A DNA stretch of 64,000 bases from Flavobacterium sp. JAD_PAG50586_2 (GTDB taxonomy: Bacteria > Bacteroidota > Bacteroidia > Flavobacteriales > Flavobacteriaceae). The DNA is taken from assembly GCA_023213215.1 (NCBI GenBank), contig CP096136.1:2356001-2420000 (forward strand). Direction: 5' to 3'. Below the pieces are notes generated by a model that searched no databases, was not told the DNA's origin, and was given only the letters and a program-made list of their open reading frames with translations. Position 1 is the stretch's first letter; each line of letters starts with the position of its first letter. Below, one piece after another: positions 1 through 64,000 of the stretch. The translations under genes and the position numbers were made by a program.

Positions 1-423
1 ACTGTAAAAGTTGAAGAAGGTCAAATCACAGTTGAAAGACCATCTGATAGTAAAGATCACAGAGCAAAACACGGATTATACAGATCATTAATCAATAATA
101 TGGTTATTGGTGTGGCTGAAGGTTTTACAAAAGAATTAGAATTGGTAGGAGTTGGTTACAGAGCTTCGAATCAAGGTCAGAAGTTAGATTTAGCTTTAGG
201 TTTTTCTCATAATATCGTTTTAGAAGTTGCTCCGGAAGTAAAACTGGAAACAATTTCTGAAAAAGGTAAAAACCCAATTGTGAAGTTAACATCTTTCGAC
301 AAACAATTAATCGGACAAATCGCTGCGAAAATCAGAGGTTTCCGTAAACCAGAGCCTTACAAAGGTAAAGGGGTTAAGTTTGTTGGTGAAGTATTAAGAA
401 GAAAAGCAGGTAAATCAGCTTAA
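1..423 (+). CDS. rplF: 50S ribosomal protein L6, 5' end outside window
   Basis: Large-subunit protein L6, which binds 23S rRNA near the factor-binding site. The frame is open from base 1 with no start codon, and reads [20 protein letters not shown] before the methionine encoded at position 100, so that methionine is internal and the gene is truncated by the window edge. The C-terminal L6 repeat is clear, with GVGYRA and the ending [17 protein letters not shown]. It is followed 11 bases later by rplR in the usual operon order. The identification is secure from sequence and context. Confidence 0.97.
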
Positions 424-434
424 AAAATAGCGTT

Positions 435-788
435 ATGTCATTAACAAAATCTGAAAGAAGACAAAGGATACAATACAGAATCAGAAAGATTGTAAGCGGA
501 ACCGCTGCAAGACCAAGATTATCTGTATTCAGAAGTAATAAAGAAATCTATACACAACTTATTGATGATGTGAATGGAGTTACTTTATTGGCTGCTTCAT
601 CGAAAGATAAAGGAGTAGATGCAAAAGGTACAAGCATTGAAGTTGCAACAACAGTTGGAAAACTAGTTGCTGAAAAAGCTTTGAAAGCTGGAATCACAGA
701 AGTAACTTTCGATAGAGGAGGTTATTTATACCACGGTCGTATTAAATCATTAGCAGAAGGCGCAAGAGCGGCTGGGCTTAAATTCTAA
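435..788 (+). CDS. rplR: 50S ribosomal protein L18
   Basis: L18 binds 5S rRNA and helps attach it to the large subunit. The 117-residue product has the normal length. It starts with the basic segment [18 protein letters not shown] and ends with the family signature [20 protein letters not shown]. The ATG at 435 lies between rplF and rpsE with short spacers, so it is translated from the same ribosomal protein message. No Shine-Dalgarno sequence is obvious, as is common in this phylum. Confidence 0.98.
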
Positions 789-795
789 TTATATT

Positions 796-1317
796 ATGTC
801 TAAATACAAAAATGTAGAATTAGTAAAACCTAGTGGTCTTGAATTAAAAGATCGTCTGGTAAGTGTAAATCGTGTTACCAAAGTTACAAAAGGAGGAAGA
901 GCATTCGGTTTTTCTGCCATTGTAGTTGTAGGTGATGAAAATGGAGTAGTTGGTCACGGATTAGGAAAATCTAAAGATGTTTCTGAAGCTATTGCAAAAG
1001 CAGTAGAAGATGCAAAGAAAAACTTAGTTAGAATTCCTTTGAGTGGACAATCAGTTCCTCACGAACAAAAAGGAAAATTTGGTGGAGCAGCAGTATTTTT
1101 GATGCCTGCATCTCACGGTACCGGAGTAATTGCTGGTGGAGCTGTTCGTTCAGTTCTTGAATCAGTTGGTATTCACGATGTATTATCAAAATCACAAGGT
1201 TCATCAAACCCTCACAACGTGGTAAAAGCAACTTTTGATGCTTTATTACAAATGAGAAGTGCCGTTACTGTTGCAAAACAAAGAGGTATTTCTTTAGAAA
1301 AAGTATTTAAAGGTTAA
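796..1317 (+). CDS. rpsE: 30S ribosomal protein S5
   Basis: Small-subunit protein S5, important for decoding accuracy and assembly. The 173 residues carry the N-terminal double-stranded RNA-binding-like domain (about residues 14-77, with [18 protein letters not shown]). The C-terminal domain contains IPHEQ-like ([12 protein letters not shown]) and [16 protein letters not shown] motifs. It begins 8 bases after the rplR stop and is followed by rpmD after 11 bases, in the standard spc-operon order. Nothing unusual was seen. Confidence 0.98.
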
Positions 1318-1328
1318 TCCAAGGTATT

Positions 1329-1511
1329 ATGGCTAAAGTAAAAGTAAAACAAGTAAGAAGTCAGATTAATTGTCCGCTTACTCAAAAAAGAGGCTTAGAG
1401 GCTCTTGGTTTAAGAAGAATGGGTCAAGTTGTAGAGCACGAAGTGAATCCTGCACTCCTTGGAATGATAAATAAAGTTAAACACTTAGTTTCCGTTGAGG
1501 AAGTTAAATAA
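1329..1511 (+). CDS. rpmD: 50S ribosomal protein L30
   Basis: Small large-subunit protein L30, 60 residues, the usual bacterial length. The family pattern is visible: an initial KVKQVRSQI strand, then QKRGLEALGLRRMGQVVEHE and a C-terminal GMINKVKHLVSVEEV. It sits between rpsE and rplO, the normal location, and is certainly co-transcribed with them. Confidence 0.97.
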   Translation: MAKVKVKQVRSQINCPLTQKRGLEALGLRRMGQVVEHEVNPALLGMINKVKHLVSVEEVK

Positions 1512-1523
1512 CAAATCATAGTT

Positions 1524-1976
1524 ATGAATTTAAGTAACTTACAACCTGCTGAAGGTTCTACACACAATCAAAATAAAAGATTAGGTAGAGGAGAAGGTTC
1601 TGGTAAAGGTGGTACTTCTGCAAGAGGTCACAAAGGAGCTAAGTCTCGTTCTGGTTATTCTAAAAAGATTGGTTTTGAAGGAGGTCAGATGCCACTTCAA
1701 AGACGTGTGCCTAAGTTTGGTTTTACAAACATCAATCGTAAAGAATACCAAGGTGTAAACCTTGATACGCTTCAATTATTAGTGGATAACGGAATTGTTA
1801 CCGATACTGTAGATTTCTCAGTATTTGTTGAAAACCGTTTGGCTACTAAAAGCGAAACTGTAAAAATTCTTGGTAGAGGAGAGTTAAAAACAAAATTAAA
1901 AGTAACTGCACATAAATTTACTGCTACTGCTAAAGCTGCTATCGAAGCTGCTGGTGGAGAAGCTGTAACCTTATAA
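1524..1976 (+). CDS. rplO: 50S ribosomal protein L15
   Basis: L15 is a late-assembly large-subunit protein. The 150-residue sequence starts MNLSNLQPAEGS and has the glycine/arginine-rich extended segment (RLGRGEGSGKGGTSARGHKG), then GFEGGQMPLQRRVPKFGF, all diagnostic for L15. The C-terminal part (KILGRGELKTKLKVTAHKF) is also typical. secY follows 12 bases after the stop, a conserved arrangement. Confidence 0.98.
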   Translation: MNLSNLQPAEGSTHNQNKRLGRGEGSGKGGTSARGHKGAKSRSGYSKKIGFEGGQMPLQRRVPKFGFTNINRKEYQGVNLDTLQLLVDNGIVTDTVDFSVFVENRLATKSETVKILGRGELKTKLKVTAHKFTATAKAAIEAAGGEAVTL

Positions 1977-1988
1977 TAAACTAGAACA

Positions 1989-3335
1989 ATGAAGAAATTT
2001 TTTGAATCATTTTTGAATGTTTGGAAAATAGAAGAACTAAAAAACAGGATCATCCTAACATTAGGACTGTTATTAGTATACAGATTTGGTGCACATGTTA
2101 CCCTTCCAGGTATTGACGCTACACAATTGACTAGCCTTGCTGGGCAAACAGATAAAGGTATCGGATCGATACTTGATATGTTTACCGGTGGAGCTTTCTC
2201 AAAAGCATCAGTATTTGCACTAGGTATCATGCCATACATTTCTGCTTCAATTGTTGTTCAGTTAATGGGTATTGCTATCCCTTATTTGCAAAAATTACAG
2301 AAAGACGGTGAAAGCGGTAGAAAGAAATTAAATCAAATTACAAGATGGTTAACCATCGCTATTACCTTAGTTCAGGGTCCTGGTTATATTTATAACCTTT
2401 ACAGAACTTTGCCAAACAGCGCTTTCCTTTTAGGATTTGATTCATTCTCATTCTTGTTCTCATCTGTTTTGATCCTTACAACAGGAACTATTTTTGCAAT
2501 GTGGTTAGGAGAGAAAATTACAGATAAAGGTATTGGTAATGGTATTTCACTATTGATTATGGTCGGAATTCTAGCCAGACTACCTCAGGCATTATACCAA
2601 GAGTTTGTTTCAAAAATGTCAGGCCAGACTACTGGTGGACCAATGTTGTTAGTAATTGAAGTGATTGTTTGGTTATTGATTATTATTGCTTGTGTGCTAT
2701 TAGTTATGGCAGTTAGAAAAATCCCTGTACAATACGCCCGTCGTACAACAACCGGAGATTTCGAACAGGACATGATGGGAGGAAACAGACAATGGATTCC
2801 ATTGAAACTGAATTCTGCCGGAGTTATGCCAATTATATTTGCTCAGGCAATTATGTTTATACCAGCTGCGGTTGCGGGTCTTTCAAAATCTGAAACATCA
2901 CAATCTATAGCCGGTACATTCAGCGACATGTTTGGTCTTTGGTATAATGTGGTTTTTGCTTCATTGATTGTAATCTTTACATTCTTTTATACAGCAATTA
3001 CTGTCCCTACAAATAAAATGGCTGATGATTTAAAAAGAAGTGGTGGTTTTATTCCTGGTGTTAAGCCCGGAATTGAAACAGCAGATTTCTTAGATAGAAT
3101 CATGTCTCTAATAACATTCCCTGGTTCATTATTTCTTGCGTTGATAGCTGTGTTCCCAGCCATTGTTGTGAGTTTTAGCGTTCAACAATCTTGGGCAATG
3201 TTCTATGGCGGTACTTCACTAATCATTATGGTTGGTGTAGCTATCGATACTATTCAACAAATAAATTCTTATTTATTGAATAAACACTATGACGGATTGA
3301 TGAAAAGCGGTAAAAACAGAAAAGCAGTAGCTTAA
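1989..3335 (+). CDS. secY: Preprotein translocase subunit SecY
   Basis: Channel-forming subunit of the Sec translocon in the inner membrane, responsible for export of unfolded proteins and insertion of membrane proteins. The 448-residue product has about ten hydrophobic segments. It carries the conserved plug-region pattern GIGSILDMFTGGAFSKASVFALGIMPYISAS and a cytosolic loop with PVQYARRTTTG. All exported proteins in this window (Sec signal peptides, lipoproteins, T9SS cargo) would depend on it for inner-membrane passage. infA follows after only 3 bases, indicating tight co-transcription. Confidence 0.98.
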   Translation: MKKFFESFLNVWKIEELKNRIILTLGLLLVYRFGAHVTLPGIDATQLTSLAGQTDKGIGSILDMFTGGAFSKASVFALGIMPYISASIVVQLMGIAIPYLQKLQKDGESGRKKLNQITRWLTIAITLVQGPGYIYNLYRTLPNSAFLLGFDSFSFLFSSVLILTTGTIFAMWLGEKITDKGIGNGISLLIMVGILARLPQALYQEFVSKMSGQTTGGPMLLVIEVIVWLLIIIACVLLVMAVRKIPVQYARRTTTGDFEQDMMGGNRQWIPLKLNSAGVMPIIFAQAIMFIPAAVAGLSKSETSQSIAGTFSDMFGLWYNVVFASLIVIFTFFYTAITVPTNKMADDLKRSGGFIPGVKPGIETADFLDRIMSLITFPGSLFLALIAVFPAIVVSFSVQQSWAMFYGGTSLIIMVGVAIDTIQQINSYLLNKHYDGLMKSGKNRKAVA

Positions 3336-3338
3336 TTT

Positions 3339-3554
3339 ATGGCAAAACAATCAGCAATAGAACAAGACGGATCAATAATCGAAGCATTGTCAAATGCAAT
3401 GTTTCGTGTGGAATTAGAAAACGGACACGTTGTAATTGCTCACATCTCTGGAAAAATGCGTATGCATTACATTAAGTTGTTACCTGGTGACAAAGTAAAA
3501 CTGGAAATGAGCCCTTACGATTTGTCTAAAGCAAGAATTACTTATAGATATTAA
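3339..3554 (+). CDS. infA: Translation initiation factor IF-1
   Basis: IF-1 binds the ribosomal A site during initiation. The 71-residue product is a single S1/OB-fold domain: [40 protein letters not shown] and a C-terminal ARITYRY. Length and start are typical. It follows secY by 3 bases and precedes rpmJ by 11 bases, as in many bacterial genomes. Confidence 0.97.
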
Positions 3555-3565
3555 AGATATTCAAG

Positions 3566-3681
3566 ATGAAAGTAAGAACATCAGTTAAAAAAGAAGTGCC
3601 GAGTGCAAGATTGTACGAAGAAAAGGCAGATTATACGTAATCAACAAAAAGAATCCTAGATTTAAACAAAGACAAGGATAG
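3566..3681 (+). CDS. rpmJ: 50S ribosomal protein L36, apparent frameshift
   Basis: L36 is a very small zinc-ribbon large-subunit protein. From the ATG at 3566 the frame reads MKVRTSVKK and then goes out of register and stops early. Adding one A to the six-A run at 3587-3592 restores a standard 38-residue L36 ([20 protein letters not shown], then [18 protein letters not shown], stop at 3681). Position between infA and rpsM is exactly as expected. Because the repaired product is a complete normal L36, I treat the frameshift as a probable sequence error, not a real lesion. The gene is too short and too broken to appear as a simple ORF. Confidence 0.9.
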
Positions 3682-3683
3682 TT

Positions 3684-4058
3684 ATGGCAAGAATAGCAGG
3701 GGTAGATATACCTAAAAACAAAAGAGGAGTTATCGCTTTAACCTACATCTTCGGAGTTGGTAGAAGTAGAGCAATTGAGATTTTAGAAAAAGCTCAAGTA
3801 AGCCAAGATACAAAAGTTCAAGATTGGAATGATGACGAGATCGGAGCAATCCGTGATGCTGTATCATACTACAAAATTGAAGGTGAGCTTCGTTCAGAAG
3901 TTTCACTACACATCAAACGTCTAATGGATATTGGATGTTACAGAGGAATCCGTCACAGATCTGGTCTTCCATTAAGAGGGCAAAGAACTAAGAACAACTC
4001 TAGAACAAGAAAAGGTAAAAGAAAAACTGTTGCTAACAAGAAAAAAGCAACTAAATAA
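3684..4058 (+). CDS. rpsM: 30S ribosomal protein S13
   Basis: S13 sits in the head of the small subunit and contacts the P-site tRNA and the large subunit. The 124-residue protein begins [20 protein letters not shown], has the helix-hairpin-helix-like FGVGRSRA segment, and ends with the basic tail region [11 protein letters not shown]-like ([20 protein letters not shown]). It starts 2 bases after the rpmJ stop. rpsK follows after 8 bases. Confidence 0.98.
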
Positions 4059-4066
4059 TAAGTAAT

Positions 4067-4450
4067 ATGGCTAAAGCAACAACAAAAAAACGTAAAGTTA
4101 TCGTTGAATCAACAGGTGAAGCTCATATTAGTGCAACCTTTAACAACATCATCATTTCTTTGACTAACAAAAAAGGTGAGGTTATTTCTTGGTCTTCAGC
4201 TGGTAAAATGGGTTTCAGAGGTTCTAAAAAGAATACTCCGTATGCAGCTCAGATGGCAGCAGAAGATTGCGGTAAAGTAGCATTGGAAGCTGGACTTAAA
4301 AAAGTAAAGGTTTATGTAAAAGGACCAGGGAACGGACGTGAGTCTGCTATCAGATCTATACATAACTCAGGAATTGAAGTAACAGAAATCATTGACGTTA
4401 CTCCAATGCCACACAACGGATGTCGTCCTCCTAAAAGACGTAGAGTATAA
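4067..4450 (+). CDS. rpsK: 30S ribosomal protein S11
   Basis: S11 forms part of the platform of the small subunit near the E site. The 127-residue sequence has the family motifs [46 protein letters not shown] and the C-terminal [16 protein letters not shown]. Start and length are standard. A 136-base spacer separates it from rpsD, the longest gap within this operon segment. Confidence 0.98.
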
Positions 4451-4532
4451 TTTATACTGAACCTGTTCTGAATTATTTCAGAATCTCAGTATCTGATTAA
4501 ACAAACAATAAGTATAATCAAGATAGAATAAT

Positions 4533-4567
4533 AGGTTATCGAAGGATTCGACCTGAATTCATAACCT
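4533..4567 (+). promoter_or_regulatory. Possible hairpin in rpsD leader
   Basis: In the 136-base spacer between rpsK and rpsD an inverted repeat AGGTTAT (4533-4539) / ATAACCT (4561-4567) encloses a 21-base loop that contains further short complementary stretches. It ends 19 bases before the rpsD start. S4 is known to autoregulate its own message in other bacteria, so a leader structure is plausible here. The pairing is short and the regulatory role is inference only. Confidence 0.25.
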
Positions 4568-4586
4568 CTGTCTAAAACAATTTAAA

Positions 4587-5192
4587 ATGGCAAGATATAC
4601 TGGTCCAAGTACAAGAATCGCCCGTAAGTTTGGCGAAGCAATTTTCGGAGAAGATAAAGCCTTCGAAAAAAGAAATTATCCTCCTGGACAACACGGGATG
4701 GCTAAAAAAAGAGGAAAAAAATCTGAGTACGCTGTCCAATTGATGGAAAAGCAAAAAGCTAAATATTCTTATGGAATTTTAGAAAAACAATTCAGGAATT
4801 TATTCGAAAAAGCAGCAGCTTCTAAAGGTGTAACAGGTGAAATCCTTTTACAATTATGCGAAGCCAGATTAGATAACGTAGTTTTCAGAATGGGAATTGC
4901 TCCATCAAGAAGAGCAGCCCGTCAAATCGTTTCTCACCGACACATCACTGTAAACGGAGAATTGGTTAACATTCCATCTTACCACTTGAAACCAGGTGAT
5001 AAAGTTGCTGTTCGTGAAAAATCTAAATCTGTTGAAGCAATTGGTGCATCATTATCAAACTCTTCTCATGTATATGAGTGGATCACATGGAATAATGACA
5101 CAATGGAAGGAACTTTCGTTTCTGTTCCACAAAGGCTTCAAATCCCAGAAAATATTAAAGAGCAGTTAATCGTCGAATTGTACAACAAATAA
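4587..5192 (+). CDS. rpsD: 30S ribosomal protein S4
   Basis: S4 nucleates assembly of the small subunit and is an RNA-binding regulator in other bacteria. The 201-residue product starts [17 protein letters not shown], has the N-terminal S4 domain, and then the S4-type RNA-binding fold (about residues 93-155) with [32 protein letters not shown] and YHLKPGDKV. rpoA follows after 21 bases. Confidence 0.98.
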
Positions 5193-5213
5193 TAATTGAC
5201 ATTAGTCTAAATT

Positions 5214-6206
5214 ATGGCAATATTTAATTTTCAGAAGCCCGATAAAGTTATCATGATCGATTCAACCGATTTTGAAGGTAAGTTTGAATTCAGACCTTTA
5301 GAACCAGGATACGGATTGACTGTTGGTAATGCACTTAGAAGAGTTTTACTTTCTGCGTTAGAAGGTTATGCAATCACATCTGTCAGAATTGACAGTGTTG
5401 AGCACGAATTCTCTACTATTTCCGGAGTTGTTGAAGATGTAACTGAAATTATCCTAAATCTAAAACAAGTACGTTTCAAACGTCAGATCGAAGATGTAGA
5501 TAATGAAACAGTTTCTATCTCAATCTCTGGTAAAGATCAGATTACAGCTGGTGATTTCCAAAAATTCATCTCTGGTTTCCAGGTGTTGAATCCGGAATTG
5601 GTTATCTGTAATTTAGACAGCAAAGTGAATCTTAATATGGAATTAACTATCGAGAAAGGTCGTGGTTATGTTCCTGCAGAAGAGAACAAAAAACAAAACG
5701 CAGCAATAGGAACAATATTTACTGACTCTATTTTTACTCCGGTAAAAAATGTTAAGTATGCTATTGAAAACTTCCGTGTAGAGCAAAAAACAGATTATGA
5801 AAAATTAGTTTTTGAAATCAAAACTGATGGTTCAATCAATCCAAAAGATGCTTTAACTGAAGCGGCTAAAGTTTTAATTCACCACTTTATGTTATTCTCT
5901 GATGAGAGAATCACACTAGAAGCTGATGAAATTGCTCAAACTGAGTCTTATGATGAGGAATCCTTACACATGAGGCAATTGCTTAAAACAAAACTTGTTG
6001 ATATGGATTTATCCGTAAGAGCATTGAACTGTTTGAAAGCTGCAGAAGTTGATACACTTGGAGATCTTGTATCTTTCAACAAAAATGACTTAATGAAGTT
6101 CCGTAACTTCGGTAAAAAATCACTAACTGAGTTAGATGAATTGGTTGCCAACAAGAATCTTACTTTCGGAATGGACTTAGGTAAATACAAATTAGATAAA
6201 GAATAA
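5214..6206 (+). CDS. rpoA: RNA polymerase subunit alpha
   Basis: Alpha subunit of RNA polymerase: the N-terminal domain dimerises and assembles beta and beta', and the C-terminal domain contacts upstream promoter DNA and activators. The 330-residue protein shows the alpha-NTD signature [20 protein letters not shown] and a complete alpha-CTD (about residues 255-330) with [20 protein letters not shown] and [14 protein letters not shown]. It lies between rpsD and rplQ as usual, so polymerase and ribosome synthesis are linked in one message. Confidence 0.98.
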
Positions 6207-6268
6207 ATTACTTCATATTTTGCTCTCCAAAGAGGATTGCAGCAAGATGAAGGCTAAAAAAACACGTC

Positions 6269-6934
6269 ATGAGACACGGAAAAAAATTCAATCACTTAAG
6301 CAGACAGACCGGACATAGAAAAGCTATGTTGGCTAATATGGCTTGTTCTCTTATCGAGCACAAACGTATTAACACTACGGTTGCTAAAGCAAAAGCGCTT
6401 AAACAATTCGTTGAGCCACTTATAACAAAATCAAAAGAAGATACAACCCACAATCGTCGTATCTGTTTCGCTTACTTACGTAGCAAATATGCGGTAACTG
6501 ATTTATTCAGAGATGTAGCAGCTAAAGTAGGTGACCGTCCAGGTGGTTATACACGTATCATCAAAATGGGTAACCGTCTTGGAGATAACGCTGATATGGC
6601 AATGATCGAATTGGTTGATTTCAACGAATTATACAACGGTGGTAAAAAAGAGGAGAAAAAAGGAAGAACACGTCGTCCTAAGAAAACGGCTGCTCCAGTG
6701 GCAACTCCAGCTGCTCCAAAAGCAGAAGAAGTAACTCCTGCACCAGTTGTTGAAACTCCAGCTGCAGAGGTTGTAGAAACTCCAGTAGTAGAGGAAACTC
6801 CGGTTGCTGAAGTGGAAACTCCAGAAGTTGTTGAAGAAACTCCGGCAGTTGCAGAAGTTGAAGAAACTCCGGCAGCAGAAGAGACTCCAGAAGCACCAGC
6901 TACTGAAGAAGATAAAAAAGACGAAGAAGCATAA
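6269..6934 (+). CDS. rplQ: 50S ribosomal protein L17 with long acidic C-terminal tail
   Basis: L17 body occupies about residues 1-120 ([20 protein letters not shown], then [20 protein letters not shown] and [12 protein letters not shown]). After a basic stretch ([14 protein letters not shown], about 124-137) there is a low-complexity tail of roughly 80 residues built from Glu-Thr-Pro, Val and Ala repeats and ending EEDKKDEEA. Bacterial L17 is usually only about 115-130 residues, so the tail is an extension. Tails of this kind are, to my knowledge, seen in Bacteroidetes L17. It is the last gene of the operon, 22 bases before a strong terminator. Confidence 0.95.
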
Positions 6935-6956
6935 TGAATGCCACTTCATAAATACT

Positions 6957-6990
6957 AAAAGGATAAGCAGCAATGTTTATCCTTTTTTTT
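6957..6990 (+). terminator. Rho-independent terminator of the ribosomal operon
   Basis: A perfect 10-bp stem AAAAGGATAA (6957-6966) / TTATCCTTTT (6977-6986) with a 10-base loop is followed by a run of T residues to 6990. It lies 22 bases after the rplQ stop and closes the ribosomal protein / rpoA transcription unit. Confidence 0.85.
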
Positions 6991-7013
6991 AATCTGAACT
7001 TGTTTCAGATTCT

Positions 7014-7213
7014 GCCGAATTCAATAAAATTTTATTTAACTTTTAGTAGCACAGCTTTACGTTCTTAAGGATATCCAGTCCTGCTTTACGTTCCAATCTT
7101 TTCATAAATTGAAAATTTATAAAAAGGATTTCCACTGCAATCAGGGCTAAAATAGAACTTCAGAAATGTTTATAAACTCTCATAATTCTTTTTCTAAATT
7201 GAACAGAAATAAA
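7014..7213. other. Gene-free interval between rplQ and carA
   Basis: No ORF is supported between the rplQ terminator and the carA promoter. The interval contains two similar strings (GCTTTACGTTC at 7054-7064, CTGCTTTACGTTCC at 7081-7094). At 7127-7151, on the minus strand, it holds a 25-base motif that is repeated with 22 of 25 matches at 11609-11633. This looks like a copy of a dispersed intergenic element, not a gene. Confidence 0.45.
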
Positions 7214-7221
7214 TAAATTTG
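7214..7221 (+). promoter_or_regulatory. Bacteroidetes-type -7 element of carA
   Basis: TAAATTTG matches the Bacteroidetes -7 consensus TAnnTTTG exactly and ends 16 bases before the carA ATG, giving a very short leader. I did not find a convincing TTG-type -33 element at the expected distance, so the call rests on the -7 match and position. Confidence 0.4.
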
Positions 7222-7237
7222 CACAACACAACTACAC

Positions 7238-8359
7238 ATGCAACACACAACAAAAACAGCCGCAATTTTATTACTAGCCGACGGAACCATTTTCCACGGT
7301 AAATCCATCGGAATCCAAGGGAAAACCTTTGGAGAAGTTTGCTTCAACACCGGAATGACCGGTTACCAGGAAATCTTTACCGATCCTTCCTACTTCGGGC
7401 AAATCATGGTAGCCACCAATCCACACATCGGGAACTACGGGGTAAACGTCAACGAAGTAGAGGCCGATCAAATCATGATTTCAGGTTTAGTATGCAAAAA
7501 TTTCAGCTTTAACCATTCGCGCCCCGATTCCGAAAGTAATCTTTTTGACTATTTCCAAAAGCAAAACCTAATCTGCATATCTGATGTAGATACAAGGGCT
7601 TTGGTAAGTTACATCCGCGACAATGGTGCGCAAAACGCCGTTATCTGCACAGACGGAACTTCGGTAAGCGAACTAAAAGTTTTATTAGGCAAAGTTCCCG
7701 ATATGAAAGGTTTGGAACTGGCCTCAAAAGTTTCAACAGAAAAACCATATTTTTTCGGTGACGAAAACGCAAAGTATAAAATCTCAGCACTCGATTTAGG
7801 AATCAAAAGAAACATTCTAAGAAATCTTGCCAAAAGAGATTGCTACATAAAAGTATTTCCATACAACGCCAAATTTGAAGATATGAAATCCTTCAACCCT
7901 GATGGATACTTTCTGTCAAATGGCCCTGGAGATCCTGAACCATTAGCAGGAGCAATCGAAATCGCAAAACAAATCTTTACAACCGATACACCTCTTTTCG
8001 GCATTTGCCTTGGGCATCAGGTTATAGGTTTGGCTAACGGTGTTTCCACTTATAAAATGTTTAACGGTCACAGGGGAATAAATCATCCGATAATGAACGT
8101 GCTGACAGGAAAAGGCGAAATCACTTCACAAAATCACGGATTCGCAGTCAATAGGGAAGAATTAGAAAAGCATCCCGATTTAGAAATCACGCACTACCAC
8201 ATCAATGATAATACCGTTGCCGGAATGCGGATGAAATCAAAAAGTGTATTCTCTGTGCAATACCATCCCGAAGCCAGTCCTGGTCCACATGATGCTTCTT
8301 ATCTTTTTGATGATTTTATCACTAATATCCAAAAAGCAAAAAGTCTAATCGAAGTTTAA
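7238..8359 (+). CDS. carA: Carbamoyl-phosphate synthase small subunit
   Basis: Glutamine-hydrolysing subunit of carbamoyl-phosphate synthase, passing ammonia to CarB for pyrimidine and arginine synthesis. The 373-residue protein has the CarA-specific N-terminal domain (FNTGMTGYQEIFTDPSY, about 36-52). The class I glutamine amidotransferase domain follows, with nucleophile Cys257 in GICLGHQ and His343/Glu345 in QYHPEASPGPHD. carB is not in the window. Convergent with the next gene, it ends inside a hairpin that probably terminates both. Confidence 0.97.
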   Translation: MQHTTKTAAILLLADGTIFHGKSIGIQGKTFGEVCFNTGMTGYQEIFTDPSYFGQIMVATNPHIGNYGVNVNEVEADQIMISGLVCKNFSFNHSRPDSESNLFDYFQKQNLICISDVDTRALVSYIRDNGAQNAVICTDGTSVSELKVLLGKVPDMKGLELASKVSTEKPYFFGDENAKYKISALDLGIKRNILRNLAKRDCYIKVFPYNAKFEDMKSFNPDGYFLSNGPGDPEPLAGAIEIAKQIFTTDTPLFGICLGHQVIGLANGVSTYKMFNGHRGINHPIMNVLTGKGEITSQNHGFAVNREELEKHPDLEITHYHINDNTVAGMRMKSKSVFSVQYHPEASPGPHDASYLFDDFITNIQKAKSLIEV

Positions 8360-8374
8360 CCGATTAGACTTTTT
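8338..8374. terminator. Bidirectional terminator between carA and the convergent gene
   Basis: A perfect 14-bp inverted repeat, AAAAAGTCTAATCG (8338-8351) and its complement (8361-8374), carries A and T runs at both ends, so it can work on either strand. The carA stop codon (8357-8359) lies in the loop. The convergent gene ends at 8406 on the other strand. Confidence 0.8.
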
Positions 8375-8405
8375 GTTCCCAAAAATATAATAGTACTTTA
8401 ATTTA

Positions 8406-9479
8406 TTAGTCATTCACTGCATATCTGTCGTGAAGGTTGTCGAATTGACCATTGTTTTTAAGAAAGTTGGCATTAACAGCTAACCATTGGTCGTATGATG
8501 CGTCTTTAGTTTTTTGTATATCATTAAAAACTGCATAAAATAAATTCTTTTTGTTATTGTAATCTCTTACTGATTCGTTGTAAACGGCAACACTTTCGGC
8601 AGTATCGGGAGCTTCAGCGTTGGTTGATTTTTTCAATTGTTGTAAGTTTTCGTAAGATGTTGTATAGTCGTTAAATAAGGCGCTCAATTGTGTACCTTGA
8701 TTATTGATAAGGTTTGCATAATCAACATTAGCCTGGTTTAAAGAGTTGTCTTTGAAGTAATTTCTGTTTGCCGCTGTTTTTTCCATAATATCCTGATGCA
8801 TTAAGGCAATCATGTTCATGCAATCATCAAAACCCTTTTTATCCATCGCTGCAACCACTTTAGTCAGCTTTTCATCCATCACATTAATTTTGTAGAATAG
8901 GATATTTTGTGTAGCATTATATTCAAGGATGTTTTTTCCAACCGGTTTTTTGAAGTGAAGTTTAAAGTTTGCGCCAAATGTTTTTTTCGCTTGCTCATAA
9001 TCCTGAAGTCCTTTATAATAAGCCATCATGGCAGCTTCCTTTCTGTTTAGGTTTTCACCAATCTCGGCCAAAGATAAACTACTTTGGTAATCATAATCAT
9101 TTAATATTAAGCTCCCATCGTTCAATGATTGTATTGTAAGATCGTTAATTTTAATAAAACTATCTCTTAATAAAGTATTGCCTTCAAAACCTTTATCCGT
9201 TCTTTTCAAAACACTATTGATATTATTGATTTTATCTATAATTTTAGAAGCAGTGGCTCTGGACCTTGATTCTAAATGAGACTCTACTATAGTTACAGTA
9301 TAATCCATTAAAGCTTTTTTGATGAACATTTCGTTTTTACCAAAATCTTCCATGTAAGCTTCGATGCTACGATAGTTTTGAGATTGTAAGGATGATGGTA
9401 AAAAGCCAACCAATAAAATAAAGCAAACCAACATTGGTAGATTTCCTTTTGAGCTGTTTTTTAAAGTAGAATTTTTCAT
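8406..9479 (-). CDS. Exported hypothetical protein
   Basis: Function not recognised. I chose the ATG at 9479 over the in-frame upstream start at 9530. From there the product (about 357 residues) begins MKNSTLKNSSKGNLP, followed by a hydrophobic stretch MLVCFILLVGFLPSSLQSQ typical of a Sec signal peptide with cleavage near SLQSQ. The rest is predicted largely helical and polar, rich in Asn, Lys and Asp, without known motifs. It vaguely recalls LIC11966-type surface proteins, but this is only a recollection of general appearance. It probably acts in the periplasm or at the surface. It stands alone between convergent carA and divergent eno. Confidence 0.7.
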   Translation of the reverse strand: MKNSTLKNSSKGNLPMLVCFILLVGFLPSSLQSQNYRSIEAYMEDFGKNEMFIKKALMDYTVTIVESHLESRSRATASKIIDKINNINSVLKRTDKGFEGNTLLRDSFIKINDLTIQSLNDGSLILNDYDYQSSLSLAEIGENLNRKEAAMMAYYKGLQDYEQAKKTFGANFKLHFKKPVGKNILEYNATQNILFYKINVMDEKLTKVVAAMDKKGFDDCMNMIALMHQDIMEKTAANRNYFKDNSLNQANVDYANLINNQGTQLSALFNDYTTSYENLQQLKKSTNAEAPDTAESVAVYNESVRDYNNKKNLFYAVFNDIQKTKDASYDQWLAVNANFLKNNGQFDNLHDRYAVND

Positions 9480-9775
9480 GGCGCAATTTGTTTTATTTTG
9501 ATATGGTAAAATTACTTCCATGGCCTTCAAATGGTGTTATAGTAATAATCCGAAAGCTTATATAATTCGCACTATCCCCTTATTTAAAGGGCTTCACAAG
9601 GTTTTAATTTTGACTAATGTGTAAATGATATAAGTACTAATGCAGATTGTATAAATCGCAGGTATTATTTCTACAATCACTGTTTTCGAAGTTTGGTTTA
9701 TATGAGGTATTTATGACTAAAACGATTGCGTTTATAAGTTATGTAAATAAATAAAGGTGGTTTTTTTAAATTTCC
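9480..9775. other. Intergenic region between the exported protein and eno
   Basis: AT-rich divergent intergenic region. I see no ORF, RNA gene or convincing hairpin. It must carry promoters for the minus-strand exported protein and for eno; only the eno -7 element at its right end is recognisable. Confidence 0.4.
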
Positions 9776-11113
<1,338 letters not shown>

Positions 11114-11128
11114 TCGTTTTACATACAT

Positions 11129-11172
11129 AAATACACCTGACATGTTTCTGAAACCTGTCAGGTGTATTTTTT
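11129..11172 (+). terminator. Terminator of eno
   Basis: A 13-bp perfect stem AATACACCTGACA (11130-11142) / TGTCAGGTGTATT (11156-11168), with additional pairing inside the loop (GTTTC/GAAAC), is followed by T residues to 11172. It starts 16 bases after the eno stop. The core CCTGACA/TGTCAGG recurs in the palindrome at 47755-47787. Confidence 0.85.
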
Positions 11173-11430
11173 ATAGCAAGGTAACCTCGCTACAATTAGC
11201 TGCATCATATAATTGAATTTCTGTACATGAGAATTCAATTTCTTAGTGTGAAGGATGTCTTGCTATGTATGGAAGTAATTTAATTGAAAAAACCGATGCC
11301 CCAGACTTTTAATCTGCAATAGCGGGATAAAAACTACTACAATACTACTTTTTTCGTGGCATTAGTTTAAGTGATATCTTCCTTTGTTTGAATGACAAGG
11401 AACGAAGAAAGTCAAATTTTTTAAGCTCCT

Positions 11431-11503
11431 GTCACAAAAAAATCCATTTAAATTTTTTGTGACAAAAAGTGTCACAAAAAAATTTTATTAAAAAAATTGT
11501 GAC
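11431..11503. repeat. Two tandem hairpins with GTCACAA / TTGTGAC ends
   Basis: The first inverted repeat pairs GTCACAAAAAA (11431-11441) with TTTTTTGTGAC (11453-11463). The second begins GTCACAAAAAAATTTT at 11471 and closes with AATTGTGAC ending at 11503. The same short ends used twice in a row suggest either a duplicated hairpin or a protein-binding site. No gene overlaps. Confidence 0.6.
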
Positions 11504-11806
11504 AGACTTTTAAAAATGTAAGTTCACTACTAGAGTGAAAATTTCACGAGATTTATGAGATTCTTCCTTGTAGGAATAGCAAATTCTATTAGAAAATAAA
11601 CGTCCTCATTAGCCCCGATAGGAGTGGAAATCCTGGCATTGCGTAGCAGAAGCTTTAGTAAATGCCTGGTGATTTTAAACGCTGTTTTAAAGATTTATTT
11701 TTTGGATGTGAGGAAAAATTATAAGTCATAAAATCTGTTACAAATTTTCCATCCAAATTGCACTCAACTTTTCGGAAACCCATATTAATTTCCAAATGTC
11801 TCTTAA

Positions 11807-11850
11807 GCGCCATCAAAGCGCCATCAAAGCGCCATCAAAGTGCCATCAAA
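11807..11850. repeat. 11-bp tandem repeat, four copies
   Basis: The unit GCGCCATCAAA occurs three times exactly (11807, 11818, 11829) and once as GTGCCATCAAA (11840), followed by a partial copy beginning GTGCT. It lies in the gene-free interval between eno and guaA; the period of 11 is not a codon multiple, which argues against coding. Confidence 0.75.
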
Positions 11851-12116
11851 GTGCTGTATGCTTGCTGTGTAATTGATGCAAGAGTGTTGTATCGGTGCTG
11901 TAAGTTCTTTACCATAGGTGAGAAATTTTAAAGAGCCCATAATTCCTGCACGAAATTGACCATTTGACGCAGTCGATACTTCCGTACAGCATTACTGTAT
12001 GTAAACAACGCTCTAAATAACAAATGCAAATAGTATAGCAAATAGCGGGAAGACGGACTGTTTTATTTTTTTGCGTTAATTCCAAAATAGGGTTTTTATT
12101 TTCAAATTAGGAATAG

Positions 12117-12124
12117 TACTTTTG
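12117..12124 (+). promoter_or_regulatory. -7 element directly in front of guaA
   Basis: TACTTTTG fits TAnnTTTG and ends only 3 bases before the guaA ATG at 12128. If used, transcription would begin at or next to the start codon, giving an essentially leaderless message. The element in front of pyrG (16583-16590) has the identical sequence. No confident -33 element. Confidence 0.35.
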
Positions 12125-12127
12125 CAC

Positions 12128-13657
12128 ATGCAACACAACGTACTTATTTTAGATTTTGGCTCGCAATACACACAACTAATTGCACGCCGCGTAAGGGAAC
12201 TGAATATCTTTTGTGAAATCTTCCCTTTTAATCATTATCCAGATGATTTATCACCCTACAAAGCTGTCATCCTAGGCGGAAGCCCTTATTCTGTTCGTTC
12301 AGAAGACGCTTTGCAAATTGATTTGTCTAATATCCGAGGCAAATTACCATTACTCGCAGTGTGCTATGGCGCACAATACCTATCTCATTTTTCGGGTGGA
12401 GAAGTTGCGGCTTCGAATATCAGGGAATATGGAAGGGCAAATTTATCCTATATCAAAGAAGGAGAAACTTTTTTTGAAGATGTAAATGTTAATTCTCAGG
12501 TTTGGATGAGCCACAGTGATACCATAAAACATCTGCCAACGAATGGAGTGAAACTGGCCAGTACCAAAGATGTAGAAAACGCCGCTTACAAAATTGAGGG
12601 CGAAACTACTTATGCCATCCAGTTCCACCCCGAAGTGTATCATTCGACTGATGGGAAGCAAATCCTTGAGAACTTTTTGGTTAAGATTGCACAAGTTCCA
12701 CAAACATTTACACCCAATGCTTTTGTAGAGGATTGTGTTAAGGAATTACAGGAAAAAGTAAAAGAAGACAAAGTTGTTTTAGGGCTTTCCGGTGGTGTTG
12801 ATTCCACAGTTGCGGCTGTTTTACTCCACAAAGCCATCGGTAAAAACCTGTATTGCATTTTTGTAAACAACGGTTTGCTTCGTAAAAATGAATTCGAAAA
12901 TGTACTCCACCAATACAAAGACATGGGTCTGAATGTGAAAGGAGTTGATGCTTCCGATCGTTTTCTGGCTGCTTTGGATGGATTGGAAGATCCTGAAGCC
13001 AAACGAAAAGCTATTGGAAAGGCATTTATTGAAGTTTTTGATGTCGAAGCCCATAGGATAGAAGATGTAAAATGGCTGGCACAGGGAACAATTTATCCCG
13101 ATGTCATCGAATCGGTTTCGGTAAAAGGACCTTCGGCAACTATCAAATCCCATCACAATGTAGGCGGTTTGCCCGATTATATGAAACTTCAGATTGTGGA
13201 GCCGTTAAGAATGCTCTTCAAAGACGAAGTGCGACGGGTTGGAAAAACACTGGGCATTGACCCGGAACTTTTAGGAAGGCATCCTTTTCCCGGACCAGGA
13301 TTGTCCATTAGGATTTTAGGGGCTATTACACCAGAGAAAGTTCGGATTCTACAGGAAGTTGATGCTGTGTTTATCAACGGATTAAAAGAGCACGGTTTGT
13401 ATGATAAAGTGTGGCAGGCTGGAGCAATCCTGTTGCCTGTAAACAGCGTTGGAGTAATGGGCGACGAGCGCACATACGAGAAAGTGGTAGCGCTTCGTGC
13501 TGTTGAATCCACCGATGGAATGACGGCAGATTGGGTACATTTGCCTTATGAGTTTTTGATGAAAATTTCAAACGAAATCATCAATAAAGTAAAAGGTGTG
13601 AATAGAGTAGTATATGATATCAGCTCTAAACCGCCAGCTACGATAGAATGGGAATAG
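12128..13657 (+). CDS. guaA: GMP synthase (glutamine-hydrolysing)
   Basis: Converts XMP to GMP with ATP and glutamine in purine synthesis. The 509-residue protein combines an N-terminal class I amidotransferase domain (nucleophile Cys79 in AVCYGAQ, His/Glu in QFHPEVYHS), an ATP-pyrophosphatase domain with P-loop [11 protein letters not shown], and the C-terminal dimerisation domain ending [16 protein letters not shown] prefer the ATG at 12128 ([17 protein letters not shown]) over the in-frame TTG at 12122. It is followed 94 bases later by the LysM gene. Confidence 0.97.
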
Positions 13658-13700
13658 TTTGTTAACACAAAAAAGTTGATGAAAAAATTAACATTTAAGA

Positions 13701-13728
13701 TTGCATTTAAAAAGTTTTGTTAACTTTA
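13701..13728 (+). promoter_or_regulatory. Promoter of the LysM gene
   Basis: TTG at 13701-13703 and TAACTTTA at 13721-13728 are separated by 17 bases, matching Bacteroidetes -33/-7 spacing with one mismatch in the -7 element. It ends 23 bases before the ATG at 13752. Confidence 0.45.
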
Positions 13729-13751
13729 GACGTTAAATAAATAATAAGTAG

Positions 13752-15815
13752 ATGAAAAACCGTATTCTTTTTTCCATATTTCTAACAGTATTTTCTTTTG
13801 TGTTTACTGTTTCTGCAAAGCAGGAAAAATATATTAAACATACTGTTGTTAAGGGTGAAACGATCAATAATATAGCTCAAAAATACCATGTGACGCCATA
13901 CGATATCTATAAGTTAAATCCAGATTCCCAAAACGGGATTCAATTGGATAGCGTTTTATTAATTCCGCCTACTGGTGAAGTTACGGCTAATGATACTCCA
14001 AAAATAGCTGCTCCTGTAGTTACTTCAACTCCAACTCAGAATTCCAATCCCACTACCCATTTGGTTATGCCCAAAGAAACGCTTTATAGCCTTTCAAAGC
14101 AATACAACGTAACCGTTGACGCCATCAAAGCAGCTAATGGGGATTTATTGGCTAACGGATTAAAGATTGGACAGAATATCAAAATTCCAGGAAGTGATGC
14201 AAGTCCGGTTGTGGCTAAATCAGTTGAAGCTCAAAAGCCAATTGAAGTTTCGAAACCTGTGGTAAAAGAAACCCCAAGAGCTACCCCAAAACCAGAGACT
14301 TCAACAGAAGGAATAGGATACCATGTTATTGCACCAAAAGAAACAAAGTATGGTATTTCTAAACGATACGGAATGACGATATCCGAATTAGAGCGCTTGA
14401 ATCCTCAGGTTATCAATGATTTTCCTATTGGACTTAAGCTTCTTGTTGCAGGAAATGGACAGGCAGTTGCAGAGACTTCAAAACCTGTAGCAGAAACTTC
14501 AAAAACTGTAGCGGAAACAACAGCTCCAACATCGAGCACAAAGAAATACCTTGAAGAATACGTTGTTAAGCCAAACGAAACTCCGGCAAGCATAGCCAAT
14601 GATTACGGAATGACAGAAAAGGAATTAATTTCACTCAATCCCGAATTGAAAAAAGGAGTTAAACTCGGAATGATCCTCAGGGTTCCCAAAGGACAGCGAA
14701 AGGAACCTGTCAAAAAGGAACAGGGAAATTTAATGAAATCAATCAACACTAATGCGAGGAAACAACTCGCATTACTTTTTCCGTTTAATATCTCAAAAAT
14801 CGAAAGCGATACTATAAACTCAACTCAGGCAAGATTGAAGAAGGATAAATTCCTTAACCTTACCCTTGATTTTTATTCCGGTGCATTGATGGCTATTGAC
14901 TCCGCTAAGGTTTTGGGAATGAATGTAGATATCACAATTTTAGATTCCCAGGAAACGAAAAACACATCCAATGTTGCCGCTTTGGTACAGCAAAATAATC
15001 TTCAGTCCATGGATGCTGTCGTAGGGCCATTTTATCAGGCCAACGTAGAAAAACTGGCCGAACTTTTGGAACCGACCAAAACGCCGGTCATTTCGCCATT
15101 GTCAAAAGAGGTAGGTAAAAAGTTTTCTAACCTATATCAGTCAATGCCTTCAGTTGAATTGCTGCGAAGTTCTGTTTTTAATTATATGAGAGCAAAAAAC
15201 GGCAATATCATAGCGGTAATTGATACTAAAAAAGGCAGCGTGAAACAATATATTCAGGAAACACAAAGCGATACCAAAATTGTGGGGCTTAGTGAAAAGG
15301 GTGGCGTTGTTGGCGACAGTTTAAAAGCGTTACTTCAAAAAGACAGACTCAATTATGTGGTGTTGGCTTCAGAAAGTACGGGAATGATTTTAGCAACAAC
15401 ATCCATTATGCTTGCTGCGCAAAAGGAGTATCAGGTGCAATTAGTGATTTTGGAACCGAACGAAACGTTAGATTTTGAAGAAATATCACTGGCGAGATTA
15501 ACCAAATTAAAATTATTATATCCTTCACTTTCGAGACCCAATGAAACTGAAGAAGCCAATCAGTTTGATGCCAAATACAAGAAACTGAACAAAATCATAC
15601 CCAACCAATATGCCATTCGCGGCTTTGATGTAACGTTTGATACCTTGCTCAGATTGTCTCAGGACAAAACTTTTGAAGAAACAGTTCAGGCATCACCATC
15701 GGAACAAATAGAAAACAAATTTGACTATGTTCAGAATGCGACCTATGGTTATTCCAATAATGGAATTTACATGTTGTATTACGACACCGATTTAACAATA
15801 AAAGAAGCACTTTAA
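13752..15815 (+). CDS. Exported protein with four LysM domains and a periplasmic-binding-like C-terminus
   Basis: The 687-residue product starts with a signal peptide (about residues 1-22, ending TVSAKQ). Four LysM peptidoglycan-binding domains follow at about 29-72, 102-145, 190-233 and 269-312, each with a GETI/KET-type start and a closing LxIP-like strand. They are joined by Pro/Thr/Ala-rich linkers. The remaining region, about 335-687, resembles a type I periplasmic-binding fold (e.g. ALLFPFNISKIE, MDAVVGPFYQANVEKLAELL, VISPLS). It probably senses or binds something at the cell wall in the periplasm, but the ligand is unknown. Its stop overlaps the next start as TAATG, so the OsmC gene is translationally coupled. 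Confidence 0.85.
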   Translation: MKNRILFSIFLTVFSFVFTVSAKQEKYIKHTVVKGETINNIAQKYHVTPYDIYKLNPDSQNGIQLDSVLLIPPTGEVTANDTPKIAAPVVTSTPTQNSNPTTHLVMPKETLYSLSKQYNVTVDAIKAANGDLLANGLKIGQNIKIPGSDASPVVAKSVEAQKPIEVSKPVVKETPRATPKPETSTEGIGYHVIAPKETKYGISKRYGMTISELERLNPQVINDFPIGLKLLVAGNGQAVAETSKPVAETSKTVAETTAPTSSTKKYLEEYVVKPNETPASIANDYGMTEKELISLNPELKKGVKLGMILRVPKGQRKEPVKKEQGNLMKSINTNARKQLALLFPFNISKIESDTINSTQARLKKDKFLNLTLDFYSGALMAIDSAKVLGMNVDITILDSQETKNTSNVAALVQQNNLQSMDAVVGPFYQANVEKLAELLEPTKTPVISPLSKEVGKKFSNLYQSMPSVELLRSSVFNYMRAKNGNIIAVIDTKKGSVKQYIQETQSDTKIVGLSEKGGVVGDSLKALLQKDRLNYVVLASESTGMILATTSIMLAAQKEYQVQLVILEPNETLDFEEISLARLTKLKLLYPSLSRPNETEEANQFDAKYKKLNKIIPNQYAIRGFDVTFDTLLRLSQDKTFEETVQASPSEQIENKFDYVQNATYGYSNNGIYMLYYDTDLTIKEAL

Positions 15816-16219
15816 TGGCAACATCCATCGTTAGGTATTTAGGCGAATTAAGAAGCTCGTCAATGCATTTGCAATCCGGTACAGAAATCCTAAATGACGC
15901 GCCAACCGACAACCAAGGAAAAGGTGAGGCATTTTCTCCAACAGACATGGTTGCAAATTCTTTGGCGACCTGTATGATTACAATTATGGCAATCAAGGCA
16001 AGAGATATGGATATTGAACTAAAAGGAACAACGGCAGAAGTCACAAAAGTCATGGCAGCTGATCCAAGAAGGATCTCCGAAATCCACATTCATTTTGAGA
16101 TGGATCATGCCGCTGATCATAAAACCAAAACTATTCTTGAAAGAGTAGCGATGCAATGTCCGGTTCATTTCAGTCTGCATCCGGATATTAAAAAAGCAAT
16201 TACTTTTAACTGGAAGTAA
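15815..16219 (+). CDS. OsmC family peroxiredoxin-like protein
   Basis: The 134-residue protein matches the OsmC/Ohr superfamily, thiol-dependent hydroperoxide reductases. It has FSPTDMVANSLATCMITIMA with the first conserved Cys (about residue 54) and MQCPVHFSLHPDIKKAI with the second (about residue 112). It is shorter and simpler than true Ohr or OsmC, so YhfA/SACOL1771-type OsmC-like protein is also possible. It overlaps the LysM stop by one base (TAATG). Confidence 0.85.
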   Translation: MATSIVRYLGELRSSSMHLQSGTEILNDAPTDNQGKGEAFSPTDMVANSLATCMITIMAIKARDMDIELKGTTAEVTKVMAADPRRISEIHIHFEMDHAADHKTKTILERVAMQCPVHFSLHPDIKKAITFNWK

Positions 16220-16300
16220 ACAAAGAAATAGATGAAAGAATATAGAATATAGATTTTCATTTTACTTTTTAACAGTCTTTATTCTATTCTCTTTTTCCAT

Positions 16301-16532
16301 ATGGATAAACAACAACTCATACTCATTAAACTCGCGCACACCAAAATGCCTTTCGGCAAATATGAAGGCTATCATCTTATTGATTTGCCTGAGCATTATG
16401 TTGTTTGGTACAGTCAAAAAGGCTTTCCAAAAGGGCAGCTTGGTGAGCAATTGCAACTCGTTTACGAACTCAAGTTAAACGGTTTGGAAGAATTGGTTCG
16501 GAATATCAGAAAACAATATCCGAAGCCAATAT

Positions 16533-16534
<2 letters not shown>
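16301..16534 (+). CDS. DUF3820 family protein
   Basis: A 77-residue protein with the DUF3820 pattern: MPFGKYEGYHLIDLPEHYVV, then WYSQKGFPKGQLGEQLQL. Function unknown; small proteins of this family are found beside many housekeeping genes. The ATG at 16301 gives MDKQQLILIKLAHTKM. A hairpin that may end its transcript follows at once, before the pyrG promoter. Confidence 0.85.
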
Positions 16535-18246
<1,712 letters not shown>

Positions 18247-18273
18247 AAAGACTGAAGTAGGTTCAGCATAATC

Positions 18274-20172
18274 ATGGAAAAAAGAAATTTGATTTAAATA
18301 CAATCATCGGCTTCGGATTAATATTCGTTATCATCGTTTGGATGAGCTACAATAGTCAGGCCGAGTCTGTAAAAGAGGAAGCACAAGCAAAAAAAGAAAA
18401 AGCAGCTCAGGCGCAAGCAGAGAAAACCAATACGGTTCAGGTTGCTCCGATAGTATCGGATACAGCGGTTGCCGATTCAGTTAAAATCCAAAAGTTAAAA
18501 GGAACTTTGGGAAGTTTCGCCTATTCTGCTACTTTGCCTTCAGCAAAAGAAAATTTTACTGTATTAGAAAATGAATTCATCAACCTTAAAATCGCTAATA
18601 AAGGCGGCTATATTGTTGAGGCAACCTTGAAAAAATATGAAAAATTCAAGAAGAACTCAGGACAATTAGTTGAACTGATAAAAGATAATAACGCTAGTTT
18701 TAATCTCGAATTACAAACTAAAGACAATAGGGTTTTGAATACAAAAGACTTGTTTTTTGAACCCACTTTGACCAAAGTTGGAGCCAATCAAATCCTTTCC
18801 ATGAAACTGAAGGCTGGAGCTAATGAATATTTGGAATACAAATATGTTTTGGCGCCAAACCAATATATGGTTGATTTTGATATTCATTCGCAAGGATTAA
18901 ATACCGTTTTAAATACATCAAAACCAATTGATTTGCAATGGGATTTAAAGACCTACAGAAATGAGAAAAGTGTTGCCTATGAAAACCGTTATGCCGAAAT
19001 CTATTTTGAGCACAATGATGGAAAAATCGATTATGCAGGTTTGGGGAAACAGGAAAATACAGATCTTGAAAAGGCTACTTATATCGCTTATAAGCAACAT
19101 TTTTTTCAAGTATATTATTGACAAAGACACCATTTGCGACTGCAAAACTGAATTCAGTTGATTTAGTTAAAGATGAAAAGATTGACACTATTTACACAAA
19201 ACAATTTAGAACTGCTGCACCATTAGCCTTTACAAATGGCGAGTTAGATTATAAAATGAATTGGTATTATGGTCCGACAGATTATAAAACCTTAAAAGCT
19301 TATGATAGAAATCTCGAGAAAATTGTTCCGTTGGGTTGGGGAATTTTTGGATGGATTAATAAGTTCATCTTTATTCCACTATTCGGATTTTTAAGTTCTT
19401 TTATGGGCTTGGGAATTGCCATCATTGTCTTTACGATACTGATAAAGATTGCCATGTCGCCAATTACATTTAAATCGTTCCTGTCGCAGGCGAAGATGAA
19501 AGTCTTACGTCCTGAAATCATGGAAATTGGAGAGAAATTCTCGAAAGATCCGATGAAAAAGCAACAGGAGACAATGAAACTTTACAATAAAGCCGGCGTG
19601 AATCCAATGGCTGGCTGTATTCCGGCATTGATTCAGATTCCGTTTATGTATGCCTCGTTCCAGTTCTTTCCATCAGCGTTCGAGTTGAGGCAAAAGGATT
19701 CCTTTGGGCAGACGATTTATCATCCTTTGACCAGATCTTTAAATTGCCATTTAGTATTCCATTGTATGGAGACCACGTAAGCTTGTTCCCGATTTTGGCG
19801 GCAATCGCGATTTTCTTTTACATGAAAATGACTTCTGGCGATCAGGCAATGGCACAACCACAACAGGAAGGAATGCCTGATATGGCTAAGATTATGAAAA
19901 TCATGATTTACGTTTCTCCTGTAATGATGTTGATTTTCTTTAACAGCTATGGTTCCGGATTGAGTTTGTATAACTTTATCTCCAACCTGATTACCATCGG
20001 AATTATGTTGGTGATCAAAAAATACTTCATCAACAGCGATAAAATCCATGCGCAGATTCAAGAGAATAAAACCAAGCCAAAAGCCGAAGGTAAATTTCAA
20101 AAGAAAATGAGGGAAATGATGGAACAGGCCGAAGAGCAGAAGAAAGTCCAACAACAAAAAAGAAAGAAATAA
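18274..20172 (+). CDS. yidC: Membrane protein insertase YidC, three apparent frameshifts
   Basis: YidC inserts and folds inner-membrane proteins with or without SecYEG. The gene is split over three frames. Each break is repaired by one extra base in a homopolymer: A run 18278-18283, T run 19100-19106 and A run 19692-19695. Repaired, it encodes about 633 residues. These are an N-terminal anchor (FDLNTIIGFGLIFVIIVWMS), a charged linker, a large periplasmic domain, and a C-terminal insertase core with several membrane segments (e.g. GLGIAIIVFTILIKIAMSPI, AGCIPALIQIPFMYASFQFF, LPFSIPLYGDHVSLFPILAA). It ends in a basic tail. Because YidC is essential and every part is otherwise conserved, I regard the breaks as sequencing errors. 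Confidence 0.9.
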
Positions 20173-20189
20173 TATTTTCACAAATTATT

Positions 20190-20227
20190 AAAACTCTGTT
20201 TAAAAACATATCTTTAAACAGAGTTTT
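20190..20227 (+). terminator. Terminator after yidC
   Basis: A 15-bp stem, AAAACTCTGTTTAAA (20190-20204) with TTTAAACAGAGTTTT (20213-20227), is followed by T-rich sequence. It lies 17 bases after the yidC stop and only 16 bases before the proC ATG. Confidence 0.8.
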
Positions 20228-20243
20228 TAATTTTTAGCAAGTT

Positions 20244-21044
20244 ATGAAAGTTTTAATTGTAGGTTATGGGAATATGGGTAAAACCTATGCTAATAGTTTT
20301 ATCGGTTCGCGATTCATCAAACCGGATGATATTTTTGTTTTGGTTAGGAATCAACATTCTCCTATTGTAGAAAACGGAATTCCAAAAGCTAATTTTTCAA
20401 GTGCTTCATCAGAAGAAATAGGTGGTTTTGATATAGTAATTTTGGCTGTAAAGCCGCAGGATTTTGAAATTCTCTCGCAATCCATTAAACCTCATTTAAA
20501 GGATAGTCAGATTATTTTTTCGGTCATGGCCGGAATCACGATAGCAACCTTAGAATCAAAGCTTTCCTGCTCTAAAATTGTACGTTCGATGCCAAACATT
20601 CCAACGCAGATCGGAATGGGAATGACGGTTTTCACCGCTTCGACGAATGTAGACAGGAAAGAACTTTTTATTATTCAGAACCTTATCAACACGACTGGAA
20701 AATCTGTCTATGTTGAGAATGAAAAACTGATTGATGCAGCCACTGCAATTTCAGGAAGCGGACCAGCTTATGTCTTCTATTTTATGCAATCGATAATAAA
20801 AGCAGCTGTTGCTTTAGGATTTAACGAATCAGAAGCAGAGTTGTTGGTAAACCAAACGTTTATGGGTTCTGTAGCCATTCAAAACAGTTACTCGCTGTCC
20901 AATGAAGAATGGATTGCCAAAGTAGCTTCCAAAGGCGGAACAACTGAAAAAGCATTACAGATTTTTGAAAAAGGCATTTTGGAAAAGACCATTATAGAAG
21001 CTGTAAAAGCGGCGAATAATCGAGCCCTTGAATTAGGGTCGTAA
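20244..21044 (+). CDS. proC: Pyrroline-5-carboxylate reductase
   Basis: Last step of proline synthesis, reducing pyrroline-5-carboxylate with NAD(P)H. The 266-residue protein has an N-terminal Rossmann motif GYGNMG (residues 7-12), the central FDIVILAVKPQDFE, VRSMPNIPTQIGMGMT and the C-terminal family signature SGSGPAYVFYFMQSIIKAAV with ASKGGTTEKALQIFE. The start lies only 16 bases after a terminator, so its promoter must overlap the hairpin or it relies on readthrough. Confidence 0.96.
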   Translation: MKVLIVGYGNMGKTYANSFIGSRFIKPDDIFVLVRNQHSPIVENGIPKANFSSASSEEIGGFDIVILAVKPQDFEILSQSIKPHLKDSQIIFSVMAGITIATLESKLSCSKIVRSMPNIPTQIGMGMTVFTASTNVDRKELFIIQNLINTTGKSVYVENEKLIDAATAISGSGPAYVFYFMQSIIKAAVALGFNESEAELLVNQTFMGSVAIQNSYSLSNEEWIAKVASKGGTTEKALQIFEKGILEKTIIEAVKAANNRALELGS

Positions 21045-21076
21045 AAAAAGCGCTATCCAACTGAATAGCGCTTTTC
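21045..21076. terminator. Bidirectional terminator between proC and the fasciclin gene
   Basis: Perfect stem AAAAGCGCTAT (21046-21056) / ATAGCGCTTTT (21065-21075) with a T run on the plus strand and a seven-T run on the minus strand. proC ends at 21044 and the convergent fasciclin gene ends at 21094, so both can use it. Confidence 0.85.
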
Positions 21077-21093
21077 TACAATAATAACTAAAA

Positions 21094-22092
21094 TTATAAA
21101 ACAGGTTGCAATACTCTGTTTATTCCATGTATTACTCCGTTAGAGGCTTGAATATCTGCTTGGAATACTCTTCCTAGATTACTAGCAGTATCTCTCACAT
21201 CAACGGTACCTGTACCTAATATTATAGTTGTGTTTTGTACAGGATCTGTAAACATAGGAACAACCTGATTGTTGGAAAGTTGATTTGAACGGACATTCCC
21301 TGCGGTTGTAACGTGGTATTGCAGTACTTTAGTAACTTGGGCAGCAGTGGCGCCATTTGCAAAGCCTCCAACTCCCAAAGCTGCTGTAAATGCTGCATTG
21401 TTTGGAGCAAAAAGAGTTGCAGGAGTTGTTGCACTAAGTCCTGATAATGCTGTCAATACCGCACTTTGATCCCCGAAAGCACCACCCGTACTTGTCACAG
21501 CAGTTTGTAAACTATCAAAATCAGGATTGTCAACCACATGGTCAACCAACGTTGGTATTTGAATTACTCGATTTACTATATGAATAACACCGTTACTAGC
21601 ATCAACATCTGCCGTTGTAACTACTGCTCCTTTACTGTCAATACCACCATTTAAGGTTACCGTTGCTCCAGACTTTTGAACAAACATACTGATTGTTGGA
21701 GAGTTGGTAGCTGAATTAAATGGTGAAAGAGTTGAGACATAAGTTGAAGCTGGAATTGCAGTACTTTTAATTTCAGAACCAATCACGTGATTTAGTAGAA
21801 TTGCTTTTAATACGTTAACATCAACATTATTAACATTTACACCAGCACCAAGAGATGTGAAAAATGTATTGAATGCAGCATCTGTAGGTGCAAACACGGT
21901 AAATTGTCCCGAACCATCTAAGGTTGCTACTAAATTGGTTCTGGTTAATGCCGTTTCTAAAATAGAGAAATCAGCATTCGCTATTGCTATATCTGCAATA
22001 GTTTGTTGCGCCGGAGAGTCATCATCACTACTACATGAAAACATTGTTATTGCAAGACATGCAATGCTCATTTTTTTAATTAAATTTTTCAT
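21094..22092 (-). CDS. Lipoprotein with two fasciclin (FAS1) domains
   Basis: 332 residues. The N-terminus is a lipoprotein signal with the lipobox TMFSC (Cys20) followed by SSDDDS, so the mature protein is acylated. Two FAS1 domains follow at about 33-175 and 180-331, each with the TVFAPTDAAF or TLFAPNNAAF motif and a closing NGVIHxINRVLQ motif. FAS1 domains mediate adhesion or matrix interaction. It is close to a second FAS1 lipoprotein upstream, but with its own promoter. Confidence 0.92.
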   Translation of the reverse strand: MKNLIKKMSIACLAITMFSCSSDDDSPAQQTIADIAIANADFSILETALTRTNLVATLDGSGQFTVFAPTDAAFNTFFTSLGAGVNVNNVDVNVLKAILLNHVIGSEIKSTAIPASTYVSTLSPFNSATNSPTISMFVQKSGATVTLNGGIDSKGAVVTTADVDASNGVIHIVNRVIQIPTLVDHVVDNPDFDSLQTAVTSTGGAFGDQSAVLTALSGLSATTPATLFAPNNAAFTAALGVGGFANGATAAQVTKVLQYHVTTAGNVRSNQLSNNQVVPMFTDPVQNTTIILGTGTVDVRDTASNLGRVFQADIQASNGVIHGINRVLQPVL

Positions 22093-22115
22093 AGTTATTT
22101 TGTTTAGAGTTTATA

Positions 22116-22143
22116 CAAAACTAAAACAATTTTGTTTAACAAA
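22116..22143 (-). promoter_or_regulatory. Promoter of the two-domain fasciclin gene
   Basis: On the minus strand a -33 TTTG (22143-22140) and a -7 TAGTTTTG (22123-22116) are separated by 16 bases, matching the Bacteroidetes consensus closely. The -7 element ends 23 bases before the ATG at 22092. Best-looking promoter in the window. Confidence 0.55.
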
Positions 22144-22304
22144 AATAACTAATTCTTAAACAAAATCACATTTAAGAAAAATTTAACTACTTTGTTTAAG
22201 CTGTTAATCAACTCCTTACTTATTAAGTATCCGTCTTTATTACACTATTCAATTTCGCCCATATACTATGATTAAACATAAATTTTGGTTATAGTAGAAA
22301 TAAA

Positions 22305-22333
22305 AAAACCATCTCTTTTTGGAGATGGTTTCT
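22305..22333 (-). terminator. Terminator of the one-domain fasciclin gene
   Basis: Stem AAACCATCTC (22306-22315) / GAGATGGTTT (22322-22331). Read on the minus strand it ends in a seven-T run. It lies about 20 bases after the stop of the gene at 22354-22944. Confidence 0.8.
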
Positions 22334-22353
22334 ATTTTATAGAATTTTCGTTA

Positions 22354-22944
22354 TTAATTACCTGTCGGAGAAAAATTAGGTATTAAAACTCCATTCACTG
22401 GATGAATTACCCCATTTGTACATATTACGTCTCTAGCAATTACTTCAGCTGTTGTAGGATTGCTTGGATTATTACCGTTTAAGGTAACTTTGTTTGTTTC
22501 ACCTGCGTAAGTAACATCTGCAGGAAGAACAGGTGCTATTGTAACTTTAAATGTTTGTCCATATAAACTAGTAACATCTTGGTTATTTGTTAATGAAGTT
22601 GATAATGCTCTAGAAGAAATAGTATGATACCTTAAAATATCTCTTAATGAATCTTTTGCTGTTGGATATTTAAATATTGAATCAAGTTTTGCATAACCCA
22701 AATTATTTGCAGCAGTAAGCATAGCATCATTAGTAGGAACAAAAACTGTAAAATCTCCATCATTCTCAAAAGTTGAAGTTAACCCTAATGAATCTAAAGA
22801 TCTTGAAAAGTCACTAAATTCTGGAGTTATTTCTGCTATTTTAGCTATTGATACTGCTTTAAAGTCTTTCTCTTCTTCAGTAGTAGAACAAGAAACAACT
22901 GTAAACACTAACGTAATTAATGCAATTTTAATTAAATTTTTCAT
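22354..22944 (-). CDS. Lipoprotein with one fasciclin (FAS1) domain
   Basis: 196 residues. Lipoprotein signal with lipobox VVSCS (Cys19) and then acidic residues. A single FAS1 domain at about 33-190 shows FTVFVPTNDAM, LRDILRYHTI and a closing NGVIHPVNGVLIP. It is probably a paralogue of the neighbouring two-domain gene, made by duplication. Both would be surface or outer-membrane lipoproteins with an adhesive role (inference from the domain). Confidence 0.92.
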   Translation of the reverse strand: MKNLIKIALITLVFTVVSCSTTEEEKDFKAVSIAKIAEITPEFSDFSRSLDSLGLTSTFENDGDFTVFVPTNDAMLTAANNLGYAKLDSIFKYPTAKDSLRDILRYHTISSRALSTSLTNNQDVTSLYGQTFKVTIAPVLPADVTYAGETNKVTLNGNNPSNPTTAEVIARDVICTNGVIHPVNGVLIPNFSPTGN

Positions 22945-22967
22945 TTAGTTTAAGTTTTAAATTTTTT

Positions 22968-22998
22968 CAAATATAAAAAGAATAATTTAATTTGCCAA
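22968..22998 (-). promoter_or_regulatory. Promoter of the one-domain fasciclin gene
   Basis: On the minus strand a TTG (22998-22996) and a -7 TATATTTG (22975-22968) are separated by 20 bases. The -7 element matches TAnnTTTG and lies 23 bases upstream of the ATG at 22944, the same distance as for the other fasciclin gene. Confidence 0.45.
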
Positions 22999-23162
22999 TA
23001 ATATCTTAAAACAAATAAAAGCTTTAGTTAATACCAAGTTTATATAATTGTATTTTGATAATTATTAAAAACGTTGGGTTATACTAAATAGTATTTTTTT
23101 CGTTAACTTGATAAGTTTAATTTTGAAGTTTGTTTTTATACTTTCGCAAATAAATAATTCAC

Positions 23163-23942
23163 ATGAAATATATTATAATAGTATTATTAATTTCCGTATC
23201 GGTTTTTGCTCAAGATATCAATAAAACTGACAGTAATGGGAAAAAACACGGGCTTTGGAAAGGTATTTATGAAGAATCAAAACGACCTCGTTACGAAGGT
23301 AGCTTCGAACACGGAAAAGAAGTTGGGGTTTTTAAATTTTTTGATGATACAAAGGCTGGAACTGTAATCGCCACGAGAGAATTTAATACAAAGGATAATT
23401 CTTGCTACACTATTTTTTACAATCAAAGTAAGCATAAAGTAAGCGAAGGAAAAGTAGTCAACAAACTATTTGATGGCGACTGGAAATATTACCATGAAGA
23501 TTTGCCGTCAATTATGACACTTGAACATTATGCTAATGGAAAATTGAATGGCGTTAGGAAGGTATATTACAAAAGCGGTGAAATCGCAGAAGAGACTACA
23601 TATAAAAATGGTATAAAAAATGGAGCTTATAAAAGTTATGCAGAGAATGGAGTGGTAATGGAAGAGTCTTTTTACAAAGAGGGAGAATATGAAGGAGCAG
23701 CAATTTATCGAAATACTCAAAATCAAATTTCAGGACAAGGGCTTTATAAAAAAGGAAAGAAAGTGGGCATGTGGAAAGTTTTGGAAAAAGGAAAACTGAA
23801 AGACGTCAACATGAACCTGCAAAAGAAAAAATTCAAAAAGCCTGCAATGCCAAAACAGTCGGATGTCAAAGTTGAAGTTAGGGATGCACCAAAACCAAAT
23901 CCCGACTTAGAAGAGGAACTCAAAAATAAAATGGGAAGGTAA
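23163..23942 (+). CDS. Exported MORN-repeat (YwqK-like) protein
   Basis: 259 residues with a signal peptide (MKYIIIVLLISVSVFAQ). The body contains repeated MORN-type units of 20-25 residues: GKKHGLWKGIY, GVFKFFDD, GDWKYYHED, GKLNGVRKVYYKSGEIAEET, GIKNGAYKSYAENG, GEYEGAAIYRN and GKKVGMWKVLEKG. Such proteins are often labelled YwqK-family antitoxins, but with a signal peptide and no partner toxin here an envelope role is more likely. The last 50 residues are basic then acidic and low complexity. It precedes mnmA. Confidence 0.85.
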   Translation: MKYIIIVLLISVSVFAQDINKTDSNGKKHGLWKGIYEESKRPRYEGSFEHGKEVGVFKFFDDTKAGTVIATREFNTKDNSCYTIFYNQSKHKVSEGKVVNKLFDGDWKYYHEDLPSIMTLEHYANGKLNGVRKVYYKSGEIAEETTYKNGIKNGAYKSYAENGVVMEESFYKEGEYEGAAIYRNTQNQISGQGLYKKGKKVGMWKVLEKGKLKDVNMNLQKKKFKKPAMPKQSDVKVEVRDAPKPNPDLEEELKNKMGR

Positions 23943-24009
23943 ATAGGTTTTGTCTACGGCCAAATTGTTTTAACTGATATTATAACATTAAATTTTACAT
24001 AATTTGCGG

Positions 24010-24017
24010 TAACTTTG
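24010..24017 (+). promoter_or_regulatory. -7 element of mnmA
   Basis: TAACTTTG fits TAnnTTTG exactly and ends 17 bases before the mnmA ATG. No convincing -33 element was found at the proper distance. Confidence 0.4.
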
Positions 24018-24034
24018 CCGCAAATTTTTTTCAA

Positions 24035-25221
24035 ATGAAGCGAGTTGTTGTTGGGCTTTCCGGAGGTGTTGATTCGAGTGTTGCTGCTTATCTTTTAAAG
24101 GAACAGGGCTATGAAGTCATTGGTCTTTTTATGAAAAACTGGCATGATGATTCGGTCACTATTTCCAATGAATGTCCATGGTTGGAAGACAGCAATGATG
24201 CACTTCTTGTTGCTGAAAAACTTGGAATTCCATTCCAGACAGTTGATTTAAGCGAACAATACAAGGAGAAAATCGTTGACTACATGTTTAAGGAATACGA
24301 ACAAGGCCGAACTCCAAATCCGGATGTGCTTTGCAATCGCGAAATCAAGTTTGATGTTTTTATGAAGATTGCTTTATCGCTTGGCGCTGATTTTGTGGCA
24401 ACAGGACATTATTGCAGAAAAGGCGAAATCGATGTTGACGGAAAAACGGTTTATCAATTAATAGCCGGTAAAGATGTAAACAAGGATCAATCTTATTTCC
24501 TTTGTCAGCTCTCGCAGGAACAGTTAGCAAAATCATTATTTCCGATAGGCGAATTAACCAAGCCTGAAGTTCGCGAAATAGCCCTACAATTGGATTTGGT
24601 TACAGCCGAAAAGAAAGACTCTCAAGGTTTGTGTTTTATAGGGAAAGTCCGTCTGCCCGAATTCCTGCAACAGCAATTACAACCCAAAGAAGGATTAATT
24701 TATGAAATCGATGCCGATAGCGAATTGTACAAACAGTCAAAACCAGAGTTTGGTTCGCTTGAAGAACAACTGGTTTTTGAGGCTAAAGGAATTTCCTATC
24801 TTCCGGAAAATGGAAAAGTTGTTGGTAAACATCAAGGCGCACATTATTTTACCATTGGGCAACGCAAAGGATTGAATGTGGGTGGAACCAAAGAAGCGCT
24901 CTTCATTATCGCAACCGATGTAAAATCTAATGCTATTTATACCGGTCAGGGCGCAAATCATCCTGGCTTACTCAAAAAACCTTAAGGGTTCAGCCCTCAG
25001 AGACTCATTGGATACGCGAAGATTTGAAATTGAAAAATGGAGAAACAATGCAGGTTATGGCTAGAATCCGTTATCGTCAGGAATTGCAAAAAGCCACGCT
25101 TCATCAATTTGAAAGTGGATTATATGTTTCTTTTGATGAGCTACAATCCGCCATTACCGAAGGCCAGTTTGTAGCCTGGAATATTGGCGATGAATTAGTT
25201 GGTTCAGGAGTAATTTCATAA
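24035..25221 (+). CDS. mnmA: tRNA 2-thiouridylase MnmA, apparent frameshift near the 3' end
   Basis: Thiolates U34 of certain tRNAs using sulfur relayed to the enzyme. The P-loop [15 protein letters not shown] (about residues 7-21), the first catalytic Cys in [12 protein letters not shown] and the second in [11 protein letters not shown] are present. The reading frame breaks at the six-A run 24974-24979, and one extra A gives a continuous protein of about 395 residues, the family length, ending at 25221. The C-terminal part after the break ([32 protein letters not shown]) matches the MnmA beta-barrel end. A sequencing error is the likely cause. Confidence 0.93.
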
Positions 25222-25246
25222 ATTAGCAGTTCCAACGAAATATGCT

Positions 25247-26872
25247 ATGAACAAAATCTTCGTTTTTGCCTTTTTCCTGCTGACTTATTGTGGCTATTCT
25301 CAGCAAGATGCCTGGGTTTATTTTACAGATAAGCCCAATTCACAATATTATTTTGACAATCCTTTAGAAATGCTTTCCCAGCGTTCACTAGACAGAAGGT
25401 CGAATCAGAATATAGCCATCGATATAAAAGACGTGCCCATTCATCAGCCTTATGTTGACGAAATAATTACTGCTCCCGGAATAGATGTTAAAGCCAAGTC
25501 AAAATGGCTGAATGCTGTCCATGTTCGTGGCTCGGTGGATGATATACAGAATTTGTCTTCATTAACTTTTGTCGACTATATTCAGTTTGCTGATGCCAGT
25601 CTGAACACCACTGGTAAAATTAAAAACGGTTCCAAGAATGTAGTTATGCAGAAGGTAAATAAGCAAATGGATACCGAAGCACTTTTCAACTACGGAAATT
25701 CAGGGAATCAGATTCAGATGCTGAACGGCCATTCATTACATCAGGCCAATTACACAGGAACTGGAAAAATAATTGCCGTTTTAGATTCCGGATTTTTAAA
25801 TGTGAATTCCGCTCCTGCTTTTGAAAGATTGTTTACAAATAATTTAATCCTCGGAGGTTACAATTACGTTAGCCAAAGTGCAGACGTTTATTCGCTCCAC
25901 AATCATGGTACCATGACGCTTTCCTGCATGGGAGGTTTTGTAGATGGCCAGCTTGTCGGAACAGCTCCTGATGCACAATATTATCTTTTTGTGACAGAAG
26001 ATGTAACCGAAGAAAATCCGGTAGAAGAAAGTTATTGGGTGGAAGCGGCAGAAGAGGCAGATCGATTGGGTGTAGATGTTATCTCTACTTCGTTGGGTTA
26101 TTATCAATTTGATAATCCAAATTACGGACATGCTTATAGTGACTTTACCGGAGATGAGGCTTATGCGTCGAAAGGCGCTAATATTGCTTTTAGCAGAGGA
26201 ATGATTGTCGTGGCAAGTGCAGGAAATTCAGGTGCCAGTGCCGAGCCTTTAAATCATGTGGGTGTTCCGGCGGAAGCTACCAATGTTCTGGCAGTTGGTG
26301 CAGTGAGAAATAATGAAGATCGTGCCCTTTTTAGTTCTGTTGGACCAAGTTTTGACGGAAGGATAAAACCCGATGTTATGGCGCAAGGTCAGGAAGCAAC
26401 TGTTGCCTATAATAACGTAATGATTTCGAGTGGAACTTCATTTTCATGTCCGATTTTGGCAGGAATGATTACGAGTTTTTGGCAGGCTGCTCCCAATTTA
26501 ACTAACGAGCAGGTAATCGATATTGTTAAGCAGTCTTCCGATAAATTTGCCAATCCTGATAATGCTTATGGTTATGGAATTCCCGATTTTCAATTGGCAT
26601 TGGATTTGGCACAGCTTTCTGTAAATGATCCTTCAAAGGGAAAATTTTTGGTTTATCCAAATCCGACTCACAATAATCTTTTTGTTTCTTTTCCAAATGG
26701 TTTTGATGAAGCTAAACTAATTCTTTATAATGCATTGGGACAAAATGTTTTTGAAAGATCGATTCAAAACTCTCAAACAGCAGTTTCTTTAGAGGACTTA
26801 AATTCTGGAATATACTTTTATAAAATAAACAGCAGTTCATTAGTGCAATCCGGAAAAATCATTAAAAACTAA
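25247..26872 (+). CDS. T9SS-exported subtilisin-family (S8) serine peptidase
   Basis: 541 residues. A signal peptide (about 1-19, ending YCGYSQQ) is followed by a propeptide-like region and an S8 catalytic domain. The triad is Asp180 (AVLDSGF), His220 (HNHGTMTLSC) and Ser398 (SSGTSFSCP), with oxyanion-type Asn327 (SAGNSG). From about residue 466 there is a type A T9SS sorting domain (KFLVYPNPTHNNLFVSF, ending SGIYFYKIN and KIIKN). The protein should cross the outer membrane by the type IX system and act as a surface or secreted protease. It starts 25 bases after mnmA. Confidence 0.95.
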   Translation: MNKIFVFAFFLLTYCGYSQQDAWVYFTDKPNSQYYFDNPLEMLSQRSLDRRSNQNIAIDIKDVPIHQPYVDEIITAPGIDVKAKSKWLNAVHVRGSVDDIQNLSSLTFVDYIQFADASLNTTGKIKNGSKNVVMQKVNKQMDTEALFNYGNSGNQIQMLNGHSLHQANYTGTGKIIAVLDSGFLNVNSAPAFERLFTNNLILGGYNYVSQSADVYSLHNHGTMTLSCMGGFVDGQLVGTAPDAQYYLFVTEDVTEENPVEESYWVEAAEEADRLGVDVISTSLGYYQFDNPNYGHAYSDFTGDEAYASKGANIAFSRGMIVVASAGNSGASAEPLNHVGVPAEATNVLAVGAVRNNEDRALFSSVGPSFDGRIKPDVMAQGQEATVAYNNVMISSGTSFSCPILAGMITSFWQAAPNLTNEQVIDIVKQSSDKFANPDNAYGYGIPDFQLALDLAQLSVNDPSKGKFLVYPNPTHNNLFVSFPNGFDEAKLILYNALGQNVFERSIQNSQTAVSLEDLNSGIYFYKINSSSLVQSGKIIKN

Positions 26873-26912
26873 TATATTCTACCGCTTAGAATCTGAAACA
26901 ACTTCCGATTAA

Positions 26913-27857
26913 ATGAATAAAATTACCCAACTTTTCAATATAAAATACCCAATTGTTCAAGGAGGAATGATTTGGAATAGTGGTTATAAACTCGCAAGTG
27001 CCGTTAGCAATGCAGGCGGTTTAGGTTTGATAGGCGCCGGTTCTATGTATCCTGACGTTCTGCGTGAGCATATCCAAAAATGCAAAAAAGCTACCGATAA
27101 ACCTTTTGGGGTTAATGTTCCAATGCTCTATCCCAATATTGAAGAAATTATCCAAATTATTATACAGGAAAACGTAAAGATTGTTTTTACTTCTGCCGGA
27201 AATCCAAAAACATGGACAACTTATTTAAAGGAAAACGGGATTACAGTCGTACACGTGGTAAGCAGTTCTAAATTCGCTATAAAAGCTCAGGAAGCCGGAG
27301 TGGATGCAGTTGTCGCCGAAGGTTTTGAAGCTGGCGGTCATAATGGGAGGGAAGAGACCACAACATTTACTTTGATTCCGATGGTTAAGGAGCAGATAAA
27401 TATACCTCTGATTGCCGCTGGCGGAATTGCTACTGGTAGAGGAATGCTGGCCGCAATGATTCTTGGTGCAGATGCGGTACAAATGGGTTCCCGATTTGCA
27501 GCTTCATTCGAAAGTTCGGCACATGACAGTTTTAAACAAACTATAATAAACGTAAAAGAAGGCGACACCCAATTAACCTTAAAGGAACTCGCTCCGGTTC
27601 GATTGATAAAGAATAAGTTTTATCAGGATGTGGAGGAATTATATTCCAAATCGCCATCTAAAGAAGACTTAGAAAGTCTATTAGGAAAGCGAAGAGCTAA
27701 AAGAGGAATGTTTGAAGGAGATTTAGTCGAAGGGGAGCTAGAGATTGGCCAGGTTGCAGGTTTAATTCATGAAATTAAATCTGTAAAAGATATTATTGAT
27801 GATATAATTGTTGAATTTGAAAAATGCAAAAAGGAAGTTAATGATGTAAAGTTTTAA
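26913..27857 (+). CDS. Nitronate monooxygenase / 2-nitropropane dioxygenase-like flavoprotein
   Basis: 314-residue TIM-barrel FMN enzyme. Family features are the start KYPIVQGGMIWNSGYKLASA, GGLGLIGAG, the active-site-like GFEAGGHNGREETTTF with a His, and the phosphate-binding region PLIAAGGIATGRGMLAAMILGADAVQMGSRFAAS. Members either oxidise nitronates or, in FabK relatives, reduce enoyl-ACP. The sequence alone does not settle which. The ATG at 26913 is preceded by 40 bases after the protease gene, perhaps the same operon. Confidence 0.88.
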   Translation: MNKITQLFNIKYPIVQGGMIWNSGYKLASAVSNAGGLGLIGAGSMYPDVLREHIQKCKKATDKPFGVNVPMLYPNIEEIIQIIIQENVKIVFTSAGNPKTWTTYLKENGITVVHVVSSSKFAIKAQEAGVDAVVAEGFEAGGHNGREETTTFTLIPMVKEQINIPLIAAGGIATGRGMLAAMILGADAVQMGSRFAASFESSAHDSFKQTIINVKEGDTQLTLKELAPVRLIKNKFYQDVEELYSKSPSKEDLESLLGKRRAKRGMFEGDLVEGELEIGQVAGLIHEIKSVKDIIDDIIVEFEKCKKEVNDVKF

Positions 27858-28227
27858 TTCTTAAAAAAATTAACATTTAATTGTTGATAGGTTCAGATTT
27901 GAGTTTGAACTTATTAACAATTTTTTATTTTTAAGCTAAATCTAACTCTGGTGATAACTTTAATATTTTATTTTTCTAGAGTATAAGATATTGTTTTTCA
28001 AATAAATAAATGTTTTTAACGTGTTCTTATTGTTGTTGATAATGTTGATTAATTTGTTTATAACATTTTAACAAGTCAAATGCTGCGACTGTTTTAATGA
28101 GTAATATAGTGGAAGCTTTTTTGCTTAGGTGAATACTATATGTAATAGAGGTTAATTTATTTTTAACATAATATTATGAGGGGTAAAATTACACCTATTT
28201 GCAAAATCGTTTAAAATTGAATTGCTT
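27858..28227. other. Leader region of the giant adhesin gene
   Basis: 370 bases without a gene, very AT-rich. A possible nested hairpin pairs ATATAGT (28104-28110) with ACTATAT (28135-28141), and inside it AAGC (28113-28116) with GCTT (28123-28126). I find no perfect TAnnTTTG element; CTATTTG near 28196-28202 is the nearest. The region probably holds the promoter and a long leader for the adhesin operon. Confidence 0.35.
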
Positions 28228-31200
28228 ATGGGGATTACTACTTTTTCTAAAAAATCTTTTTTTATTTTATTTCTTTATTATTTCTTATCGGATATAGTAA
28301 AGCCTATTCTCAGTGTCCTACTGTTACAAATGCAACCCAGTCTTTTTGTGATATTCAATCACCTACAATTGCGAATCTTGTCGCTACAAACAATGGCGGT
28401 GGAATAAGGTGGTATGCTACCGCTACATCTACAGCTCCATTATCAAATGCAACAGGTTTATTGGATGGAGAAGATTATTTCGCTGATGACAATACAGGAA
28501 CATGCGGAACAAGACAAAGTGTTGTGGTCAGGATTTATTCAGCTCCAACTGGAGCTAATTTTCAGGGAGTTTGTGTGACTAATGCAAATCAGGCAACTCC
28601 ATCAAACCCACAATTCGTAATTTCAGGAAATGGATTAAGATGGTACACGGTGCCAAGTGGCGGAACGGCTATATCTAATTCTACTATACTTTCAGATAAT
28701 ACCATTTATTATATAAGTCAGACTAATCCAGATACAGGATGCGAAACTTCGAGGCTGCAATTATTTGTGAATGTTGGAGTCGTGCCGGTTCCTACAGGTG
28801 CTGCGGTGCAGGAGTTTTGTAATGTAGGTACTCCGCCAACTGTGGGCGATTTGGTTGCTTCGGGAAATAACAATTGGTATTTGACATCTACTTTTGGGGT
28901 TCCTTTAGATGCGGCAACACCCTTAGTAAATAGTCAATTTTATTATGCAACAACTGTTGATCCGCCTTGTGAAAGTACAGACCGGCTCCAGGTCCTGGTA
29001 AATATTTATGAACCAAATGATGCCGGGAGTAATGGAAATAGAAGTATTTGTGTAAGTCAGATTCCTACTACTCCTGCTTTTAATCTGTTTAATTTGTTAG
29101 GAGGATCGCCAGATAACACAGGTGTTTGGACTGGCCCAATAGCAACTTCCAATGGAGCGCAAGGAACATTGAATCCTTCCTCAATGACTGTAGCAGGAAG
29201 TCCTTATGTGTTTACTTACACTGTTTCTTCAGCTTTATGTGCAACTGATACATCAACTGTAACTGTAATAATTAATCCTACACCAACAGTAACAGTAACT
29301 AGCCCAACAATTTGCCAGGGAGCAACCGCAACTGTAACAGCTACTCCAAGTCCAGCCGGAACCTATGCCTATGTTTGGACAGTTCCAACAGGAGCTGCCA
29401 ATCCAGGGAACGTAGCTACATTTACAACTACCACAGCTGGCGTTTACAGTGTTGTTATTACCAATACAAACACCACTTGCCCAAGCCAGCCTGGTCAAAC
29501 CACGCTATTAATAAACCCTAGACCAACCGTTACAGTTACAAGTCCACCTGTTTGTCAGGGCACACCGGCAACAGTAACGGCTACTCCGATACCTGCGGGA
29601 ACTTATAATTATTCTTGGACGGTTCCAATTGGGGCAACAAATCCAGGAAACGTAGCGACATTTACAACTACTACAGCTGGAGTTTACAGCATAATTATCA
29701 CTAATCCCACTACTAGCTGTTCAAGTTTGCCGGCACAAGTTACGGTTGTGATAAATACACCGCCTACAGTAACAGTAACAAGTCCACCAGTCTGTCAGGG
29801 TAGTCCAGCAACGGTTACAGCCACACCAAATCCAGCAGGGACTTACAGTTATATATGGACAGTCCCAACAGGTGCTACTAATCCAGGTAATGTTTCCACT
29901 TTTACAACTACTATTGCAGGAGTTTATAGTGTAATTGCTACTAATACAAATACAAATTGTCCCAGCCAGCCAGGCCAAACCACAGTGGTTATAAATCCTA
30001 GACCAACTGTGACAGTAACAAGTGCTCCGGTTTGCCAGGGTACACCGGCAACAGTAACAGCTACGCCAACACCCGCCGGAACTTACACCTATTCATGGAC
30101 CGTTCCAACAGGCGCTACCAATCCAGGGAATGTAGCTACATTTACTACAACTATTTCAGGAGTTTACAGTGTCATAATCACTAATTCGACTACCACCTGT
30201 GCTAGCTTACCGGCACAGACAACAGTGGTTATCAATACAAGGCCGACTGTAACAGTTACAAGTCCGCCAGTGTGTCTAGGTACACCCGCAACCGTAACAG
30301 CAACTCCAAATCCGGCGGGAACATATACTTATACATGGACCGTTCCAGCGGGTGCGACCAATCCTGGTAACGTATCTACATTTGCAACTACTATAGCTGG
30401 AGTTTACAGCGTCATCATAACCAATCAAACTACTACCTGTGCAAGTTTACCGGCACAGACAACAGTTGTAATCAATCCAACACCAACAGTTACAGTAACG
30501 AGTGCTCCGGTTTGTCAGGGGACACCAGCCACAGTAACCGCTACACCAACACCAGCCGGAACCTATACTTATTCATGGACAGTTCCAATAGGGGCGACTA
30601 ATCCCGGGAACGTGGCCACATTTACCACAACTACAGCTGGAGTCTATAGCGTTATCATTACCAATCCAACGACTAGCTGTCCAAGCCAGCCTGGTCAGAC
30701 AACAGTAGTTATTAACCCAAGGCCAACAGTTACGGTAACAAGTCCTCCTGTTTGCCAGGGTACACCTGCAACAGTAACGGCTACACCAACACCAGCCGGA
30801 ACCTATACTTATACATGGACGGTTCCAACAGGAGCAACCAATCCGGGTAATGTTGCTACATTTACAACGACGACAGCTGGCGTTTACAGTGTGATCATTA
30901 CTAATCCAACAACTACATGTCCAAGCCAGCCAGCACAGACAACAGTAGTTATAAATCCGAGGCCGACAGTTACTGTAACAAGTACTCCGGTTTGTCAGGG
31001 AACACCTGCGATAGTTACGGCTACGCCAACACCAGCAGGAACTTATACCTATACATGGACAGTTCCAACTGGGGTTGCCAATCCGGGTAACGTTGCCACA
31101 TTTACTACAAGTACTCCCGGAGTTTACAGTGTCATCATTACCAATCCAACGACTACATGTCCAAGCCAGCCAGGCCAGACGACAGTAGTTATAAATCCTA

Positions 31201-34200
31201 GACCAATAGTTACTGTAACCAGTCCTCCAGTCTGTCAGGGAACACCTGCTACAGTAACGGCTACACCAACTCCATCGGGAACCTATACTTATACATGGAC
31301 TGTTCCGACGGGAGCAACAAATCCAGGAAATGTTGCTACATTTACTACTACAACTGCAGGTGTTTACAGCGTCATCATTACCAATCCAACGACTACATGT
31401 CTAAGCCAGCCAGGCCAGACGACAGTAGTTATAAATCCTAGACCGATAGTTACTGTAACCAGTCCTCCAGTCTGTCAGGGAACACCAGCTACAGTAACAG
31501 CTACTCCAACACCAGCTGGAACCTATACGTATACATGGACCGTTCCAGCGGGTGCGACCAATCCTGGTAACGTATCTACATTTGCAACTACTATAGCTGG
31601 AGTTTACAGCGTCATCATAACCAATCAAACTACTACCTGTGCAAGTTTACCGGCACAGACAACAGTTGTAATCAATCCAACACCAACAGTTACAGTAACG
31701 AGTGCTCCGGTTTGTCAGGGGACACCAGCCACAGTAACAGCTACACCAACACCAGCCGGAACCTATACTTATATATGGACAGTTCCGACGGGAGCAACAA
31801 ATCCGGGAAATGTTGCGAGTTTTACAACTACAACGGCTGGCGTTTACAGCGTAATAATTACCAATCCAACGACTACGTGCCCTAGCCAGCCAGGCCAGAC
31901 TACAGTCGTTATAAATCCAACACCAACTGTAGCAGTAACAAGTCCACCGGTCTGCCAGGGGACACCAGCTACAGTAACAGCTACTCCAACACCAGCGGGA
32001 ACCTATACTTACACATGGACTGTTCCGATAGGAGCGACGAATCCGGGTAACGTTGCTACATTTACTACTACAACTTCTGGTGTTTACAGCGTTATCATTG
32101 CCAATCCAACGACTACGTGCCCAAGCCAGCCAGGCCAGACTACAGTAGTCATTAATCCAGCACCAACCGTAGCGGTAACAAGTGCTCCGGTTTGTCAGGG
32201 TTCACCTGCTACAGTAACTGCTACTCCAACTCCAGCAGGTACATATACATATACGTGGACAGTCCCAACAGGCGCTACAAATCCGGGTAACGTTGCAACA
32301 TTTACTACGACCACCCCAGGCATTTACAGTGTTATTATTACCAGTCCAAGTACTACTTGTCCAAGTCAGCCAGGCCAGACAACTGTTGTAATTAATCCTA
32401 TACCAACCATAGCTGTAACAAGTACCCCTGTTTGTCAGGGTACTCCTTCCACAATAACAGCTATACCAACCCCAGCAGGAACCTATAGTTATGTATGGAC
32501 AGTTCCAACGGGAGCACCTAATCCGGGTAATGTAGCTACATTTACTACAACTACACCGGGAGTTTACATTGTAATTGCGACTAATGCAATCAGTACTTGT
32601 CCAAGCCAGCCGGCTCAGACAACTGTAGTCATCAATCCAACACCAACAGTTACTGTAGCGAGTCCACCGGTTTGCCAGGGTACACCTGCTACAGTGACGG
32701 CTACGCCCACACCAGCAGGAACTTATAGCTATGTTTGGACAGTCCCAACAGGGGCAACCAATCCGGGTAACGTTGCTACATTTACAACTACTACTGCAGG
32801 AGTTTACAATGTAATTGCAACTAGTACAAGCACTACATGTCCAAGCCAGCCAGGCCAGACTACGGTTGTTATTAATCCAACGCCAACGGTTGCTGTAACA
32901 AGTGCTCCTGTTTGCCAGGGTACACCGGCGACGGTGACGGCTACACCAACACCGGCAGGAATATATACTTATACATGGACGGTCCCAATAGGGGCTACTA
33001 ATCCAGGGAATGTTGCTACATTTACGACAACTACTGCAGGAGTTTACAGTGTAATCATTGCTAATCTGGCAACTACCTGTCCAAGCCAGCAGGCACAGAC
33101 AACAGTAGTAATCAACCCAAAACCAACAGTTGCAGTAACAAGTCCACCGGTTTGCCAGGGTACACCGGCAACAGTGACGGCTACACCAACACCAGCAGGA
33201 ACATATACTTATACATGGACGGTTCCAACAGGGGCAACCAATCCGGGTAATGTTGCTACATTTACGACGACTACTGCAGGAGTTTATAGTGTCATCATTA
33301 CTAATCCGGCAACTACCTGTCCAAGCCAGCCGGCACAGACAACAGTAGTCATCAACCCAACACCAACAGTTGCAGTAACGAGTGCTACGGTTTGTCAGGG
33401 CACACCAGCAACCGTAACAGCTACACCAACACCAACAGGAACCTATACTTATACGTGGACAGTTCCAATTGGGGCGACCAATCCGGGTAATGTTGCTACA
33501 TTTACGACTACTACTGCGGGAATTTACAGTGTTATAATTACCAATTCATCAACAACCTGCCCAAGTCAGCCTGGACAAACAACAGTCATTATCAATCCAG
33601 TACCAAACGCAGGAAATGATGGTACATTGAATATTTGTTCTAATCAAAATCCAGTAGATTTATTTGATTCTTTATTAGGTACTCCTCAAACGGGTGGAAC
33701 ATGGTCTCCGGCTTTGACCAGTGGAACAGGAATATTTAACCCTGCTGTTGATGCACAGGGAGTTTATACTTATACAATCACTGGAATTGCACCATGTGCT
33801 GATGATACAGCTACTGTCACAGTAACTGTTACTCCAGGGCCAGAAGCCGGAGCTGATAATTCACTTACTGTATGTGTTAATAATCCGGCGCAGGATTTAT
33901 TCTTATTATTAGGACCTACTGCCCAAACTGGAGGAACATGGTCACCTGCAATGGCGAGTGGAACAGGATTTTTTGATCCTGCTGTCGATCCACAGGGCGA
34001 TTATGTTTATACCTTATCTGGAACTTTACCATGCTCAAATGATTTCGCAACTATTTCGGTAACGGTAAACCCAATTCCGGATGCAGGAACTAACGGCACT
34101 AAAGCATTCTGTTCTAACGGAACACCACAAGATTTATTCCTTTCACTTGGCGGTACACCACAAGCGGGAGGTACCTGGTCACCGGCATTAACGAGTGGAA

Positions 34201-37200
34201 ACGGAATGTTTGACCCAACGGTTGATCCAACCGGAGTTTACATTTATACCGTAGGAAGTACATGTATTACACCGTCAACTGCGACGGTATCCGTTACAAT
34301 AGTTACTGCTCCAAATGCTGGGGTTTCACATACACTAAACACTTGTGCAAACGTAACTTCCTTAGATTTATTTACAGGTTTAGATGGCACACAGAATAGT
34401 GGTGGAAACTGGGCTGATGACGATGCTACAGGAGCATTGGCAAATAACATTTTCAATCCATCATCTGTAGGAGTTGGAACCTATCATTTTACTTATACAG
34501 TACCAGGAACATTACCTTGCGCTAATGCAACTTCGACAGTAACAGTTATTGTTAATCCTTTACCAAACGCCGGAGCGGCAATCGCTGCGCCATCAGTTTG
34601 TACTTCAGTCGGGACTATAGATTTAAATACTTTACTAACAGGTCAGGATGCAGGCGGAACTTGGTCAGCAACGACGCCAGTGAATATTTCAGGCTTTGCT
34701 CAGGGAACTTATACATACACTTATACAGTAACAAACTCTTGTGGTGTTGATGCACAGCCTGTGCAGTTTATAGTATTACCAAATCCAATATTAACCACTA
34801 CCAATGTTACTTCTTCTCAAGCTTGTGTTGGAACTGATGTTACAGTTACCTTAACGGGAATGACCGACGGAACTTACAACTTAAATTACAGTTTAATCGG
34901 AAGTAATACATTAGCTAATCAAACTGCTACCGTTATTATTTCTGGCGGAACAGGAAGCTTTATTATTCCCGCTGCAACTGTTCCAAATACAGGTACGACT
35001 ACAATTACTTTCAATACTATTCAGGACCCGACAACTACCTGCCAGGTAACTTTAGTTAATATAATTGGGACAATTACAATTAGCCCATTAGTACAGGTTG
35101 ACAACGCTGATATCACTGTCTCTTCGGTATGTTTAGGAAGTGATGCGACTGTTGTTATCTCTGGCGCTGCGGATCTTCCTGATGGTGTTTATCAGTTTAA
35201 TTATGTAATTCCAACGGGTACTCCTGCAACCGGAAATTCAGGAGATGTAACTATAACAGGAGGGGACGGACAATTCACAATTCCATCATCTGTTTTTGGA
35301 GGAGTTGGAAATTATACCATCACCATAAGTGGCATCACAACGCCAACTGGCTGTTCTAATCCGGCTGAAGATGCCAATATTACTTTCGCAGTTGTTGCTC
35401 CTCTAACAGCAGGAACATTTAGTGGAATTGTTTCTGTTTGTACATCATCAGCAACTTTAGACTTGACTACTTTATTGACAGGACAAGATACAGGAGGAAC
35501 CTGGACAGATAGCAGTTCAGTTGTGGTTATATCTCCTTTGGATATATCAGCTTTCACAGCCGGAGATTATACCTATACTTATACAGTGACAAGTTTGTGC
35601 GGAACAGATACTGAAGATGTTCAATTCACTATTTTACCAAGTCCACTTTTAACGCCAGCAAATATTACCATCAATCCAGTTTGTATCGGAGTTGATGTTG
35701 TTGTGGATTTTTCAACAATGGTTGATGGAACTTACACTTTGAACTACGACTTAACAGGAAATAATACATTAGCAAATCAAACAGCAACTGTTGTAATTTC
35801 GGGAGGAATAGGAAGCTTTACAATTCCTGCTGCGAATGTACCGATTGCAGGACCTACTATTATTACTTTTAATTCAATATTAGATACGGTTTCAACATGC
35901 CAGTCTACTCTGACCAATGTTAGTGCAACTATCACAATTAATCCAATAGCTGATATTGATAATACCGACATCACTGTTTCAAATATTTGTCTCGGAAGCG
36001 ATGCAACAGTTGCTATTTCCGGTGCGGCAAATCTTCCTGATGGAGTTTATCAGTTCAACTATGTTATTCCGGCCGGTACGCCAGCAACAGGAAATTCCGG
36101 AAACGTAACGGTTACAGGAGGAAATGGCCAGTTTATAATTCCTGCTTCTGTTTTTGCTACGGCAGGAAGTTATACAATTACAATAAATGAAATACTGGCT
36201 GCCTCAGGCTGTTCTAATACTTCAGAAAATGCAAACCTTACATTTAATGTTGAAACGCCAATAACGGCAGGAACATTTACCGGAATAGTTTCAATATGTG
36301 CATCAGTTGGTGTGTTTGACCTGACAACATTATTAACAGGACAGAGTGCAGGCGGAGTTTGGACAGACAGTGCTTCAGCGGTAGTGACTTCTCCGTTGAC
36401 TATAATAAGCTTCACCGCCGGAACTTATAGCTATACTTATACTGTAACCAATGCGTGCGGAACAGATACAGAAGTTGTACAGTTTACTGTCTTAGCTACT
36501 CCTGTATTGACAACCGTTAATGTTACCATTTCTCCAAATTGCGTTGGTACTGATGCCACTGTAAACCTTACCGGAATGGTCGACGGAACCTACACTCTGA
36601 ATTACGATTTAACCGGAAGTAATACGTTAGCAGGACAAACAGTTGTGGTTACAATTACAGCAGGTATCGGTAGCTTTACAGTTCCAACTGCTTCAATTCC
36701 GAATGTCGGAATTACAGTAATTACTTTCACGAGTATCGTTAACAACGCTACAACTTGCGCCAGTACTTTAATAAATGTGGCCTCACAAATAATTGTTACA
36801 CCAGTAGCAGATATTGATAATGCTAATCTAAGTATAGCGAATATTTGCCTCGGAAGTAATGTAGTTGTAAACATCACTGGAGCAACAAACCTTCCTGATG
36901 GTGTTTACCAATTTAATTATTCTATTCCGGGTGCAACTCCGGTAACCGGAAATTCAGGAAATGTAACTATGACAGGTGGAGCGGGTTCGTTTACAGTTGC
37001 GGCAGCTTCATTTACTGCGGCAGGAAATTATACGTTGACAGTTACAGGAATTATTGCTTCGTCGGGTTGTAGTAATGCTAACGAAAATGCTACTGCTAAT
37101 TTTACCATTAACCTGTCTCCAAGTATGAATGGAGCAACAATGACAGCACAGGATACCTGTATCAATAACAGTAGTAATGTTACCATTTCAGGAATCACTA

Positions 37201-37973
37201 ATCTGCCTGACGGAACTTACACATTAAGTTATCAGTTAGCTGGAGCGAATACAGCATCGGGAACATTATCTGTACTATTTACTAATGGAGGGGCGACTTT
37301 CACTATACCAGGAACTGATATCGTAAATAACGGAGCGACATCCATACAAATGACTAACCTCACTTCTCCAACATTGACATGTGCTGTTGGTGGTGGTGGA
37401 ACTTTGATTGCTAATTTCAACGTCATAGCATTACCTACGCCAGTATTGATTACTGACGGATATCAATTCTGCGGAAGCGATGTTCCTGCACCAACGATAG
37501 CCGATTTATCTGCTAATATTGTTGGAACTCCAACTATGATTTGGTATGATGCAATAACAGGTGGAACAGCTTATAACAATACCGATCTTTTAGTGGATGG
37601 AGCAACTTATTACGGAGCTGAAGTATCGCAAAGTGGTTGTGAAAGTTCAAGGCTTGCGGTTCAGGTTGATTTGACTTTCTGCGATATCAAAATTCCGGAT
37701 GGATTCTCTCCTAACAATGATGGTATTAATGATACTTTCGAAATTCCTAACCTTGCTATCCTATATCCAAACTTCAAAATGGAAATCTATAACCGTTACG
37801 GAAACCTTGTTTACAAAGGAAATATAAACGTACCAAATTGGGACGGAACAACTAAAGAAGGAGGCGTGAAATTGGGCGATAACTTACTGCCAACAGGTGT
37901 CTATTTCTATATTCTCGACTTTAGTGACGGAATCAAAAAGGCAATTCAAGGGAGATTATATCTAAACAGGTAA
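28228..37973 (+). CDS. Giant repetitive T9SS adhesin (SprB-like) with type B C-terminal domain
   Basis: About 3,248 residues after repair of one frameshift. The ATG at 28228 opens a signal peptide (ending SKAYSQC) in one frame, and the rest is in the next. One extra base in the A run 28249-28254 or T run 28257-28263 joins them. Architecture: Ig-like N-terminal units (to about residue 351); 18 tandem 80-residue repeats (about 352-1791; 29281-33600). Then five units of 74-84 residues with GGTWSPAL-type cores (to about 34780) and three units of about 285 residues (from about 34790, 35645 and 36503). The C-terminus is a gliding-motility-associated type B sorting domain (IPDGFSPNNDGINDTFEI, IYNRYGNLVYKG, PTGVYFYILDF). 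It is predicted to be secreted by the type IX system and displayed at the surface for adhesion or gliding. The next gene is its likely PorP/SprF-type partner. Confidence 0.93.
29281..33600 (+). repeat. 18 tandem 240-bp coding repeats in perfect register
   Basis: Unit starts fall at 29281 and every 240 bases to 33361, with no insertion or deletion anywhere, and the next unit (33601) belongs to a different repeat class. Each unit encodes 80 residues with two conserved cysteines (PVCQG near residue 11, TTCPSQ near residue 61) and a WTVPTGATNPGNVATF core. Synonymous positions differ widely between units while the protein is strongly conserved, except for one pair of segments 1,200 bp apart that is virtually identical. 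Confidence 0.95.
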
Positions 37974-37980
37974 CGGAGAA

Positions 37981-38952
37981 ATGAGTGCAACTATGAAACA
38001 TAAAATTATAAAATATCTCTTAGTATTACTTGTCGTGTTTTCGACTTCAAAAATGAGCGCACAACAAGATCCACAGTTTACACATTATATGTACAATATG
38101 AGTGTGATAAATCCGGCCTATGCAACAGATAATGCCGATGTGATTAATCTTGGTGGATTATACCGCGCACAATGGGTTGGGATAAAAGGAGCGCCGACAA
38201 CGCAAACATTTTTCGCTCACAAACCACTGTCAAAAAGAGTAGAAATTGGTATCTCTGTTGTTCATGATGAAATTGGCGATGTAGTTAAGGAAAATAACAT
38301 CTTTGCTGATTTTGCGTATGTGCTGCCAATTGGCGAAACTACTAAGTTGTCTTTCGGATTAAAAGCCGGAGTTACCTTGTTTGATACCAATTTTAACGGA
38401 TTCGATTTAACTGATCCAAGGCCTGATCCGGCATTTCAGAATAACATCAGTCAAACGTTTCCGAATTTTGGAGCAGGAACTTACTTGTTCGGATCTAATT
38501 ATTATCTGGGTTTATCTACACCAAACTTAATGACTTCGAGACATATCGAAACCATAAACGGTCATCCGGGAAGCGGAGTAGAATCGGTTCACTTTTTTAT
38601 GACGGGTGGTTATGTCTTTACGTTTAACGGAAATGATAATTTTAAACTAAAGCCTGCATTCATGGCGAAAGGGGTAGAAGGTGCACCGCTGGCATTAGAT
38701 CTAACGACCAACGTTTTAATCAATAACAAATTCGAATTGGGAGTTGGCTACCGAATGGGTGATTCCGTTAGCGGATTGGCAAGTTTCTTTATTTCGCCAC
38801 AACTAAGGATTGGTTATTCGTATGATTATACGCTTACTAATCTTGATGCCTTCAATTCAGGTACACACGAAGTTTTTTTACTATTTGACTTAGATTTAAG
38901 TAAACTTTCCTCTTCCGGTAAAGGATATGATAAATCGCCACGATTCTTTTAA
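37981..38952 (+). CDS. PorP/SprF family T9SS membrane protein
   Basis: 323 residues. A signal peptide (to about residue 28, STSKMSAQQ) is followed by the family start DPQFTHYMYNMSVINPAYA, then repeated amphipathic strands of an outer-membrane beta-barrel (GLYRAQWVGIKGAPTTQTFF, ELGVGYRMGDSVSGLASFFI, QLRIGYSYDYTLTNL). Proteins of this family attach or escort type B T9SS cargo such as SprB and are usually encoded directly downstream of the cargo. Here it starts 7 bases after the adhesin stop, so it is very probably its dedicated partner. The start could also be the internal ATG four codons later (MKHKIIKYLL). Confidence 0.95.
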   Translation: MSATMKHKIIKYLLVLLVVFSTSKMSAQQDPQFTHYMYNMSVINPAYATDNADVINLGGLYRAQWVGIKGAPTTQTFFAHKPLSKRVEIGISVVHDEIGDVVKENNIFADFAYVLPIGETTKLSFGLKAGVTLFDTNFNGFDLTDPRPDPAFQNNISQTFPNFGAGTYLFGSNYYLGLSTPNLMTSRHIETINGHPGSGVESVHFFMTGGYVFTFNGNDNFKLKPAFMAKGVEGAPLALDLTTNVLINNKFELGVGYRMGDSVSGLASFFISPQLRIGYSYDYTLTNLDAFNSGTHEVFLLFDLDLSKLSSSGKGYDKSPRFF

Positions 38953-38953
38953 A

Positions 38954-40843
38954 ATGAAAATGATGAAAAAAATATACTACATACTTTTTGTTTTTTGCAG
39001 TATCACCACTCTTTTTGCCCAAAAGAAAATCACTGTTAAACAGGCTGACGCTTTATTCAAAAGCCGATCCTATGTAAAGGCTGCAGAAGCTTACGAACAG
39101 CTTCCGCAGTCCAAACAGGTGCTGCAAAATCTTGGAGACAGTTACTATTACAACTTTCAAATGACCAATGCGGTTCGCGCTTACGGCCAATTATTTTTTA
39201 CTTTCAAGGACAGTGTAAAAAAAGAGGTTTTCTTTAGATATGCCAACGCACTGAAAGGAACAAAGGACTTCGATAAAGGCGACGTTATCATGACCGAATA
39301 TTTAGGTTTCGAACAGAATACGCCTAAGTTCATGAAAAACATTACCCGAAATACACCGAACAGTTTCAAATTGCAGATGATGTCTAAGAACAAAACCAAT
39401 GGCGATTTTGGAATTTCTTTTTATGGTGATCAGGTTACGTTTGCTTCAGTGAGAAATGCTGTCGAGAAATCGTATGGCTGGAATGAAAGGCCCTATCTCG
39501 ATTTGTTTTCAGCAAAAGTAAGCGAACAAGGACAACTAACAAATGTTGAACCTTTCTCTGATGTAATCAATACCAAAAAACACGAAAGCAACGCAACATT
39601 CAGTGCCGATTTAAAAACCATGTATTTCAACAGAAGTGGTGAAAAACAGAATAAGGTTGGTGATGAAAAAGTGGCTATGATTAAAATCTATAAGGCCGAA
39701 TTTGTAAATGGAAAATGGGATAAAGTAACGCTGTTGCCTTTCTCAAGTGACAGTTATTCTGTAGAGCATCCAGCCTTAACAAAAGACGGAAAGAAACTTT
39801 ATTTTGCCAGCGATATGCCGGGTTCTTTAGGTTCGTTTGATATTTATGTGGTCGATATCAATGAAGACGGAACTTACAGCCAGCCCAAAAATTTAGGGGA
39901 AACCATCAATACAATCCAAAGGGAGCAATTTCCTTTTGTAACAGATGACGGAACGTTATATTTTGCTTCAGACGGTCATCAGGGTAACGGAAATTTAGAT
40001 GTCTTCATGAGCCTAAAAATCAGTGACACCGAGTTTGATAAACCATTGAATTTAGGTTCAACCATCAATAGTGAAATGGACGACTTCAATTTCATCCTTG
40101 ACGATAAAACTAGTAAAGGTTATTTTGCTTCCAACAGAACCGGTGATGATAATCTATACACATTCGTTCAGGAAGAAAACAAAATGCAGTATGCGGTTGA
40201 AGGTGAAGTTCGGGATATGAAATCGATGCAGTTGCTGCCGGGTTCGACTGTAAAGCTGTTTGATGAAAATGGCAACCTTCTTGAGGAAGTTTTAGTTGGA
40301 AAAGATGGTTCATTCGTCTTCAACACAGAACCAAACAAGAAATACAAAATCATGGCTTTCAAGGATTTTTACATTCCGGCTGAAGCCACTTTTGATACCA
40401 GCCAAAAAGGAAAGGTTTATATCGATTTGCAGATGAAAGTCGAGTCGTATTATGATGCGGAAGACATCATCAACAAGAAAGACGACGGAACGGTTTTAAT
40501 CGAACTGGAAAACATCTATTTCGATTTGGACAAATGGAACATCAAACCACAGGCGGCAGAAGTGCTGAATGTGCTTTTGGGAATACTTAAAAAATATCCA
40601 TACATGGAAATCGAGATTGGTTCACACACCGATTCACGCGCTTCTGATATGTATAACCTTAGGCTTTCCAACAAAAGAGCAGCCTCTGCTTTGGAATACC
40701 TGGTTAAGAATGGCATAGACAGAAAGCGACTGCGTTCTATAGGTTACGGAGAAACCAAACCACTGATTATTTGCCCTAAAAATGATTGTACAGAAGCTGA
40801 GCATGCATCAAACCGTAGATGTACGTTCATGATCTTAAAATAA
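38954..40843 (+). CDS. OmpA-family protein with TPR, WD40-like and carboxypeptidase-regulatory domains (PorE-like)
   Basis: I chose the ATG at 38954 (MKMMKKIYYILFVFCSITTL), 1 base after the previous stop, giving 629 residues; an earlier in-frame ATG at 38927 lies inside the PorP gene and would spoil the signal peptide. Order: signal peptide; TPR-like region (about 25-130); PD40/WD40-like blades (ATFSADLKTMYFNRSG, ALTKDGKKLYFASD, FVTDDGTLYFASDGHQGNGN, KGYFASNRTGDDNLYTF); a carboxypeptidase-regulatory-like fold (VEGEVRDMKSMQLLPGSTVK); and an OmpA peptidoglycan-binding domain (IYFDLDKWNIKPQA, IGSHTDSRASDMYNLRLSNK). This layout matches PorE-type T9SS components. It could anchor the adhesin system to peptidoglycan. 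Confidence 0.93.
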   Translation: MKMMKKIYYILFVFCSITTLFAQKKITVKQADALFKSRSYVKAAEAYEQLPQSKQVLQNLGDSYYYNFQMTNAVRAYGQLFFTFKDSVKKEVFFRYANALKGTKDFDKGDVIMTEYLGFEQNTPKFMKNITRNTPNSFKLQMMSKNKTNGDFGISFYGDQVTFASVRNAVEKSYGWNERPYLDLFSAKVSEQGQLTNVEPFSDVINTKKHESNATFSADLKTMYFNRSGEKQNKVGDEKVAMIKIYKAEFVNGKWDKVTLLPFSSDSYSVEHPALTKDGKKLYFASDMPGSLGSFDIYVVDINEDGTYSQPKNLGETINTIQREQFPFVTDDGTLYFASDGHQGNGNLDVFMSLKISDTEFDKPLNLGSTINSEMDDFNFILDDKTSKGYFASNRTGDDNLYTFVQEENKMQYAVEGEVRDMKSMQLLPGSTVKLFDENGNLLEEVLVGKDGSFVFNTEPNKKYKIMAFKDFYIPAEATFDTSQKGKVYIDLQMKVESYYDAEDIINKKDDGTVLIELENIYFDLDKWNIKPQAAEVLNVLLGILKKYPYMEIEIGSHTDSRASDMYNLRLSNKRAASALEYLVKNGIDRKRLRSIGYGETKPLIICPKNDCTEAEHASNRRCTFMILK

Positions 40844-40878
40844 AGTTAGTTAAGAAGTAGTTGTAGAATTTTGATTAG

Positions 40879-40910
40879 AATGCACATCGTAGTTGGTGTG
40901 CATTTTTTTT
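40879..40910 (+). terminator. Terminator of the adhesin operon
   Basis: Stem AATGCACA (40879-40886) / TGTGCATT (40897-40904), followed by an eight-T run to 40910, 35 bases after the OmpA-family stop. It closes the adhesin / PorP / OmpA cassette. Confidence 0.8.
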
Positions 40911-40933
40911 ACGCGCAATTCATCCTGAATCTG

Positions 40934-40941
40934 TATTTTTG
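40934..40941 (+). promoter_or_regulatory. -7 element of the phosphatase gene
   Basis: TATTTTTG fits TAnnTTTG and ends 18 bases before the ATG at 40960. No clear -33 element. Confidence 0.35.
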
Positions 40942-40959
40942 TATGACACAATTATCGTT

Positions 40960-42573
40960 ATGAAAAAATTTCGTCCTCTTGTATTTTTATTATTTGCCTT
41001 AAATCTAAGCGCACAGCAACGTCCCAAACTGGTTGTGGGAATTGTCGTTGACCAAATGAAAATGGAATACCTCTACCGCTTTCAAAATGATTTCTCCGAT
41101 AATGGATTTAAAAGGTTGATGAACGATGGCTTTACCTTTTATAATATGCATTACAATTATCTGCCCACTTATACTGCGCCCGGACATGCTTCTATTTACA
41201 CCGGAACAACTCCGGCAATACACGGAATTGTGAGCAACGAATGGTATAGCAGAACCGCAAAGAAAGACGTTTATTGCACCGATGATGCGTCTGTTCAAAC
41301 CTTGGGTGGCGGAACAAAGGAAGAAGGAGAAATGTCTCCAAAAAACCTTCAGGCGACTACGGTTACGGATGAACTTAGATTGTCTACAAATTTTAAAGGA
41401 AAAGTGATTGGCATCAGTATGAAAGACCGTGGCTCAATTCTTCCCGCTGGGCATTTTGCCAATTGGGCCTTTTGGTACAGCAAAACAGGAAACTTTATTT
41501 CGAGTACATTTTATGGTGAAAAACTTCCGGATTGGGTAACCGAATTCAATGCAAAGAAAAACTACATGAAGTATATCAATCAGGGATGGAATTTACTAAA
41601 ACCTGCCGCGATTTATGATGAAAGCCTTGCAGATGATAATCCCTACGAAGGAAAATTATACAAAGTAGATAAACCGGTTTTTCCTTATGACCTAAAAGCA
41701 ATGTATGAAAAGAATGATGCCGGAGTGTTGCGCGTAACACCGTTTGGAAATGATTTCATTGTTGATTTTGCCAAAGAAGCCATTGAGAAAGAGGGATTAG
41801 GAAAAGATACTGTTACCGATTTCCTTGCGGTTAGTTTCTCTTCAACCGATTATGTTGGGCATATATTAGGGCCACGTTCTATGGAATTACAGGATACTTA
41901 TCTGCGTTTGGACCTAACTATAGCCGATTTCCTAAACTACTTAGATAAAACGGTTGGTAAAGGCAATTATCTTGTCTTCCTAACTGCCGATCATGCCGGT
42001 GCAGAAAATGCAAGGTTCCTAAAAGACAATAAGTACGATATAACAAATCTGGGTGGTAAGGAAATGAAGAAAGAAATCAAGAAGTTTTCTACAGATACCT
42101 TTGGTGAAGATTTAATAGAAGAATACGGAAGCTTCAATGTATATCTGAATAAAGAAAAAATCAAAACTAAGAATTTAGATTTAACCAAGGTTAAACAGGC
42201 TTTTAAAGATTACCTGATGACTCAAAACTACATTAAGCGGGTTTATACCGAAGAAGAAATCTTAGCTAACTCAGGTGCGGATTATCATCTGAACTGCATT
42301 GCCAAAGGTTATGATGCAACACAAAACGGTGATTTGATATTCATTTATAAGCCAGGCTTTATTGAATATGGCGCAACAGGAACATCTCATGGAACGACCT
42401 ATAGCTATGATACCCATGTGCCGTTATTATTTTATGGCTGGAATATTAAAAAAGGGGAAAGCTACGACAGGAAGGTTATTACAGAAATTGCCCCGACGCT
42501 GGCACAGAAACTAAAAATCACCCTTCCAAACGGAACGGAGTCTGAAGTGCTCACGGAGGTTTTGGGGAAATAG
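40960..42573 (+). CDS. pafA: PafA-like alkaline phosphatase
   Basis: Periplasmic metallophosphatase of the alkaline phosphatase superfamily, 537 residues with a signal peptide (MKKFRPLVFLLFALNLSAQQ). The expected PafA residues are all present: Asp31 (GIVVDQM), nucleophile Thr72 (TYTAPGHASIY), Asn93 (VSNEWY), Lys155 and Arg157 (SMKDRGS, the K-x-R pair), Asp297/His301 (SSTDYVGH), Asp344/His345 (TADHAG) and His486 (YDTHVP). The first five lie exactly seven residues before the numbers I recall for Elizabethkingia PafA. It should release phosphate from a broad range of monoesters. I use ATG 40960 instead of the TTG at 40939. Confidence 0.92.
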   Translation: MKKFRPLVFLLFALNLSAQQRPKLVVGIVVDQMKMEYLYRFQNDFSDNGFKRLMNDGFTFYNMHYNYLPTYTAPGHASIYTGTTPAIHGIVSNEWYSRTAKKDVYCTDDASVQTLGGGTKEEGEMSPKNLQATTVTDELRLSTNFKGKVIGISMKDRGSILPAGHFANWAFWYSKTGNFISSTFYGEKLPDWVTEFNAKKNYMKYINQGWNLLKPAAIYDESLADDNPYEGKLYKVDKPVFPYDLKAMYEKNDAGVLRVTPFGNDFIVDFAKEAIEKEGLGKDTVTDFLAVSFSSTDYVGHILGPRSMELQDTYLRLDLTIADFLNYLDKTVGKGNYLVFLTADHAGAENARFLKDNKYDITNLGGKEMKKEIKKFSTDTFGEDLIEEYGSFNVYLNKEKIKTKNLDLTKVKQAFKDYLMTQNYIKRVYTEEEILANSGADYHLNCIAKGYDATQNGDLIFIYKPGFIEYGATGTSHGTTYSYDTHVPLLFYGWNIKKGESYDRKVITEIAPTLAQKLKITLPNGTESEVLTEVLGK

Positions 42574-42584
42574 TTTAAATGAGA

Positions 42585-42609
42585 AAGGCTGCGGTAGCAG
42601 TCTTTTTTT
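42585..42609 (+). terminator. Terminator of the phosphatase gene
   Basis: Stem AAGGCTGC (42585-42592) / GCAGTCTT (42597-42604) with one G-T pair and a T run to 42609, 12 bases after the stop. Confidence 0.65.
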
Positions 42610-42628
42610 ATGTTCTAACAATTCCCCT

Positions 42629-42747
42629 CTTGAGGGGTGCCCGAAGGGCGGGGTGGGATTATAAACAGTAGAAGTAAAATAGCTGAAGCCCACTGGGCTT
42701 CCTCCTTTTAATTTCAAATCTTCTTGAGGGGTGCCCGAAGGGCGGGA
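42629..42747. repeat. Two copies of a GC-rich palindromic intergenic repeat
   Basis: The same 24-base sequence, with core GGGGTGCCCGAAGGGCGG, occurs at 42629-42652 and 42723-42746, in the same orientation. The core is nearly self-complementary (GTGCCC/GGGC). It is much richer in G and C than its surroundings and codes for nothing. From memory, similar strings are frequent in flavobacterial intergenic regions. Confidence 0.75.
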
Positions 42748-42780
42748 AATTAGTATGATGAGGAGAAGCGGTAGCTGGAT

Positions 42781-42960
42781 TTAATTTTTGTTTACACTAA
42801 TTATCAACATTACCACACCAAAAATAAACAAAGCTATTCCAAGCAGTAAACCTAAAGTACTAAACATTGGCCCGGGCAATATTGTCCATGCAAGACCGTT
42901 TAATGCGAACCCCAATAGTATTGAAGAAATTGATAGAAGTATTCCTTTCTGTTTTGTCAT
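42781..42960 (-). CDS. Small two-segment membrane protein, unknown
   Basis: From ATG 42960 the product is 59 residues: MTKQKGILLSISSILLGFAL, then a polar turn with WTILPGP and a second hydrophobic segment (LGLLLGIALFIFGVVMLIIS) ending SVNKN. Two membrane segments with a short loop. A GTG at 42978 would add six residues. No function is recognised. It lies in a repeat-rich patch with no obvious partner, so it may be a real small gene or a chance ORF. Confidence 0.45.
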   Translation of the reverse strand: MTKQKGILLSISSILLGFALNGLAWTILPGPMFSTLGLLLGIALFIFGVVMLIISVNKN

Positions 42961-42999
42961 AATTGTTTTTTTTATCACTGTTGCCTAACCAATATCATA

Positions 43000-43097
43000 T
43001 CCCCAAACTTGTCCTGCTGACGAAGGAAGCATCTCTTATAACTCCCGCGTTAGTCCTTTCGTATTGGTTTAACTTATAATGTTTGCGGGTATGGATT
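43000..43097. repeat. 98-bp dispersed repeat, copy 1
   Basis: Matches 43791-43888 over 98 bases with about 10 differences and no gaps. Its first third (43009-43036) also occurs inverted at 43168-43195. The two direct copies flank the hypothetical gene at 43271-43666. Confidence 0.85.
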
Positions 43098-43167
43098 GTC
43101 CACAAGCGATGCGACTGCCGAAGGAATCCGCACTATCCGGTATTCTAACATGTTTGACAAATTTAGT

Positions 43168-43195
43168 AGAGATGCTTCCTTCGTCAGCAGGACAA
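43168..43195. repeat. Inverted partial copy of the 98-bp repeat
   Basis: 28 bases (core ATGCTTCCTTCGTCAGCAGG) are the exact reverse complement of 43009-43036. Together they could form a large hairpin with a loop of about 130 bases. Confidence 0.85.
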
Positions 43196-43270
43196 AGATG
43201 GTAGAAATTGTTTTAAAAGGAGTATGCTTTTAGTACAAATTTATCTCTCAAACCACTATTATGCGACCTT

Positions 43271-43666
43271 TTAAACTACAAGAATGATTGGTTCCTCACC
43301 GCAAATTACATTAAGGCAGTCATTCTGCCCAACGATCATGTATTCATCATAATTTTTCAGGGTATGTTCCCCGATAGCAAATCCAGAACGCATTCTTTCC
43401 TGGTCATGCCAGCCGTCTTCCTTAACTTTCCATAGCCATCCCTGGGATCGTTTATTATCATCCCAGTATTCCATTAAATAACCTTCATCTAAAACTCTAA
43501 ACCCTTGGATGTTTTTGAAAATGGCGTAAACAGGAAAATCCGAATTCAAAAATTCAAGTTTGATTTTTAAGGTCCATAAATCATAATGCACGTCTGCAAC
43601 TACCGGAATCCCGATATGCTTTTTAGACGATTTTACTTCTTCTGTTATTGGACAGGTATTTTGCAT
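43271..43666 (-). CDS. Hypothetical protein flanked by 98-bp direct repeats
   Basis: 131 residues from ATG 43666, no signal peptide, no membrane segment. Predicted cytosolic and mainly beta (FLNSDFPVYAIFKNIQGFRV, YLMEYWDDNKRSQGWLWKV), rich in Trp, with a C-terminal LNVICGEEPIILVV. I do not recognise the family. It sits between two direct copies of a 98-bp repeat (43000-43097 and 43791-43888), next to the RES-domain gene on the same strand, and may have moved as a cassette. Confidence 0.65.
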   Translation of the reverse strand: MQNTCPITEEVKSSKKHIGIPVVADVHYDLWTLKIKLEFLNSDFPVYAIFKNIQGFRVLDEGYLMEYWDDNKRSQGWLWKVKEDGWHDQERMRSGFAIGEHTLKNYDEYMIVGQNDCLNVICGEEPIILVV

Positions 43667-43790
43667 TTGAGTTGTTTTTTTAAAATGTTTTATATGTTTA
43701 AAAAGTCAAAATTATATCTTATATGTTTCATTGCTTCGCGAATCTTTTCTACCATTGCCACGCTTTCCTAGCTTGTCTTTCCACCAACTT

Positions 43791-43888
43791 TCCCCAAACT
43801 TGTCCTGCTGACGAAGGAAGCATCTCTTATGGTTGTCGTGTTAGTCCTTTCGTATTGGTTTAACTTTTAATGTTTGCTGGCACGGATT
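43791..43888. repeat. 98-bp dispersed repeat, copy 2
   Basis: Second direct copy of the repeat at 43000-43097, same length, about 88 of 98 bases identical. It ends 19 bases before the stop of the RES-domain gene. Confidence 0.85.
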
Positions 43889-43906
43889 ACAATCTGCGCT
43901 ATTGGG

Positions 43907-45013
43907 TTATGACAACCTACCAATAGACCGACTTAATAGTCTATGCTCCAACTTTCCAAACGATGAATTTGAGTATTTACTTCTGATTCCTTTTATTAGT
44001 TCAATTTCTCTTCCGTCATGAACTGGACCCATAGAATGTGAAGTTCCTATTGGGTTATTAATAATTTCTTCTAATTCAAGTGATGTTGGTTCTGTACAAT
44101 GAAACGTTTCTTTTAAAATTTCGCAAAACCCAGACTTAGTTATAGATTTAACAGGGAAAACATAATTATAGCCTTTGACTTTAGAAAGTCTAGAGTAATC
44201 TATCCTCGTAGATGGAAACTTCAATCCATCTATGTTCGGTTTTTTACTAATATATTGAAGCAGAAGTTGCGGAATAATATATTCTGGTTTAAAATTTCCA
44301 AGCGGAAATTGCGTTTTAATGGAACACGCAATGGTTAATGGAAAAAGAACAAAATAACTAAGAGTTTGTGTAAGATTAATATCTTTTTCGCCATCTAATT
44401 TTTCTAGAAAATCCTCAATTTTCTCAATGTGAATTACTTTTAAATCTCTCGTGTTTTGAAATCTTGAAAAGTATAAATCTCTAAGTTTATGCTGTCCAAA
44501 TTCCTCCCAACAAGTATATGTTGTGTCGCCAAGATAAAGAGCTGGAAATCCTGGAACACTAAATCTATTTGTTGAAACGATATGCCTTAATTCAAATTTT
44601 ATATGAAATAAGTCTTCTTTTGAGAACATTTTATTTTCATTCTTTCGAGTTCGATAAAAAGAATCTCCCGCGTTTACAATTGTTAATACGTCGAGTTCGT
44701 GAAAGAAGTTATTATCTAATGTATTATTAAAAATTTGTGTGGCTTCAAAAATATTTCCTTCATAATATTTCGTTACAGATTCTAAAATACCGTTAGATAT
44801 TGATTCAATCTTTGAAATGATTGTATCTGTTTTTCCACCTTCGAAAGGGATTTTTTTATCTACTTCAGATTCAAGATTAGCTTTGTAATATTCAATATAT
44901 TCTTCAAATTTTGATTTCAAAAATTCTGGAAAATAACTATTAGGAGGTTGCAGAATAGGAATTAAAAAATTTTTGGCATCAATTTTTGATTTTATATTTG
45001 GAAAATATGTCAT
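43907..45013 (-). CDS. RES-domain protein (possible NAD+-degrading enzyme)
   Basis: 368 residues from ATG 45013, without signal peptide. An N-terminal helical region of about 110 residues precedes a RES-type domain: Arg121/Arg123 (DSFYRTRKN), Arg150 with NRFSVPGFPALYLGD including Tyr160, Glu170/Glu171 (CWEEFG), and a Ser in FPSTRIDYSRL (about 268). In Xre-RES toxin pairs the Arg, Glu and Ser residues are needed to break down NAD+. Here there is no adjacent Xre/MbcA antitoxin gene, so it is a solitary, larger RES protein whose N-terminal part may regulate it. Low GC (one 60-base sample about 27 percent) and flanking repeats suggest acquisition. Confidence 0.78.
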   Translation of the reverse strand: MTYFPNIKSKIDAKNFLIPILQPPNSYFPEFLKSKFEEYIEYYKANLESEVDKKIPFEGGKTDTIISKIESISNGILESVTKYYEGNIFEATQIFNNTLDNNFFHELDVLTIVNAGDSFYRTRKNENKMFSKEDLFHIKFELRHIVSTNRFSVPGFPALYLGDTTYTCWEEFGQHKLRDLYFSRFQNTRDLKVIHIEKIEDFLEKLDGEKDINLTQTLSYFVLFPLTIACSIKTQFPLGNFKPEYIIPQLLLQYISKKPNIDGLKFPSTRIDYSRLSKVKGYNYVFPVKSITKSGFCEILKETFHCTEPTSLELEEIINNPIGTSHSMGPVHDGREIELIKGIRSKYSNSSFGKLEHRLLSRSIGRLS

Positions 45014-45312
45014 GTTATTGTTAATTGTTAAGTATTGCCGCTAACTTGCAGATATGTCTATATATAATTCTAATAAACTTAGCAGGTAATTTTCAACTTG
45101 AGGTACACCAAAAGTAAGAATAAAACTAACATATCAATACATTTTTGACATTAAATTATCGTTAATGTCAGAAAAACATTCGCATAATGCCAAGTTTTTA
45201 AGTTGCGGAGAAGTTGTTCCTAATATTGAAAAGCAAACCTTCCGCTAGTATTAGAAAGTAAAATGTTTTCTAATATTGGTGGAAACTTTCTCTACTAAGC
45301 TTTGTGGAGAAG
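45014..45312. other. Upstream region of the RES gene
   Basis: AT-rich interval with no ORF worth reporting. It contains repeated short strings with TCTAATATT or CTAATATTG (around 45216 and 45271) and presumably the promoter for the RES gene. It grades into the 22-bp tandem repeat. Confidence 0.35.
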
Positions 45313-45455
45313 AACTAATCAAGTTAATTAGTCGGACTAATTAACTTAATTAGAAGAACTAATCAACTTAATCAGTCGAACTAATCAACTTAATCAGTCG
45401 AACTAATCAACTTAATTAGATGAACTGATCAACTTAATCAGTCGGACTGATCAGG
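45313..45455. repeat. 22-bp tandem repeat, six and a half copies, with internal palindromes
   Basis: Units start at 45313, 45335, 45357, 45379, 45401 and 45423, with a partial copy from 45445. The consensus begins AACTAATCAACTTAATC and ends AGTCG. Copies 3 and 4 are identical. Between copies 1 and 2 a 13-bp inverted repeat, AAGTTAATTAGTC and its complement, surrounds a single G (45321-45347). The period of 22 is about two helical turns, so identical faces repeat along the DNA. Confidence 0.85.
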
Positions 45456-45499
45456 TTATAATTAAAATGAAGTTGTGGAAATGAGGATTATTTAAACAA

Positions 45500-45530
45500 A
45501 AAACCCCGAAAGTATTTCCTTCGGGGTTTT
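45500..45530 (-). terminator. Terminator of the HU-like gene
   Basis: Stem AAAACCCCGAA (45500-45510) / TTCGGGGTTTT (45520-45530). On the minus strand it is followed by six T residues. The gene ends at 45550. Confidence 0.85.
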
Positions 45531-45549
45531 AAAATTGGTCTTTTCGTAC

Positions 45550-46257
45550 TTACACCATAGGCGTCTGTAACAGGTCGCTGAGGCTTCCGCTCCTTACTAC
45601 AATGTTGGTCTTTCCATAGCCTTTCCTAACTTCAAGCCTATAGCCGCCTGGTGCGAGGTCGGCGGGAATGCTGAACATCAGTTTCCCCTCTGTACGGTTG
45701 GCAATGACAGCCACCTTTGTCGGCGTATTGTCATCTGCAATAAAGTAGATTCCTTCGTCGACATTGTCGGGGTTGAACTTAAGCTCTTCGCCAACAATCT
45801 GGCCTATGCCACCACGTGTGAGGATGCTGTTGGTAATCCCCGAATTGATGTCGGTGAATTCGATAAGCGTAGGCGTAGGGACAGGCTTGCTGATTTTCTC
45901 CACTTTTGCGGAAGCCATCTTGCTCATAAGCGAAAGCCCTTTGGTAAGCGAGGCGTTCTTAACGTGGCGTGAAGGGTCATAACTGTCGCTTACGTTGGCA
46001 AACACACCATTAATACTCGGGCGGATGTTCACCAAAGGAAGGTTGACACTGTTCCCGTCCGCAACCTCGTCAGTTACCACCTCGAACAATACCGTGACCA
46101 CTGCCCTTACATCGGCTTCGGTAACGGTGCTTCCGCGCTTAAGCATCTCTTTGATGATGCTGTCCAGGTCGTGTACCTTGTTGCTTAATACCCTTGCCGA
46201 CTGGTCGTTCGGATCCGGCGTTACCGGATTAGGCTGTAAATAATACTTGATAGCCAT
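45550..46257 (-). CDS. HU-like DNA-binding protein with C-terminal DUF4469-type domain
   Basis: 235 residues. The N-terminal half (about 1-125) resembles the HU/IHF-like DNA-binding domain of Bacteroidetes (KYYLQPNPVTPDPNDQSARV, then STVTEADVRAVVTVLFEVV and GNSVNLPLVNIRPSINGVFA). The C-terminal half (about 130-235) is beta-rich, as in DUF4469 proteins (GQIVGEELKFNPDNVDEGIY, ADLAPGGYRLEVRKGYG). It may act as a nucleoid or chromatin-like protein. Its base composition is clearly higher in GC than neighbours (one 60-base sample 50 percent), which suggests a different origin or strong codon bias. It has its own terminator. Confidence 0.82.
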   Translation of the reverse strand: MAIKYYLQPNPVTPDPNDQSARVLSNKVHDLDSIIKEMLKRGSTVTEADVRAVVTVLFEVVTDEVADGNSVNLPLVNIRPSINGVFANVSDSYDPSRHVKNASLTKGLSLMSKMASAKVEKISKPVPTPTLIEFTDINSGITNSILTRGGIGQIVGEELKFNPDNVDEGIYFIADDNTPTKVAVIANRTEGKLMFSIPADLAPGGYRLEVRKGYGKTNIVVRSGSLSDLLQTPMV

Positions 46258-46320
46258 AATAAAAATATTAGAATTAGAAAGCCGAATGTCTAAATTTTAT
46301 TCCTTTCCGTAATCAACAAT

Positions 46321-46357
46321 GTTACGAACGGTAGGTTTGGTGTTACGAACGGTAGGT
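46321..46357. repeat. Short direct repeat upstream of the HU-like gene
   Basis: GTTACGAACGGTAGGT occurs at 46321-46336 and 46342-46357, a period of 21 bases, 64 bases upstream of the HU-like start. Two sites on the same face of the helix could be an operator. The surrounding 46258-46504 interval is otherwise featureless. Confidence 0.6.
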
Positions 46358-46504
46358 ATTTATGCATTATGCGGTAAGGATATTTACGGGTTATAAAGCA
46401 GTTGATTTACTTTAAGTAAAACTTTTTCTGGTAAAACATGCTAAAAATAAAAAACCACCCTAAAAGGATGGCTCTAAAATAACTCATAACTCATAATTCG
46501 TAAT

Positions 46505-47710
46505 TCATAACTCCACCATAATCTGATTCTGCAATAAATCATCAAAAGTTTCGCGTTCGCGGATAAGATATCCTTTGCCATCCTTCCACAAAACTTCCGC
46601 AGGTTTAAAGCGCGAGTTATAATTCGAAGCCATCGAAAAACAGTAAGCTCCGGCATTCCTAAAGCAAAGGATATCACCTTCGTGGATTTCGGCAATCCTG
46701 CGGTTGTTGGCAAAGGTGTCGGTTTCGCAGATGTAACCCACAACGGTGTAGAAACGCTCTTTCCCTTTTGGGTTGGATATGTTTTCAATAACATGCTGCG
46801 AACCATAAAACATTGGACGGATAAGATGGTTAAAGCCGCTGTCAATTCCGGCAAAAACGGTTGAAGTAGTTTGTTTTACCACATTCACTTTTGCCAAAAA
46901 ATAACCCGCTTCACTTACGAGGAATTTCCCCGGTTCAAAAGCTAAAGTGAGTTCGCGGCCATATTCCTTTTCGAAAGCCAGGAAGCGTTTGGTTAGTTTC
47001 TTCCCTAACTCTTCGATGTTGGTTTCGATATCATCTTTTTTGTATGGAACCTTGAATCCGGAACCAAAGTCAAGGAATTCGAGATCCTTAAACTGCCTGG
47101 CGGTGTCAAACAGTATTTCCGAAGCATACAGGAACACTTCAATATCCAAAATATCGGAACCCGTATGCATGTGGATTCCATTAATGTTCATTTTAGTATT
47201 TTCAACAATGCGGAGCACATGCGGAATCTGGTAAATGGAAATACCGAACTTACTGTCGATATGCCCCACAGAAATATTCTCATTCCCACCCGCCATAACG
47301 TGCGGATTAATACGGATGCAAACCGGAACCTTTGGGTGTTTGGCGCCAAAATGCTCCAGTATGGAAAGGTTGTCGATATTGATCTGAACGCCCATTGCGG
47401 CTACTTCCTCAATCTCTTCAAACGAAACGCCGTTGGGGGTAAAAATGATTTTGTCAGGCGTAAAACCAGCATGCAACCCCAATTGCACTTCCTGAATGGA
47501 AACGGTATCCAATCCCGAACCTAAATTCTTCAGTAATTTCAATATGGAAATATTGGACAAGGCCTTCATAGCATAATTAATGCGAAGCTTTTCCACTTTG
47601 GCAAAAGCCGTAGTCAGGCGGTTATACTGAAACGCAATCTTATCTGCATCATAAACATATAACGGATTGCCGAATTGTTCTGCTAAATAGAGTAGGTCTT
47701 TAGGCTGCAT
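46505..47710 (-). CDS. lysA: Diaminopimelate decarboxylase
   Basis: PLP-dependent last step of lysine synthesis, converting meso-diaminopimelate to lysine. The 401-residue protein has the PLP lysine at Lys49 (NYAMKALSN), GSGLDTVSIQEVQLGLHAGF, the glycine-rich phosphate site FLDFGSGFKVP, FEPGKFLVSEAG and the active-site Cys in GYICETDTF. The C-terminus ends QNQIMVEL. Start ATG 47710. A large palindrome lies directly upstream. Confidence 0.96.
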   Translation of the reverse strand: MQPKDLLYLAEQFGNPLYVYDADKIAFQYNRLTTAFAKVEKLRINYAMKALSNISILKLLKNLGSGLDTVSIQEVQLGLHAGFTPDKIIFTPNGVSFEEIEEVAAMGVQINIDNLSILEHFGAKHPKVPVCIRINPHVMAGGNENISVGHIDSKFGISIYQIPHVLRIVENTKMNINGIHMHTGSDILDIEVFLYASEILFDTARQFKDLEFLDFGSGFKVPYKKDDIETNIEELGKKLTKRFLAFEKEYGRELTLAFEPGKFLVSEAGYFLAKVNVVKQTTSTVFAGIDSGFNHLIRPMFYGSQHVIENISNPKGKERFYTVVGYICETDTFANNRRIAEIHEGDILCFRNAGAYCFSMASNYNSRFKPAEVLWKDGKGYLIRERETFDDLLQNQIMVEL

Positions 47711-47754
47711 GGTGTTGTTTTTTGTAAAGATATAAAATAGGTGTAAAAAAGATT

Positions 47755-47787
47755 AGACCTGACAGGTTTTTAAAACCTGTCAGGTCT
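47755..47787. repeat. Perfect 16-bp palindrome upstream of lysA
   Basis: AGACCTGACAGGTTTT (47755-47770) and its exact complement (47772-47787) are separated by one T. The CCTGACAGG/CCTGTCAGG core is nearly the same as in the eno terminator (11130-11168), so this is probably a dispersed palindromic element that can also end transcription. Confidence 0.75.
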
Positions 47788-47830
47788 GGGTTGCCGAGGA
47801 AAAATGTGCACCTCACCAATTTGTAATAAA

Positions 47831-47850
47831 AAAGAGCCAATCGGCTCTTT
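47831..47850 (-). terminator. Terminator of the dehydrogenase gene
   Basis: Stem AAAGAGCC (47831-47838) / GGCTCTTT (47843-47850), with a six-T run on the minus strand, just after the stop at 47856. Confidence 0.8.
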
Positions 47851-47855
47851 CTATA

Positions 47856-50261
47856 TTAATACAAACTCGGATATTGATTCGGTTTGGCTTCGTGCATTAT
47901 CGCATATACCTTTTCAAAAACATCTTCTGCTGATGGTTTTGAGAAATAATCGCCATCAGTTCCATAAGCCGGACGGTGTGCTTTCGCTGTTAAAGTCTGT
48001 GGCTGGCTGTCTAAATGGTTATATCCTTTTTGTTCGTCGATGATTTGCTGCAAAATAAATGCGCTTGCTCCACCAGGAACATCTTCGTCGACAACCAGTA
48101 AACGATTGGTTTTTGCAATACTTTTTACACAATCGCGATTGATATCGAATGGCAGTAATGATTGTGCATCGATGATTTCTACCTCGATCCCAACTTCTGA
48201 AAGTTCTTTTGCGGCTTGTTCGATAATCCTTAAGGTTGAACCATAAGAAACAATAGTAATATCACTTCCGGTTCTAATGGTTTCCACAACTCCGATTGGT
48301 GTTTTGAATTCGCCTAAGTTAGTAGGCATTTTTTCTTTTAAACGGTATCCATTAAGGCATTCAATTACCAAAGCTGGTTCGTCAGTTTGTAATAATGTAT
48401 TATAAAAACCGGCAGCTTTCGTCATGTTTCTCGGAACCAAAACGTGGATGCCACGAATTGCATTGATAATCATTCCCATCGGAGAACCTGAGTGCCAGAT
48501 GCCTTCTAAACGGTGTCCACGTGTCCTGATAATCAAAGGCGCTTTTTGGGTGCCTCGTGTCCTGTATTGTAAAGTAGCCAAATCATCACTCATGATCTGA
48601 ATGGCATATAATAAATAATCTAAATATTGAATTTCAGCAATCGGTCTCAAACCACGCATCGCCAATCCGATTCCCTGTCCCAAAATAGTAGCTTCACGGA
48701 TTCCAACATCGGCCACACGAAGCTCACCGTATTTTTCCTGCATGCCTTCCAAACCTTGGTTTACATCGCCAATATTTCCAGCGTCTTCACCAAAAACTAA
48801 AGCTTCAGGATATTTTGAAAAGATAGCGTCAAAGTTGTCACGCAATACCAAACGGGCATCCACTTCTTCCGCAGATTCATCGTAGGTTGCTGCAACTTCG
48901 GTAGCATTCAGCACATTTTTATCTGATTGTGAAAACAAATGCGAACTGAATTTTGGCTGGATTTTATTTGTATAAGATGTTATCCATGCGGCTAATTGCT
49001 CTCTGCCATTTTCATTGACAACCATCCTAAGCACTTTACGCGCTGTAGATAAAATCTCTTTACGGATAGGTTCTTTTATCGATGCCAAATCAGATGTTTC
49101 TTTTTCGATAAAAGCTTTTTTATCACTTGAAGCTGCAATCGAATTCAATAAAGAAACCAATTCGTTCTGTTCTTCTTTCGTAGGAGCAACGAATGCTGCC
49201 CACGCTGCTTTCTTACCTTCTAAAACTTCTTTCTTAGAGCTGGTCTCAATCGCTTCCAGTTCTTCGGCTGTAGCCAGATCATTCTGGAGTAACCAGATCC
49301 TCATTTGGGCCACACAATCAAATTCACCTTCCCACGCCAAACGATCCGCATTTTTATAACGTTCATGCGAACCCGAAGTGGAATGTCCTTGAGGCTGTGT
49401 CAATTGATACACGTGGATTAAAACCGGTACGTGTTCTTCACGCGCAATTTCGGCCGCTTTTTCATAGGTAGCCACCAAAGCCGGATAATCCCAACCTTTA
49501 ACGGTTAAGATTTCGTATCCTTTATTATTCTCATCTCTCTGGAAACCTTTCATAATTTCCGAGATGCTTTCTTTTGTAGTCTGATGCCTTGCGTGTACTG
49601 AGATTCCGTACTCGTCGTCCCAAACACTGATTACCATCGGAACCTGTAAAACTCCGGCTGCATTCAGCGTTTCAAAAAACAATCCTTCTGAAGTAGAAGC
49701 ATTACCAATAGTTCCCCAGGCAACTTCGTTTCCTTCATTAGAAAAATTGGTAAAGTTTTCCAATCCGCGAACGTTCCTGTATATTTTTGAGGCCTGCGCC
49801 AATCCTAATAACCTTGGCATTTGCCCGGCAGTAGGAGAGATGTCGGCACTTGAATTCTTTTGTTGGGTCAGGTTTTTCCAGTTTCCGTTCTCGTCGATGG
49901 AATGTGTGGTAAAATGTCCACCCATCTGTCTTCCGGCACTCATTGGGTCATGAGCTAAATCGGAATGGCCATACAAACCTGCAAAAAACTGTTGGATTGA
50001 TAGATGCCCGATCGCCATCATGAAAGTCTGGTCACGGTAATAGCCCGAACGGAAATCGCCATTCTGAAATGCTTTTGCCATAGCCAATTGCGGGATTTCT
50101 TTCCCGTCGCCAAAGATTCCGAATTTTGCCTTTCCGGTAAGTACTTCCTTTCGTCCTAGCAGACTACATTCCCTACTGATGGTAGCAATTTTGTAATCAT
50201 TTAATACTTCCTGTTTGAAGTCTTCAAACGTGATTTCGGTTTTGGATGTAGTTTCAGACAT
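47856..50261 (-). CDS. Fused alpha-beta E1 component of branched-chain 2-oxoacid dehydrogenase
   Basis: 801 residues. The first ~400 residues are the TPP-binding alpha part (KEIPQLAMAKAFQNGDFRSG, YYRDQTFMMAIGHLS, GTIGNASTSEGLFFETLNAA with GNAS replacing the usual GDG, and DDEYGISVHAR). The remainder, from about 455, is the transketolase-like beta part (VFGEDAGNIGDVNQGLEGMQ, RVADVGIREATILGQGIGLA, VVDEDVPGGASAFILQQII). This decarboxylates branched-chain 2-oxoacids and feeds branched acyl-CoA to fatty-acid synthesis. The single-chain fusion is common in Bacteroidetes. The E2 and E3 genes are not here. Start ATG 50261. Confidence 0.93.
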   Translation of the reverse strand: MSETTSKTEITFEDFKQEVLNDYKIATISRECSLLGRKEVLTGKAKFGIFGDGKEIPQLAMAKAFQNGDFRSGYYRDQTFMMAIGHLSIQQFFAGLYGHSDLAHDPMSAGRQMGGHFTTHSIDENGNWKNLTQQKNSSADISPTAGQMPRLLGLAQASKIYRNVRGLENFTNFSNEGNEVAWGTIGNASTSEGLFFETLNAAGVLQVPMVISVWDDEYGISVHARHQTTKESISEIMKGFQRDENNKGYEILTVKGWDYPALVATYEKAAEIAREEHVPVLIHVYQLTQPQGHSTSGSHERYKNADRLAWEGEFDCVAQMRIWLLQNDLATAEELEAIETSSKKEVLEGKKAAWAAFVAPTKEEQNELVSLLNSIAASSDKKAFIEKETSDLASIKEPIRKEILSTARKVLRMVVNENGREQLAAWITSYTNKIQPKFSSHLFSQSDKNVLNATEVAATYDESAEEVDARLVLRDNFDAIFSKYPEALVFGEDAGNIGDVNQGLEGMQEKYGELRVADVGIREATILGQGIGLAMRGLRPIAEIQYLDYLLYAIQIMSDDLATLQYRTRGTQKAPLIIRTRGHRLEGIWHSGSPMGMIINAIRGIHVLVPRNMTKAAGFYNTLLQTDEPALVIECLNGYRLKEKMPTNLGEFKTPIGVVETIRTGSDITIVSYGSTLRIIEQAAKELSEVGIEVEIIDAQSLLPFDINRDCVKSIAKTNRLLVVDEDVPGGASAFILQQIIDEQKGYNHLDSQPQTLTAKAHRPAYGTDGDYFSKPSAEDVFEKVYAIMHEAKPNQYPSLY

Positions 50262-50447
50262 AGTAGAAATTTATTTCTTGAAGTAACAAATTTAAATAAA
50301 AAGTGGCAACAAAGTTAATTCTTGGTTAAAAATATAATTTAACTATCTGTAATTTATAGGTTGTATATTGAGGTTGTGCTGATAAATATTCAACAAAAAA
50401 CATCATTTCTAAAAAAATGTTTAACGGAAATAGAATTTAACCTGCTT

Positions 50448-53242
50448 TTAAAACCATTTTCTGGTAAAAAGGTTGATAAGGGTTTCGGGACGGAATGTAG
50501 CAATGAACCGTATGCGTTCACCATAATTTTGTTGGCCAATTTCCCACCCATTGCTCGAGTAAACAGGAAGGAATAGTTCGAAATAATCGGTTACGAGGTT
50601 CAGGCGGATTCCGTTGTCGTAAACAAATTTTGGTTCAATCCCTTTGTTTTTCATGAAACCGGCATCGGCATAAACATCAATCCAATTCCAAATCGTGTAG
50701 TTCGCATTCAGCGTTGTCATCCATCTGTTGGCTGTGCGTGTTTCAAGCATTGATTTGAAGAAACCATCAGCAACAATCAATTGCTGGCTAAAAACACCCG
50801 AAGTTTCTGAACGTCCCAAATATTCACTTTCAAAAAGATAATCGGAAGGGCGGTCTAAGCCAAAATCAAAATAGCCCGAAGTGGTTTTGTTATGCAGAAA
50901 GGTTCCGGCAAAAACACGGACATTTAAGGTACGGTTGTTGTCAAAAAGCTTTCGGTATTGTATTTCGGAAGCGAGTTTCCCGAAACTTTTCTCATACTGG
51001 AAATCGGCCAAAAACTGAATATGATTGGTTACTTCTGTTTTTGTATTATAATATTTTGCATTGAACACTGAATAATTTTCGCTGTTCTCATCAACCGTAA
51101 AGGCTGTCTTCTCCTTGTTAACAATTATTTCCTTAAACACCAGCGTTTGCTTTCGGTTGTCCCTGAAATTATCTGGCCTGAAAAACATAAAAACAGTCGG
51201 TGCCAATTTGGTATAATAAGCATCTGGCGCATAGTGCAGGTAATGCCCGCTCAGGATGTATTTTATGGAATACAGATTACTATCGCGATTGTACTGATTG
51301 TACAAAAAGGCACCTTTTCCCGATAGGTTCTTCGTTTTGGTTGAAATCGTTGGATTTATGTCAAAATTGAAAGGTTTGTCGAGAAGTGTTTTGTTGTGAA
51401 AGCGTATCCCGGGAAGAAATCCGTCGTATAAATTGTATTCAAGCGTTGGAATGTAAATTATCTGATTGTAATAAGGATCTTCTAAATCCTTAAAGAAGTT
51501 AAATTTTATTGGTCGGTTCAGATGGAACGGACGCAGTGAACGCCAATTGTTCCGCCTGTTAAACTCAGGAATTTCATTGTTGTAATTGATTACGATCTTA
51601 TGCGCATCGTTTCTTGATACTGTATAAACGCTATCAGCAGCAATGGTGTCGTACCATTTTTTGAAGACCACATTTTTATCTTTTATGCCATAAACCGAAA
51701 TCGGGACATTGGTTTCGGTTTTATTTTTTATGGAAAAACTGATGCTGTCTTTTGTTTGGGTAACTTTTTCAAATTTGTAGTCGATGATTTCACGGGAATT
51801 GATCATTTTGTCAAAAAACCAATCGATTTTTTTTGGAGAATTCGTCGTCAGAATAGCTTCGAAATCTTCTTTTGTCGTTTGTTTCTCTTTGTTCAGAACC
51901 AGAAATTGCTGAATACTATTGGCCACAATATCATTCTCAAGATAGCTGTCTAAATACCTAAAACTTAATCCGGCTTTGTATTTGGAGGAAATTTTTTCAT
52001 TAAATCGTATCAAACTGTTTTTTGGATTTGATAGTGCCTGATCCAAATTTTTCCTCGCCATCAACATGTATAAATAGCTGTACTGCCCATTAAAGTCCTG
52101 CGATACCAGGTTGTACCCTTTAAACAGCTTTAGTTTCGCCACACTTCCCATCATTTTGCTGTTGGGATGGAATTCCTCGATATATTTCATCATCGTATAA
52201 ACCTGGATTCCGTCATAGATCCAGGCATCTTTTCGCGGGTCTAGCTTCAGGGAATTACGTAGATAATTACTAGTGTAAGTTTTCAGGAATTTGATTTCAT
52301 ACAAAAACTCGTTAGTAAACGGGCTAATAAAAAAGGGAAGCTGATTTAATCCATAAAACGGATTCCGGTCATAATCTGCCTGTGAAACCGTAATTTTTCC
52401 GTTTGGAAATTTGCCCAGATTTTCGGTGACATAATTCACAATCTGGTCGACAATAATTGCCCTTTGGATATCGCTAACCTTATTGCCTGATATATTGGAA
52501 ACAACTTCAATATCATTATTCTTAAATATCTCGAACTCTTTTTTGTCATCGGTAAAAAAGGTAAAGTCGAGACGGTTTTTTCCATTTAGATAATAAGTGG
52601 TAAAGCCGTTTGCCGTTTCTTTTTTTATTTCATTCAAATCCGAATTCAGGTCAAGGTTTTCAGGCAGTTTTATTGTGATTTCATAATCGGAAACCGCATT
52701 GGCACAATCATCCAGATTTAGGTTGTTGTATTTTACAAAGCCATGATTGTCATACCTTGCAGGAACAAGGAAACAATTTTTCAGGTACATTTTTCCGCTT
52801 TCGTTGTAACCGTATTTAGTGAACCTGTCACTCGGAATTTTAACGGTATAACTTAAAGACAGCGTAATTTTCTGGTTTGGAAGCAACTTATCCTTTAAAC
52901 GAACAAGAATCACATCGGGGAAATTCGCATCCCTTTCCCAAGTATAATAGCTTATCGAAATACCACTAGTGCGACCGCGTTCTTTTTCTTTGGCCAAATG
53001 GAAACCTCTTTCAAATTCATCCGAAAACCTCTTAGCCAATGGTGTTTTTTGGAACTGTAACCGTTCATCCAGTCGTTGAGGACAATATCTGTTAAAGTAT
53101 CATTGGTCTGATTGAAATAGATCAATTCCTGAGCAACAGCCAGCGTTTTTTTGTCATTATCAACCTCCACAACCATCTTAGATTGATGCTGCGCAGATGA
53201 AATGAATCCAAAAAGGAAAAGTATGTAGCTTAGTTTGTTCAA
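50448..53242 (-). CDS. M1-like (pseudo)peptidase with outer-membrane-barrel-like C-terminus, apparent frameshift
   Basis: About 931 residues after adding one base to the T run 53045-53050. The start is a TTG at 53242 that overlaps the TGA stop of the SGNH gene and gives a signal peptide (MNKLSYILFLFGFISSAQ). An upstream ATG in this frame is excluded by a stop. The first half resembles an M1 aminopeptidase, with a beta-rich N-terminal domain and a helical region, but the zinc motif HExxH is absent: where it is expected the chain reads LKTYTSNYLRNSLKL, followed by AWIYDGIQVYTMMKYIEEFH. The second half (from about 520) is rich in alternating strands and ends LINLFTRKWF, with a terminal Phe, like an outer-membrane barrel. 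It is probably inactive as a protease. Confidence 0.8.
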
Positions 53243-54128
53243 GGTTTTGATTTGGGTTTAAAAAAGGCTTTAAAAATTACCTTTGTATATTCGATAGCGC
53301 CGGCTTTGTTCATGTGGCCGCAGGTTGAAAAATACTTATCATCAGTTACGGCATTTTCAAATCGGTGGATTTCCGGATAAACCGACTGGATATGGTCAAA
53401 ATATTCCCTGTTGATAGTACTCATGCACATTGGTGTTGTAACCGCAATTAGGTTGATGTTATTTTTTTACAGATGGCTTTAATCTCTTCGTAACCGATAT
53501 TCCGTTTCGGATAATATTTTGATAAATCCGCCGGAATCATTTTTCCGGGAACCGATTTCAAAGGATAAAATCCATCATTTGCCAAAGCATTTGTTTTTTT
53601 ATGGATGGCCGAATAATACATTTCCCGAAAACCCACGCGCGCATCATAATGCAGGTACCTATAAAACGGAATATAAAGTAATTCATTATACTCCGGAATA
53701 TTTTTGTAATGGTCACGGATAACTTCAGATTCGTGAAGATACGGCATAAATAGTGAACGTATAGCTTCCGAATGATCGTCGGTATTGATATTCAAGTCCA
53801 CCTGCAGGATGAGGTTTTTTATCTTATAGTTGCGTTCGACCATCAACTTTAACATTAAGGCCGATTCTTCCAAACGGGAACGGGTTACACCAAAATTGTA
53901 TGTCTTGTAACCTTGATCGTTAAATACTTTTGGTGCAAAATGATTATTGACCCGTGAAGAGCCCAGGAAAACCACATCGTAATTTTTGTCTTTAGAATTG
54001 TATAGATAACTGATTTTATTGCGGTCGTTTGCCTGTTTGTAAACCAAAGTATACACCACATCAAGGATTCCCATCGTTAGAATGAGTATCGCTAAAGCCT
54101 TTGCTATGAATAATACAAACTTCTTCAT
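53239..54128 (-). CDS. SGNH-hydrolase-like membrane-anchored protein, apparent frameshift
   Basis: About 296 residues once one base is added to the T run 53462-53468, where two frames meet. One N-terminal membrane anchor (LFIAKALAILILTMGILDVV) is followed by an SGNH-type domain with GSSRVNNHF (Ser57/58) near the start and CGHMNKAGA near the end. It pairs with the MBOAT gene upstream (TAATG overlap), like AlgI with AlgJ/AlgX or DltB with DltD, where an MBOAT protein moves acyl groups across the membrane and an SGNH protein passes them to a surface polymer. Acceptor unknown. Confidence 0.85.
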
Positions 54129-55561
54129 TAGAACTGGAAATAAATAAATTCCTTATAATCTGAAAAAACTCCCAAAGCTACAATTGCGGCAAGGCACAAA
54201 CCAAATTTCAGCCAGCTGTATTTTCCGGAAATGGGTTCGATTTTGGTTCTGCTGTTCCACTCAACAACTACGAATATTAACAACATAAATACAATCTCAT
54301 AACTGTAACGCTCGATGGTGAAATATTGTTCCGAAAAATGCCAATCGGTAAACATTCTTTTTATGTAAAACAAAGCGTCATGTATGGTTTTCGCCCTGAA
54401 AAATATCCACGCGAAACAGGTAATTGCGAAGGTAATAAGAATATTGAAAATGATTCTAAGCGAAGGAAAATTGAACCCCAATTCAAATTCGTCAATGTTA
54501 TTTCGATTTCTGTTTAGCAACAATAGCGGAAGGAAATACAGCGCATTTATAAATCCCCATGCAATGAAAGTCCAGTTCGCGCCATGCCAAAAACCACTCA
54601 CGAGGAAAATGATAAAGGTGTTCCTTACTTTGAGCCATTTGGAACCTTTGCTTCCGCCAAGAGGAATGTATAGATAATCGCGGAACCAGGTTGTTAATGA
54701 AATGTGCCAGCGTCGCCAAAACTCGGCGATATCTCTTGAAAAATAAGGATAATTGAAGTTTTTCAGCAAATCGATTCCGAATAGTTTCGAGGTTCCTAAA
54801 GCGATATCCGAATAACCTGAAAAGTCGCCATAAATCTGGAAAGCAAAATAGACGGCACCCAAAATAAGCGAAAGGGAATTCATCGAACCGGAGTGATTGA
54901 AAATCTCGTTGGCGTAATTGGCGCAGGTATCGGCGATGACTACCTTTTTGACCAATCCCCACACAATCTGGTAGATTCCTTCCTTTGCTTTTTCAAAATT
55001 GAATTCTCTTTTGACTTTCAGTTGTGGTAAAAGATGTGTCGCCCGTTCAATCGGTCCGGCGACTAGTAGTGGAAAATAACTCACGAACAACGAATAATCA
55101 ACGAAGTTTTTCTCCGATTTGATTCGCCCGTAATAAATGTCGATGATATAGGATAAGCCGTGGAAAGTGTAGAATGAAATCCCGACCGGAAGGATGATTT
55201 TTAGTAATAACGGACTGGTATGCAATCCGAAACCGTTTAGTAAATCAGTAAAGGAAGCCACAAAAAAGTTATAGTACTTAAAGACTCCGAGAAAACCAAT
55301 GTTTATCGAAACACAAATCCAAAGCCAGATTTTCCTCTGGAGTTGGGTTTTGCTGTTTTCTATCTGAATGGCTGAAAAATAATCGAGTAGGGTAGAGAAA
55401 ACCAATAAAAAGAGGAACCTCCAATCCCAACAGGAATAGAAATAATAACTGGCTAAAATAAGGATGTAATTCTGAGAAGCTTTCGATTTATTAGGCATAA
55501 ACCAATACAATAGAAAAACTATTGGAAGGAAAATGGCAAAATCGAGAGAGTTAAAAAACAT
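54128..55561 (-). CDS. MBOAT-family O-acyltransferase
   Basis: 477 residues with about ten or more membrane segments. MBOAT signatures are LPVGISFYTFHGLSYIIDIY, PLLVAGPIERATHLLPQL, FQIYGDFSGYSDIALGTSKL, FWRRWHISLTTWFRDYLYIP and SGFWHGANWTF, including the catalytic His326. Related to AlgI and PatA, it likely transfers an acetyl or acyl group to an extracytoplasmic glycan. It is the first gene of a coupled operon; its stop overlaps the SGNH start by one base. Confidence 0.95.
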   Translation of the reverse strand: MFFNSLDFAIFLPIVFLLYWFMPNKSKASQNYILILASYYFYSCWDWRFLFLLVFSTLLDYFSAIQIENSKTQLQRKIWLWICVSINIGFLGVFKYYNFFVASFTDLLNGFGLHTSPLLLKIILPVGISFYTFHGLSYIIDIYYGRIKSEKNFVDYSLFVSYFPLLVAGPIERATHLLPQLKVKREFNFEKAKEGIYQIVWGLVKKVVIADTCANYANEIFNHSGSMNSLSLILGAVYFAFQIYGDFSGYSDIALGTSKLFGIDLLKNFNYPYFSRDIAEFWRRWHISLTTWFRDYLYIPLGGSKGSKWLKVRNTFIIFLVSGFWHGANWTFIAWGFINALYFLPLLLLNRNRNNIDEFELGFNFPSLRIIFNILITFAITCFAWIFFRAKTIHDALFYIKRMFTDWHFSEQYFTIERYSYEIVFMLLIFVVVEWNSRTKIEPISGKYSWLKFGLCLAAIVALGVFSDYKEFIYFQF

Positions 55562-55577
55562 CTTTTAAAAAAGTTAA

Positions 55578-55635
55578 ACCACAAATTCCGCAAATTTGCA
55601 CAAATCAATTCGTGGAAATTCGTGTAATTTGTGGT
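55578..55635. repeat. Inverted repeat upstream of the MBOAT gene
   Basis: ACCACAAATT (55578-55587) pairs with AATTTGTGGT (55626-55635), and shorter GTG/AAATT strings repeat between them. It lies between the LOG-family stop and the MBOAT start and looks like a dispersed intergenic element. Confidence 0.6.
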
Positions 55636-55645
55636 AAAATAAACA

Positions 55646-56371
55646 TCAGAAATTCGGGCTCAGATTGTATTTTTTGTAGAAATTATCTAAAGCTTCCACA
55701 ACTTCGTCTTCTGTATCAACCAGTTTGATTAGGTTCAGATCGTCAGTATTTGCGTTGCCTTCTCCGTCAATCATCACGGTTTTTACCCATTCCAACAAAC
55801 CTGACCAGAAGGAAGTTCCAACTAAGATAATTGGAAACTTTCCGATTTTCTTGGTCTGGATTAAGGTTACAGCCTCAAAGAACTCATCCAAAGTTCCGAA
55901 ACCACCCGGCATCACGACAAATCCCTGTGAATATTTTACGAACATAACCTTACGCACAAAGAAATAGTCAAAATTTAGGTTTTTGTCTTTATCGATATAG
56001 GGATTGTAATGCTGTTCGAAAGGCAATTCGATATTTAATCCAACTGAAGTTCCACCTCCGTTGTGCGCCCCTTTGTTTCCGGCTTCCATGATTCCGGGTC
56101 CACCGCCAGTAATCACTCCATAACCAGCTTTACTGATTTTATAAGCAATCCTTTCGGCCAATAAGTAATATTTGGTATCCGGTTTTGTCCTGGCTGAGCC
56201 AAAAATAGAAACACAAGGACCTATTCTCGCCATTGATTCGTAACCATTCACAAACTCAGACATGATTTTAAAAATTGCCCAGGAGTCGTTGGTCCTTATC
56301 TCATTCCATGGTTTTTGTTTTAATTTATCCTGGATCCTGTCATCTTCATCTAGAAATTCTTCTTTCTTCAT
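55646..56371 (-). CDS. LOG-family (TIGR00730) nucleotide phosphoribohydrolase
   Basis: 241-residue Rossmann-fold protein with the family signatures GYGVITGGGPGIMEAGNKGA and the catalytic PGGFGTLDEFFE. Homologues release free bases from nucleoside monophosphates (LONELY GUY cytokinin activation, or purine salvage). The substrate cannot be read from sequence. Start ATG 56371, no signal peptide, cytosolic. Its stop lies 84 bases upstream of the MBOAT start on the same strand, so it could be transcribed with that operon. Confidence 0.92.
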   Translation of the reverse strand: MKKEEFLDEDDRIQDKLKQKPWNEIRTNDSWAIFKIMSEFVNGYESMARIGPCVSIFGSARTKPDTKYYLLAERIAYKISKAGYGVITGGGPGIMEAGNKGAHNGGGTSVGLNIELPFEQHYNPYIDKDKNLNFDYFFVRKVMFVKYSQGFVVMPGGFGTLDEFFEAVTLIQTKKIGKFPIILVGTSFWSGLLEWVKTVMIDGEGNANTDDLNLIKLVDTEDEVVEALDNFYKKYNLSPNF

Positions 56372-56484
56372 TTTTATATATTGGTTCTAATTTAATAACG
56401 CACAAACGCGCAAAAGTAATTCTTTTTTGTTATTTTGAATTTTGGCCCGGATAAAATATTTCTTATTTTATGAACTGGCGAAGC

Positions 56485-56549
56485 AATTATAAATTTTAAA
56501 TTAATGGGTTTTCATTCAAAATTCAAAATTTATAATTTAGAATAATTTT
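56485..56549. repeat. 65-bp direct repeat flanking the GNAT gene, copy 1
   Basis: Matches 57110-57174 at about 59 of 65 bases with no gaps. It contains the stop codon of the GNAT gene (56530-56532). Confidence 0.75.
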
Positions 56550-57087
56550 GATCCCATTCCCATTTTAGCAGTGAGTAACACTCAGAGTCTTCATTTTTAC
56601 CATTCACATTGTAATCTTCACGCATTGTTCCTTCTTTTGAGAATCCGTAACGTAATAATAATTTTAGTGAAGCTTCATTTTCTGCAGCTATAAGTGCTTC
56701 AATCCTGTGTAGTTTCAATTCTGTAAAGCCATAATCCAAAACGGTTTTTAAGGCTTCAGTCATTAATCCTTTTTGTTTAGAATTTTCATCTCTCATAACA
56801 TAAAAAACTTCCGCGCGATTGTGCGTGGCATTCCACGTATGAAATCCGCATTCGCCGATTGGCAAACCGCTTTCTTTGTCAATAAGCAAAAAGACAAATA
56901 TCGAAAGCCGGTGCGTTTCCACACCCTTTTCATTCATTTCTTTGTAGTGCTCATAACCAGCATCATCCATTCCAAAATAGGTTTTGATTTCCTCTTTGGA
57001 TTTGGTATTGAATAATTCATGAATGATAGCAGGCGTAATGCTTTTCAGGATTAATCTTGGGGTTGTGATTTCAATTTGGTTAGTCAT
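56530..57087 (-). CDS. GNAT-family N-acetyltransferase (RimJ/RimL type)
   Basis: 185 residues. RimL-like start (TNQIEITTPRLILKSITPAI), substrate-side strands, GECGFHTWNATHNRAEVFYV, and the acetyl-CoA-binding helix region KGLMTEALKTVLDYGFTELK, then HRIEALIAAENEASLKLLLR with GFSKEGTMREDY. It acetylates an amine of a protein or small molecule; the target is unknown. It is flanked by two copies of a 65-bp repeat, one of which contains its own stop codon. Confidence 0.92.
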   Translation of the reverse strand: MTNQIEITTPRLILKSITPAIIHELFNTKSKEEIKTYFGMDDAGYEHYKEMNEKGVETHRLSIFVFLLIDKESGLPIGECGFHTWNATHNRAEVFYVMRDENSKQKGLMTEALKTVLDYGFTELKLHRIEALIAAENEASLKLLLRYGFSKEGTMREDYNVNGKNEDSECYSLLKWEWDQNYSKL

Positions 57088-57109
57088 TTTTTTACTATTT
57101 TAAATTTTG

Positions 57110-57174
57110 AATTATAAATTTTAAATTATTTGGTTTTCATTTAGAATTCAAAATTTAGAATTTAAAATAATTTT
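57110..57174. repeat. 65-bp direct repeat flanking the GNAT gene, copy 2
   Basis: Second copy of 56485-56549. It reaches the last base of the uvrA stop codon. Both copies thus sit exactly at the 3' end of a minus-strand gene, so they may be a dispersed 3' element. Confidence 0.75.
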
Positions 57175-60005
57175 TATTCAAGTTCCTTTTTCAAAAACGG
57201 CGCAGTATAGCTTTTCTTGTTTTTCGCCACTTCTTCCGGAGTTCCTTTGGCTACAACTTCACCGCCACCTTTTCCGCCTTCGGGACCAATATCGATTATG
57301 TAATCCGCCAATTTGATTACGTCCATATTGTGTTCGATAATTAGCACTGTATTGCCTTTGTCAACCAGTTTATTGATTACATCCATCAATACCCGAATAT
57401 CTTCAAAATGCAAACCTGTTGTAGGTTCGTCCATGATGTAAAAGGTATTTCCGGTGTCTTTTTTAGATAATTCCGTCGCCAGTTTGATACGCTGTGCCTC
57501 GCCACCCGAAAGCGTTGTGCTTTGTTGTCCCAATGTGATATAGCCCAATCCAACATCTTGTATTGTTTTGACTTTACGGTAGATTTTCGGAATGTTTTCA
57601 AAAAACGGAACGGCTTCGTCAACTGTCATGTTCAACACATCTGAAATGGATTTTCCTTTGTATCTTATTTCCAATGTTTCCCTGTTGAAGCGCTTGCCTT
57701 GACAGGTTTCACATTCCACATAAACATCCGGTAAGAAACTCATTTCGATAGTTCGAACTCCCGAACCTTCACAGGTTTCACATCTTCCACCATTGACATT
57801 GAAGCTGAAACGACCGGCTTTGTATCCCCGGATCATAGCTTCAGGGGTTTGTGTATACAGACTTCTGATTTCTGAAAAGACATCGGTATAAGTTGCAGGA
57901 TTACTTCTCGGAGTTCGTCCAATCGGGCTTTGGTCAATATCGATTACTTTGTCGATGTGCTCTAAACCTTCAATTTTTTTGTAGGGTTGAGGTTTTTTGA
58001 CACCGTTAAAATAATAAGCGTTTAGGATTGGATATAAAGTTTCATTAATCAATGTCGATTTTCCACTTCCCGAAACTCCGGTTACGCAAATTAGTTTTCC
58101 TAATGGTAGTTCTATTGAAACATTTTTTAGGTTATTTCCGGTTGCGCCAGTCAGTTTCATGAATTTTCCATTGCCTTCGCGACGTTTTTTCGGGACTTCA
58201 ATCTTCATTTCCCCATTGAGGTACATTGCCGTAATCGTATGTTCCATCAACAATTCTTTTGGAGTTCCTTTGCTGATGATTTCTCCTCCAAATTTCCCTG
58301 CCTTTGGCCCAATGTCAATTACGTAATCGGCGCGTTCGATCATGTCTTTATCGTGTTCCACAACTAAAACCGAATTCCCGATGTCGCGCAGTTGCTCCAG
58401 TGAATGGATTAGTTTTTCGTTATCCCTTTGGTGCAAACCTATACTTGGTTCATCCAAAATATAAAGAACACCAACCAACTGTGAACCAATTTGTGTCGCG
58501 AGACGGATACGTTGTGCTTCTCCGCCCGAAAGTGATTTCGAACTCCGTGCAATCGATAAATAATTTAAGCCAACATTCACCAAAAAGCGAAGTCTGTCTT
58601 TGATTTCCTTAACGATTTCGGTCGCTATTATTTTTTGTTTTTCAGATAAATGCTTGTCAAGGTTCTCAAACCAATCGGACAATTCTGAAATATCCATGGT
58701 CGATAATTCGAAGATGTTTTTTTCGAAGATCCGGAAATACATGGCTTCTTTTTTCAAACGCGAACCGTGGCATTCCGGGCATTCTACTTCATCCATGAAA
58801 TCCTTTGCCCAGCGTTTTATGGATGTGGACGGACTTTCATCATATTGGTTTTTGATAAAATGCGAAATGCCTTCGAACTCTATTTTATATTCCTTTGTGA
58901 TTCCTAAAGTTTTGGATTCTACTGAAAATTTATCTTTTCCACCATGTAAAATAACCTGCATGGCTTCGTCTGAAATCTTCTCGATTGCATCAGTCAGTGT
59001 GAATCCGAATTTCTCTCCGATGATTTCCAACTGCTTGAAAATCCATGAGCTTTTATATTCGCCTAGCGGAGCCAATCCACCATTTTTGATAGACAATTTG
59101 GTATTTGGAATAATCTTTTTTAGGTTGATTTCGTGTACGGTTCCCAAACCTTTGCAATGTTCGCAGGCGCCTTTAGGTGAATTGAACGAAAACAAATTCG
59201 GTTCCGGATTCTGATAGGATATTCCGGAAGTTGGGCACATTAAATTCCGGCTGAAATAACGAACTTCATTGGTGTCCTGATCTAATATCATCAATACATT
59301 TTCGCCGTGGTACATCGCGGTTTTGATGCTTTCGGCTAAACGTTTTTCATTTTCTTCAGTATTCTCAATGGCCATTCGGTCAACGACAATTTCGATATCG
59401 TGGGTTTTGTACCGGTCGAGTTTCATTCCAGGCAACAAGTCCTGCACTTCACCATTTACGCGGACTTTAAGGAATCCTTGTTTTGTAATCTGCTGGAATA
59501 ATTCGGCATAATGTCCTTTTCGCGCTCGAATTACCGGAGCAAGGATATTGATGCGCTTTCCGCTAAAATCTTTTATGATCAGTTCCCGAATTTGGTCATC
59601 TGAATAAGAAACCATTTTTTCACCCGTCACATAACTGAAGGCATCTCCGGCACGTGCATAAAGCAAACGCAGGAAATCATAAATCTCTGTGATTGTTCCC
59701 ACTGTGGAACGCGGGCTTTTGCTGGTGGTTTTCTGTTCGATGGCGATTACAGGTGAAAGGCCATCGATTTTATCCACATCAGGACGCTCCAATCCGCCAA
59801 GGAACTGCCTTGCGTATGCGGAAAAGGTTTCGATGTAGCGGCGCTGTCCTTCGGCGTAAATCGTATCGAAAGCCAAAGATGATTTTCCCGAGCCAGAAAG
59901 TCCGGTAATCACCACCAGTTTTTCCCTCGGAATGGTAATGTCAATATTCTTTAGATTGTGCACTCTGGCACCAAGGACTTCAATCGTATTTTCGGTATCT
60001 AACAT
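57174..60005 (-). CDS. uvrA: Excinuclease ABC subunit UvrA
   Basis: Damage-recognition ATPase of nucleotide excision repair, 943 residues from ATG 60005. The in-frame TTG at 60026 would add a meaningless MRFAKIA. Two ABC modules: Walker [15 protein letters not shown] (about 35-48) and [14 protein letters not shown]; signatures [18 protein letters not shown] and [18 protein letters not shown]. The C-terminal zinc module is intact (CETCEGSG ... [10 protein letters not shown]). The N-terminal one reads CPTSG ... CEHCKG, so one of the four usual cysteines is Ser260. Confidence 0.97.
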
Positions 60006-60157
60006 AGCAATTTTGGCAAAACGCAAAGATACTATTTTACGGCTAATTTTTTGGTATGCAGTTAAGAAGATATTGTTAAAATAACTAGCTTAAGTTTGCA
60101 AATTGCATTTGATAGAAAATGAGTTATGACCGTAAAAAAATGAATTGTCACCAGTAA

Positions 60158-60409
60158 CAATTAAGTTGTGAGTGGTAGAAAATGAAATGTTACCGGTGGA
60201 AAATAAAATGTCACCAGTAACAATTGAGTTGTTAGTGGTAGAAATTGAAATGTTACCGGTGAAAAATAAAATGTTACCGGTAACAATTGAGTTGTGAGTG
60301 GTAGAAAATGAGATGTTACCGGTGAAAAATGAAATGTTACCGGTAACAATTGAGTTGTTAGTGGTAGAAAATGAAATGTTACCGGTGAAAAATGAAATGT
60401 TACCAGTAA
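60158..60409. repeat. Higher-order tandem repeat: four 63-bp units, each three 21-bp subunits
   Basis: Unit starts at 60158, 60221, 60284 and 60347, with partial units at both ends (about 60130-60420). Each 63-bp unit is three related 21-bp subunits with cores GTGAGTGGTAG, ATGTTACCGGTGAAAA and ATGTTACCGGTAACAA. The third contains the perfect palindrome TGTTACCGGTAACA. It lies in the intergenic region between uvrA (start 60005) and the CLC gene (end 60427). A minus-strand ORF here is a by-product of the 63-base period. Confidence 0.85.
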
Positions 60410-60426
60410 CAATTGAGCGGAGAGGT

Positions 60427-62243
60427 TTAGTCTATCGTCATTTCCTTTAACCTTTGACGGTAGCTTTCCAAAACATCAATTTTAGAAAGAAACCCGAAGT
60501 ATTTTCCTTTGTGGATTACAGGCAGGATTGATGCTTTTGCTGTTTCGAAGCATTTCATGATTTTTTCCGGCTTGTCTTCGAACAGGATTATTTCTTTAGG
60601 CTGGCTTATAATTTCGTTTATCGTCATGAATTTTACCCGGTATGGATTGAAAATAATGGACTTAACCTCTTCAAAATCGATTATGCCAACCAATGTTTTT
60701 TCGTGATCTATAATCGGAATGATTTTCTGTTCGGTTGTGGAAAAAATATCGACAATCTTTTCGATGGAACTATCTGGTGTTAAAGTCTTATAATTCTGCT
60801 GAACCAGATTGTAGAAATTGATGCTCTGCAGTATGTTTTTATCCTTGTCGCTGGTAAAAACATCGCCTTTATCAGCTAAGGGTTTTACATCCATCGAGTG
60901 TTTTTCAAATTGTTTGGAAACCGCATAGCTTACTGACGAAACTATCATCAACGGAACCATAAGGTCATAACCGCCTGTAATTTCACCAATCAGGAAAATC
61001 GCTGTCAATGGTGCGTGGAATAAGCCACTCAGGATTCCCGCCATTCCAACAATAGTAAAGTTGGCAATGGGTAAATGATGTGTGAAATTCAGCAGGTTTA
61101 TTGTTTTGGCCACAAAAAACCGAGATAAGAACCGACGAAAAGAGAAGGTGCAAAATTCCCACCATTTCCACCGCTGCCTAAAGTTAATCCGGTAGCGAAG
61201 GCTTTCAGTAGCATTGTTACTCCAACAAATGCCAACAAAACCCATTCACTTTTGAATTGTTCGAGCATGGTATTGTCTAATAAAACTCCGGGATTTTCTG
61301 AAGCCAATGTTTTGATGCTTTCGTACCCTTCACCAAATAACGTTGGAAAAAAGAAAATCATTACGGCTAAAATAGAAGCGCCAAATATCGCCCTGCGATA
61401 GCCTTTGTTCTTAAATGTCCCAAAAAACTTCTCTACTTTCTGGAAATTTCGGGCATGGTAAATTGAGGCCAAACCTGCTAAGAGTCCAAGTAAAATATAA
61501 TAAGGCGTATTGTGGTAATCAAATTTTAATGTCTGCTCGAAATTCAGGATCGTATCCGAACTTAATGTTACCTTAGAAATCAAAGCACCCGTCGCTGCAG
61601 AAATAATGATCGGGATAAAGGCCGAAATGGAAACATCGGTCAGCACTACTTCAATAGCAAATAACACTCCGGCAATTGGTGCGTTAAATGCGGCTCCAAT
61701 TCCGGCCGCAACACCACAAGCCAAAAGCAGGATTCTGTCTTTTTGTGAGAGATGGTATTTTTGGGCAAAGTTGGAACCGAAAGCTGCACCTGTAATTACA
61801 ATTGGGCTTTCCAATCCGGCGGAACCTCCAAGTCCAACGGTTAGGGAACTCGTGACAATCTGGGCGTACATTTGTTTTTTGGGAACAATTCCACCTTTTC
61901 GGGCAACAGCATAAAGCACTTTGGAACTTCCTTTTTCGATGTGGTTGTTTAGGAAATTCCGAACCACAAAAACGGTTAGTAAAATACCAACAATCGGCAG
62001 TAAACTATTGATGTAGGGAAGTTTTAAAAACCCGTTGATTTCATTGGCCCAAAGGAAAATATTGTGGGCGAAACTCTTAAGGATAATTACCGCAAAAGAA
62101 CAGGTAATCGCCACAATGACACTGGCAAAGTAGATAAAATTCCGCTCGCTCAACCTGTCTTTCAGAAGGAAAATCAGATTTTCGGCTCTCCTGAAAATAC
62201 TCCTGAAGGCGATTTTGAAATACGAAGCTTTACTGGTAGGCAT
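60427..62243 (-). CDS. CLC-family chloride channel/transporter with CBS domains, apparent frameshift
   Basis: About 605 residues after adding one base to the A run 61114-61119. The first two thirds contain about ten or more membrane segments with CLC features: GGSAGLESPIVITGAAFGSN, where GLESP replaces the usual GREGP but keeps the gating Glu, and GNGGNFAPSLFVGSYLGF. The last third carries two CBS domains (PDSSIEKIVDIFSTTEQKII, KASILPVIHKGKYFGFLSKI), which bind nucleotides and regulate transport. It moves chloride or another anion across the inner membrane. Start ATG 62243. Confidence 0.92.
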
Positions 62244-62321
62244 TTATTCAAATTTTGAATCTGCTAAAATACTTCTTAAAAGCAGTAGTAAGCAAATTTT
62301 ATGTCTTAAATTAAGCTAAAT

Positions 62322-63990
62322 TTAAAATCCGGCTGCTTTATCATCACCCCGAAAATCAGCTCCACCTTCTAGTTTACCATTGGGTTGGATTAAAATAGCA
62401 TCGACCTTTCCAAGAACTGGCGCTAATTTTTCGTTGATGGTATATTTTTTTTAAACAAATCTTCAAGTGTCGTTTTGTCAAATTTTCCAGGTTCCACCAT
62501 TATATCATCTGGCAGCCACTGATTGTGGAATCGGGGAGCATCAACAGCCTGCTGCATTGGCATGTTGAATTCATATACATTTAAAATCGTCTGTAGAACA
62601 GAGGTTATGATGGTTGAGCCGCCTGGCGAGCCGAGCAGCATCAATAGTTTGCCATTTCTCTCGACAATTGTTGGTGTCATCGAACTAAGCATTCTTTTTT
62701 GGGCTGTATACTATTTGCTTCAGCGCCGACTAAACCATAATGATTCGGAACGCCTGGCTTTGAGGAAAAGTCATCCATTTGGTTGTTTAGAAAGAAACCC
62801 AGTTCGTCGCAATACAGTTTTGACCCGTAAGCGCCATTTAGTGTTGTAGTAACCGCAACAGCATTTCCTTCGGTGTCAACGATAGAGTAGTGGGTGGTTT
62901 CATCGCTTTCATAAACGGAAACATCACCATGGCTGACTTCAGAGGATGGAGTTGCTTTATCAAAAGAGAAACTTTTCATGCGGTCTTTTAAGTAGATGTC
63001 ACTCAACAATTGTTTTTGCGGAATGTTCACAAAATCCGGGTCACCGAGAAAATAATTGCGGTCGGCGTAGGCTCTTCGTTCGGCTTCTGCCAAAAGCTGC
63101 ATATATTGCGTGGAGTTATGTCCCAACTTTGACACCTCATAAGGTTCAATCATTTTCATGATTTGTGCCAATGTAATTCCACCGCTGGATGGCGGCGCCA
63201 TTGAAATCACATTTAGTTCTTTGTATTTAAAGTTTATCGGCTTGCGCCAAATGACTTTATAATAGGCTAAATCTTTCCTGGAAATTATACCGTTTTTTTG
63301 TTTTAGGAATGCCACTAATTTTTTAGCTGTATTTCCTTTGTAGAATTCGGTTTTTCCATTTTTCAGTATTAGTTTGAGCGTGTTGGCTAAAGCCAAATAT
63401 TTAATCGTATCGCCAACTTGATATGTTTTGTTATAAAGCGTTTTCTCTCCGCTTATTTTTACGATTACATCGCGGTATTCGTCGAGTTTATTCTTTTCCT
63501 TTTCGGTAACGATGATTCCTTTTTCAGCTAAATCAATAGCGGGTTGAAATAAATCCGTCAAAGATAGTTTACAGAATTTTTTATGTACTTCAAAAATCGC
63601 AGCTACGCTTCCGGGAACACCAACAGCTAGTGCACCGTCTGTACTGAGATTTGCAATGACCTTTCCGGATTTATCGAGGTACATGTTTTTGTAGGCTTTT
63701 GCGGGAGCTTTTTCGCGGAAATCTAATGTTCCTGTATCACCATTGGCTTTTCGGTAAACCATAAATCCACCGCCGGAAATATTTCCGGCATAAGGATAAG
63801 CGACGGCTAAAGCGAGGTGTGTTGCAATCATCGCATCAAATGCATTTCCGCCTTTTTTAATGATATCGATTCCAATTTTTGAAGCTTCTTCTCGGGCAGA
63901 AACAACCATTGCCTTATCGGTAACGAGCCCTTTTTCTTGAGAATAAATCGAATTGGAAATCAGTAAAAAAAGAATGAAACACTTCTTCAT
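62322..63990 (-). CDS. ggt: Gamma-glutamyltransferase, two apparent frameshifts
   Basis: Periplasmic enzyme that cleaves glutathione and transfers or hydrolyses the gamma-glutamyl group; it self-cleaves into two subunits. About 556 residues once one base is added to each of the T runs 62695-62700 and 62445-62452. Start is ATG 63990 with a signal peptide ([18 protein letters not shown]). Family motifs: [40 protein letters not shown], the nucleophile Thr in [28 protein letters not shown] and [20 protein letters not shown]. After the second repair the end reads [14 protein letters not shown], stop at 62322. The breaks are probably sequencing errors. Confidence 0.93.
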
Positions 63991-64000
63991 AAACAATAAT

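Follow-up and report, generated by a model that had tools for sequence, protein, structure and literature searches.

A giant type B adhesin encoded beside a cognate PorP/SprF shuttle and a PorE-like protein in Flavobacterium: a cassette probably for static display

When a giant adhesin is encoded together with a PorP/SprF-type protein and an OmpA-domain protein, does the set serve gliding or attachment, and what would the third gene contribute? We explored this question in a 64,000-nucleotide stretch of Flavobacterium sp. JAD_PAG50586_2 (the window; table 1). The three adjacent genes are real: the first encodes a type B T9SS cargo, the second a shuttle of the PorP/SprF family, and the third a PorE-like protein with TPR, propeller, and OmpA parts. 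Operons of this type have already been described in gliding bacteria, and the cassette is one more instance. Given the families, the operon layout, the peptidoglycan-contact residues, the lack of track-linking cysteines, and the conservation of the set, as well as the analogy with related systems, we suggest, with a probability of roughly 0.75, that the cassette serves to display a single very long adhesin at one fixed cell site, static and wall-tethered, for attachment rather than gliding.

Table 1. Features of the adhesin cassette and its surroundings (positions in the window)
Feature	Position	Strand	Description or basis
Terminator-like hairpin	27879..27922	+	interval between FabK-like gene and cassette; 20 pairs
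Adhesin gene, type B T9SS cargo	28228..37973	+	~3,248 codons if both frames are joined; frame broken near start in assembly
A6 and T7 tracts	28249..28263	+	one base missing within or beside them relative to relatives
Adhesin stalk	29274..33606	+	18.1 tandem copies of a 240-bp (80-aa) unit; repeat detection
Type B C-terminal sorting domain (TIGR04131/CHU_C)	37686..37970	+	ends GRLYLNR; profile matches
PorP/SprF-family shuttle barrel	37981..38952	+	323 aa, no cysteine; profiles, predicted structure
Shuttle C-terminal SPRFF codons	38935..38949	+	end of 18-residue tail past last predicted strand
PorE-like protein	38954..40843	+	helical (TPR-like) part, PD40 propeller, regulatory-like domain, OmpA domain; no lipobox
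OmpA peptidoglycan-binding domain	40517..40771	+	D569, N577, R584 (residues numbered from 38927)
Terminator-like hairpin and T run	40877..40912	+	3' of cassette; folding

The order, strand, and spacing of the genes are as the initial annotation had them: seven bases separate the adhesin from the shuttle gene, and a single base separates the latter from the third gene, provided that the third protein starts at Met10 (38954), the listed open reading frame from 38927 overlapping PorP. Folding likewise recovered the terminator proposed after the third gene, a stem-loop with a run of T (40870-40912 as folded, -17.2 kcal/mol, z -7.4), the simple hairpin scan having listed the upstream hairpin only (folded stretch 27872-27932, -21 kcal/mol, z -6.8, none of 200 shuffles as good). 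The sequence thereby points to an operon of cargo, shuttle, and PorE-like gene bounded by two strong hairpins. The three genes also diverge together, with within-genome distances correlated between PorP and the adhesin C-terminal domain (CTD) (rho 0.71) and between PorP and PorE (rho 0.64), values reached in 0 of 2,000 permutations. The promoter motif TAnnTTTG, which we take to be the Bacteroidetes consensus, is uninformative here, since its 83 matches in the window compare with 85 expected by chance and none falls in 28000-28228. As to a plasmid origin, the PorP-PorE DNA had no blastn match among the 72,556 plasmid records of the collection searched. What did not survive is the description of the cassette as a self-contained unit, because export depends on the SprA translocon, which is encoded elsewhere.

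The adhesin has the predicted size of about 3,250 residues and the predicted type B C-terminus (52.2 bits against TIGR04131, cut-off 35; 80.9 bits against CHU_C, cut-off 27), but the gene is not intact in the assembly. Its stalk holds 17 motif-anchored units, each exactly 80 aa, with a mean pairwise identity of 84%; Pfam matches to Exotox-A_bind and Shr-like_HID were discarded as repeat noise, no single stretch passing alone. The frame opened by the ATG at 28228 runs into stops, and the long frame (3,240 codons, from after a TAA at ~28248 to 37973) has no in-frame ATG upstream. Among the 30 best start-alignment rows (the window and 29 relatives' loci, two genomes being present twice), every row but that of the window has an in-frame ATG, aligned in most relatives with 28228; we therefore infer that one base is missing at or beside the A6 and T7 tracts. 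On this alignment 28228 is taken as the right start, and a non-ATG start for the long frame is rejected. Start codon and hydrophobic stretch of the putative signal peptide thus fall in two frames here, and share one frame in each of the 29 other rows. The assembled adhesin gene is unreadable from the start codon on, and gldK too is broken; both points weigh against the proposed display. Could the break be genuine, as a phase-variable homopolymer switch that turns off the adhesin in this strain, or as a fresh pseudogene? The tracts lie just past the start codon, so placed that slippage would switch the gene on or off; yet A7/T7 or longer runs are common (45 in the 64-kb window), no out-of-frame start occurs in the 29 other rows, and the genome, at 94.56% completeness versus 99-100% for 14 comparison genomes, carries further unrelated genes broken in like manner, namely mnmA (24035-25240, within the window), gldK, one PorP, and one PorE. 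Given these other broken genes, an assembly error is the likeliest cause and a genuine break quite unlikely; among the literature matches listed, no direct case of phase variation in flavobacterial adhesins was found. The adhesin gene is thus probably intact in the cell.

The second protein belongs to the PorP/SprF family, as annotated (258.4 bits against TIGR03519, cut-off 90.55; 265.2 bits against PF11751, cut-off 22.3); a PDB search with its sequence returned nothing useful. For the third protein, the annotated OmpA protein with TPR, WD40, and regulatory domains is sustained in part: PD40 and OmpA matches exceed their cut-offs, the carboxypeptidase-regulatory match falls below its own, and the TPR part appears as N-terminal helices in the predicted model, without a Pfam match. 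The protein aligns over its full length with the PorE model NF052230 (model positions 36-616), keeping the TPR-propeller-regulatory-OmpA order, at 302.9 of 600 bits, under the cut-off. A simple lipobox pattern, as expected of a PorE lipoprotein, is absent from all 71 PorE-like proteins of the genus and from all 79 named ones. The best PDB match of the OmpA domain is Porphyromonas gingivalis PorE (6TOP, 69 bits), whose peptidoglycan-contact Asp, Asn, and Arg align with D569, N577, and R584, and the spacing of these residues is kept in all 71 PorE-like proteins of the genus. The third protein probably binds peptidoglycan, and the reading of the three genes as cargo, cognate shuttle, and PorE-like partner gains from the contact residues, from matching published operons of F. 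johnsoniae, and from the co-divergence described above.

Whether this grip concerns the adhesin is a separate matter, as the third protein might instead be a general factor of outer-membrane integrity or stability. It scores higher against the CHU_0125 OmpA-like model NF053607 (384.9 of 620 bits, also under the cut-off) than against PorE, and 29 of 29 orthologs tested match both models; CHU_0125 itself is described (PMC5891637) as a Pal homolog of Cytophaga hutchinsonii that affects cellulose degradation. In P. gingivalis, moreover, PorP-PG1035 forms without PorE according to sections of PMC9143113, so the third gene may, by analogy, be dispensable for display of the adhesin. On the other hand, the PorE-like gene follows PorP in all 80 nearest named loci (79 scored by scan, L197 by its ORF), and the window genome holds five PorE-linked type B cassettes. 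One copy per shuttle, inherited with that shuttle, is hardly what a general factor would need, and we thus consider this alternative unlikely. Across Flavobacteriaceae, PorE-linked type B adhesin cassettes of the same lineage are found repeatedly.

The fate of the adhesin, which the initial annotation deemed unreadable from sequence, can be addressed through the shuttle. In excerpts of PMC12635249, the twin cysteines of SprF are needed for gliding and its Cys-x-Cys tail bonds GldK; the window shuttle lacks this C-x-C and any other cysteine, and ends in SPRFF. In F. johnsoniae, PorE-linked operons form the static class and mobile cargos lie outside PorE-containing operons, at least in the text available from PMC12618676. 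Attachment is favored on these two grounds. A gliding cassette, in which the shuttle would link the adhesin to the moving track of GldJ and GldK, with the third gene as an accessory, would resemble sprB-sprF in having a giant repetitive type B cargo and, after it, a protein of the PorP/SprF family, and the genome does encode GldJ (intact, as is SprA) and the broken GldK. However, besides the PorE-like gene found here, a separate SprF-type locus with a CNC tail (L013) is the better sprB/sprF candidate in the same genome; given that locus and the missing track cysteines, we set the gliding role aside as very improbable. Against a static role, the cargo beside one PorE-linked shuttle (L012) has an FSLKR-type CTD, like the cargo of the SprF-type locus; the sub-cut-off PorE score and the missing lipobox of the third protein, unlike P. 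gingivalis PorE, also count against it. For static display, the adhesin would enter the periplasm by Sec and be exported by the SprA translocon, which would read the type B CTD; the cognate PorP would then collect the CTD and stay bound, thereby suspending the adhesin from the outer membrane. From the periplasmic side, the PorE-like protein would bind PorP and grip peptidoglycan with its OmpA domain, rendering the adhesin static and suited to attachment, not gliding. Shuttle dependence of the cargo has been shown in relatives, as far as the cited excerpts go, and the wall-anchor idea itself is already in print: passages of PMC12618676 credit the CTD/shuttle pair for cargo fate and speculate on PorE anchoring of the static ones.

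The novel part concerns the shuttle tail as a possible PorE docking tag. The PR[FY]F motif, first noticed in the five shuttles of the window genome, was then counted in other genomes by a uniform scan with a wider window, which adds one exception (L310). In 14 other Flavobacterium genomes, a PorE-like gene lies downstream of 61 of 61 PR[FY]F-ending shuttles versus 2 of 34 others (1 of 26 with a Cys tail); the two without the exact motif end in TSRFF (L092) and NTAA (L090), and at L061, L067, and L082 the longer PorE-like frame comes after short PorE-like fragments or additional genes. Outside the genus the neighbor occurs at 9 of 10 PR[FY]F shuttles, L283 being the exception, versus 8 of 52 others, including 5 of 29 Cys-tail shuttles, against the tail rule. 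The genus set comprises 95 shuttles (107 matches minus 3 weak ones, 5 in fusions with long proteins, and 4 that are broken or truncated). The outside set draws on 69 of 74 matches in ten genomes examined, 5 weak or partial ones being left out, and comprises 62 after removal of one without a PorP frame and six over 400 aa (among the latter L287, tail CPRL, with a PorE-like neighbor); 13 weak matches in eleven further non-genus genomes and 30 in three more Flavobacterium genomes were also left out. Fisher p values (2.8e-23 for the 14 genomes, 1.0e-5 outside the genus) ignore relatedness, and a tree test (L240 and L241 scored with PorE) is not significant, with five independent pairs (on average 2.7 in the same direction, 0.0 opposite, 2.3 without difference) and a median p of 0.25; the association of tail and PorE mostly reflects common descent. 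We tentatively propose, at somewhat less than even odds, that a terminal [S/T]-P-R-[F/Y]-F on a disordered periplasmic shuttle tail docks into the PorE-like protein, the SprF-type cysteine hooking the GldK track instead. The predicted site is perhaps the TolB-like propeller, whose top fold match, a loose one, is TolB with bound colicin peptide. The SPRFF/PRFF motif was not found in the text of the open-licence papers listed for PorP/SprF. If the tail rule is true, whether a given type B adhesin serves gliding or attachment would be predictable from some five shuttle residues, and a tail swap would make a static adhesin glide and a gliding one static.

How does the cassette compare with known systems? 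In genome G136, which we take to be F. johnsoniae, the shuttles of two loci (L054/L058) end in PRFF and are followed by a PorE-like gene, as in the window. The window set is nonetheless of a different lineage, its PorP being 58% identical to that of another G136 locus (L051, at 2.74 Mb), where the adhesin frame has 872 aa; the window adhesin reaches ~3,250 aa and carries an array of 80-aa repeats. The suggested comparison with sprB/sprF yields a shared layout, with a giant repetitive type B cargo and a shuttle directly downstream (excerpts of PMC12635249), but SprF ends in its Cys-x-Cys and the window shuttle in a cysteine-free tail followed by a PorE-like gene. Among NCBIfam models, that of CHU_0125 (PMC5891637, in part) matches the third protein best over its full length, at a score under its cut-off. 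In P. gingivalis, a PorE-PorP-PG1035 complex was shown, again combining a type B cargo, a PorP barrel, and a TPR/propeller/CRD/OmpA protein with conserved peptidoglycan contacts; there, PorE is a lipoprotein essential for the T9SS (sections of PMC9143113 and PMC7192894), whereas the window protein lacks a lipobox, does not reach the cut-off of the NCBI PorE model, and occurs in five operon-bound copies in the genome. The closest parallel, a cargo with its own PorP/SprF and PorE-like proteins, is found in F. johnsoniae, where Fjoh_3952-3951-3950 and its sister operons, five or six in all, hold the same three genes in the same order and the Fjoh_3952 cargo is static (PMC12618676 and PMC9143113, as excerpted).

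The three genes that encode the adhesin, its PorP/SprF shuttle and a PorE-like protein form a conserved type B display cassette, probably of the static sort. A complex of PorE, PorP and PG1035, a type B protein, is reported in Porphyromonas gingivalis; SprB is bound by SprF, and in Flavobacterium johnsoniae six porP-like genes adjoin porE-like genes, with the proposal that PorP-like proteins alone hold mobile cargo and that static cargo is held by the wall as well (PMC9143113). A 2025 account describes CTD export of Fjoh_3952 as dependent on its shuttle, finds Fjoh_3952 static and SprB and Fjoh_4750 mobile, counts five cargo-shuttle-PorE operons in F. johnsoniae, and offers anchoring by PorE homologs as its authors' speculation (PMC12618676). 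A disulfide between SprF and GldK, via the Cys-x-Cys tail of SprF, is also reported (PMC12635249). Since complex, operons and fates are published in relatives, the window cassette is a further member of this kind; the three-gene grouping of the initial annotation agrees with the published operons.

All three genes lie on the plus strand, flanked by two strong hairpins, in a single-contig genome of 3.81 Mb of which the window covers 2,356,001-2,420,000; the nearest named kin of the shuttle are in Flavobacterium sp. AS60 (92% identity) and F. paronense (90%). The annotated 7-base and 1-base gaps hold, provided that Met10 of the listed ORF is taken as the start of the third gene. The adhesin, previously taken as one intact frame, is broken near its start: the frame opened by the ATG at 28228 runs into stops, and upstream of the long frame there is no ATG in phase with it. 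Relatives' adhesins have an ATG start, mostly at the same position, leading into a hydrophobic stretch and then a mature protein with a CPT-like beginning, and the window is the sole out-of-frame row among the 30 best aligned. In the same window mnmA is split, its first 316 codons in one frame and the remainder in another that matches the relatives at L048 and L050 to the end, which suggests indel errors in this assembly. Elsewhere in the genome the T9SS core gene gldK (G000:C1:983640-984982, L325) is split into frames of 312 and 169 residues that overlap, PorP at L014 and PorE at L010 are broken too, and completeness is 94.56% versus 99-100% in the 14 Flavobacterium genomes compared. An assembly indel is thus the plain and likely reading of the adhesin break; phase variation is possible but unsupported.

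Features of the cassette and its surroundings in the window
Feature	Position	Strand	Remark
S4-Flavobacteria ribosomal leader	4534-4566	+	Rfam match above gathering score
Flavo-1 RNA	7073-7152	-	Rfam match above gathering score
mnmA	24035-25240		split frame
S8 peptidase	25247-26872		flanking gene; type A T9SS sorting domain
Adhesin	28228-37973	+	first cassette gene
Frame break	28249-28263	+	in or beside the A6 and T7 tracts at these positions; comparison with relatives
PorP/SprF shuttle	37981-38952	+	second cassette gene
PorE-like protein	38954-40843	+	third cassette gene
Alkaline phosphatase PafA	40939-42573		flanking gene; 796 bits, cut-off 650

The adhesin runs from Ig_7 domains through a repeat array and other sequence to the type B CTD. 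The array holds 18.1 copies of a 240-bp unit or, by motif anchoring, 17 units of exactly 80 amino acids (mean identity 84%). Repeat number varies among relatives: a loose motif count gives about 20 in the 2,981-residue frame of F. paronense and 1 in the 2,679-residue frame of another genome, G119. The stalk thus seems to gain and lose units. The shuttle scores far above the family cut-offs in profile searches; it is modelled with moderate confidence (mean pLDDT 70) as a barrel whose fold best matches porins and FadL-type barrels, followed at ranks 5-6 by a 345-367-residue chain, presumably PorV, of T9SS translocon entries 6h3i_F and 8gl6_F (TM 0.57). Beyond the last strand, which stops at residue 305, there are 18 more residues, the last 14 with pLDDT below 50. 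The third protein has the PorE domain plan and a good predicted model (mean pLDDT 86), with a loose match to TolB (about 330 columns, TM 0.27-0.42, rmsd near 12) and matches to OmpA-type domains, among them 6TOP, the C-terminal domain of P. gingivalis PorE. Three residues of 6TOP are reported to contact peptidoglycan (PMC7192894); they align with D569, N577 and R584, a D-x7-N-x6-R spacing kept in 71/71 PorE-like proteins of the genus. Judged by profile scores, it is not strictly a PorE: with 302.9 of 600 bits it falls below the NCBI PorE cut-off, and the CHU_0125 model gives a higher score, also below cut-off (384.9 of 620 bits). A search by sequence pattern found no lipobox in it, in line with F. 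johnsoniae PorE homologs, described as not predicted lipoproteins (PMC7192894); contact with PorP may perhaps keep such a lipid-free protein at the outer membrane.

The source genome gives 25 matches to the type B CTD and contains seven PorP loci, five with a PorE-like gene after PorP (the window, L009, L010 with its broken PorE, L011 and L012) and two without (L013, with a CNC tail, and L014, the broken PorP). At L012 (5142-7709) the cargo directly before the PorE-linked shuttle has an FSLKR-type CTD, as at the SprF-type L013; the gene preceding it carries a CTD of the GWIYINR type, as is common with PorE-linked shuttles. Among the 80 named loci most similar to the window PorP (best 80 of 320; genera include Flavobacterium, Algibacter, Winogradskyella and Mesonia), all 80 have a PorE-like gene downstream and a shuttle ending in SPRF[FY], and 78 a type B CTD frame directly upstream; at the other two the PorP frame runs on (L168) or the contig ends (L228). 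Within genomes, PorP distances correlate with those of the CTD (rho 0.71; 125 pairs, 65 triads, 15 genomes) and of PorE (rho 0.64), values reached in 0/2,000 permutations. By these distances each set diverges as a unit, co-divergence alone being no proof of binding. In five Flavobacterium genomes a PorP domain lies within a much longer open frame, about 1,200-1,600 residues in length (L139, L143, L146, L148, L156), and the rest of the L139 protein matched no other Pfam family. PorP genes at L295 and L307, with cysteine-free tails PRWL and PRIW, are followed by lipoprotein genes and, at L307, by GldK-, GldL- and GldM-like frames, named from frame ends.

Shuttle tails vary with the gene neighbourhood. 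Among 95 shuttles in 14 Flavobacterium genomes, a PorE-like gene lies downstream of 61/61 ending in PR[FY]F versus 2/34 others, and of 1/26 whose last 15 residues include a cysteine. For 62 shuttles in 10 genomes of other genera the figures are 9/10 versus 8/52, and 5/29 for cysteine tails. Several PorE-linked exceptions to the pattern have near-form ends (SPRL, SLRHF, GPRFFN, SLRYFQ, TSRFF). Position -5 holds S or T in 71/71 PR[FY]F shuttles of the genus and C in 15/26 cysteine-tail shuttles without PorE; P at -4, fixed by definition in the former (71/71), occurs in 21/26 of the latter. Independently of group definition, an alignment of 29 orthologs, some with as little as 52% identity to the window, shows SPRF unchanged in 29/29; the preceding linker differs among them in both length and sequence. 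Many shuttles from beyond the family (e.g. L249, L267, L272, L286) bear a single-cysteine C-P-x-F tail, such as CPSF or CPKF, a form between SprF-type and SPRFF tails. On a tree built without tails there are five independent pairs, on average none contradicting (p 0.25); the tail-PorE association is mostly inherited. The literature searched, as far as it was accessible, does not mention the pattern, which may be new.

Known shuttles offer a comparison in G136, which we take to be F. johnsoniae UW101 and whose PorP loci lie in the order and on the strands that the named genes would predict. On that assumption, SprF (L131, CPC motif), Fjoh_1677 (L120, CNC) and the Fjoh_4750 shuttle (L142, CFGC, a C-x-x-C tail that a simple cysteine motif would miss as SprF-type) have no PorE, and Fjoh_3951 (L054/L058) ends in SPRFF and has one. 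For these four shuttles only, the tails then fit the fates, mobile or static, that have been published. The cassette's kind is already known; it is the proposed shuttle tail tag that deserves experiment, as a possible new element beside an otherwise described arrangement.
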